A stretch of DNA of 37,158 nucleotides from Gemmatimonadota bacterium (GTDB lineage Bacteria; Gemmatimonadota; Gemmatimonadetes; Longimicrobiales; Gaopeijiaceae): the NCBI GenBank assembly GCA_029863525.1, contig JAOTVL010000019.1:1-37158 (forward strand), read 5' to 3'. Under the pieces are notes generated by a model. It worked only from the letters and a program-made list of their open reading frames with translations, searched no databases and was not told the origin of the DNA. The position numbers and the translations under genes are program-made. Below, piece by piece: positions 1-37,158 of the stretch; within the stretch, counting starts at the first letter, position 1; each line of letters starts with the position of its first letter.

Positions 1-105
1 CTCGGTGTGGCCGAGAAGCACCAACTCGGTCAGGGTCCCCCCGATCCCCAGGAGGAGCACCAGGACCGCGTATCGGCGCCATCGTTCAGTCGAGGGTCGA
101 TTCAC
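1..105 (-). CDS. N-terminal fragment of a small membrane protein (runs off the left edge)
   Basis: A leftward reading frame opens at a GTG (plus-strand CAC at 103-105) and stays open to base 1, giving 35 residues. It has a short basic N-terminus (NRPSTERWRRYA) followed by a hydrophobic stretch (VLVLLLGIGGTLTELVLL) that looks like a first membrane helix, then GHTE. The family is not recognised and no function is proposed. The ribosome site before the GTG is weak, so the start is uncertain. The gene is divergent from infC, leaving about 245 nt between them for both promoters. Confidence 0.45.
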   Translation of the reverse strand, partial: MNRPSTERWRRYAVLVLLLGIGGTLTELVLLGHTE

Positions 106-231
106 TGAACGACGCGACCGGAGCGCTGGGCCGAGTTCGACGTGAGAGCGATGAGCAGAAGCCCCCCGCCCTGTAGACCGAGTCTGTTCATGACGGAAGA
201 CTACGCGCGCTCTCTGGGCTCCGACACCGGG

Positions 232-261
232 GAACTTCCCATCGAGGTCGAGGGGAAGTTC
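232..261. repeat. Inverted repeat in the infC upstream region
   Basis: GAACTTCCC (232-240) and GGGAAGTTC (253-261) are perfectly complementary 9-mers separated by 12 nt. The repeat lies about 90 nt before infC, so it could form a leader stem, serve as an operator, or end transcription. No T-run follows, which argues against a simple terminator. It also falls inside a possible 50-codon frame (151-303). Confidence 0.45.
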
Positions 262-307
262 ACGGTTGGGTCCCGGCCCGAGCACGTCAACTCGTTAGAT
301 TGAGGGG

Positions 308-323
308 GCCCGCGTGCGCGGGC
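308..323 (+). promoter_or_regulatory. GC-rich leader hairpin just before infC
   Basis: GCCCGC-GTGC-GCGGGC forms a 6-bp stem with a 4-nt loop, ending about 18 nt before the AGGAG ribosome site of infC. A TAGATT hexamer at 296-301 directly upstream could be a -10 element, but no -35 sits at normal spacing, so the promoter itself is not claimed. A hairpin so close to the ribosome site could affect IF3 translation; this is an inference. Confidence 0.35.
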
Positions 324-351
324 GTCGAATCCAACACGCTCAGGAGAACGA

Positions 352-861
352 ATCATCGACAATCCACGAGTCAACGAAGACATCCGCATCAGCCCCGTCC
401 GCCTGGTCGCCGAGGACGGTGAGCAAATCGGCGTCGTCTCCCTCCAGGCGGCCAAGGAGAGGGCCGCCGAGGCGGAACTCGACCTGGTGGAGGTGGCCGC
501 GCAAGCCCGGCCTCCGGTCGTACGCATGATGGACTGGGGCAAGGAGCGTTACGAGCGCCAGAAGGCCCGCAAAGAAGCCAGGAAGAACCAGCACACCGTC
601 GAGCTCAAGGAAGTCCAGCTCCGGCCGAGAACCGACGACCACGACTTCGAGGTGAAGGTCAAGCGCGCGCGCAGGTTCCTGGAGGACGGAAACGTCGTCC
701 GCATCGTCCTCCGCTTCCGAGGTAGGGAGCTCCGCCAGGCCGAAGTGGGCATCAAGGCCCTCGATCGCATGCTGGAGGCGCTTTCCGACGTCGCCCGCGT
801 CGAGCAGCGATCCCATACGATTCAAGGTCGACGCCTCGTGGCCCTCGTCGAGCCGATCTGA
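352..861 (+). CDS. infC: Translation initiation factor IF-3, AUC start codon
   Basis: IF-3 binds the 30S subunit, blocks premature 50S joining and checks the start codon and initiator tRNA. The frame gives about 169 residues (E. coli 180) with the N-terminal segment NEDIRISPVRLVAEDG, the basic linker around MDWGKERYERQKARKEARK, and the C-terminal domain with VKRARRFLEDGN and ending LVALVEPI. No ATG, GTG or TTG lies at the right place: homology begins at IDNPRVNEDIR, and tandem ATC codons at 352 and 355 follow AGGAG (342-346). infC of E. coli and others uses AUU or AUC so that IF-3 represses its own synthesis, which supports this start. The usual followers rpmI and rplT are absent; a terminator-like hairpin follows directly. 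Confidence 0.95.
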   Translation: MIDNPRVNEDIRISPVRLVAEDGEQIGVVSLQAAKERAAEAELDLVEVAAQARPPVVRMMDWGKERYERQKARKEARKNQHTVELKEVQLRPRTDDHDFEVKVKRARRFLEDGNVVRIVLRFRGRELRQAEVGIKALDRMLEALSDVARVEQRSHTIQGRRLVALVEPI

Positions 862-870
862 CCCTAGGTC

Positions 871-900
871 GGGTGGGATCCTGGCTTTCGGGTCCCGCCC
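871..900 (+). terminator. Terminator-like hairpin after infC
   Basis: GGGTGGGATCC (871-881) pairs along its whole length with GGGTCCCGCCC (890-900): 11 pairs, two of them G-U, around an 8-nt loop, starting 9 nt after the infC stop. There is no clear T-run after it. Its position and strength suggest infC is transcribed alone. Confidence 0.6.
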
Positions 901-972
901 TCCCTGAGGCACATCCGGCGCCCCGCCTTGAGTCTAGGCCCCTCCGCGTCGGCCAAGGCGTGCAAGAAATCG

Positions 973-1002
973 TTGTTTCACGACTTTCTCGCGGCATAAA
1001 TT
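973..1002 (+). promoter_or_regulatory. Candidate promoter of the SH3 lipoprotein gene
   Basis: TTGTTT (973-978) and CATAAA (995-1000) are 16 bp apart; alternatively TAAATT (997-1002) at 18 bp. The region is locally AT-rich and lies about 25 nt before the ATG at 1028. Assigned by eye only. Confidence 0.35.
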
Positions 1003-1027
1003 GGCGTAACCTCGAGCCCCAGCCGTC

Positions 1028-1777
1028 ATGATTTCGTCACGCTCCGCCGTTTCCATCGCCGGCGTTCTCTGCCTGGGTGCTTGTGCCCAGGCGGCTTCCT
1101 CACCTCAAAGGGTCGCGGCGACGCGAGTCGACACCATCATGGTCGTCGACACCGCACGGACCGAAGCGGCGACGAACGCCCAGTTGGAGGCCCGGATCTC
1201 GCGGCTGGAGATCATGCTCCTGGAGCGTGACGCGCGGATCGGGGAGCTTCAAACGAACCTCGACGCGACGCGCCAAGAGGTCGTTCGAAATCTGGCCAAG
1301 CTGCAGACCCAGGCGAGTCGGGCGGAAGCCGCTTCCGGGCTTGCGGAGGCCGAGATCGCGCTTCAGGCGCTGGGCCGTGGATCGGGCGGCATGAGCCTCC
1401 CGGAGTTCAGCGAGGGGCAGGCTCGTTTGGAGGAGAGCTCGAGGGCGTTCGCAGCGGAGAATTACGGCGGCGCGCTCTACCTGGCGACGCAGGTTCGCGC
1501 GCTGGCGCGAGCGGGCCAGGCACGGGCAGCCGCGTCGACCTCCGACACCTTGGAGCGTGGGGAGACGCTCTTCGCGACGGCCGTGCCTCTCCGGAGCGCG
1601 GCCGAACGAGCCAACGTCCGGGGCGGCCCCGGTTTGGGCCACGAAGTGCTCTTCACGCTCGACCCCGAGACTGAACTCACCGGCCACTCGTATACGAGCG
1701 AATGGGTGCGGGTCGTCGACACCCGGGGGCGGGAGGGATGGGTCTTCCACACGCTGGTGGCCACCCGATTTCCCTGA
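1028..1777 (+). CDS. Lipoprotein with coiled coil and C-terminal bacterial SH3 domain
   Basis: The 249-residue product starts with a lipoprotein signal: a hydrophobic stretch ending in the lipobox LGAC, with Cys19 as the probable lipidated residue. Residues about 50-105 form a heptad-rich helix (QLEARISRLEIMLLERD and following), consistent with a coiled coil. Residues about 110-170 are Ala/Glu-rich. Residues about 188-245 match the bacterial SH3 (SH3b) pattern: RANVRGGPGLGHEVLFTL then WVRVVDTRGREGWVFHTLV. SH3b domains usually bind cell-wall peptides or partner proteins, so an envelope-anchored role is likely; the exact function is unknown. It ends 18 nt from the end of the convergent diguanylate cyclase gene. 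The ATG has no good ribosome site but fits the signal peptide exactly. Confidence 0.8.
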   Translation: MISSRSAVSIAGVLCLGACAQAASSPQRVAATRVDTIMVVDTARTEAATNAQLEARISRLEIMLLERDARIGELQTNLDATRQEVVRNLAKLQTQASRAEAASGLAEAEIALQALGRGSGGMSLPEFSEGQARLEESSRAFAAENYGGALYLATQVRALARAGQARAAASTSDTLERGETLFATAVPLRSAAERANVRGGPGLGHEVLFTLDPETELTGHSYTSEWVRVVDTRGREGWVFHTLVATRFP

Positions 1778-1795
1778 ATCAAGCCCCGGCGCTGC

Positions 1796-3454
1796 TCACG
1801 TAGGGTCGGGCGATCCGGCATCCTCGGCGGCGACTACCCGGTCCCGCCCGGCCTCCTTGGCCGCGTAGAGAGCCACGTCGGCCGCACCGATGAGAGCGGC
1901 AGGTGAATCCGCATGGGTGGGGAACGTCGCGGCTCCGATGCTCACCGTGACCTTCCTGCCTTCGAAGACCTCCTTTGCCAATCGCTTCCGGATCCGCTCC
2001 CCGGCTTCGAGCGCGCCCGAGAGGTCGCATTCGGGGAGCACGACGATGAATTCCTCGCCTCCGTAGCGTCCCGGAAGGTCGGCTTCCCTCGTCGCGTCGC
2101 GGAGTACTGGACCCATGCCCGCGAGCACTTCGTCCCCCGCCTGGTGGCCGAAGGAATCGTTGTACTGCTTGAACTTGTCGACGTCCAACATCAGAACCGA
2201 GAGGTGCCGGTCGTGACGCCCGGCTCGATTCAACTCCTGCTCGAGAACCGAAATCACATGGCGGCGGTTCGGAAGGGACGTGAGCGCGTCGGTGGTAGAG
2301 ATCTTCTCGAGCTCCTGGTTCTGCTCGCGAAGTGAGTCGGCGCTCTCACGAAGGCGCGCCACCATGTCGTTGAAGACGCCGGTCAAGTATCCGACCTCGT
2401 CGCCGCTCGTGACCGGAACGTCGACAGCTAGGTCTCCCGCGGCGACCGCGTGCGCGGCCGCAGTGAGCCGGTCCAAGGGTCGGGTGATCAGCACCCCGAT
2501 GAAATACGCGACGGAGCCAACCACGAGCATCAAAGCGGTCACCAAGAGGAAGGTGGAGCGCGTCAAGCGTGCCACCGGCGCGTACGCGTCTTCCGCCGGG
2601 AGGTGCGCCAAAACCGACCAACCGATCGGATCGACCCGGGTCAAGGTCCCGACCATGACCGCATCGTCGACGAGGTACTCCGTCGATCCGTCGCTCGCCT
2701 CCAGGCGGCTGCGGACTGCTGCAGAGACCGCGAGCTCGTACCCTGAAACCGCGTCGGTCGAGACGACGATCCGCCCGTCGGGGCCCATGACGTCGATTCG
2801 GCCCTCTCCGCCGGGTGCCCGACCTGTCAGCACCGTTCCGAGCGACTCGAATGTGAGTGTCGCGACGAGGACACCCACGAAGCGGGCATCGGCCGACTCG
2901 ATCGGGACCGCCGTGGTCGCTGCGACGGTCGCAAGCGTCTCGTTCCAGTAGGGATCTCCCAGCCGGGCTTCACCGAGTCGCAGCTCAGGTAACCACTCTG
3001 CCGGTAGCTCCGGAGGTCTGGCCGTCCCGTCGACCGTCGATACCGCTTGGCCGCCCGGGTCGAGCACGATCAGGTCGGAGTACTCGCCGAAGCGCTCCTG
3101 GACGACGGCCAGGTAGTTGTCGAGCCTCGTCAGCGCCTCACGCGAGTCGCCGCCGCCGGCGGCGATCCGGTCGAGATTCTCCGTGACCTCGAAGGACCCC
3201 ACGAAGACACGCAGATCGTAGAAGCGCTCCTTGACCCAAAGGTCGATCTCGCGCGCCGTCTGCAGACCAATGCCCCGTAGCTCGCCCTCGAGCGTCTCCG
3301 TGAGTGCGGTGCGCGTGCGCACGTACGACAAGACCGCCGTGCTGAACGCTGGAACCAGCGTAGCCGCGAGCGCGAGCGCGAGGATCTTGCTCCGAATGCT
3401 GTTCAACCGGAGCGGCGCAAGTACGCCTCGGGGCGGGGCCTCGTTCGATTTCAA
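1796..3454 (-). CDS. Membrane diguanylate cyclase with Cache-like sensor, HAMP and GGDEF domains
   Basis: The enzyme makes cyclic di-GMP from two GTP under control of an extracytoplasmic sensor. From the proposed TTG start (552 aa): basic N-terminus, TM1 about 22-44, periplasmic Cache-like region about 50-300, TM2 about 301-322, HAMP about 323-375, GGDEF domain about 383-545. The active-site loop is GGEEF (465-469). Five residues before it is R-E-A-D (456-459), the RxxD product-inhibition site, so the enzyme should be feedback-inhibited. The frame is open further upstream to 3658, but that extension is Cys/Arg-rich and unlike the family; TTG at 3454 follows a GAGAG and gives a normal positive-inside start. 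The intergenic region is shared with divergent icd. The sensed ligand is unknown. Confidence 0.88.
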   Translation of the reverse strand: MKSNEAPPRGVLAPLRLNSIRSKILALALAATLVPAFSTAVLSYVRTRTALTETLEGELRGIGLQTAREIDLWVKERFYDLRVFVGSFEVTENLDRIAAGGGDSREALTRLDNYLAVVQERFGEYSDLIVLDPGGQAVSTVDGTARPPELPAEWLPELRLGEARLGDPYWNETLATVAATTAVPIESADARFVGVLVATLTFESLGTVLTGRAPGGEGRIDVMGPDGRIVVSTDAVSGYELAVSAAVRSRLEASDGSTEYLVDDAVMVGTLTRVDPIGWSVLAHLPAEDAYAPVARLTRSTFLLVTALMLVVGSVAYFIGVLITRPLDRLTAAAHAVAAGDLAVDVPVTSGDEVGYLTGVFNDMVARLRESADSLREQNQELEKISTTDALTSLPNRRHVISVLEQELNRAGRHDRHLSVLMLDVDKFKQYNDSFGHQAGDEVLAGMGPVLRDATREADLPGRYGGEEFIVVLPECDLSGALEAGERIRKRLAKEVFEGRKVTVSIGAATFPTHADSPAALIGAADVALYAAKEAGRDRVVAAEDAGSPDPT

Positions 3455-3483
3455 GACGCTCTCTGATCGCGAAAAGGGGCCGG

Positions 3484-3495
3484 GTGACCAGTCAC
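3484..3495. promoter_or_regulatory. Palindrome between the cyclase and icd genes
   Basis: GTGAC-CA-GTCAC is a 12-bp interrupted palindrome about 30 bp upstream of the cyclase TTG and close to a TATGTT -10-like hexamer on the minus strand. It is a plausible operator for the cyclase gene, but so short a palindrome can occur by chance. Confidence 0.25.
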
Positions 3496-3568
3496 AACAT
3501 ACGCGGTGGATGGGACCGAGAAAGCACCACGTTCGAACGCCGCCGCGCGTGGGCGCGGTGCACCGCCC

Positions 3569-3598
3569 TTCGCAGAAGACTACGCAGTCTCCTATACT
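3569..3598 (+). promoter_or_regulatory. Candidate sigma-70-type promoter of icd
   Basis: TTCGCA (3569-3574) and TATACT (3593-3598, five of six to consensus) are separated by 18 bp. The start codon is 87 nt further on. The same -10 hexamer, TATACT, is found before mdh at the other end of the window. Confidence 0.5.
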
Positions 3599-3684
3599 GA
3601 CGCCCGAACCGACCCTGAGCGCGCGGCCGTGGCCGTTCGGCCGGGTCTCCCAACGCAACCGTCATCTCGAGTCGACCCGATCCG

Positions 3685-5910
<2,226 letters not shown>

Positions 5911-5928
5911 CCTGCGCCGGAGCACATC

Positions 5929-7041
5929 ATGAAGGATCCATCGTTGACGCTCGGAATCGAAGAGGAGTATCAGATCGTCGACCCGGAGACCGGCGAGCTG
6001 CATTCCTACATCACCCAGATTCTCGATGCGGAAGGGCAGATCACCGTCGAGGGCGTCAAGCCGGAGCTGCATCAGTCGGTGATCGAGGTCGGCAGCGGCG
6101 TGTGTCGGACCCCTGCGGAGATTCGGGACGAAGTCGTGCGCTTGCGGACGGCCGTCTCCGACTTGGCCCGCTCCGACGGGCTTCGGATCCTCGCGGCAGG
6201 CACGCACCCATTCTCGTCATGGATGGACCAGAGGATCACGCCTCTGGAGCGCTACCTAGGCGTCGAGCAGGATCTCCAGGACCTGGCGCGTAAGAACCTC
6301 ATCTTCGGCATGCACGTCCACGTGGGCATCGAGGACAAGGAGTTCCTGATCGACGCGATGAAGGTTGCGCGCTACTTCATCCCCCACATCCTCGCGCTCT
6401 CTACCAGCTCCCCTTTCTGGATGGGACGCCCCACTGGCCTCAAGTCGTACCGGAGCGTCCAGTGGCGCAACTTCCCACGCACAGGAATCCCACCCACGTT
6501 CGGCACCTATTCCGAGTACGAGCATATCGTCCGGTCCTTGGTCGCCGCGAACGCGATCGAAGACGCATCGAAGATCTGGTGGGACCTCCGACCGCACCAT
6601 CTCTATCCGACCCTCGAGTTCCGCTTCTGTGACATCTGCACGCGCGTCGACGAGGCGGTGTGCATCGCCGCCATCATCCAGGCGATCGTCGCGAAGCTTT
6701 GGCGGCTGCGGCGCGACAACATGACGTTCCGGGTCTATCCGCTGACGCTCATCGACGAGAACAAGTGGCGCGCGGTCCGCTTCGGCGTCTCGGGTGACCT
6801 GCTCGATCTCGGCCGTGAGACACCGAGGCCGGCCAAAGAACTGATCGAGGAACTGATCGGCTGGTTCCTGGATGACGTGCTCGACGACCTAGGAAGCCGC
6901 AAAGAGGTGGAGTACGCGTTCGAGATTTTGGAACGGGGCACGAGCGCGGATCGTCAGCTCGCGACGTTCGAAGAATCGGGCGACCTGAAGGCCGTCGTGG
7001 ATCGGCTCATTGCCGAGACCGCAGAAGGTCTTCCGACGTAG
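5929..7041 (+). CDS. Carboxylate-amine ligase, YbdK / glutamate-cysteine ligase 2 family
   Basis: Members of the GCS2 family join a carboxylate, usually glutamate, to an amine such as cysteine using ATP. The 370-residue product starts LTLGIEEEYQIVDPETGEL, the family's N-terminal signature with the metal-binding acidic cluster, and continues with HQSVIEVGSGVC, FGMHVHVGIEDKE, and YRSVQWRNFPRTGIP, all characteristic blocks. Length is normal for YbdK. The true substrate cannot be read from sequence: YbdK has weak glutamate-cysteine ligase activity, and related proteins act in other pathways. The ribosome site CGGAG lies 8 nt before the ATG. Linkage to icd (supplier of 2-oxoglutarate) and to pepA downstream may reflect glutamate or thiol metabolism, which is an inference. 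Confidence 0.88.
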   Translation: MKDPSLTLGIEEEYQIVDPETGELHSYITQILDAEGQITVEGVKPELHQSVIEVGSGVCRTPAEIRDEVVRLRTAVSDLARSDGLRILAAGTHPFSSWMDQRITPLERYLGVEQDLQDLARKNLIFGMHVHVGIEDKEFLIDAMKVARYFIPHILALSTSSPFWMGRPTGLKSYRSVQWRNFPRTGIPPTFGTYSEYEHIVRSLVAANAIEDASKIWWDLRPHHLYPTLEFRFCDICTRVDEAVCIAAIIQAIVAKLWRLRRDNMTFRVYPLTLIDENKWRAVRFGVSGDLLDLGRETPRPAKELIEELIGWFLDDVLDDLGSRKEVEYAFEILERGTSADRQLATFEESGDLKAVVDRLIAETAEGLPT

Positions 7042-7116
7042 GGCGCGCTTCGCGACGTTCCTCTGCAGCCGTTTTCAGGGGCGCGCCAGCGTCCAACTCT
7101 AACCAGGACGAAGTCG

Positions 7117-8607
7117 ATGCAGCTCAGGTTCGTCGATTCCGACGCGCGTGCCCACGCTACGCCGATCATTGCTCTGGCGGTGACCGAGGAAGCGGACGGT
7201 TCGGCAGGCGCGCTCGCCTCGTTCGACGAGGCCCTCGACGGCAGGATCGCGCGAACCCTGAGGCGCGGCGACATGCGCGGGCGGGACGGCGACGAGGTCG
7301 TCCTCTTCGGTGCGGGCAGCGGTCCGGAACGGGTCGTCCTCCTCGGCGTCGGAAAGACCGAGGAGGTCGACGCGGAGAAGATTCGACGATTCGCCGGACG
7401 AGCCGTCCGCGCGGCCGAGCGCCTGAGGGTCGAGGGCGTTGCGTTGATGATCGACGGCCTCGGAGCCGTCGAGGAGGAGACCGCGGCGCAGGCGGCAGCG
7501 GAAGGCGCCGGTCTCGCGGCGTGGCGTTTCACCGAGCTCAAGGCGCCGGAGGAGGAAGATCCACCGACCCAGGTGACGGCCGCGGACGTGCTCGGAACCG
7601 GCGATCGGGACGCCCTCGCCCGGGGGACGGTCGCAGGGGCCGCCATCGCTCGAGGGGTCAACTTGACCCGCACGCTCCAGGAGCGGCCGGGGAACGTTGC
7701 GACCCCGACCCACTTGGCCGACGAGGCCACGCGCATGGCTGCGAGCGTCGGACTGGAGGTGACGGTTTTCGACGAGGGCCGGATGCTCGAGGAGGGCATG
7801 CACGCGCTCCTTTCCGTGTCGCGGGGCTCGGCCGAAGAGGCGCGGTTCATCGTTTTGCGGCACGACGGCGGTGCCGAAGGCGATCCTCCTTTCGTGCTCG
7901 TCGGAAAGGGCCTCACCTTCGACGCGGGCGGGATCTCGCTCAAGCCGCCGACGGGCATGGAGGAGATGAAGTACGACATGTCCGGTGGCGCCGCGGTGAT
8001 CGGCGCGATGCAGGTGATTGCCGAGCTCGGGGTTCGAGCCAACGTCGTAGGAATCGTCCCGTCGTCCGAGAACCTCCCGTCCGGCACCGCTACGAAGCCG
8101 GGGGACGTCATTCAGAGCCTCGCGGGCAAGAGCATCGAGGTGATCAACACCGATGCCGAAGGACGCCTGATTCTGGCGGACGCTCTCGCATGGGGAGCAC
8201 GGCTTCAGCCGGCCGCGATGGTGGACTGCGCGACGCTGACCGGGTCGGTCATCATCGCGCTCGGGCATCATGCGGCGGCGGTCCTGGGCAACGACGACGT
8301 GCTTGTGGGCGAGCTTCTCGAGGCCGGGCAGATCTCCGGGGAACGCTGTTGGCAACTTCCGCTTTGGGACGAGTACAAGAAGCAGCTCGACAGTGAGACC
8401 GCCGACCTGAAGAACGTCGGAGGTCGGCCCGGTGGGTCGATCACCGCGGCAAGCTTCCTCTCGGAATTCGTCGGCGACACCACGTGGGCACATCTCGACA
8501 TCGCGGGGACGGCGTGGGGAGAAGGCAAGCTCCCGTACCAGCGCAAAGGTGCCCTCGGGTTCCCGACGCGCCTCCTCGTGCAATGGGTGCGGAGCCGCAC
8601 CGGGTGA
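7117..8607 (+). CDS. pepA: Leucyl aminopeptidase, M17 family (cytosol aminopeptidase)
   Basis: A two-metal cytoplasmic aminopeptidase that removes N-terminal residues from peptides; family members also process Cys-Gly. The 496-residue chain has the usual layout: a variable N-terminal macro-like domain (about 1-165) and a catalytic C-terminal domain. Key blocks are VGKGLTFDAGGISLKPP (metal-binding Lys and Asp), MKYDMSGGAAVIGAM, and the M17 signature NTDAEGRLILADAL carrying the last metal ligands and the catalytic Arg. The ATG at 7117 follows an AGGA 9 nt upstream. Some M17 enzymes also bind DNA; nothing here shows whether this one does. The gap from the preceding ligase gene is 75 nt. Confidence 0.95.
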   Translation: MQLRFVDSDARAHATPIIALAVTEEADGSAGALASFDEALDGRIARTLRRGDMRGRDGDEVVLFGAGSGPERVVLLGVGKTEEVDAEKIRRFAGRAVRAAERLRVEGVALMIDGLGAVEEETAAQAAAEGAGLAAWRFTELKAPEEEDPPTQVTAADVLGTGDRDALARGTVAGAAIARGVNLTRTLQERPGNVATPTHLADEATRMAASVGLEVTVFDEGRMLEEGMHALLSVSRGSAEEARFIVLRHDGGAEGDPPFVLVGKGLTFDAGGISLKPPTGMEEMKYDMSGGAAVIGAMQVIAELGVRANVVGIVPSSENLPSGTATKPGDVIQSLAGKSIEVINTDAEGRLILADALAWGARLQPAAMVDCATLTGSVIIALGHHAAAVLGNDDVLVGELLEAGQISGERCWQLPLWDEYKKQLDSETADLKNVGGRPGGSITAASFLSEFVGDTTWAHLDIAGTAWGEGKLPYQRKGALGFPTRLLVQWVRSRTG

Positions 8608-8708
8608 TCCCGGCGGTTTCCTGGCATCACGCGCCCCGCACGGATCTCGGTGACGGGGCGCGACTCGGTCATTGTGTGAAGCGGGCAGCGCGCCGCGGGG
8701 TCTCTGCA

Positions 8709-10583
8709 GTGAGCGTGGCGTGCCGTGGCCCGGGCCGGGCCGCCGCACGGGTCACCCTGTGGGGAGGGCTGGCCGGGCTCTTCGCGGTGGTCGGCGCGCC
8801 CCCTCTAGGTGCGCAGAACCCCGTGGATTCGCTGCAGGTGGTGGACAGCACGCTCCTCGCGGACACCGCAGGGGTGCCGTCCGATTCGCTCGCGGCCGAC
8901 TCGGTCTTCTACAACCTCCCGATCGTCCAGGCGCGTGTCCCGGGGGGGTACCACACAGGCGTATGGACGTGGGACCGCCATTCGATCATGGCCTCGGGCG
9001 CGAACACCCTCGCCGAGCTCTTCGAGGAGATTCCGGGGCTGATTCCCCTCATGGGCGGGGACTACGGCACCCCCGCGGCCATGTCCGCCTTCGGTAGGGG
9101 ATCGGGCGCGTATCGTATCGTCCGCGACGGGTTCGAGCTGTATCCGGTCGATGGCGGGGTCGTCGACCTCCAGCACGTGGGCCTATCCGGGGTCCAGCGG
9201 ATCAGGCTCGATCGATCGATGAACCAGATGGTCGTCGAGATCTGGACCCACCGATTCGATGACGGCCGCCCGTTCTCCGTCATCGAAGCAGGGACCGGGG
9301 ATCTCGATACCAACGTGCTGCGCGGCGTATACACCGATCCCACGGCACTTGGGGGAAGCATCGGAGTCGGGCTGGAGCGGCTCGATACTCGCGGAAGCGG
9401 GCAGGGGCGGGAGGAGGGGGGAAACCGCACCGGAACGTGGGCGCGTTACCAGTACCACTTCGGCGATCGGGCGGGCTTGTCCCTCGACGCTCGACGGGTC
9501 GGGTCGCAGACCCGCGTCGAGCAATACGCACCGGAGGTGTCTCGGACGGACGTCGTTCTCCAGGGCAGCATTCGCCTCGGCGAGGGCGTCACGCTCCAGG
9601 GGATGACGGGACGGTCGAGCCTGGCCCGGGAGCCGACCCTCAGCGAGGAATACACCCGCATTGGCGGGTCGCGACGTCAGCACGGCCTGCGCCTCGGGCT
9701 CGAGCGGGGAAGCCTGTGGCTGAACGGTGAGTTTCGGAGCTACGAGGCAGGCCTCCCGACGCGCCAGTACGGTGCCTCGGGTGGTTCGAGCGCCGCGTGG
9801 GGTGGCGTCGCCGCTCGTGTCTCCCGCTCGTCTTGGCTCGGAGAAGGGGCCATGGATACCGGCCTTCGTCTCTGGCTGACGCCGCTCTCGTTCGTGACGC
9901 TTTTCGGCGCGTATGAGACAGGCGACTACGGTGCCCGAGCCGGCCCGATCGAAGACGAGGTGCCTCGACCGCCCCTCATCGACGACGGTGGCGTCGCCGG
10001 CTCGGCGATCATCACCGAGCGGGAGTCACTGCGTGTCGGAGGGATGCTCTCTCGATGGGGCGTCTCGATCGGCGGAGCGGCGCTCTACACGTACGCGGAC
10101 GAGGTGTCACCGCTCGGTCTCGAACTCGACGCGGGCGCGCCGTCCACGCAGGGCGTCCACCGCAACGGGTTCGAGGCGACGGCGGTGCTCCCGATGCCCC
10201 TGGACGGGCTGACGCTCGAGGGCTCGTACCAGTGGTGGGATGAGGCCGGTGTCTACCAGCCGGGTCAGATCTACCGGGGCTCGTTCGAATTCCATCGGGT
10301 CTTCAAGGAGTCGGGCAACCTCGAGGTGTGGGGGTCGTTGGGTGTGCGCGGACACGACCCGATGCTGACCTTCGCGCCCACGACAGCAGAGGGTGGCGCG
10401 GGCATCGTGCCGGTACCCTTCTATCAGAGCTGGCATGCACATCTGCAGGTCCGGGTCGTCACGGTGCGGCTGTGGATCGGGATGGACAACATGACCTTCC
10501 GTCGGAATCTGAGGAGCTATCCGGGTCGGCCGCTTCCCGTTGGCCGATCCTTCTTCGCCCTTCGCTGGGACTTGTGGAACTGA
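8709..10583 (+). CDS. Outer-membrane plug/barrel protein (TonB-dependent-receptor-like)
   Basis: After a signal peptide (basic start, hydrophobic VTLWGGLAGLFAVVG, cleavage after PPLGAQ) comes a plug-like domain: SGANTLAELFEEIPGLIPLMGGDYG, then FGRGSGAYRIVRDGFELYPVDGG, then LSGVQRIRLDRSMNQMVVEIWT. The remainder is strings of short alternating strands rich in Gly, Arg and aromatics (for example ARYQYHFGDRAGLSLDARR), as in a beta-barrel, ending in FFALRWDLWN. At about 624 residues it is shorter than many TonB-dependent receptors, and no clear TonB box was found, so transport is uncertain. GTG 8709 is 8 nt after GGGG; GTG 8676 (adding MKRAARRGVSA) is a close alternative. The protein's cargo is unknown. 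Confidence 0.75.
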   Translation: MSVACRGPGRAAARVTLWGGLAGLFAVVGAPPLGAQNPVDSLQVVDSTLLADTAGVPSDSLAADSVFYNLPIVQARVPGGYHTGVWTWDRHSIMASGANTLAELFEEIPGLIPLMGGDYGTPAAMSAFGRGSGAYRIVRDGFELYPVDGGVVDLQHVGLSGVQRIRLDRSMNQMVVEIWTHRFDDGRPFSVIEAGTGDLDTNVLRGVYTDPTALGGSIGVGLERLDTRGSGQGREEGGNRTGTWARYQYHFGDRAGLSLDARRVGSQTRVEQYAPEVSRTDVVLQGSIRLGEGVTLQGMTGRSSLAREPTLSEEYTRIGGSRRQHGLRLGLERGSLWLNGEFRSYEAGLPTRQYGASGGSSAAWGGVAARVSRSSWLGEGAMDTGLRLWLTPLSFVTLFGAYETGDYGARAGPIEDEVPRPPLIDDGGVAGSAIITERESLRVGGMLSRWGVSIGGAALYTYADEVSPLGLELDAGAPSTQGVHRNGFEATAVLPMPLDGLTLEGSYQWWDEAGVYQPGQIYRGSFEFHRVFKESGNLEVWGSLGVRGHDPMLTFAPTTAEGGAGIVPVPFYQSWHAHLQVRVVTVRLWIGMDNMTFRRNLRSYPGRPLPVGRSFFALRWDLWN

Positions 10584-10646
10584 CTCCTCTACCTTTCGCG
10601 TGAGCAGATCGGAGACCGGGGTGCGCCCCGTCACGGGAGGCGACGG

Positions 10647-11534
10647 ATGATTCGGAGCATGACGGGGTTCGGCGACGCGGAGCTCGACACGCCGGCGGGA
10701 CGGTTGCGGATCGAGGTGAAGACGGTCAATCACCGATTCTTCAACGCGAATGTGAAGACGCCCTACGGCTTCGACCGCCATGAGCCGGCGATGACCGAAG
10801 TGCTCAAACGCCACTTTGCGCGCGGTCACGTGACAGCGTCGCTTTCACTCGACCGCTCGACGGCGGCGGGCACGCAGGCGCCGGCGATCGATCTCGTGAA
10901 GGCACGAGCCTATTTCGACGCGCTCCAGGCGCTCAAGAGAGAGCTGTCTCTCGACGGCGAACCCGACCTGTCGCTTCTGGCGAAGTTCGACGACGTCTTC
11001 CGCGCCCCGGAGCCGGACAGGGTCGAGGGTGTGGAACCGGAGCACGTGTCCGACCTCACCGAGCAGGCGGCCGCGGCGTGCACCGCGATGCGGGCTGCGG
11101 AAGGGGAGCGGCTCGAGGCGGACCTCCGGGGACGAATGTCGGCGATGTCCCATCAGCTCGGTCGATTGGAGGCGCGCGCACCCGAACGCCTCCTCGAGCA
11201 TCGAGACCGTTTGCGGCAGGCCGTGCTGGAGCTCACCGAACAGGTTGACGTGGACGAGGAGCGGCTCGCCAAGGAGATCGCCTACCTGGCCGAGCGGTGG
11301 GACATCAACGAAGAGGTCGTGCGCTTTCGCTCACATCTGGAGCTCTTTCGGGAGGCGCTGGCGGGCGACGCCTCGGAGCCCGTCGGCAAGAGACTCGGCT
11401 TCCTCGTGCAGGAGATGCATCGGGAGGCGAACACGATCGGCTCCAAGGCGAACGACGCGGGACTGTCGGAAGTGGCCGTTGCCATCAAGGAGGAGATCGA
11501 ACGCCTCCGCGAACAGGTCGAGAACGTCGAGTGA
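10647..11534 (+). CDS. yicC: YicC family endoribonuclease
   Basis: YicC-type proteins are ring-forming endoribonucleases involved in small-RNA and mRNA turnover. The 295-residue product begins MIRSMTGFGDAEL (the SMTGFG block is diagnostic) followed by RIEVKTVNHRFF. The C-terminal domain carries DINEEVVRFRSHL and GKRLGFLVQEMHREANTIGSKAND, which hold the conserved acidic and His residues. A long helical middle section separates the two. Placement directly before gmk is a conserved arrangement across bacteria. The stop codon overlaps the GTG start of gmk by 4 nt (GTGA), so translation is probably coupled. Confidence 0.95.
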   Translation: MIRSMTGFGDAELDTPAGRLRIEVKTVNHRFFNANVKTPYGFDRHEPAMTEVLKRHFARGHVTASLSLDRSTAAGTQAPAIDLVKARAYFDALQALKRELSLDGEPDLSLLAKFDDVFRAPEPDRVEGVEPEHVSDLTEQAAAACTAMRAAEGERLEADLRGRMSAMSHQLGRLEARAPERLLEHRDRLRQAVLELTEQVDVDEERLAKEIAYLAERWDINEEVVRFRSHLELFREALAGDASEPVGKRLGFLVQEMHREANTIGSKANDAGLSEVAVAIKEEIERLREQVENVE

Positions 11535-12187
11535 CGGCGCGCGGCCGGCCGGTGGTGCTCGCGGCGACAAGCGGCACCGGAAAGACCACGATCGCGCGAC
11601 GACTGGTGGAGGCGTCGGATCGATACGTGTTTTCCACGTCAGCGACGACGCGTCCGCCCCGCCCGGGTGAACAGGACGGCGTCGACTACCACTTTCTCTC
11701 ACCCGGAGAGTTCCGTCGGCGCGTCGATGAGGGCGCATTCCTCGAGTGGGCGCGGGTACACGGGCGCATGTACGGTACGCTCAGGTCGGAGGTGGAGGAG
11801 GCCAGCCGCACAGGGCGCAACGTGGTGCTCGACATCGACGTTCAAGGGGCGCGCCAGATCAAGGAGGCGATGCCCGAATCGCTCCTGATCTTCGTTCTGC
11901 CGCCTTCCGTTGATATAATGATGGCTCGTCTGGAAGGTCGGGGCACGGAAGACGGGGCGACGATCGCTCGTCGTCTTGGATCGGCGCTCTCGGAACTGCG
12001 GGCGGTGTCGGAGTTCGACCACGTGGTGGTGAACGACGACTTGGACGACTGCCTCGCGGAGATTCGAGCGATCGTCGAGGAGGGAGTGGCGCCGGAGCTT
12101 CCGGAGTTCGACGCCGCGCACTTCCGGGCCGAAATCGCTCGGATCCTCCGGATCGAGTACGGCCAATACATGCAGCACAACGAATAG
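11531..12187 (+). CDS. gmk: Guanylate kinase
   Basis: Converts GMP (and dGMP) to GDP with ATP, a required step in GTP and dGTP supply. The GTG start overlaps the yicC stop and gives 218 residues. The P-loop is ATSGTGKTT near residue 12; the usual first residues GPSG appear here as ATSG, a tolerated change. The GMP-binding part follows: STSATTRPPRPGE, DGVDYHFLSPGEF, and FLEWARVHGRMYGT. LDIDVQGARQIKE and the LID arginines (RLEGRGTED, ATIARRL) complete the family pattern. The frame is open well upstream of 11531, but that part lies inside yicC and lacks homology. rpoZ follows 8 nt later. Confidence 0.95.
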   Translation: MTARGRPVVLAATSGTGKTTIARRLVEASDRYVFSTSATTRPPRPGEQDGVDYHFLSPGEFRRRVDEGAFLEWARVHGRMYGTLRSEVEEASRTGRNVVLDIDVQGARQIKEAMPESLLIFVLPPSVDIMMARLEGRGTEDGATIARRLGSALSELRAVSEFDHVVVNDDLDDCLAEIRAIVEEGVAPELPEFDAAHFRAEIARILRIEYGQYMQHNE

Positions 12188-12195
12188 GAGCCCCG

Positions 12196-12414
12196 ATGCG
12201 GGTTTTCACGCCCAATGAAGTCGCGAGCGGTACCGAGAGTAAGTACCTCGGAGTCCTCGTGGCGGCCAAGTACACACGTGAGTTGAACTCGCTACCGCGG
12301 GAGGCGATGCCGCTCGGCGAAGAGAAGAAGCTCACGACGCGCGCGCTGGAGGCCCTGACGTCGGGTCAGATCGAGTTCCGCCTCGTAAAGCGCCGGCGCC
12401 GCGAAGAGCCCTGA
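12196..12414 (+). CDS. rpoZ: RNA polymerase omega subunit
   Basis: A 72-residue protein starting MRVFTPNEVASGTESKYLGVLVAAKYTREL, in which the segment SKYLGVLVAAKYTREL matches the omega core helix that clamps the beta-prime C-terminus (R/KY..V..AA..AR pattern). KKLTTRALEALTSGQIEF matches the second conserved block (KP...AL.E...GKI). Omega helps assemble and stabilise RNA polymerase. The order gmk-rpoZ-coaBC is widespread and supports the call despite the short length. The protein ends in a basic tail, KRRRREEP. A good GGAG ribosome site lies 6 nt before the ATG. Confidence 0.9.
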   Translation: MRVFTPNEVASGTESKYLGVLVAAKYTRELNSLPREAMPLGEEKKLTTRALEALTSGQIEFRLVKRRRREEP

Positions 12415-12462
12415 CGGAGCCCGTCCGCGATGACCCGGGCAGGCTCGTAGAGGCACGTTCCG

Positions 12463-13713
12463 GTGCCCGCCGCCATCCTCACGCCCTGCAGGCCATGGAC
12501 GGGTCGTCGGGTCGTCCTGGGGGTCACGGGTGGTGTCGCCGCGTACAAATCCATCCAGGTCGCGCGTGACCTGACCCGCCTCGGCGCCACGGTCGACGCC
12601 GTTCTCACGTCGGCTGCCCAGAGGTTCGTCACGCCGCTCGCGTACGAGGCGGTAACCGGGCGCCCCGCGCTCACCGACCTCTTTTCGGCGGACGGGGCCG
12701 CGCTCCATGTCCGACTCGGCCAAGAGGCCGACGTCGTTTGCGTGGCACCCGCTGGGGCCGATTTCCTTTCGCGCGCCGCGTCCGGTCGTGCGAACGATCT
12801 CATCTGCACGACGCTCCTCGCGACTCGGGCGCCAGTAGTCATCTGCCCGGCGATGAACGAGCGGATGTTCTCGCACCCGCAGGTCCAGCGGAATCTGGAC
12901 CACCTGAAGCAAGTCCTCGGATACGAGGTCGCCGGCCCCGGCCTCGGACCGTTGGCCGCCGGAGAGGGGGAGGGTCATGGTCGTCTGATCGAGCCCTGGC
13001 AGATCGAGGAGGCCATCGGCAGAGCGCTCACTCCGCGTGGCCGACTGGCCGGACGCCGTGTTCTGGTCACCGCGGGGCCGACGCGAGAGTCGCTCGATCC
13101 GGTGCGCTTCTTGGGAAACCGTTCGTCCGGGCGTATGGGGTACGCGATGGCCCAGGTCGCTTGGCGTCGTGGGGGCCAGGTCACGCTCGTGTCCGGCCCG
13201 TCCGAGCTCGACGACCCGTTCGGCGTCGACGTCGTGCGAGTCGAGACCGCGGAGGAGATGTTGGCCGCGGTGACGAAACACGCGTCCGAGGCCGACGTCC
13301 TGGTCTTCGCCGCGGCCGTAGCCGATTACCGACCCGTGGATCCCTCCGCGCGGAAAGTCAAACGTGCCGAGGCGGGCCCGGAGCTCGGAATCGTCATGGT
13401 CGAGAATCCCGATGTCGCCGTCGAGAGCCTCCGTGCCCGCAAGGCCGGAAGCGTCGCAGTGGGATTTGCCCTCGAGACCGACGACGTTCTCGCGAACGCC
13501 GAGAAGAAGCTCACGAAGAAGGGCTTCGACCTCGTGGTCGCGAACGACGCGACGGAGGAGGGAGCGGGGTTCGGTGTCGAAACCAACCGGGTGACGATCC
13601 TCGATGCCGAAGGTGGTCGAGAGGATCTCCCGCTCCTGTCAAAAAGCGAAACCGCGGAGGAAGTCTGGGACCGCGCCGAGTCCCGCCTGGCGCCCGAGGT
13701 GGGTCGGGCGTGA
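12463..13713 (+). CDS. coaBC: Bifunctional phosphopantothenoylcysteine synthetase/decarboxylase
   Basis: Performs two steps of coenzyme A synthesis: joining cysteine to 4-phosphopantothenate, then decarboxylation to 4-phosphopantetheine. The 416-residue chain has the flavin-binding CoaC half (about 15-185), with VTGGVAAYKSIQVARDL, the active-site His in ALHVRLGQEADVV, and the substrate-recognition motif PAMNERMF. The CoaB half (about 190-416) has VTAGPTRESLDPVRF, NRSSGRMGYAMA, AAAVADYRP and the KVKR lysine region. The start is GTG 12463; the only nearby ATG (in CCATGG) is out of frame. Its stop overlaps the GTG of udg by 4 nt. It follows rpoZ after 48 nt. Confidence 0.95.
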   Translation: MPAAILTPCRPWTGRRVVLGVTGGVAAYKSIQVARDLTRLGATVDAVLTSAAQRFVTPLAYEAVTGRPALTDLFSADGAALHVRLGQEADVVCVAPAGADFLSRAASGRANDLICTTLLATRAPVVICPAMNERMFSHPQVQRNLDHLKQVLGYEVAGPGLGPLAAGEGEGHGRLIEPWQIEEAIGRALTPRGRLAGRRVLVTAGPTRESLDPVRFLGNRSSGRMGYAMAQVAWRRGGQVTLVSGPSELDDPFGVDVVRVETAEEMLAAVTKHASEADVLVFAAAVADYRPVDPSARKVKRAEAGPELGIVMVENPDVAVESLRARKAGSVAVGFALETDDVLANAEKKLTKKGFDLVVANDATEEGAGFGVETNRVTILDAEGGREDLPLLSKSETAEEVWDRAESRLAPEVGRA

Positions 13714-14498
13714 GCGACCGACCCTCTCGGCAGGAAAGTGCCCGCCTTCTTCGCCAGCGACTGGAGATGGGTGCGGGCGAGCTCTTTCTGGAACGGATGA
13801 CCCGCGCGGAAGCGCTCGCCATTCTCTCCTCTCCGCGCATCGCCGACGCCGGATCCCTCGTCTCGGGAAATGTGGGGGCGGAGCCGGCGGCCACGGTAAA
13901 GACGCCGGACGATCAGCTCCCGGTGCTACCTGATGACCATGGAGCCCTCAGGGACATGGCGCTGGCTTGCACACGATGCCGCCTCTCCCAAGGTCGCACG
14001 CAGGTCGTGTTTTCGGACGGGCCACGGGACGCCCGCTTGATGGTCGTGGGGGAGGCACCGGGCGCGAACGAAGACAGCACCGGCGTGCCATTCGTCGGCG
14101 CCGCGGGAAAGTACCTGGACGTCCTTCTGTCGACGGTCGGACTCGGGCGCGAAGACACGGTGTACATCGCGAACGTCCTCAAGTGTCGGCCGCCTGGAAA
14201 CCGCGACCCGAAGCCCGATGAGATCGAAGCGTGTTCGCCGTATCTGAAGAAGCAGATCGAACTCGTGCGACCTGAGGCGCTGCTCGCCGTCGGCTCGTTC
14301 GCGGGTAAGCTCCTGACCGGACGAGAGAAATCGTCTCTCGGCAAGCTCCGTGGAGAGGTTCACAGCTATCTCGGGGTGCCCCTCGTCGTTACGTACCATC
14401 CCGCCGCGTTGCTGCGAAATCCCCGATGGACGCGGCCTTTTTGGGAGGATCTGCAGCTCCTTCGGGACGTGATGGACGCCTCTCGGGCGTCGAAGTGA
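13710..14498 (+). CDS. Uracil-DNA glycosylase, family 4, iron-sulfur type
   Basis: Removes uracil from DNA as the first step of base excision repair. The 262-residue product carries four cysteines for a [4Fe-4S] cluster: Cys87 and Cys90 (CTRC), Cys159 (LKCRPPGNRDP) and Cys175 (EACSPY). Motif 1, GEAPGANEDSTGVPFVG (about 114-130), and the C-terminal motif HPAALLRNP (His230) are the family-4 signature. About 75 residues precede the core, rich in charged helix (RQESARLLRQRLEMGAGELF), which is common in this branch. The GTG start is coupled to coaBC by a 4-nt overlap. A dnaB promoter lies over its last codons. Confidence 0.92.
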   Translation: MSDRPSRQESARLLRQRLEMGAGELFLERMTRAEALAILSSPRIADAGSLVSGNVGAEPAATVKTPDDQLPVLPDDHGALRDMALACTRCRLSQGRTQVVFSDGPRDARLMVVGEAPGANEDSTGVPFVGAAGKYLDVLLSTVGLGREDTVYIANVLKCRPPGNRDPKPDEIEACSPYLKKQIELVRPEALLAVGSFAGKLLTGREKSSLGKLRGEVHSYLGVPLVVTYHPAALLRNPRWTRPFWEDLQLLRDVMDASRASK

Positions 14499-14523
14499 CG
14501 GCGGACGCCACACGCGCTAGAAT
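14495..14523 (+). promoter_or_regulatory. Candidate promoter of dnaB
   Basis: GTGACG (14495-14500) and TAGAAT (14518-14523) are exactly 17 bp apart. The -35 overlaps the udg stop codon. The start codon at 14566 is about 35 nt past the expected start of transcription. TAGAAT also occurs before pgk. Confidence 0.5.
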
Positions 14524-14565
14524 CAGGTTCTTCGGTCCTCCGATCCCCCGTCGCCGACGTCCTTG

Positions 14566-15981
14566 ATGGAAGCTTCCCCGACCTTCGCCAACACGCTGTT
14601 CGACCGAACGCCCCCGTTCTCGATGGAGGCCGAGACGGCGGTGTTGGGCGGCATGCTCATCGATCGCGAGGCGGTGACGCGGGTCATCGAGATCGTCAGC
14701 GACGGCATGATGTACCGGGAGGGGAACCGTCGGATCTTCCGCTCGATGGTCCGCCTGTTCGAGCGCGGGGATGTCATCGACGTAATCACGATCGCGGAGG
14801 AGCTGAAGAAGACCGGCGAGCTGGACGCGGTGGGCGGGCTCGATTTCCTCGGTCAGTTGGTCGACGTCGTCCCGACGGCAGCGAACATCGAGTACCACGC
14901 CAACATCGTTCGAGAGAAGGCGCTGTTGCGCCGCCTGGTCGAGCAGGCGTCTCAGATCATTCGCGACGTGTACGACCAGGGTGAGCGCCAGGTCGAGGAA
15001 CTGCTCGACCAGGCCGAGGCTCGCATCTTCCAAGTGGCAGAGAGCCACAAGCGCGCGGGGTTCGTCTGGATCAAGGAGATCCTATGGGAGACCTTCGAGC
15101 ACATCGAGCGCCTGCAGGCCTCGGACTCGGGAATCACCGGCGTGCCGACCGGCTTCATGGACCTCGACCGCATGACGACCGGACTCCAACGGGGCGACCT
15201 CTGCATCATCGCTGCCCGTCCCTCGATGGGGAAAACCGCGTTCGCGCTCAACGTCTCGGCGACTGCGGCAATCTCACACCAGCGACCCGTCGCGATCTTC
15301 TCCCTCGAGATGTCATCGCAACAGCTCGTCCAACGACTGCTTTGCGCGGAAGGTCGCATCGATGCGCAGAAGCTGCGGCGCGGACGGCTCTCTCCCGAAG
15401 AGCATCAGCGGCTCGGTGCGGCTGCGGGTCACCTCAATACGGCCCCGATTTGGATCGACGATCAGCCGGGAAGCAATGTGCTCGAGATCCGCGCGAAGGC
15501 GCGCCGGATTCAGGCCGATTTGCGGTCTGCCGGCAAGGACTTGGGCATGCTGGTGATCGACTACATGCAGCTCATGTCGGGCACGGGTCAGTCGGAGAGC
15601 CGGGTGCAGGAGGTCAGTCAGATCTCTCGCGGCCTCAAGGCGCTCGCGCGTGAGCTCGACGTTCCGGTCATCGCTCTTTCCCAGCTCAGCCGTGGCCCGG
15701 AACAACGCACCGACAAGCGGCCCATGCTGTCCGACCTCAGGGAGTCCGGATCGATCGAGCAGGACGCCGATGTCGTCATGTTCCTCTTCCGTCCCGAGTA
15801 CTACGCTTCTGCGGAGAACCGACAGGAGATGGAGGGGAAGGCTGAGCTCATCGTGGCCAAGCAGCGGAACGGACCGACTGGGGTCGTGTCCCTCTACTTC
15901 CACAAGGCGCACACGCGGTTCGACTCCATCATGCCGTCGGCCCAGGGAGGCGGTTCGGGCGGAAACGGTTTCGGTCCGTGA
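14566..15981 (+). CDS. dnaB: Replicative DNA helicase DnaB
   Basis: The hexameric helicase that unwinds DNA at the replication fork. The 471-residue chain has the N-terminal DnaB domain (about 14-115: PPFSMEAETAVLGGMLID, HANIVREKALLRRL), a linker helix, and the RecA-like ATPase domain (about 190-460). Walker A is ARPSMGKTA (217-225). Walker B lies in MLVIDYMQLMSG, and the C-terminal blocks include DLRESGSIEQDADVVMFLFRPEYY and AKQRNGPTGVVSLYF. No intein is present, although this gene is a common intein site. TTG 14563 is directly in front of ATG 14566; the ATG is preferred. The stop overlaps the GTG of ispD. Confidence 0.97.
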   Translation: MEASPTFANTLFDRTPPFSMEAETAVLGGMLIDREAVTRVIEIVSDGMMYREGNRRIFRSMVRLFERGDVIDVITIAEELKKTGELDAVGGLDFLGQLVDVVPTAANIEYHANIVREKALLRRLVEQASQIIRDVYDQGERQVEELLDQAEARIFQVAESHKRAGFVWIKEILWETFEHIERLQASDSGITGVPTGFMDLDRMTTGLQRGDLCIIAARPSMGKTAFALNVSATAAISHQRPVAIFSLEMSSQQLVQRLLCAEGRIDAQKLRRGRLSPEEHQRLGAAAGHLNTAPIWIDDQPGSNVLEIRAKARRIQADLRSAGKDLGMLVIDYMQLMSGTGQSESRVQEVSQISRGLKALARELDVPVIALSQLSRGPEQRTDKRPMLSDLRESGSIEQDADVVMFLFRPEYYASAENRQEMEGKAELIVAKQRNGPTGVVSLYFHKAHTRFDSIMPSAQGGGSGGNGFGP

Positions 15982-16703
15982 CTGAGGGGAGGGACCCGGT
16001 CGACGACGCGGTCGCCGGGGTGCGGCTGCGCGTGGGCGTTGCCGTTCCGGCGGCGGGGAGCGGACGACGCATGGGGAACGTCAAGAAGGCCTTCCTCGAG
16101 CTCGCGGGCGAGCCCGTGCTCCTGCGTGCCCTCCGTCCCTTCCTGGCCGATGGGCGGGTGGCCCGTGTCGTCGTCGCGCTGGCGCCGGACGACGCCGCGG
16201 CGCCTCCCGAGTGGCTCACCGGCGCCGACCCCCGCGTCGAAATCGTCCGGGGCGGCGCGACACGAGGAGCCTCCGTGGCGGCCTGCCTCGAAGCACTTCC
16301 CGAGGACGTGCAGATCATCGCGGTCCATGACGCCGCCCGCCCCCTGGTGCCGGCGAGTGTGGTCCGACGTTGTATCGATGTCGCCGCCTCGGGTGTCGGC
16401 GCGGTGGCCGGCTGTCCTGTGGTCGACACCATGAAGGTGGTCGACCGGGAGGCCTTCGTGCGCTCGACTCCGGAGCGCTCGACGCTGTGGCACGCGCATA
16501 CGCCTCAGGTTTTTCCGGCCGAGGCGCTTCGCCGGGCATACGCGACGAGCGACGAGTCCGCCACCGACGATGCCTCATTGGTCGAGGCGCAGGGGCTGCG
16601 CATTCAGATGGTCGACGACGGGGCGCTCAATCCCAAGATCACACGGCCTGGGGACGTTGCGTTGGGCGAGGCGATCTTGGCGGCCTCGGGCGGCCCGTCG
16701 TGA
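15978..16703 (+). CDS. ispD: 2-C-methyl-D-erythritol 4-phosphate cytidylyltransferase
   Basis: Third step of the MEP pathway to isoprenoids: transfers CMP from CTP to MEP. The 241-residue chain carries the nucleotide-binding loop AVPAAGSGRRMGNVKKAFLEL with its conserved Arg and Lys, then VHDAARPLVPASVV, DTMKVVD, and TLWHAHTPQVFPAEALRRAY, all family blocks; ATDDASLVEAQG holds the MEP-binding region. Some 17 extra residues precede the core. The GTG start overlaps the dnaB stop (GTGA). No ispF follows; instead the next frame is the Sua5-type gene, overlapping by 1 nt (TGATG). Presence of ispD implies the MEP rather than the mevalonate route. Confidence 0.93.
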   Translation: MTEGRDPVDDAVAGVRLRVGVAVPAAGSGRRMGNVKKAFLELAGEPVLLRALRPFLADGRVARVVVALAPDDAAAPPEWLTGADPRVEIVRGGATRGASVAACLEALPEDVQIIAVHDAARPLVPASVVRRCIDVAASGVGAVAGCPVVDTMKVVDREAFVRSTPERSTLWHAHTPQVFPAEALRRAYATSDESATDDASLVEAQGLRIQMVDDGALNPKITRPGDVALGEAILAASGGPS

Positions 16704-17362
16704 TGTCGGGTGTCCAGACGCTGGACCTTCGCGGTGCGCCCGACCAGGACCTGACATCGGTCGTGTCCCACCTGCGGTCCGATGGGCTCGTCGCGTACCC
16801 TACCGAGACGGTGTACGGACTTGGAGGGGCCTGCACACCCGCCGCAATCGGCAGGGTGCAGCGCCTGAAGGGCCGTGACGACGACAAGCCGCTCCTCGTG
16901 CTCGTGTCTGGCCCGGAGGACGTTGCCTCGCTGCACTGGAACGAAGACGCGCGTGCTCTCGCCGAGATCTTCTGGCCTGGCTCGGTGACGCTGGTGCTGG
17001 CAGATCCGCAGGAGGTCTTCCCGCCCGGAGTTCGTAGTCCGGAGGGCGCCGTTGGCGTGAGAGTGAGCCCGCACCCCGTGACGAGGCGCTTGCTCGAGGC
17101 GTTCGGCGCTCCGCTCACCTCGACCAGCCTGAACCGAACGGGTGAGCCGCCGGTTTCCTCGGGGGCGCAGGCGCGCGAGCTTCTGTCCGAAATGGGTGCG
17201 CTCGACGCCGTCTTGCTGGACGGTGGCGCGTTGCCCGCGTCGGGTCCGTCCACGGTCGTCGATTGCACCGGGAAGACCCCGACGGTCCTGCGGGAGGGAG
17301 TGATTCCCGTTGGCCGTCTTCGTTGCGTACTTCCGGAGATCCATGGAATCCGAATCGACTGA
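16703..17362 (+). CDS. L-threonylcarbamoyladenylate synthase (Sua5/YciO/YrdC family)
   Basis: Makes threonylcarbamoyl-AMP from threonine, bicarbonate and ATP for the t6A modification of ANN-decoding tRNAs. The 219-residue product holds VAYPTETVYGLGGACTP, RVQRLKGRDDDKPLLVLVSG, FWPGSVTLVLADP, GVRVSPHPVTRRLLEAFG, and PLTSTSLNRTGEPP, the standard YrdC-domain pattern with ATP and threonine-binding residues. It lacks the C-terminal Sua5 domain, so it is the short TsaC type. ATG 16703 overlaps the ispD stop by one base; GTG 16700 is the in-frame alternative. Its end overlaps the phosphatase start by 20 nt. The same pairing with a YwlE-type phosphatase is known from Bacillus (ywlC and ywlE). Confidence 0.92.
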   Translation: MSGVQTLDLRGAPDQDLTSVVSHLRSDGLVAYPTETVYGLGGACTPAAIGRVQRLKGRDDDKPLLVLVSGPEDVASLHWNEDARALAEIFWPGSVTLVLADPQEVFPPGVRSPEGAVGVRVSPHPVTRRLLEAFGAPLTSTSLNRTGEPPVSSGAQARELLSEMGALDAVLLDGGALPASGPSTVVDCTGKTPTVLREGVIPVGRLRCVLPEIHGIRID

Positions 17363-17843
17363 GGCAGGCCCGTTCCGGCTGCTCTTCGTTTGCACGGGCA
17401 ACACCTGTCGGAGCCCGATGGCGGAAGCGATCGCACGCCGCAGGGTCGATGAGCGGGGGTGGACGCAGGTCGAGGTTCGGTCGGCCGGGGCGGCCGCCTT
17501 TCCCGGAAGTCCGGCGTCCGACGGTGCGGTGCGCGTGGCGAAGGCGCGCGGGCTGGATCTGACCAGCCACGAGTCGACACCGCTGACGGCGGAGCTCGTC
17601 GAGGAGGCCGACCTCATTCTCACCATGACCTCGTCGCACCTACTGCGAGTGATCGAGCTCGGTGCGGGAGAGCGGGCGGCCGTGATCACTTCGTTCGCCG
17701 AGGGCTCCGAAGGAGTCCTCGACTTGGGGGGTGTCCCCGATCCGATCGGGGGGCCCGACGAGGAGTACGCGGAGACCTTCGACGTCCTGGACGAGCTCAT
17801 CGTCCGCTCGCTCGATCGTCTCGTTCCCGTGGTCGAGCCATGA
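17343..17843 (+). CDS. Low-molecular-weight phosphatase, probable protein-arginine phosphatase (YwlE type)
   Basis: The 166-residue product has the LMW phosphatase loop VCTGNTCRSPMAE near the N-terminus (nucleophile Cys17, Arg23) and the general-acid segment DPIGGPDEEY near residue 135. In YwlE of Bacillus the fifth loop residue is Thr and selects phosphoarginine, while true tyrosine phosphatases have Ile there (CxGNICRS). Here it is Thr21, which favours arginine phosphatase activity; this is inference from one residue. No McsB-type arginine kinase is in the window. The ATG at 17343 lies within the end of the Sua5-type gene, and the stop overlaps the aroE ATG (ATGA), so the gene is embedded in the operon. 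Confidence 0.88.
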   Translation: MESESTEAGPFRLLFVCTGNTCRSPMAEAIARRRVDERGWTQVEVRSAGAAAFPGSPASDGAVRVAKARGLDLTSHESTPLTAELVEEADLILTMTSSHLLRVIELGAGERAAVITSFAEGSEGVLDLGGVPDPIGGPDEEYAETFDVLDELIVRSLDRLVPVVEP

Positions 17844-18688
17844 CCCTGACCACCAGCCCGACGGTCACGGCCAAGACCCGGGTGCTCACGCTCCTGGGCG
17901 ACCCCGTGGCCCACTCGGCCTCACCGGAGCTTCAGAACGCGGCCTTTGCCGCCACCGGTGTCGATGGAGTCTACGTCGCCGTTCGCTGCGCGGGGGACGA
18001 CCTGGTCGGATTCATGCGCGGCCTCGCCCGAGCCGGGGGAGGAGGCAACGTCACGATTCCCCACAAGGAGAAGGCTGCGAGCCTACTGGACGTGCGGAGC
18101 GAGGCCGTCCGAAGGACCGGCGCGTGCAATACGTTCTGGGGTGACGCCCGAGGCCGGGTCCACGGGGACAACACCGACGTCGAGGGATTTCAACGCGCCC
18201 TTCGGGTCTTCCTCGAGGGGTCCGCGCAGGGGATCCGCGTGTTGCTGCTCGGTGCCGGCGGCGCCGCCCGAGCCGCGCTGCTCGGGCTTCTGCAGGAGGG
18301 GGCCGAAGAGGTATGGATCTACAACCGGACGAAGGAGCGGGCCCGCGCGATCGCGCGTCGGATTGGCGGCCAGAAGGCCCGGGTCGTCTCGGTCGTCCGA
18401 GAGTTGGAGGGCGAGCGGTTCGACCTCGTGGTCAACGCGACCAGCCTCGGACTCGCCGAAGGTGACGCCAGTCCCATCGACTTCGCCATGCTGGGGCGCG
18501 CCGGAGCCGCCATGGATCTCGTCTATGGTCGACACGTCACGCCGTTCGTCCGAGCTGCGGACGCTGCGGGTATTCGCTCGACGGACGGGCTCGAGATGTT
18601 GGTTCAACAAGGCGCGGCGTCTTTCGAGTGCTGGTGGGATGTCGACGCCCCGGTGGATCGAATGCGCGAGGTCGTGGCGAGCCGGTGA
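17840..18688 (+). CDS. aroE: Shikimate dehydrogenase (NADP+)
   Basis: Reduces 3-dehydroshikimate to shikimate in aromatic amino-acid synthesis. The 282-residue chain has the substrate-binding N-terminal domain with GDPVAHSASPELQNAAF, catalytic Lys in NVTIPHKEKAA, and NTDVEGF with the paired catalytic Asp. The NADP-binding half starts LLLGAGGAARAALLGL, followed by IYNRTKERARAIARR, whose Asn-Arg-Thr is the usual NADP-phosphate contact, and ends DGLEMLVQQGAASFECW. ATG 17840 is chosen because it overlaps the upstream stop (ATGA) and fits the family start. The stop overlaps comF (GTGA). Confidence 0.95.
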   Translation: MTLTTSPTVTAKTRVLTLLGDPVAHSASPELQNAAFAATGVDGVYVAVRCAGDDLVGFMRGLARAGGGGNVTIPHKEKAASLLDVRSEAVRRTGACNTFWGDARGRVHGDNTDVEGFQRALRVFLEGSAQGIRVLLLGAGGAARAALLGLLQEGAEEVWIYNRTKERARAIARRIGGQKARVVSVVRELEGERFDLVVNATSLGLAEGDASPIDFAMLGRAGAAMDLVYGRHVTPFVRAADAAGIRSTDGLEMLVQQGAASFECWWDVDAPVDRMREVVASR

Positions 18689-19479
18689 CGCGGTGGGCGG
18701 AAGGCCTCGGGGGCCTGCTCGACTTTCTGCTCCCCACGGGATGCGTCGTGTGCCGGGCGTGGATCGCGAGGGATATCGACAAGGGCGATACCGTGATTGT
18801 CTGCGCTCGGTGTCGAACCCGCCTCGAGGTCGCGAGTTGGCCCCGGTGCCCCCGGTGCCACGCGCCTCGTGGGACCGGCCGCGGACAAGCGCCCGATTGT
18901 CTCGAATGTCGCGAGTGGCCGGCCGAGCTGTCTTTGGCGCGCTACGCGCACGTACTCACTTCCCCCGCGAGCGATCTCGTGCACGGGCTGAAGTATGAGG
19001 GGTGGGCCGAGTTGGCGTGTCTCATGGGGCGCCGCATGGCGAGGGTCGTGGAGCGCGAGACCCCTAGGAGGGGGAGGCTGGGGAGGATTGAAGGGGTGGT
19101 GCCGGTCCCCACGACCGAGCGTCGCCGCTCGGCGCGGGGATACAACCAGGCCGCGCTGCTCGCGAAGGTGGTCAGCGAGACGCTGCGGCTACCGTTGCTG
19201 AATGCCTTGGAGCGATCCTCCGCGCCCGCCTCCCAAACGACGCTGTCGCCGGATGCACGCCGCGAGAACGTGAGGGGCGCCTTCGGTGTGATCTCCGACC
19301 AGGCCACCCGAATCCGCGGCATGGACGTGCTGCTCGTCGACGACGTCCTCACCACGGGTGCCACCGCCGGTGAGGCGGCACGGTCGCTCGTGTCGGTGGG
19401 AGCCCGCTCGGTGCGGCTGCTTACGTTCGCTCGAGCCTTGCCGCAAGCCTCGTCCCTTCGGCGTCGCCCCGCAGCCTGA
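18685..19479 (+). CDS. ComF family phosphoribosyltransferase-like protein
   Basis: The 264-residue product has an N-terminal zinc-ribbon region with Cys pairs CVVC, CARC, CPRC and CLEC (about residues 18-75) and a C-terminal type-I phosphoribosyltransferase fold whose PRPP loop is VLLVDDVLTTGATAGEA. VVPVPTTERRRSARGYNQA is also typical. ComF/GntX proteins are needed for DNA uptake during transformation in several bacteria, but many non-competent species carry them and the biochemical role is open. The GTG start overlaps the aroE stop. It is the last gene of the run begun at yicC; the gap promoter overlaps its stop. Confidence 0.9.
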   Translation: MTRWAEGLGGLLDFLLPTGCVVCRAWIARDIDKGDTVIVCARCRTRLEVASWPRCPRCHAPRGTGRGQAPDCLECREWPAELSLARYAHVLTSPASDLVHGLKYEGWAELACLMGRRMARVVERETPRRGRLGRIEGVVPVPTTERRRSARGYNQAALLAKVVSETLRLPLLNALERSSAPASQTTLSPDARRENVRGAFGVISDQATRIRGMDVLLVDDVLTTGATAGEAARSLVSVGARSVRLLTFARALPQASSLRRRPAA

Positions 19480-19504
19480 GAAACGGCGGCGCAGGCGTTA
19501 TGTT
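19476..19504 (+). promoter_or_regulatory. Candidate promoter of gap
   Basis: CTGAGA (19476-19481) and TATGTT (19499-19504) are 17 bp apart, overlapping the comF stop, with about 48 nt of leader before the gap ATG. GGGAG at about 19544-19548 would be its ribosome site, rather distant at 10-11 nt. Confidence 0.4.
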
Positions 19505-19513
19505 ACGCGCTGA

Positions 19514-20569
<1,056 letters not shown>

Positions 20570-20634
20570 TCGTAGTGCGGCGCACCGGTGGCTCCGTCGG
20601 CGGTCGGCATCGTGTCGCACGCGGTCCGAGAGGA

Positions 20635-20662
20635 TGTAACTTCGGTTCAGAGCCTGCGTAGT
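20635..20662 (+). promoter_or_regulatory. ECF-type promoter before the first sigma gene
   Basis: TGTAAC (20635-20640), 16 bp spacer, CGTAGT (20657-20662). The AAC-N16-CGT pattern is typical of ECF sigma targets such as Bacillus sigma-W promoters. The same arrangement, TCTAAC-N16-CGTCTA, precedes the second sigma gene. Transcription would begin at or just before the ATG at 20671, giving a nearly leaderless message. Confidence 0.5.
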
Positions 20663-20670
20663 ACAGGACG

Positions 20671-21261
20671 ATGCATATGGAGCCGGATGTAGCCCTGAAG
20701 GGCCCAGCGACGAGCCATCGGAAGCGTGAGGACTCGCTTCCGAGTGAGTTCGAGCAGTGGTATGTCGAGTACCAGAGCGCGGTGTATCGCTACGTGCGGT
20801 TCAGGGTCGCGACGCGGGAGGCCGCCGAGGACGTCACGTCCATGGTCTTCATGAAGGCGCTGCGCGCGTTCGGTCGCTACGACCGCGATCGGGCCTCGCC
20901 CAAGACCTGGCTGCTTCGGATCGCGAGGAACGCGGTCACGGACCATCTCCGGTCCTTGAAGCGGCGAGGCTCGCTACACGTCTCGCTCGACCGCATCCCC
21001 GATCTCGTGGCGGACATCCCGTCCCACGAAGAGCGGGTCATCAAGCAGGAACGCATCCAGCGCCTCCTCAATGGGGCCCGGACGCTGCGGAAGAGCGACC
21101 AGGAAATCCTCAGCCTACGCTACGGCGCCGGACTCGAGAATCCGGAGATCGCCGAGCAGCTGGGCATCAGCAACAATGCCGTCGCTGTCCGACTCCATCG
21201 CGCCCTCAAGAGGTTGAAGGCGTCGGTGGAGGCGGAGGCGCACGAAGCCATAGATCAATGA
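20671..21261 (+). CDS. ECF-like RNA polymerase sigma factor
   Basis: A 196-residue sigma-70 family protein with region 2 (about 25-95: FEQWYVEYQSAVYRYVRFRVATREAAEDVTSMVF, with WLLRIARNAVTDHLRS for core binding and -10 contact) and region 4 (about 125-185: LLNGARTLRKSDQEILSLRYGAGLENPEIAEQLGIS, with NNAVAVRLHRALKRLK as the recognition helix). Regions 1.1 and 3 are absent, as in group IV. ATG 20671 fits the promoter spacing; ATG 20677 has a better-placed AGGA (8 nt). The stop overlaps the next gene (ATGA), whose product is membrane-bound and sits where an anti-sigma factor is normally encoded. The inducing signal is unknown. Confidence 0.92.
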   Translation: MHMEPDVALKGPATSHRKREDSLPSEFEQWYVEYQSAVYRYVRFRVATREAAEDVTSMVFMKALRAFGRYDRDRASPKTWLLRIARNAVTDHLRSLKRRGSLHVSLDRIPDLVADIPSHEERVIKQERIQRLLNGARTLRKSDQEILSLRYGAGLENPEIAEQLGISNNAVAVRLHRALKRLKASVEAEAHEAIDQ

Positions 21262-23366
21262 CCGACATGTTCGACATTTCGGGCGGCAGGTTGCCCGACG
21301 ACCTGCGCGCGCTCGACGAAGAGCTGTCCGCGCTTCGCTATGAGGAGCGACCCTCGTTCGTCCCGGAGCTGCGTGCGGAGCTTGCGCGGGTTTGGGCCGG
21401 GGAGTCCATCAGGACGGGTTCGACGCTCCGCCGTCATCTCGCGGCCGCCGCGCTCGCCGCGGTATTTCTTGGGAGCGCGTCCGTGCCGGCGGCGAGGGCG
21501 TCGTTCGTGCGCCTGATCGGGGCGTTCACGCCCGAGCCGGAGGCCGCGCAGGTTCAGTCGCCGGTACAGCCGCTCCCGCCGGGGCCCGAGGCGGCCGCGG
21601 CGCCCGAGGCGGACGTTGATGAGCCGGAGGTCATCGCCGCCCCGAGCGTTTCAGTGGAGGCGACGGGGGATGTAGCCGCGCCGGTCATGATGGTCCCCTC
21701 GCCGCCGATCGTCCCGGAGATGCTCGATCGTGAAGCGGCCGAGGCGATGTTGCAGGCGGCGTATCCGGAGAGTCTCCAGCGACGGGGCATCGGCGGAATC
21801 GTCCGTGTGCGGATGTGGGTCGACGACACGGGACGCGCGAGCGACGCTTCGGTTTCGGAGTCGTCCGGCGTCGGAGAACTGGACCGAATCGCGCGCTTGG
21901 TGGCCCCGAGCTTCCGGTTCATGCCCGGATTGCAGGAGGGGCGGCCCGTGGGGACGTGGATCGAGTTTCCGGTCCTCTTCGAGCCCGATCCGGAGCGCGT
22001 GGATCGTGTCTTGGGTCCGGTCGTCGACCCGATGAGCCTGCCGACGGTAGACCGCAGCGAGTGGTGGCACCTGAGCGAGCCGCTCGATCTGGCGACGCTG
22101 GCTCGCTCCCCGCGGACCGATCGGATCGAGGCGAATGAGATTACGATCGCCGAGCGAGGGTTGGTGGCGGCGCTCGAAGATCCATCCGTCGTCGAGACGT
22201 TCGGTCCCGCGGTCGCAATCCTCCGCGGTGTGGCCCCCGAATCCGTGACCCCCACCGAGTGGCGAGCCGCGGTCGGCGCGGCGCTCGACGACGCGATTGC
22301 GCGGGGTGCGGAGACACCAGCGTCGCTCCTCGCACTCGGTCGGATCCGTCTGCGGCAGGGCGTTCGGACGGAAGCCAGGGGGCTCTTCGAGCGAGGCTTG
22401 CAGATCGCTCTCTCCGGCCCCGATGCTACCGGCGCATGGGTGGTCGGCGAACTCCACTACGAGCGAGGGAGGTTGGTGCAGGACAACTGGCGAGCCTCCA
22501 CCGGGGTCGGGCGCGTACGCTCCGAAGCCTTCAGCGCCGCCTCGTGCGCGGCAGCCCGCTCCTCGGGAGGTGCGGGTACGGGGTTCGCGTCCGTGGAACG
22601 GCTCATCGCGTGGAACTACCTCTGTCCGGGTGAGCTGGGCGACGTGTTCGCCGCGGGCTTCGAGCCGCACGAAGGTCGGGCCTCCGCGGATCTGACGCTG
22701 ATGATGGCGTCCTACCGGGCGGCGATCGAGGCGTATCCGGGCCACGTCGGCGCGAACACCGACTTCCTCGTCACCCTCGCCGGCGACGGTCGATGGGAGG
22801 ACGTCTTGCGCGGTGCGCTGCGCTTCACGCGGGTCAGCGACGGGCATCCCAACGGGCTGTTGCTGGCCGGCATCGCGCTCCAGCGGCTCGAGCGTTCGAC
22901 GGAGGCGGCCGAGCACTTCGAGGCGGCGCTCGAACGGATGGATCCCGCCCTTGCCGATCGACTCGCGGACGTGGGATTCCTTCTGCGCGTCGAGGACCGC
23001 TATCGCTATCGGAGCCTTCCTGCGCTGGAACGGCGCGCCTGGGAGGTCGACTTCTGGGCCCGGAAGGACCGAAATGCCAGGACCGAGGTGAACGAGCGGC
23101 GGGTCGAGCACCTCTCCCGGACGGCTTACGCCCACCTGGCGCTCGGGGGCGTTTACGGCGACGCGGGGGAAGTCTGGGTGCGATTCGGTGGACCGAAGCA
23201 CGTTCATGTCGTCGACGGCGGCTCCGGGCGCCTGACGGAGTTCTGGGACTACGGGAGTGGCCCGGACATCACCTTCGTCCGGTGGGCCTCGGGTGCGGAG
23301 GCCGACCTGACGCCGGAGGGCCGCGCGTACGTCGACGACCTGGGACGAGTCTTCTCGCCGGAGTAG
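21258..23366 (+). CDS. Membrane protein with TonB C-terminal domain and GWxTD-like domain, in anti-sigma position
   Basis: A 702-residue fusion. Residues 1-60 are a charged, probably cytoplasmic segment; 61-78 (LAAAALAAVFLGSASVPA) are a single membrane helix; 91-155 are a Pro/Ala/Glu-rich linker; about 156-242 match a TonB C-terminal domain (LQRRGIGGIVRVRMWVDDTG, VSESSGVGELDRIA, GTWIEFPVLF). Residues about 320-600 contain TPR-like helical pairs (LLALGRIRLRQGVRTEARGL; LLAGIALQRLERSTEAAEHF). Residues about 605-695 resemble a GWxTD domain: DFWARKDRNARTEVNERRVEH, GEVWVRFGGPKH, LTEFWDYGSGPDITFV. Coupling to an ECF sigma gene and the topology suggest the N-terminus binds sigma, but it matches no anti-sigma family I know. 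Start ATG 21258 overlaps the sigma stop. Confidence 0.8.
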   Translation: MTDMFDISGGRLPDDLRALDEELSALRYEERPSFVPELRAELARVWAGESIRTGSTLRRHLAAAALAAVFLGSASVPAARASFVRLIGAFTPEPEAAQVQSPVQPLPPGPEAAAAPEADVDEPEVIAAPSVSVEATGDVAAPVMMVPSPPIVPEMLDREAAEAMLQAAYPESLQRRGIGGIVRVRMWVDDTGRASDASVSESSGVGELDRIARLVAPSFRFMPGLQEGRPVGTWIEFPVLFEPDPERVDRVLGPVVDPMSLPTVDRSEWWHLSEPLDLATLARSPRTDRIEANEITIAERGLVAALEDPSVVETFGPAVAILRGVAPESVTPTEWRAAVGAALDDAIARGAETPASLLALGRIRLRQGVRTEARGLFERGLQIALSGPDATGAWVVGELHYERGRLVQDNWRASTGVGRVRSEAFSAASCAAARSSGGAGTGFASVERLIAWNYLCPGELGDVFAAGFEPHEGRASADLTLMMASYRAAIEAYPGHVGANTDFLVTLAGDGRWEDVLRGALRFTRVSDGHPNGLLLAGIALQRLERSTEAAEHFEAALERMDPALADRLADVGFLLRVEDRYRYRSLPALERRAWEVDFWARKDRNARTEVNERRVEHLSRTAYAHLALGGVYGDAGEVWVRFGGPKHVHVVDGGSGRLTEFWDYGSGPDITFVRWASGAEADLTPEGRAYVDDLGRVFSPE

Positions 23367-23378
23367 GGGCCGAGAATC

Positions 23379-23400
23379 CGCGACATGATTTCATGTCGCG
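23379..23400. repeat. 22-bp perfect palindrome before pgk
   Basis: CGCGACATGA-TT-TCATGTCGCG: 10-bp arms around two bases, 12 nt after the preceding stop. It covers the place where the pgk -35 should be. It may be a regulator's operator, a terminator stem for the upstream gene (no T-run follows), or both. Confidence 0.7.
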
Positions 23401-23407
23401 ACGGGGT

Positions 23408-23413
23408 TAGAAT
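23408..23413 (+). promoter_or_regulatory. -10-like element of pgk
   Basis: TAGAAT, identical to the dnaB -10 candidate. The hexamer 17 bp upstream (ATGATT, 23385-23390) is a poor -35 and lies within the palindrome at 23379-23400, as expected for a promoter that a bound protein controls. Confidence 0.4.
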
Positions 23414-23461
23414 GGGCCGACTCGAAACCCGGCCCAACCCTCAGACCCCGTGGGGTTCTCG

Positions 23462-24667
23462 TTGAACAAGAAGACGATTTCGGACGTCGAGCTGAGTTGG
23501 TTCGAGGGCAGTGGAGTCGTCGTCCGAGCCGACCTCAACGTGCCGCTCGACGACGGCGTCGTGGCCGACGACCAACGCATCAGGGCGTCGCTTCCGACCC
23601 TTCGGTTTCTGACGTCTTCCGGGGCGCGCGTCGTGTTGTTGTCGCACCTCGGCCGCCCCAAGGGCGAGGTCGATCCGGAGTTCTCCCTCGCGCCCGTGGC
23701 CGCGCGCTTGGACGAACTGATCGAGGCACCCGTGCGCTTCATCCCCCACTCGGATGGCGCCGAGGCCGCCTCGCAGGTGGCCGAGGTCCCGCAGGGTGGC
23801 ATCGCCCTCCTCGAGAACACTCGTTTCCTCGCCGGAGAAACGAAGAACGACCCGGCGCTCGCGCAGTCGTGGGCCGAGCTCGGCGAGCTTTTCGTCAACG
23901 ACGCCTTCGGCACCGCGCATCGGGCACATGCGTCGACGGTGGGGCTCGCCGAAGCGATGCGAGCCCGAGGTCATGATGCGGTCGCGGGGCTGCTGATGGC
24001 GCGCGAGCTGCGCTATCTGGAAAGTGTCCTGCGCGCTCCTGAGCGGCCGTTCGTAGCCATCATCGGCGGAGCGAAGATCTCCTCGAAGATCGGCGTCGTG
24101 TCGGCCCTGTTGCCGCGCGTCGATCGGCTCCTGATCGGTGGCGCCATGGCGAACACGTTCTTTCGGGCCCTCGGCCTCGAGACCGGTGCGTCGCTCGTGG
24201 AGGAAGACAGCCTCGACGTTGCCGCGCGCCTCTTGGAGGAGGCCGGCGAGCGGATGGTCCTGCCCATCGATTGCGTGGTCGCGTCCGAGGTCTCCGAGCA
24301 CGCGTCCGCCCGTGTCGTCGCGCGCGATGCCGTGCAGGGCGAGGACAAGATCCTCGACATCGGCCCGAAGACTCGAGAGCGCTTCGGCGACATGATCGGA
24401 CGTGCGCGCTCGATCGTGTGGAACGGCCCCATGGGCGTCTTCGAGATGGAGCCGTTTGCGGGGGGGACCCTCTCGATCGTGGAGGCCGTTGCGTTAGCGT
24501 GTGATGGAGGCGCGTTGGGTGTGCTCGGAGGCGGGGACTCGGCTGCGGCCGCGGAGCGTGCGGGCGTCGCACATCGCTTGACTCACGTATCGACCGGGGG
24601 TGGTGCATCGCTCGAGCTTCTCGCGGGTGCGGTCCTACCCGGAGTCGACGCGCTGAGCGACTTCTGA
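23462..24667 (+). CDS. pgk: Phosphoglycerate kinase
   Basis: Transfers phosphate from 1,3-bisphosphoglycerate to ADP. The 401-residue product contains VRADLNVPL, LLSHLGRPKGE, LLENTRFLAGE, GGAKISSKIGV, and the nucleotide-binding WNGPMGVFEMEPFAGGT and GGGDSAAAAERAG, all family landmarks. TTG 23462 is chosen over GTG 23450: it follows GGGG (23452-23455) by 6 nt and gives MNKKTISDVELSWFEG, close to the usual pgk N-terminus, while the GTG has no purine-rich site. tpiA follows after 43 nt, so pgk-tpiA-secG is probably one transcript. Confidence 0.96.
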   Translation: MNKKTISDVELSWFEGSGVVVRADLNVPLDDGVVADDQRIRASLPTLRFLTSSGARVVLLSHLGRPKGEVDPEFSLAPVAARLDELIEAPVRFIPHSDGAEAASQVAEVPQGGIALLENTRFLAGETKNDPALAQSWAELGELFVNDAFGTAHRAHASTVGLAEAMRARGHDAVAGLLMARELRYLESVLRAPERPFVAIIGGAKISSKIGVVSALLPRVDRLLIGGAMANTFFRALGLETGASLVEEDSLDVAARLLEEAGERMVLPIDCVVASEVSEHASARVVARDAVQGEDKILDIGPKTRERFGDMIGRARSIVWNGPMGVFEMEPFAGGTLSIVEAVALACDGGALGVLGGGDSAAAAERAGVAHRLTHVSTGGGASLELLAGAVLPGVDALSDF

Positions 24668-24710
24668 CGCCATCTTCTTTCGAGACGAACGCACGAAGAC
24701 GAGGTGCACG

Positions 24711-25460
24711 ATGGCCGTGATCGCGGGAAACTGGAAGATGCACAAAGGGCCCTCGGAGACCCGCGAGTTCTTCGACAGACTCGACGCTGGCGCGGTGGGG
24801 AAGGACCACGAGCTGATCATATTCCCGCCCGTGGCCTCACTCTCCGCCGCCGTCTCGGCGAGGCGTGCGGCTTCGACCCAGGTGGGCCTGGGTGTCCAGA
24901 ACATCCACTGGGAAGACGGCGGTGCGTTCACCGGTGAAACATCGGCGCCAATCGCGGCGGATGCGGGCGCCCACTACGTGCTCGTGGGACACTCCGAACG
25001 AAGGCACGTCTTCGGAGAGTCTGACCGAGAGACGCACGACAAGGTCGCTGCGGCTCGGCGCCATGGACTCGTGCCCGTACTGTGCGTCGGCGAGACCCTC
25101 GAGGAGCGCCGCGAGGAGCGAGTGGACGAGGTGATTCTCCGCCAACTCGAGGCCGCGCTCCCCGCGCTCGGCGACGCGAAGGAGCGCTTCCTCCTTGCAT
25201 ACGAGCCCGTCTGGGCGATCGGAACCGGAGAGACCGCGACGCCGGCCGACGCCAGCGCCGCGCACGAGACGCTTCACGTTCGACTTGCCGACGCTTTTGG
25301 CGCGACCGTCGCCGCCGGAATCCCGATTCTCTACGGCGGCTCCGTGAAGCCGGCGAATGCAGGCGAGCTCCTGAGCGCCCCGCACGTCGGCGGAGTCCTC
25401 GTCGGGGGTGCGAGCCTCGACCCGGAGTCGTTCGTTGCGATCGCTCGAGCGGGGAGGTGA
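24711..25460 (+). CDS. tpiA: Triose-phosphate isomerase
   Basis: Interconverts dihydroxyacetone phosphate and glyceraldehyde-3-phosphate. The 249-residue chain shows all catalytic landmarks: GNWKMHK with the active Lys, VLVGHSERRHVFGE with the catalytic His, LLAYEPVWAIGTGE with the catalytic Glu and the phosphate-gripping loop start, and LYGGSVKPANAGEL near the C-terminus. The ATG follows GAGG by 8 nt. It lies between pgk and secG, a common arrangement. Confidence 0.97.
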   Translation: MAVIAGNWKMHKGPSETREFFDRLDAGAVGKDHELIIFPPVASLSAAVSARRAASTQVGLGVQNIHWEDGGAFTGETSAPIAADAGAHYVLVGHSERRHVFGESDRETHDKVAAARRHGLVPVLCVGETLEERREERVDEVILRQLEAALPALGDAKERFLLAYEPVWAIGTGETATPADASAAHETLHVRLADAFGATVAAGIPILYGGSVKPANAGELLSAPHVGGVLVGGASLDPESFVAIARAGR

Positions 25461-25488
25461 AGCCGTTGACACCCCTCCGAGCCTCTTC

Positions 25489-25501
25489 GACGTTTAACGT
25501 C
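25489..25501. promoter_or_regulatory. Short palindrome before secG
   Basis: GACGTT-T-AACGTC, a perfect 13-nt palindrome 27 nt before the secG ATG. A TTGACA at 25466-25471 lies upstream, but no good -10 sits 16-18 bp from it; the AT-rich TTTAAC within the palindrome is about 21 bp away. An internal promoter with operator is possible but weakly supported. Confidence 0.25.
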
Positions 25502-25527
25502 TAACTCCGAAGGGAATACGGTACGCG

Positions 25528-25893
25528 ATGTATGGTTTCTTGTTGGCCGTCATGGTGTTGGACGGCTTGATCTTGTCGGTCGTGATCCTCCTGCAAGCCG
25601 GAAAGGGCGGGGGTCTCGCCGCCGTCGGTGGTGGTGGGGGTACGATGGCCGACGGCGTGCTCGGCGGTCGTCAGGCGACCACCGTTTTGACGCGAGCCAC
25701 CTGGACGACCGGCACCATTTTCATGGTGCTGGCGCTCGTTCTCTCCATCATGTCGTCTCGTGCTCGCGCACCCGAGTCGGTCATCCAGGTCGATGCACCG
25801 GTGACCACGACGGCGCCTGAGCCGGTACTTCCTGGGCTCGGCGATACGCCCCCGCCCGCGAACGACGGCAACTCCGGCAACGAGGGCAACTGA
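25528..25893 (+). CDS. secG: Preprotein translocase subunit SecG
   Basis: SecG assists protein export through SecYEG. The 121-residue product has two membrane helices, residues about 3-24 (GFLLAVMVLDGLILSVVILL) and about 53-72 (TGTIFMVLALVLSIMSSRA), with the glycine-rich cytoplasmic loop QAGKGGGLAAVGGGGGTMADGVLGGRQATT between them, the family's hallmark. A Pro/Thr/Asn-rich tail (PVTTTAPEPVLPGLGD) extends beyond the usual end. Placement after tpiA is common in bacteria. The next gene begins at TTG 25898, 4 nt after the stop. Confidence 0.93.
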   Translation: MYGFLLAVMVLDGLILSVVILLQAGKGGGLAAVGGGGGTMADGVLGGRQATTVLTRATWTTGTIFMVLALVLSIMSSRARAPESVIQVDAPVTTTAPEPVLPGLGDTPPPANDGNSGNEGN

Positions 25894-25897
25894 CCCC

Positions 25898-26938
25898 TTG
25901 TCTGACCGATCCAGCTATGGGCTCGGTCGGGCTGAGCTCCACGAGCTGTACCGCGCGCTCACGCTGACGCGGGCCGCAGAAGAGCGGCTGGAGATTCTCC
26001 AAAAACAAGGCCACGTCACCGGAGGCCTCTATCGCTCGTTGGGACAAGAGGCAGGCGCCGTGGGCGCCGCCTTCGCGCTGCGACGCCGCGACGACGGCAC
26101 CGGTGACTTCCTGGCTCACACGGTACGAGCAGCCGGCGCCCTCTTTCTCTTCGGGGGCGAGCTCGAGGACTTCTTCCGGCAGTATATGGCGAAGGGCTCG
26201 GGGCCGACGCGCGGGCGTGAGGCCAACCTACACTGGTTCGACTTCCAGAAAGGGTTCGTCGGACCGGTTTCGCCGCTCGGAACGATGATCGAGATCATGG
26301 CGGGCATCACGCTCACCTTCCGGATGCGCGGGGAGGAACGGATCGGCATGGTCTTTTACGGAGACGGCGCCTCGTCGACCGGCGCCTGGCACGAGGGTCT
26401 GAACTTCGCCGCGGTCCAACGTTGCCCGCTGATCCTCATGGTCGAGAACAATCAGTGGGCGTTTTCGACGCCGACGCACAAGAACACCCGCGTGGCAACC
26501 TTCGCCGACAAGGGGCCGGGATACGGCATCGGCGCGGATTCCGTGGATGGCACCGACGTGCTCGAGGTCTTCGACACGGTGCGCCGGGCCGCCGCACTCG
26601 TGCGCGCCGGCGAGGGCACGCGCCTCGTCGAGCTGCGTTATTTTCGACGGTTGGGGCACGCGCAGCACGACCCTCAGGAATACGTGGATCCTGCGCTCAT
26701 CGAGGAGTGGGAGAAGCGGGACCCCATCGCAGGCTATCGCGACCGAATGTTGAGGAACGAATGGGCCACCGAAGAAGAGCTCTCCGCGATCGAAGAGGAA
26801 GTGTTCGAGCGCTGTCGAATCGCCGCGGAGTCCGTCGTCGAGGAGCCGAACCCCGACGGACCGAGCGCGGTCTACGACGTTTATACGGACCTCGACATCG
26901 CCCGTCCCTGGACCCGCGCCGAGCCGGCCGTCCCGTGA
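25898..26938 (+). CDS. 2-oxoacid (probably pyruvate) dehydrogenase E1 alpha subunit
   Basis: With the E1 beta product downstream, decarboxylates a 2-oxoacid using thiamine diphosphate and passes the acyl group to lipoyl-E2. The 346-residue chain has TRAAEERLEILQKQGHVTGGLYRSLGQEA, the SPLGTMIEIMAGI block, and the thiamine-binding GDGASSTGAWHEGLNFAAV...LMVENN motif (GDG with a terminal NN). GREANLHWFD is typical of pyruvate- and branched-chain-type E1. Substrate choice between pyruvate and branched-chain acids cannot be settled from sequence alone; position in a glycolytic neighbourhood favours pyruvate. TTG 25898 gives MSDRSSYGLGRAELHELYRAL; no ATG or GTG lies nearby in frame. Confidence 0.9.
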   Translation: MSDRSSYGLGRAELHELYRALTLTRAAEERLEILQKQGHVTGGLYRSLGQEAGAVGAAFALRRRDDGTGDFLAHTVRAAGALFLFGGELEDFFRQYMAKGSGPTRGREANLHWFDFQKGFVGPVSPLGTMIEIMAGITLTFRMRGEERIGMVFYGDGASSTGAWHEGLNFAAVQRCPLILMVENNQWAFSTPTHKNTRVATFADKGPGYGIGADSVDGTDVLEVFDTVRRAAALVRAGEGTRLVELRYFRRLGHAQHDPQEYVDPALIEEWEKRDPIAGYRDRMLRNEWATEEELSAIEEEVFERCRIAAESVVEEPNPDGPSAVYDVYTDLDIARPWTRAEPAVP

Positions 26939-26945
26939 GGGGCCG

Positions 26946-27992
26946 ATGACCGTGCACACCCAGATCGAGCCGGTCGCCGGGCCCGAACACCTGCTGAAGA
27001 CTCAGCGTGGCGAGCCGGTCACGATGCTCGAGGCGATCAGCGAAGCCCTGTTCGAGGAGATGGTCCGCGACGAATCGGTTTTCCTCCTCGGCGAAGACAT
27101 CGGGGTGTACGGCGGGGCGTTCAAGGTGACGAGAGGGTTTCTCGAGCACTTCGGCGAGCGCCGCGTCATCGACACGCCGATTGCCGAAGGCGGATTCACC
27201 GGGGCCGCCGCGGGTGCGGCGCACATGGGCCTCCGACCCGTGGTCGAGATCCAGTTCATGGACTTCATCTCGCCCGCATACGACGTCATCACCAACTACA
27301 TCGCCACCTCGCTCTACCGAGGTGCAGGGCCGATGCCTCTCGTGATTCGAGGCCCCGTCGGCGGGGGCAATCGGGGCGGCCCCTTCCACTCGCAGAACGT
27401 GGAGATGGCGTTCTTCCACACGCCTGGTCTGAAGATCGTGTACCCGAGCAACGCATACGACGCGAAGGGCCTGCTCAAGGCCGCGATTCGGGACGACAAC
27501 CCCGTGCTCTTCGAGGAGCACAAGGGCTTGTACCGTGCCCCGGCCCTACGTGAAGTGCTGCCCGATGACGACTATACAGTCCCCCTGGGCGTGGCGAAGA
27601 CGGTCAGGGACGGGTCGGATCTCACGATCGTGACCTACGGGGCGATGGTGCACAAAAGCCTGAGTGCCGCCGAGACCCTGGACGTCGAGGATGGGCTCTC
27701 GGTGGAGATCGTCGACCTTCGCACGCTGCTGCCCATGGACGATGACGCGATCGTCGAGAGCGTGAAGAAGACGGGCAAGCTGCTGATCGTGCACGAGGAC
27801 ACCCGGACCGGCGGGATCGCGGGAGAGATCGCGATCCGTGTGAGCGAGAAGGCGTTCGAATGGTTGGATGGACCGATCCTGAGGGTCACGGCGATCGACG
27901 CGCCTGTGCCGTACTCCGGATCGCTCGAGGACTACTTCCTACCCCAGGCCGACGACGTCATCACGGCGGCGCGGTACCTGGCTGCGTACTAA
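26946..27992 (+). CDS. 2-oxoacid (probably pyruvate) dehydrogenase E1 beta subunit
   Basis: The 348-residue partner of E1 alpha. Conserved blocks: TMLEAISEALFEEMVRDESVF, LLGEDIGVYGGAFKVTRG, IDTPIAEGGFTGAAAGAA, VEIQFMDFISPAYDVITN, RGPVGGGNRGGPFHSQ, and the C-terminal transketolase half with VEIVDLRTLLPMDDDAIVESVKKTGKLLIVHED. About 25 residues precede the usual start, ending KTQRGEPV. ATG 26946 lies 7 nt after the E1 alpha stop with GAGGGG just upstream. Confidence 0.92.
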   Translation: MTVHTQIEPVAGPEHLLKTQRGEPVTMLEAISEALFEEMVRDESVFLLGEDIGVYGGAFKVTRGFLEHFGERRVIDTPIAEGGFTGAAAGAAHMGLRPVVEIQFMDFISPAYDVITNYIATSLYRGAGPMPLVIRGPVGGGNRGGPFHSQNVEMAFFHTPGLKIVYPSNAYDAKGLLKAAIRDDNPVLFEEHKGLYRAPALREVLPDDDYTVPLGVAKTVRDGSDLTIVTYGAMVHKSLSAAETLDVEDGLSVEIVDLRTLLPMDDDAIVESVKKTGKLLIVHEDTRTGGIAGEIAIRVSEKAFEWLDGPILRVTAIDAPVPYSGSLEDYFLPQADDVITAARYLAAY

Positions 27993-28012
27993 CAGAACCG
28001 GAGTGATCGAGC

Positions 28013-29431
28013 GTGTCTCGAATTGACGTCCCGATGCCCCAGATGGGCGAGTCCATTGCCGAGGGCACCGTTTCCCAGTGGCTCAAGCAGGTCGGCGACG
28101 CCGTAGCGCGCGATGAGCCGATCCTGGAAATCTCGACCGACAAGGTCGACGCTGAGATCCCCGCGCCGGCCTCTGGCACGCTCGTGGAGATCACGGTCGC
28201 CGAGGGTGAGACCGTCGAGGTCGGCACCGTCGTCGCGTACATCGATACCGATGCCGGAGCGGTGGCTGCGCCGCCGGAGGCCAGCCCAGTGCCGGAGCCG
28301 GAGCCGGAGCCGGAACCGGAGCCCGAGCCGCAGGAGTCCGATCCGGTCGAGGTCGCCGCCGCCCCCGCGCCGCCGCCCCAAACTGCCCCGCCGCCGCCCG
28401 AAGCTGCCTCGACGGCGCCATCGGGAGGGGTGGAGACGGCCGAAGATCGGCTGCGCACGCGCTCGACGCCGGTCGTTCGCAAGATCGCCGAAGAGCACGG
28501 TGTCGACATCGAGTCGGTGCCGGGGACGGGCCATGCGGGGCGCGTGACCAAGCACGACATCCTCGAGTTCATCGAATCGGGTGGAGCCGCCGCCGAGCAG
28601 GTTGCCGCTGCCAAGCCGGCGGCGCCAGCCACCGCCGCGCCAGCCAAGCCCGTTGCAGCCTCCGCGCCGTCCGATCTCTGGGAGCGGTTCTATCGCGAGG
28701 TGCACCACCCCGAGTTCCCCGTCCGCGGGGCCGACACCGTCGAGCCGATGGACAAGATCCGCCGCCTCACGGCGGAGCACATGGTGCTCGCCAAGCGGAT
28801 CGCCCCACACGTGCACTCGTTCATCGAGATCGACTTCTCCGCCATCGATCGCGTGCGCAGCGCGAGCAAGGAGCGCTGGAAGGCCCAAGGTGCGCGGGTC
28901 AGCTACACGGCGTTCGTCGCCTGGGCCGTCTCTCGTGTTCTGCGCGAGTTCCCCACGATCAACTCGACGATCTCCGGCAACAACGTGATCTACCGCGGGA
29001 ACGTGAATCTCGGAATGGCCGTGGACCTCGATCCCGGGTTGATCGTGCCGGTCGTGCACGACGCGGACCACCTCGGTCTCGTCGGCATCGGCAACAAGAT
29101 CGTCGACCTGGCCACCCGCGCCCGCGACCGGAAGCTCATGCCCGCCGAGATCCAGGGGGCGAGCTTCTCCATCACGAATCCCGGCGTTCTCGGGACGATG
29201 GTGGGGCTTCCCGTGATCCCGAAGGGTACCTCGGCCATTCTCGGGACCGGGGCGATCGAAAAGCGTGTGGTCGTGGTCACCGACCCGAACAACGGTACCG
29301 ATTCGATGGCGATTCGTAAGCGTGCCCTCTTCTCCCTCGGCTATGACCACCGCATCGTCGACGGGGCGGACGCGGCGCGGTTCCTCTCGCGTCTCAAGGA
29401 AATGCTCGAGGACTTTCCCGAGGACGCGTAG
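28013..29431 (+). CDS. Dihydrolipoamide acyltransferase (E2) of a 2-oxoacid dehydrogenase complex
   Basis: E2 core of the complex; carries acyl groups on a lipoyl arm to CoA. Layout of the 472 residues: one lipoyl domain (about 1-80; lipoyl-lysine Lys44 in EISTDKVDAEIP), a Pro/Glu/Ala linker (about 90-145, with an EP repeat), the E1/E3-binding domain (about 148-187: STPVVRKIAEEHGVDIESV, GRVTKHDILEFIE), an Ala/Pro linker, and the catalytic domain (about 235-472) ending with DHRIVDGADAARF, the HxxxDG active site. GTG 28013 gives MSRIDVPMPQMGESIAEG. lipB follows after 10 nt, which makes sense because lipoate must be attached to Lys44. No E3 (lpd) gene is in the window. Confidence 0.94.
   Translation: MSRIDVPMPQMGESIAEGTVSQWLKQVGDAVARDEPILEISTDKVDAEIPAPASGTLVEITVAEGETVEVGTVVAYIDTDAGAVAAPPEASPVPEPEPEPEPEPEPQESDPVEVAAAPAPPPQTAPPPPEAASTAPSGGVETAEDRLRTRSTPVVRKIAEEHGVDIESVPGTGHAGRVTKHDILEFIESGGAAAEQVAAAKPAAPATAAPAKPVAASAPSDLWERFYREVHHPEFPVRGADTVEPMDKIRRLTAEHMVLAKRIAPHVHSFIEIDFSAIDRVRSASKERWKAQGARVSYTAFVAWAVSRVLREFPTINSTISGNNVIYRGNVNLGMAVDLDPGLIVPVVHDADHLGLVGIGNKIVDLATRARDRKLMPAEIQGASFSITNPGVLGTMVGLPVIPKGTSAILGTGAIEKRVVVVTDPNNGTDSMAIRKRALFSLGYDHRIVDGADAARFLSRLKEMLEDFPEDA
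28291..28331 (+). repeat. Hexanucleotide repeat coding the E2 linker
   Basis: Imperfect tandem GCCGGA/GAGCCG units encode alternating Glu-Pro in the flexible linker after the lipoyl domain. Because units are multiples of three, length changes would alter linker length without shifting the frame. Confidence 0.6.
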
Positions 29432-29441
29432 CCAGCTTGCG

Positions 29442-30113
29442 ATGAGTAGGGGGAGCCCCCGAACGCTCGCCGTCTCGTGGATGGGGACGGTTCCGTACGG
29501 GGAGGCCCTGGAACTGCAGGCGGAGCTCGTGGCCCAGCGGCGTCGGGGCGAGATCCCCGACACCCTGTTGCTCCTCGAACATCCGCACGTGATCACCCTC
29601 GGGTCCAGCTCCGACCCGCAACACGTCCTCCTCGACGAGGCAGAGCGCGAACGACGCGGGATCGAGCTCTTCCAGGCGGGTAGGGGAGGAGACGTGACCT
29701 ACCACGGGCCGGGTCAGCTCGTGGCGTATCCGATCCTGGATCTCAAGCCCGACCGGAAAGACCTCCATCGCTACCTGCGGGATCTGGAACGCGTCTTGAT
29801 CGACGTCGCCGCCGAGTACGGCATCGAGGCCGTCCGGAGCGAAGCCGGTACAGGCGTCTGGACCGCGCTCGGGAAGCTCGCCGCCATCGGGATCCGGGTG
29901 AGCTCGGGCTGGATCACCTCGCATGGGATCGCCCTGAACGTGCGATCCGACCTCTCCTACTTCGAGACGATCGTCCCCTGCGGCATTCCTGACCGAGACG
30001 TGTCTTCGCTGGAGCGCGAGCTGGAAGAAGACGCTCCCGAGCTCGCGGAAGTGTCCCAGCGTTTCGTCGAACACTTCGCGCGCGTCTTCGGGCATGAAAC
30101 TATTGTCGGCTGA
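29442..30113 (+). CDS. lipB: Lipoyl(octanoyl) transferase
   Basis: Moves octanoate from acyl carrier protein to lipoyl domains such as the E2 encoded just upstream. The 223-residue chain has LLLLEHPHVITLGSSSD, GRGGDVTYHGPGQLVAYPI, and the catalytic pair: Lys in GKLAAIGIRVS and Cys in FETIVPCGIPDRDV; ITSHGIALNVRSDL matches the substrate pocket. ATG 29442 is 10 nt past the E2 stop. lipA, which adds sulfur, is not in the window. A 740-nt gap without a protein gene follows. Confidence 0.94.
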   Translation: MSRGSPRTLAVSWMGTVPYGEALELQAELVAQRRRGEIPDTLLLLEHPHVITLGSSSDPQHVLLDEAERERRGIELFQAGRGGDVTYHGPGQLVAYPILDLKPDRKDLHRYLRDLERVLIDVAAEYGIEAVRSEAGTGVWTALGKLAAIGIRVSSGWITSHGIALNVRSDLSYFETIVPCGIPDRDVSSLERELEEDAPELAEVSQRFVEHFARVFGHETIVG

Positions 30114-30164
30114 GCAACAAAATCTCGGCGTTGACCGCAGCCGCCGTGGCGCCCTGCGCCCCTC

Positions 30165-30410
30165 CCAAACGGCGAGATTTTTCGCATTTCTGACGCCGAC
30201 TTTCCGCAGTGACCCGCGAACGTCCGCGAGTGAAATCATCTGTTTCTCCCGTCACCGATCGTACTGCCTGAGAAACAAATGACGTCGATGTAAATCACTA
30301 TATGGAAGTATTTTACAGCGTATTTCGGAATTGATGGACGTTTGTTTTGTGAAGCCTTGCCCGAGGGGTTGGACCACCTTATCTATCCTTCGCGTTTCGG
30401 ATGCGGCTCA
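30165..30410. other. AT-rich non-coding island with an inverted repeat
   Basis: After lipB, base composition drops sharply: by hand count 31 of 80 bases in 30281-30360 are G or C (39%), against a clearly GC-rich surround. No frame looks coding. TGTTTCTC (30241-30248) and GAGAAACA (30270-30277) form a perfect 8-bp inverted repeat with a 21-nt loop. The stretch could hold promoters or a protein-binding region, or mark an inserted segment. Confidence 0.5.
30357..30385 (+). promoter_or_regulatory. Possible promoter reading into the structured region
   Basis: TTGCCC (30357-30362), 17 bp, TATCTA (30380-30385). If used, transcription would start about 30392, some 27 nt before the first hairpin at 30419. 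Both hexamers are only partial matches. Confidence 0.22.
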
Positions 30411-30418
30411 TCGAGATC

Positions 30419-30757
30419 GATAACGTTGGTTATCCCTCAGATGAATCCGAAAGGTGGGTCTTCGGACGCGACGGCGTAGCGAAGACGAGGTGACCCGGAA
30501 CTTGGGAATGTCCGGGAAGCCCGACGGGGGAGGTCGCTGGCCCCCGCCGAAAGAGCCCTGAGAGCTCGGGGCGACCTCCGGTCGCGGACCGCGTGACAAA
30601 ACGGAGGAAGGAGGAATGGCCCAGCCGCCTTCACGAAGGCGGACCCAAGCAGGGCCTGAGAATCCGCCAGCGCACGTAGTACCGAGCGAGGCTCGTGAGC
30701 TTCGCGAGGACTGCAAGAGAGGCGGCCTGAGTTGCAGCTTGCTGCGGCTTGGGCCGC
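30419..30757. ncRNA. Candidate structured RNA or repeat element: eight nested stem-loops
   Basis: Within 340 nt, perfect arms pair locally: 30419-30424 with 30429-30434 (6 bp); 30458-30464 with 30480-30486 (7 bp, inner ACGC/GCGT); 30494-30499 with 30511-30516 (6); 30529-30537 with 30571-30579 (9, inner CCCC/GGGG and GAGC/GCTC); 30579-30583 with 30587-30591 (5); 30618-30622 with 30652-30656 (5, enclosing 30625-30631 with 30636-30642, 7 bp); 30686-30689 with 30702-30705 (enclosing GCTC/GAGC); 30722-30727 with 30752-30757 (6, enclosing GCAGC/GCTGC). No conserved protein is readable in any frame. It does not match RNase P RNA, tmRNA, SRP RNA or a group II domain V by eye. Strand is undecided: plus places it after lipB, minus after rnhA. 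Confidence 0.45.
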
Positions 30758-30853
30758 TTCGCTTTTGTGGATACCCCGTGCCTCGCCTCCATCCCGCCGG
30801 GCGTGTCACTCACTGTTGGGGCGACGCCCGCTCGAGCGCGGCCCCGCACCCGC

Positions 30854-31426
30854 CTACGTGACGTAGCGATCTTCGGGCGGCTCGAATTCCATGTAGCCGA
30901 GGAAATCACCCTTCTCCCGCTGCTCGTCGAGCCACTGCTGGAAGCCCGACGGGCGGAAGCCGCCGGACGCCGATTGCTCCAAGGCGGCGCGCGTGGCGAG
31001 GAAGTCCACATACTCGTTCTCGGGGTGGCCGTGGTGCCCGCGGACCCACTGCGCGGACAGTTCGTGACGGTCGATGAGCACGTCGAGTCGTTGCCAGAGC
31101 TCGAGATTCTTGATGGGTCCCGTCTTACGCTTCCAGTTGGATCGCTTCCACGCGTGGCGCCACTCTGTGATGCCCTTCACCAAGTACTGGCTGTCGGAGA
31201 CGAAGCGGACGCGGCATCGTCGCTTGAGAAGCTGCAGCGGCTCGATCGCGGACCGGAGGGCCATTCGGTTGTTCGTCGTATCGGGCTCCGAGATCCAGTA
31301 GTCGCGGCGCTCCCACCGGCCGTCGGCCCATACCTCGACGAGGCCTGCGGCCCCTCCGGGACTGGCCTTCTTCTGGTGCTGGTTGCCGAGGCACGACTCG
31401 TCGGCGTGGATGTAGACGGTGTCCAA
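30854..31426 (-). CDS. rnhA: Ribonuclease HI, variant with altered catalytic residues and C-terminal tail
   Basis: RNase HI cuts the RNA of RNA-DNA hybrids. The 190-residue product aligns clearly with E. coli RNase HI: HADESCLGN, TTNNRMAL, VSDSQYLVKGITEW, LELWQRLD, WVRGHHGHPENEYVDFLA. Three of the four catalytic acids are present (Asp9, the Asp of SDSQY, the Asp of EYVDF), but the Glu of NNRMEL is Ala56 (codon GCC at 31259-31261). The Gly after the first Asp is Glu10, so an acid may have moved within the site. About 40 extra residues follow the core (SGFQQWLDEQREKGDFLGY), strong in charge and possibly binding hybrid or partner. TTG 31426 is the only start-type codon that fits. A 13-nt palindrome spans the stop. 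Confidence 0.88.
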   Translation of the reverse strand: MDTVYIHADESCLGNQHQKKASPGGAAGLVEVWADGRWERRDYWISEPDTTNNRMALRSAIEPLQLLKRRCRVRFVSDSQYLVKGITEWRHAWKRSNWKRKTGPIKNLELWQRLDVLIDRHELSAQWVRGHHGHPENEYVDFLATRAALEQSASGGFRPSGFQQWLDEQREKGDFLGYMEFEPPEDRYVT

Positions 31427-31536
31427 GGCAGGGATAGGGCGAAGGGCTCACGGTGTGACGGGGTCGCGGTTCCAACCCACGAGCCCGGGTCCTCGTAACG
31501 CGACAAGCTAACCCCGCGCCGGCGCCGGCGGACGGG

Positions 31537-31564
31537 TTGACCGGGCCGGGGCCGCCGGTAGCTT
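31537..31564 (+). promoter_or_regulatory. Candidate promoter of carA
   Basis: TTGACC (31537-31542), 16 bp, TAGCTT (31559-31564). Expected transcription start is about 31571, leaving a leader of about 37 nt before the CTG at 31608. The -35 lies just after a GCCGGCGCCGGC palindrome (around 31518-31529), which might bind a regulator. Confidence 0.5.
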
Positions 31565-31607
31565 TTGGCCAAGTGCCCCCTGAACTCCGACCGCCACGAG
31601 GTCACCC

Positions 31608-32720
31608 CTGAACCACGACGCTTACCTCCTGCTGGAAGACGGCCGTCGGTTCGACGGCGTCCACCTCGGCTCGCGCGCCCTGGCATTCGGTGAAGTCGTG
31701 TTCAACACGTCGATGACCGGGTACCAGGAAATCCTCACAGATCCGTCGTATACCGGCCAGCTGGTGACGATGACCTACCCGCTCATCGGCAACTACGGCG
31801 TAAACGGAGAGGATCGCGAATCGCCGACGCCCAAGGTGAGCGGGTTCATCGTTCGGGAAGCCTCGCGGGTTCATTCGAATTGGCGGTCGGATGGGGGGCT
31901 CGACGAGTACCTCGAGTCGAATGGCATCTCGGGCATCGCCGACATCGACACCCGGGCCCTCACCCGGCACATCCGTTCCGAGGGCGCCATGCGCGGCGCG
32001 ATCGTCCCGGCGGCGGAGGACGCGGGCGAGGTCCTCCGCAGGATCCTGGAGCAGCCTCGGATGGAGGGGCTCGAGCTCGCTTGCGGCGTGTCGACGGAAG
32101 AGCCGTACGAGGTTGCCGCCGTCGGAGAGGAGCGGTTCCACGTCGTCGCGTACGACTTCGGAGTGAAGGCGCACTCGCCGAAGCTGCTGGCCGAGCGTGG
32201 CTGCCGGGTCACGGTCATTCCGGCTGAAACACCTGTTGGGGAATTGCTGTCGAATCCGCCCGACGGGCTCTTCGTTTCGAATGGTCCGGGTGATCCGGCA
32301 GCCGTGGGCCAGGCGGAGAAGGCGATTTTGGGCTTGTCCGAGGCGGACGTCCCGGTATTCGGGATCTGCCTGGGGCATCAGCTCATCTGCCGAGCCTTCG
32401 GGGCGGAGACGTTCAAGCTTCCCTTTGGCCATCATGGCGGGAACCATCCGGTCAAGAACCTCGACCTCGGGACAGTGGAGATCACGTCGCAGAATCACGG
32501 CTTCGCGGTGCGCGGTGGCGACGGAGATGAGATCCCCGGCGCGCCCGATCTTCGGCTTACTCACGTGAACCTCTACGACCGAACCGTCGAGGGCGTCGAG
32601 CACCGCAGTCGCCCCGTCATCTCGGTGCAATACCACCCTGAAGCCGCGCCCGGCCCGCACGATAGTCGCTACCTGTTCGATCGATTCCTGGATCTCATGG
32701 AATCGCGTGCGAAAGGCTGA
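31608..32720 (+). CDS. carA: Carbamoyl-phosphate synthase small subunit, apparent CTG start
   Basis: Glutaminase subunit that feeds ammonia to CarB for carbamoyl phosphate (arginine and pyrimidine synthesis). Homology starts before the first GTG (31698): the segment AYLLLEDGRRFDG, expected at the CarA N-terminus, is coded from 31620 on. Between the in-frame stop at 31581-31583 and 31698 there is no ATG, GTG or TTG; CTG at 31608 follows GAGG by 6 nt and gives 370 residues, the normal length. Glutaminase motifs are intact: FGICLGHQL (Cys near 254) and SVQYHPEAAPGPHD near the C-terminus; PLIGNYGVNGED and LTRHIRSEGAMRG are also typical. carB is not adjacent; HU follows. E. coli carA is also known for a non-AUG (UUG) start. 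Confidence 0.93.
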   Translation: MNHDAYLLLEDGRRFDGVHLGSRALAFGEVVFNTSMTGYQEILTDPSYTGQLVTMTYPLIGNYGVNGEDRESPTPKVSGFIVREASRVHSNWRSDGGLDEYLESNGISGIADIDTRALTRHIRSEGAMRGAIVPAAEDAGEVLRRILEQPRMEGLELACGVSTEEPYEVAAVGEERFHVVAYDFGVKAHSPKLLAERGCRVTVIPAETPVGELLSNPPDGLFVSNGPGDPAAVGQAEKAILGLSEADVPVFGICLGHQLICRAFGAETFKLPFGHHGGNHPVKNLDLGTVEITSQNHGFAVRGGDGDEIPGAPDLRLTHVNLYDRTVEGVEHRSRPVISVQYHPEAAPGPHDSRYLFDRFLDLMESRAKG

Positions 32721-32765
32721 GCCGGCCGACCCCACTGGAGTCGTCGTCTGACCCGCATCGCGATC

Positions 32766-32794
32766 GTCGTTGCAAGTCTCTCTGCCACAACGAC
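32766..32794. repeat. Inverted repeat between carA and the HU gene
   Basis: GTCGTTG (32766-32772) and CAACGAC (32788-32794) are perfect 7-bp arms with a 15-nt loop, 45 nt after the carA stop. It may be a terminator stem without a T-run or a regulatory site; the rest of the 164-nt gap shows nothing clear. Confidence 0.3.
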
Positions 32795-32884
32795 TCCGGC
32801 GACCTTGCGGCCTCCTTCGGGCCTCGTTACCGTCCGGTCCCCATCGATACCTCGCGCTCTGATTCACGGCTCTCAGGAGGCCGA

Positions 32885-33184
32885 ATGACGAAGGCAGATC
32901 TGGTCGAGCAGGTGGCCGAAGCCATCGGCCCGGGCGTCACGAAGAAGGACTGCGCGTTGGTTGTGGACGGGTTCCTGAATGCGGTGAAGTTGGCCCTCGC
33001 GAACGGCGAGAACATCGAGATTCGCGGGTTCGGCACGTTCAAGGTGAGGAAGCGCAAGACCCGCATGGCGCGCAATCCGCGCACCGGAGACCCGGTCGAG
33101 GTCCCCTCCCGGAGCGTCCCCGTCTTCAAGCCGTCGAAGCACCTGCGCGCCCGGGTCGAGAAGCTCGACGAGCCCGCGTACTGA
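32885..33184 (+). CDS. DNA-binding protein HU/IHF family
   Basis: A 99-residue histone-like protein that bends and compacts DNA. It begins MTKADLVEQVAEAIGPGVTK, continues VVDGFLNAVKLALANGENIEIRGFGTFKVRKRK, and has the arm signature MARNPRTGDPVEVPSRSVPVFKPSK, where Arg-Asn-Pro at the tip intercalates into DNA. HU and IHF subunits cannot be told apart safely here. A very strong AGGAGG ribosome site lies 5 nt before the ATG, as expected for an abundant protein. About nine residues (EKLDEPAY) extend beyond the standard end. Confidence 0.95.
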   Translation: MTKADLVEQVAEAIGPGVTKKDCALVVDGFLNAVKLALANGENIEIRGFGTFKVRKRKTRMARNPRTGDPVEVPSRSVPVFKPSKHLRARVEKLDEPAY

Positions 33185-33213
33185 GAATCCGCGTGTGGCC
33201 GTCGCCGCTCGCT

Positions 33214-33241
33214 TCTAACGATTCCTTCGCGACGGCGTCTA
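33214..33241 (+). promoter_or_regulatory. ECF-type promoter before the second sigma gene
   Basis: TCTAAC (33214-33219), 16 bp, CGTCTA (33236-33241). The CGT begins 13 nt before the GTG start (14 nt in the other sigma operon). No ribosome site lies between them, so the mRNA is probably leaderless. Confidence 0.5.
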
Positions 33242-33248
33242 TCTATCG

Positions 33249-33806
33249 GTGACCGACGAGGCGCCAGGGGCCGGCCGAATCCCCGACTCCGATCTGGTCG
33301 AGCGAGGACGGACGGGCGACGAATCGGCCCTCGGTGCTCTGGTGCGGCGATACCAAGACGCGGCGTTCCGCGTCGCGGTTTCGATCACCAAGGATGACGA
33401 CACGGCCCTGGACGCGGTTCAGGAGGCCTTTCTGAAGGCGTTTCGGGCCTTGGAGGGATTTCGAGGAGATGCGTCGTTTCGGACCTGGTTGCTCACGATT
33501 ACCGCGAACGAGGCTCGTGGTGCGCTCCGCAAGGCGAATCGACGGCGGGAGACCGCCCTCGAGCTCGTCGAGCCGATCGCGTCGCGCGGGCCCGACCCGG
33601 CCGAGCGCGCGGTGCTTGCGGACGAGTCCGAGCGGGCTCGGACCGCACTGGGCAAACTACCCGAGAAGCAGCGCATGTCCGTGACGCTCCGGATCGAAGA
33701 GGGCATGAGCTTCAGGGAGGTCGGGGAGGTGATCGGGTCGAGTGAAGGTGCGGCCCGGGTGAACTACTTTCACGGTATCCGACGTCTCAGGGAGTTGATG
33801 GAATGA
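33249..33806 (+). CDS. ECF RNA polymerase sigma factor (RpoE-like)
   Basis: A 185-residue group IV sigma factor. Region 2 (about 15-85): DSDLVERGRTGDESALGALVRRY, DDTALDAVQEAFLKAFRALEGFRG, and FRTWLLTITANEARGALRK. Region 4 (about 125-183): ALGKLPEKQRMSVTLRIEEGMSFREVGEVIGSSEGAARVNYFHGIRRLREL. The -10 recognition and helix-turn-helix parts are complete. GTG 33249 has no Shine-Dalgarno site but fits a leaderless start from the upstream promoter. It heads a three-gene unit; its stop overlaps the anti-sigma ATG (ATGA). Envelope or metal stress is the likely cue given the third gene, but this is an inference. Confidence 0.95.
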   Translation: MTDEAPGAGRIPDSDLVERGRTGDESALGALVRRYQDAAFRVAVSITKDDDTALDAVQEAFLKAFRALEGFRGDASFRTWLLTITANEARGALRKANRRRETALELVEPIASRGPDPAERAVLADESERARTALGKLPEKQRMSVTLRIEEGMSFREVGEVIGSSEGAARVNYFHGIRRLRELME

Positions 33807-34282
33807 GCACAATGGACTGTGCCGGCATACGGGAGATGATCCCCGAGGTGGCCAGCGGCCGAGCGGGGCAGGCGGGTGCCGCGTCCGTCGAGGCCCACGC
33901 GGGCTCGTGTGAGGGGTGCCGTGCGGAACTCGCACTGGCTCGACTCGTCTATCAGAGTCGCCCACAGGCGCCGGCCGAGCTCGCCGACCGCATCATCTCG
34001 ACGATGCGAAGGGACCGTCGCCGCCTTCAGCGCCCTTGGTGGGGCATTTCGGCCGCCGCGGTCGCCGCTTTGGCGCTCGGGATCGGGATCACCGCCCGGC
34101 CAGCCGCCGACACGCTCGACCTCCTAGACGTGGAGGTCGCCCTCGAAGATGAGACCGAGCTCTGGCTGAGTGACGACGGTGTGCTCGCCGGCGCGCCGGT
34201 CTTCGATGCGCTGTCGGACGAGGCTCTAGCGGAGCTGTTGGACGAGCTGCAGGCCATCGCGCCCCCGGGAGGTCAAGCATGA
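33803..34282 (+). CDS. Zinc-finger anti-sigma factor, membrane-anchored
   Basis: The 159-residue product has the zinc anti-sigma motif in its cytoplasmic N-terminus: Cys6 and then HAGSCEGC (HxxxCxxC, about residues 32-39), followed by a helix expected to hold the ECF factor coded just upstream. One membrane helix spans about residues 76-94 (WWGISAAAVAALALGIGITA). The external part is very acidic (DLLDVEVALEDETELWLSDD), unusual but consistent with metal or protein sensing. Translationally coupled at both ends: ATGA with the sigma gene and ATGA with the Spy-like gene. Confidence 0.9.
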   Translation: MSTMDCAGIREMIPEVASGRAGQAGAASVEAHAGSCEGCRAELALARLVYQSRPQAPAELADRIISTMRRDRRRLQRPWWGISAAAVAALALGIGITARPAADTLDLLDVEVALEDETELWLSDDGVLAGAPVFDALSDEALAELLDELQAIAPPGGQA

Positions 34283-34830
34283 TCGCTGTGGGAAGGCTCG
34301 TCTTGATCGCGCTCGCGTCGTCGATGCTCTTGGGCTCGCCCGTCGACGGCCAGGACCGTCGCAGGGACGCCTCCCCGCAGGATCGACAGGAGCTCGAGCG
34401 TCGTCTGCGCGCGCAAATGGGTCGCATGATCCAGGAGCGCCTCGAGTTGTCCGATACGGAGTCGGAAGCTCTGACCGAGGTCATGGAACGATTTCAACAG
34501 GAGCGGAGGTCGCTGGCCCGCTCGGAGCGTGAGACCCGGAGGCGAGTCGAGGCACTGATCGAGGGGAACGAGGACCAGGCGGAGGCAGAGGCCTTGCTCG
34601 GTCGACTGGTGGAGCTCCGGGAAGAAGAGAGTCGCCTGTTCCGAGCCGAGCAGGCCGCCCTGCTCGAGGTCCTGACGCCGGTGCAGGTCTTGAAGCTTCA
34701 CGAGGTCCGCGAGGATCTCGCGAGGCGGATGCGCTCTCTTCGCGGTCGGCGAGGCGGCGGGGGTGATCGCGATGGCCCGAGCCGCCCGGGGGGAACGTTG
34801 ACGCGGTTCATGGGGTGGATCTATCTGTAG
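34279..34830 (+). CDS. Periplasmic Spy/CpxP-like protein
   Basis: A secreted, mostly helical 183-residue protein: signal peptide MIAVGRLVLIALASSMLLG with cleavage near VDGQ, long charged helices (RRLRAQMGRMIQERLELSDTE; ALTEVMERFQQERRSLARSE), and LTPVQVLKLHEVREDLARR, which matches the LTxxQ motif of the Spy/CpxP family. These proteins act as periplasmic chaperones or metal/envelope-stress sensors that can modulate signalling. The tail is Gly/Arg-rich (RRGGGGDRDG). Coupled to the anti-sigma gene by ATGA, so it may feed back on sigma release; this is an inference. The following 123 nt hold nothing clear. Confidence 0.8.
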   Translation: MIAVGRLVLIALASSMLLGSPVDGQDRRRDASPQDRQELERRLRAQMGRMIQERLELSDTESEALTEVMERFQQERRSLARSERETRRRVEALIEGNEDQAEAEALLGRLVELREEESRLFRAEQAALLEVLTPVQVLKLHEVREDLARRMRSLRGRRGGGGDRDGPSRPGGTLTRFMGWIYL

Positions 34831-34953
34831 TGCGACCGACCGTCGCCCCGGCGACTGTAGGTGTATCGATCGGACAGGTAGCCGCGGGGGTGCGGCAACT
34901 CGCTTTGACCGATTCCCGCGCTTCCGATCCTCCTCTCCGGCTGCTCCATTTCC

Positions 34954-35205
34954 GTGACCCTCTCCGTCAACGCGCTCTTCTTCGCATCGTATCGGGACCT
35001 GGTCGGGACGAGCCACATGGCCGTCGAGTTGAGTCCAGGTGCGACCGTGTCGGACCTGGTGGCCGAGCTTCGCGGCCGTGGTGCACCCTTCGACACACTA
35101 CCCGCGGAGCCCGCGGTCGCGGTGAATCGAACGTACGCCTTTCTCGACGAGCCGCTCTCCGCGGACGATGAAGTCGCGTTCATCCCGCCGGTCGCGGGAG
35201 GCTAG
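34954..35205 (+). CDS. moaD: Molybdopterin synthase sulfur-carrier subunit
   Basis: A ubiquitin-like sulfur carrier in molybdopterin synthesis. The 83-residue chain starts MTLSVNALFFASYRDLVGTS, contains VSDLVAELRGRGAPF and VAVNRTYAFLDEPLSADDEVAFIPPVAGG, and ends in the required Gly-Gly that is thiocarboxylated and enters the MoaE active site. GTG at 34954 is used, supported by the fit to the family N-terminus. moaE begins 1 nt after the stop. Confidence 0.93.
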   Translation: MTLSVNALFFASYRDLVGTSHMAVELSPGATVSDLVAELRGRGAPFDTLPAEPAVAVNRTYAFLDEPLSADDEVAFIPPVAGG

Positions 35206-35206
35206 C

Positions 35207-35653
35207 GTGGTGCACTCGGCCGTAACGACCGACCCGATCGATCCGACGTCGGTTCTCGAGCGCGTCGGCTCGCCGGAAGACGGGGCCACGGTCCTCTTCC
35301 TGGGGATCGTTCGCAACCACGCCGATGGACGCTCCGTGACCGGGATGCGCTACGACGCGTACATCGAGATGGCGGAGCCGGTGCTGGCAGAAATCGCGCA
35401 CGAGGCCGCCGCGCGGCTGGGGACGGAACGCCTGGCCGTCATCCACCGGGTGGGGGCGCTCGATATTGGAGAGGTCTCCGTCGCGATCGCAGTGTCGAGC
35501 CCCCACCGGGCGGAGTCGTTCGACGCCTCGCGCTACGTGATCGAGGAAATCAAGAAGCGCTTGCCCGTCTGGAAGCAGGAACACTACACGGACGAGCCGG
35601 CCCGTTGGGTCGACGGGACGGTCCCGCCGGGGACCGGAGGCGTGCGGGCATGA
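35207..35653 (+). CDS. moaE: Molybdopterin synthase catalytic subunit
   Basis: Inserts two sulfurs from MoaD into cyclic pyranopterin monophosphate to give molybdopterin. The 148-residue product has GATVLFLGIVRNHADGRSVTGMRYDAYIEMAEPVL, AVIHRVGALDIGEVSVAIAVSSPHR, and the C-terminal IEEIKKRLPVWKQEHY with the active-site lysines. Tandem GTG codons at 35207 and 35210 follow GGGAGG; either may be used. The stop overlaps the moaA ATG (ATGA). Confidence 0.94.
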   Translation: MVHSAVTTDPIDPTSVLERVGSPEDGATVLFLGIVRNHADGRSVTGMRYDAYIEMAEPVLAEIAHEAAARLGTERLAVIHRVGALDIGEVSVAIAVSSPHRAESFDASRYVIEEIKKRLPVWKQEHYTDEPARWVDGTVPPGTGGVRA

Positions 35654-36648
35654 GTGAGGGTGCGGGGATGATCGACCAGTTCGGGCGGCGCGTCGAATAC
35701 CTACGCGTCTCGGTCACCGACAAGTGCAACCTCCGCTGCGTGTATTGCATGCCGATGGAAGGTCTGCCTTGGCTCAAGCGTGAAGAGCTGCTCAGTTACG
35801 AGGAGATCGAGCAGATCGTTCGAACCATGGCTGGCATGGGTCTGCGCAGGGTCCGAATCACGGGGGGCGAGCCGCTGGTGCGTCGCGACCTCCCCGATCT
35901 GGTGCGCATGATCGCCGGCGTGCCGGAGATCCAGGACCTTTCACTCTCGACCAACGCGGTGCTGCTCGAGGAACAGGCCGAGGCGCTCCGTTCCGCCGGC
36001 GTGCAGCGACTCAACGTGTCACTGGACTCTCTTCGTCCGGACCGTGTCGACGCCATCGCACGGCGCCCGGCCCTGCTTCCGAAGATCATGGCGGGTCTCG
36101 ACGCCGCGGAGCGTACCGGTTTCGCGCCGATCAAGATCAACGTCGTGCTCATCCGCGGCCAGAACGACGACGAAATCGAGGAGTTCGCCGAGATCACGCG
36201 CGAGCGGCCGTGGCACATTCGCTTCATCGAGATGATGCCCACCGGGGCGAACCTCGACCTGAGTGCCAACCAGTTCGTTTCGTGCACCGAGGCGCTCCGC
36301 CGGATCGAGGCGATCGACACCCTCGAACCGGTCGCTGGGCCGTTCGGGAACGGACCGGCCCGATACCATCGTTTCCCGGGCGCCCCGGGGACGATCGGCG
36401 TCATCACCCCGATGAGTCACAACTACTGCGACCGATGCAACCGCATGCGGCTGACCGCCGACGGGCAGCTCCGGCCGTGTCTGTTCGGCTCGATCCAAAC
36501 GAACCTCCGGGACCCACTGCGCGCAGGCGAAGATCTGGTGCCTCACGTCGTCCGTACGCTCGAGATCAAGCCCGAGCGCCACTACCTCATTCAGGGAAGC
36601 GACGTCGGCTCCGGGGGGCTGGTCGCGCTTTCGCAGACCGGCGGGTAG
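35650..36648 (+). CDS. moaA: GTP 3',8-cyclase
   Basis: Radical SAM enzyme that starts molybdopterin synthesis from GTP. The 332-residue chain has the SAM-cluster motif CNLRCVYC (CxxxCxxC) near residue 25, RITGGEPLVRRDL, LSLSTNAVLL, RLNVSLDSL, and HIRFIEMMPTG. The second [4Fe-4S] site is NYCDRCNRMRLTADGQLRPCLFG. It ends in the conserved Gly-Gly tail (SQTGG), which completes the active site. ATG 35650 overlaps the moaE stop. moaC, which acts next, is not in the window, nor is any molybdoenzyme. Confidence 0.96.
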   Translation: MSEGAGMIDQFGRRVEYLRVSVTDKCNLRCVYCMPMEGLPWLKREELLSYEEIEQIVRTMAGMGLRRVRITGGEPLVRRDLPDLVRMIAGVPEIQDLSLSTNAVLLEEQAEALRSAGVQRLNVSLDSLRPDRVDAIARRPALLPKIMAGLDAAERTGFAPIKINVVLIRGQNDDEIEEFAEITRERPWHIRFIEMMPTGANLDLSANQFVSCTEALRRIEAIDTLEPVAGPFGNGPARYHRFPGAPGTIGVITPMSHNYCDRCNRMRLTADGQLRPCLFGSIQTNLRDPLRAGEDLVPHVVRTLEIKPERHYLIQGSDVGSGGLVALSQTGG

Positions 36649-36673
36649 ACCTCCCAAGGAGCGTCGTTATACT
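36646..36673 (+). promoter_or_regulatory. Candidate promoter of mdh
   Basis: TAGACC (36646-36651), 16 bp, TATACT (36668-36673), overlapping the end of moaA. It would give a leader of about 95 nt containing the hairpin at 36703-36734. Its -10 is identical to that of icd. Confidence 0.5.
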
Positions 36674-36702
36674 CCGTCGGGCATGACACCGAATTCGTGC
36701 CT

Positions 36703-36734
36703 ACGGGCGGTTGGCGGAGCCGATGTCCGCCCGT
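36703..36734 (+). promoter_or_regulatory. Hairpin in the mdh leader
   Basis: ACGGGCGG (36703-36710) pairs with CCGCCCGT (36727-36734), and inside it TTGGC (36711-36715) pairs with GCCGA (36719-36723, one G-U), with GGA as loop and a TGT bulge. Thirteen pairs, no T-run after it. It lies between the promoter and the AAGGA ribosome site of mdh, so it may be a cis-acting RNA element or protect the 5' end. Confidence 0.45.
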
Positions 36735-36773
36735 CCTTGATCGAATACCCTGCCGCGGAGCGAAGGACCTTTC

Positions 36774-37158
36774 ATGAGCGTCAAGAAGATCACCGTCGTA
36801 GGTGCGGGGCACGTCGGAGCGACCTGCTCGCAGCTTCTTTCACAGAAGGAGCTGGCCAAGGAAATCATCCTCGTCGACATCGCAGACGGGATCCCGCAGG
36901 GTAAGGGCCTCGACCAGTGGGAGAGCGCGCCCATCGAGGGGTTCGACTCCCGCGTGTACGGCGCGAACGACTACGAGTTGGCGGCCGGTTCGGACATCTT
37001 CATCGTGACCGCCGGCGTGGCCAGGAAGCCCGGTATGAGCCGGGACGATCTGCTCAAGATCAACGCCGGCGTCATCACGTCGGTGAGTGCAGAGATCAAG
37101 CGTGTCGCGCCCGACTCGATCATCATCATGGTCACCAACCCGCTCGACGTCATGGCCC
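36774..37158 (+). CDS. mdh: Malate dehydrogenase, N-terminal part (cut by the right edge)
   Basis: Oxidises malate to oxaloacetate with NAD+. The first 128 residues are present: SVKKITVVGAGHVGATCSQ (NAD-binding glycine loop), EIILVDIADGIPQGKGLDQ (Asp binding the ribose), the substrate-binding loop VTAGVARKPGMSRDDLL with both Arg residues, and SIIIMVTNPLDVM. The loop sequence and the GVARKPGMSR arginines favour the LDH-like malate dehydrogenase rather than lactate dehydrogenase. ATG 36774 follows AAGGA by about 7 nt. The catalytic His lies beyond the window. Confidence 0.93.
   Translation, partial: MSVKKITVVGAGHVGATCSQLLSQKELAKEIILVDIADGIPQGKGLDQWESAPIEGFDSRVYGANDYELAAGSDIFIVTAGVARKPGMSRDDLLKINAGVITSVSAEIKRVAPDSIIIMVTNPLDVMA

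Follow-up and report, generated by a model that had tools for sequence, protein, structure and literature searches.

The stretch of DNA analysed here (the window; 37,158 nt, contig JAOTVL010000019.1 of the Gemmatimonadota bacterium assembly GCA_029863525.1) carries, between lipB and rnhA, what is almost certainly a new family of free-standing structured RNA. By its sequence matches the RNA recurs within a bacterial group found in soil and water, mostly as a single copy per genome. Since the genes next to it change between lineages, the RNA very likely acts in trans; the genes of RNase P RNA and other trans-acting RNAs change neighbours likewise. Taken as a whole, the description of a free-standing noncoding RNA gene that occurs across the class, acts in trans and would take part in a ribonucleoprotein is considered probable.

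The gap without genes extends over 740 nt, from the stop codon of lipB (30113) to that of rnhA (30854), and the products of the two flanking genes belong to the LplA-B_cat (PF21948) and RNase_H (PF00075) Pfam families, respectively. At 30121-30182, right after lipB, a hairpin followed by a T-run was noticed by eye and is probably the lipB terminator. A dense array of stem-loops had been predicted in this gap and was confirmed by the comparison with shuffled sequences proposed at the same time, in which the + strand of 30400-30780 folded at -189.5 kcal/mol against -157.1 +/- 6.6 kcal/mol for 100 dinucleotide shuffles (z -4.91), none of the 100 reaching the native value. For the - strand, z was -2.43 and 2 of 100 shuffles reached the native fold. 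The array had been placed at 30419-30757; the arms named for it are present as written, but the true feature is longer and covers about 30391-30766 plus the promoter. One of its helices, 30722-30727/30752-30757, proved to be part of a terminator hairpin and is fully paired in all 20 rows that make up the window's close group. Another, the 9-bp helix 30529-30537/30571-30579, is perfect in the window and looks like a chance match, because it is fully paired in only 1 of 38 rows and excludes both P4 and the pseudoknot described below. The prediction that no frame encodes a protein also held. Whichever frame is taken, the RNA is open in at most 10 of 37 homologues (one row containing N was left out), and the frame breaks make coding unlikely; the homologue lengths cover all three classes modulo 3 (n=37), and a protein-coding region was rejected on both grounds.

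A blastn search with the region found matches at E <= 0.01 in 14 of 59 genomes, including the window's own; five of these matches were short and weak, two of which (G018 and G031) were confirmed by a model of the 5' part through P4, designated R1. In the window's family, R1 gave a single match in each of 53 of 121 genomes. Eighty lipB loci were taken from public genomes, and a profile search of these together with L015 and L019 located the RNA in 30 of 82 loci, the window not being counted. The order lipB-RNA-rnhA-carA repeats among the listed loci that extend far enough. The spacing between lipB and rnhA was measured at 81 loci, with rnhA missing in 12 and the spacing usable in 69: it is 470-903 nt where the RNA is present (26 loci), and -58 to 265 nt (39 loci) or 841-1344 nt (4 loci) where it is absent. 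The four long RNA-less gaps (L062, L066, L069 and L077) gave no significant match to R1 or to R2, a model of the 3' part from P4. By eye, the gap of L062 (4693-5519) holds ORFs resembling an antitoxin/PIN-like pair, and that of L069 (4849-5979) a serine-hydrolase-like ORF. RNA-less L024 has a terminator-like hairpin between lipB and rnhA (4940-5000; nhmmer E 0.012), likely a deletion scar.

The RNA was delimited on the + strand at 30391-30766, with the 5' end inferred from the promoter and the 3' end from the terminator, which gives a length of about 375 nt in the window and a range of about 300-390 nt in the family; a block at 30380-30765 is conserved in sequence comparison. Upstream on the same strand, a -35 box TTGCCC (30357-30362), reading TTGC or TTGA in 28 of 29 aligned loci and TTGT in L038, is separated by a 17-nt spacer from a -10 box TATCTA (30380-30385), and the RNA would be transcribed from this promoter-like site. 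Comparable sites within 70 nt upstream of the RNA were present at 19 of 35 loci in the family (mean 2.6, maximum 7 in mononucleotide shuffles) and at 10 of 18 loci class-wide (mean 0.6, maximum 4). The latter set represents 18 of 20 class-wide upstream regions, L292 and L309 being absent, L301 too short and L305 entered twice; no promoter-like site was found upstream in L296, L303 and L310. Lining up 34 upstream regions (L041, L071, L118 and L138-L140 omitted) disclosed a dyad-like element, roughly gTAA-N4-TT-N6-ACA-N5-TTAC-N2-CGT, at 30290-30321 (+), about 36-67 nt 5' of the -35 box. Its consensus is only partly shared, over much of the family, and it may be a regulator site.

At the 3' end, fold and letters place an intrinsic terminator at 30719-30766 (+), with a 19-bp stem (30719-30737/30742-30760) and a T-run at 30763-30766. 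A test for a hairpin and T-run after the conserved CCAGCG took in only the 37 rows that do not belong to the close group; it was passed by 29 loci and failed by 8. In the close group, the P8 hairpin stands between CCAGCG and the terminator.

All helices are formed by the + strand. The P1 domain (30391-30456), derived from fold and covariation, comprises P1 (30391-30400/30447-30456) and, within it, P1b (30408-30412/30440-30444) and P1c (30419-30424/30429-30434) with a GUUG loop. It is followed by P2 (30458-30486), made of 30458-30464/30480-30486 and an inner helix 30466-30469/30474-30477, and by P3 (30490-30520), made of 30494-30499/30511-30516 plus 30490-30491/30519-30520, whose loop contains a CUUGG conserved in the close group. 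P4 (30523-30548) pairs 30523-30530 with 30541-30548 and carries the loop AGGUCGCUGG. The P5 hairpin (30555-30572; 30555-30561/30566-30572) was taken from the fold; its register varies in the alignment and its covariation was left unscored. P6 (30577-30605), from fold and covariation comparisons, has 30581-30586/30592-30597 around the loop GACCG and an outer helix 30577-30580/30602-30605. The P7 domain (30610-30665) contains P7a (30610-30612/30663-30665), P7b (30618-30622/30652-30656), which forms in the window and is weak in relatives, and P7c (30625-30631/30636-30642). The P8 hairpin (30676-30714), again from the fold, exposes the apical loop CGUG at 30694-30697. Three sequence groups, each aligned and folded separately, agreed on the P1 domain and on P2-P5, and in part on P6 and P7.

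Compensatory changes in homologues, which the original prediction had named as a check, were found. Across 38 distinct sequences, 72 proposed pairs in 11 helices account for 80 double compensatory changes counted on the tree, compared with a mean of 5.7 and a maximum of 12 in 200 simulations on the same tree that preserve per-branch substitutions and column rates. This 38-row alignment and the first full alignment omit L041, cut by a contig end, and L071, a partial match; near-identical rows were omitted by choice from the model alignments A1 (27 rows), A2 (33) and A4 (36). Most events fall in P2 (25, simulated mean 1.2, with both sides changing in 11 of 11 pairs), P7c (13) and P3 (12, simulated mean 1.1), followed by P1 and P1b (7 each) and P6 (6), with one event each in P4, P7b and P1ext, the last of which is a weak helix. 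In the family alignment the register of P4 slips; class-wide, the same helix shows both-side changes in 6 of 8 pairs, and 90.3 % of its cells are paired. P7b is poorly supported, being canonical in 46 % of the 38-row alignment and 62 % in the close group; class-wide, 69 % of cells are paired for P7a/b and 68 % for P7c. Both sides change in 30 of 38 predicted pairs of the 5' part, in 17 of 22 of the 3' part and in 34 of 38 class-wide. In three alignments each of the five measures exceeded every one of 500 shuffles, which ignore relatedness, and the slid-partner controls were beaten as well. An R-scape-like test (APC-corrected G-test with a tree-based null), which is underpowered, gave E 0.18 for the best pair and no pair below 0.05. 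The RNA thus has its own promoter, as read from the letters, its own terminator and about eight conserved helices with covariation, features of a large free-standing structured noncoding RNA, and the comparison supports the earlier suggestion of a new structured RNA.

Two long-range contacts were recognised. In the pseudoknot PK1, CGCUGG in the P4 loop (30535-30540, +) pairs with CCAGCG (30667-30672, +), as indicated by covariation: class-wide, both sides change in 5 of 6 pairs and 98.6 % of cells are paired, with substitutions that vary by lineage (L310, L305, L095, L306, L138/L140 and L034). The second contact is a kiss between the P7c loop CACG (30632-30635, +) and the P8 loop. All 20 close-group rows can form its four pairs, 19 of them with identical letters, and L040 has CACA/UGUG where the other close-group rows have CACG/CGUG. 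The P7c loop meets the P8 loop in the close group and the terminator hairpin in many other rows. Summed over 55 rows, kiss complementarity was 248, against 199.3 +/- 6.3 with a maximum of 224 in 5000 partner-swap permutations, a test that ignores relatedness. The kiss is kept through altered letters in L296, L301, L308 and L130. A score of 3 or less was obtained in 14 of the 55 rows, and five low scorers are close-group rows that were misfolded singly, yet are paired in the alignment. The match is absent in nine of the 55 rows (L298, L302, L303, one L305 copy, L307, L310, L018, L091 and L133); in L011, L067, L095 and the second L305 copy the score arises from a different loop. These comparisons support a predicted structure in which both contacts join the 3' half into a single fold.

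In a sample of 395 genomes of the phylum, R1 matched 39 and R2 matched 63, the latter extending to other families of the class. Within 20 class-wide loci (L291-L310), 19 of 21 R2 matches had an overlapping full-length R1 match at the 5' end (E 1e-9 to 0.004), the exceptions being L292, cut by a contig end, and L309, which matched R1 only in P4; both models contain the P4 hairpin, so that adjacent matches are not fully independent. A class-wide model, R3, matched at least 111 of the 395 genomes, with one match in 99 of the 111, so that the count of copies per genome, also proposed earlier, came out at mostly one. When R3 was applied to 40 genomes, which were hand-picked to include known carriers and hence do not give a prevalence, 26 were matched: 17 once, eight twice and one (G049) four times; these scans scored 7-24 candidates per genome, so that the counts are lower bounds. 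Four of five single-contig genomes have a match (G034 weakly, E 9e-4), the fifth, G017, having none. Many genomes, including the well-assembled G017, G036 and G044, gave no R3 match, so either the RNA is not present everywhere or it has diverged too far for the model. The window's own genome has one copy, and G037 has two copies 1.5 kb apart. At L305 (6058-7758), two copies 1.5 kb apart flank a 276-aa ORF without a Pfam match.

The genes nearest to the RNA differ between loci and include PEBP and SRAP, FAA hydrolase, AICARFT with M28 peptidase, diacylglycerol kinase, HMG-CoA reductase, a sigma factor, NadA, among other genes. The RNA keeps its position within genus g130, before diacylglycerol kinase in L297 and L299 (by Pfam) and in L300 (by eye). 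A simple gene caller supplied 30 neighbour proteins from 16 of the 20 loci for Pfam, 4 of which had no match; they include no IscB, TnpB or transposase family and no shared guide nuclease, and one neighbour in L301 is a PD-(D/E)XK protein. Two otherwise unrelated copies (L293, 4194-5477; L296, 3577-4575) each have a gene for an M28 peptidase nearby, which may be chance, and in L313 a tRNA gene (1224-1309, -) lies about 300 bases or less from one class-wide copy of the RNA.

Several of the readings first offered for the element fare poorly against this distribution. A cis-acting element of lipB or rnhA, be it a leader, a riboswitch or a 3' UTR, would fit the fixed place between these two genes in the window's family, but it is highly improbable: lipB is upstream, with its end 278 nt away from the RNA, rnhA is antisense, a promoter-like site and a terminator belong to the RNA itself, its neighbours are different elsewhere, and lipB and rnhA remain adjacent where the RNA is absent. 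Nor does the RNA consistently precede one conserved gene in the same direction, as a cis leader or riboswitch would. The different neighbours and the mostly single match per genome argue against both a lipB/rnhA element and an interspersed repeat, and the latter was dropped because the window's genome has a single copy. A mobile-element relic, such as an orphan guide RNA, could account for a locus that differs between families and for the two nearby copies in G037; it is no more credible than the cis element, given that no Rfam family matched, that the 30 neighbour proteins of 16 loci contain no shared transposase or guide nuclease, and that blastn of two copies against plasmid records and of the window copy against phage records found nothing. 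A stable place within lineages and the covariation point instead to vertical inheritance under selection. A viral pattern scan returned 46 stretches, six of them with R3 matches at E <= 0.1 (best 0.039), which resemble chance, and no lipB was found in viral contigs; a plasmid or phage origin was rejected on the blastn and R3 results. The trans-acting RNA, also among the readings first offered, is the one that the comparison supports.

As to how such an RNA would act, the proposal is that of a compactly folded, trans-acting molecule that would most probably form the RNA core of a ribonucleoprotein and would not serve to regulate a neighbouring gene; the ribonucleoprotein core is the best guess, held at somewhat less than an even chance. 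A large trans-acting regulator whose exposed loops would base-pair with mRNAs, its fold being only a scaffold, would likewise come with a promoter-like site and a terminator of its own, as is the case for many sRNAs, and could vary in presence between relatives; it seems rather unlikely, as the best-conserved loops pair internally in PK1 and the kiss, no obvious conserved single-stranded seed is seen, and the conserved core is large. Less likely still is a putative ribozyme with its active site in the pseudoknotted core, to which the two long-range contacts and near-invariant loop bases would be suited, but which must be set against the lack of a match to any Rfam family, ribozymes included, and the several lineages without the RNA. 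A replacement for 6S RNA that binds RNA polymerase in this class appears very unlikely. The 6S model RF00013 matched neither here nor in any of 14 genomes tested, an absence that is weak because the same search detects 6S in no more than 5 of the 14 genomes used as controls (four controls being archaea); 6S RNA is a rod with a central bubble, unlike the multi-branched and pseudoknotted new RNA, and related genomes lack the new RNA.

Beyond the ribonucleoprotein core, a more tentative reading is that of an ancestral RNA machine of Gemmatimonadetes, a putative ribozyme or housekeeping-like RNP core built on the pseudoknot of P4 loop and 3' strand and on the kiss, and repeatedly lost, in which the terminator hairpin would be a structural part of the kiss outside the close group. 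To our knowledge, few large structured RNAs combine strong covariation with the lack of any known relative, and RNAs of this kind have proved to be ribozymes, cores of RNPs or RNA assemblies of an unusual type. The present RNA spans a class of common environmental bacteria, and its predicted fold with two long-range contacts is testable. Carriers and RNA-less relatives with an otherwise unchanged lipB-rnhA site offer natural deletion controls, one RNA-less relative keeping an apparent leftover terminator.

No known relative of the RNA was found by sequence or covariance model within the phylum genomes and Rfam. The cmscan search suggested by the original prediction, run with 4227 Rfam families, gave no match at curated cut-offs for the window or for other loci of the RNA (sets of 12 and 15 loci). 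Under relaxed settings two microRNA models matched the terminator hairpin (E 1.9 and 2.7), which is meaningless, and class-wide loci gave weak, irrelevant matches to tRNA, a plastid UTR model and a microRNA model. ARAGORN found neither a tmRNA nor a tRNA in the window. The earlier statement that the element is not RNase P RNA, tmRNA or SRP RNA stands, as none of them matched it and each sits elsewhere in the carriers tested. Class A RNase P RNA is of similar length, is single-copy and shifts between neighbourhoods; it was rejected since RF00010 did not match and matched separately in the carriers G003, G006, G035, G037 and G039. No RNase P RNA was found in the window's own genome (83 % complete), nor in G000, G004, G005, G008 and G009 of the window's genus, four of which carry the new RNA; G003 and G006 have both RNAs, so incomplete assemblies are the likely reason. 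The tmRNA, also of similar length and with pseudoknots, was rejected likewise, with neither tRNA-like ends and a tag frame nor an RF00023 match here and with separate matches above cut-off in the carriers G003, G005, G006, G008, G009 and others; in the window's own genome tmRNA matches were below cut-off only. SRP RNA and 6S RNA are free-standing, like the new RNA. The former was rejected because RF00169 did not match here and had matches elsewhere in all 14 genomes tested, over cut-off in 9, the window's own included. Bacterial Y RNA is also free-standing and is bound by the protein Ro60; this partner was rejected, the Ro60 (TROVE) family occurring in 3 of 40 genomes, of which G097 and G315 have the RNA and G036 does not.

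Searches of the open-licence literature yielded no description of such an RNA in Gemmatimonadota. OLE, ROOL and GOLLD have Rfam models. PMC9331176 describes searches with known riboswitch models only. In two other reports, OLE, ROOL and GOLLD are large, ornate bacterial noncoding RNAs with many conserved helices, OLE being described from Gram-positive bacteria (PMC12286853, PMC11332333). The new RNA is shorter than OLE (about 600 nt) and, unlike these three, has no Rfam match; like them, it is large and has many conserved helices.
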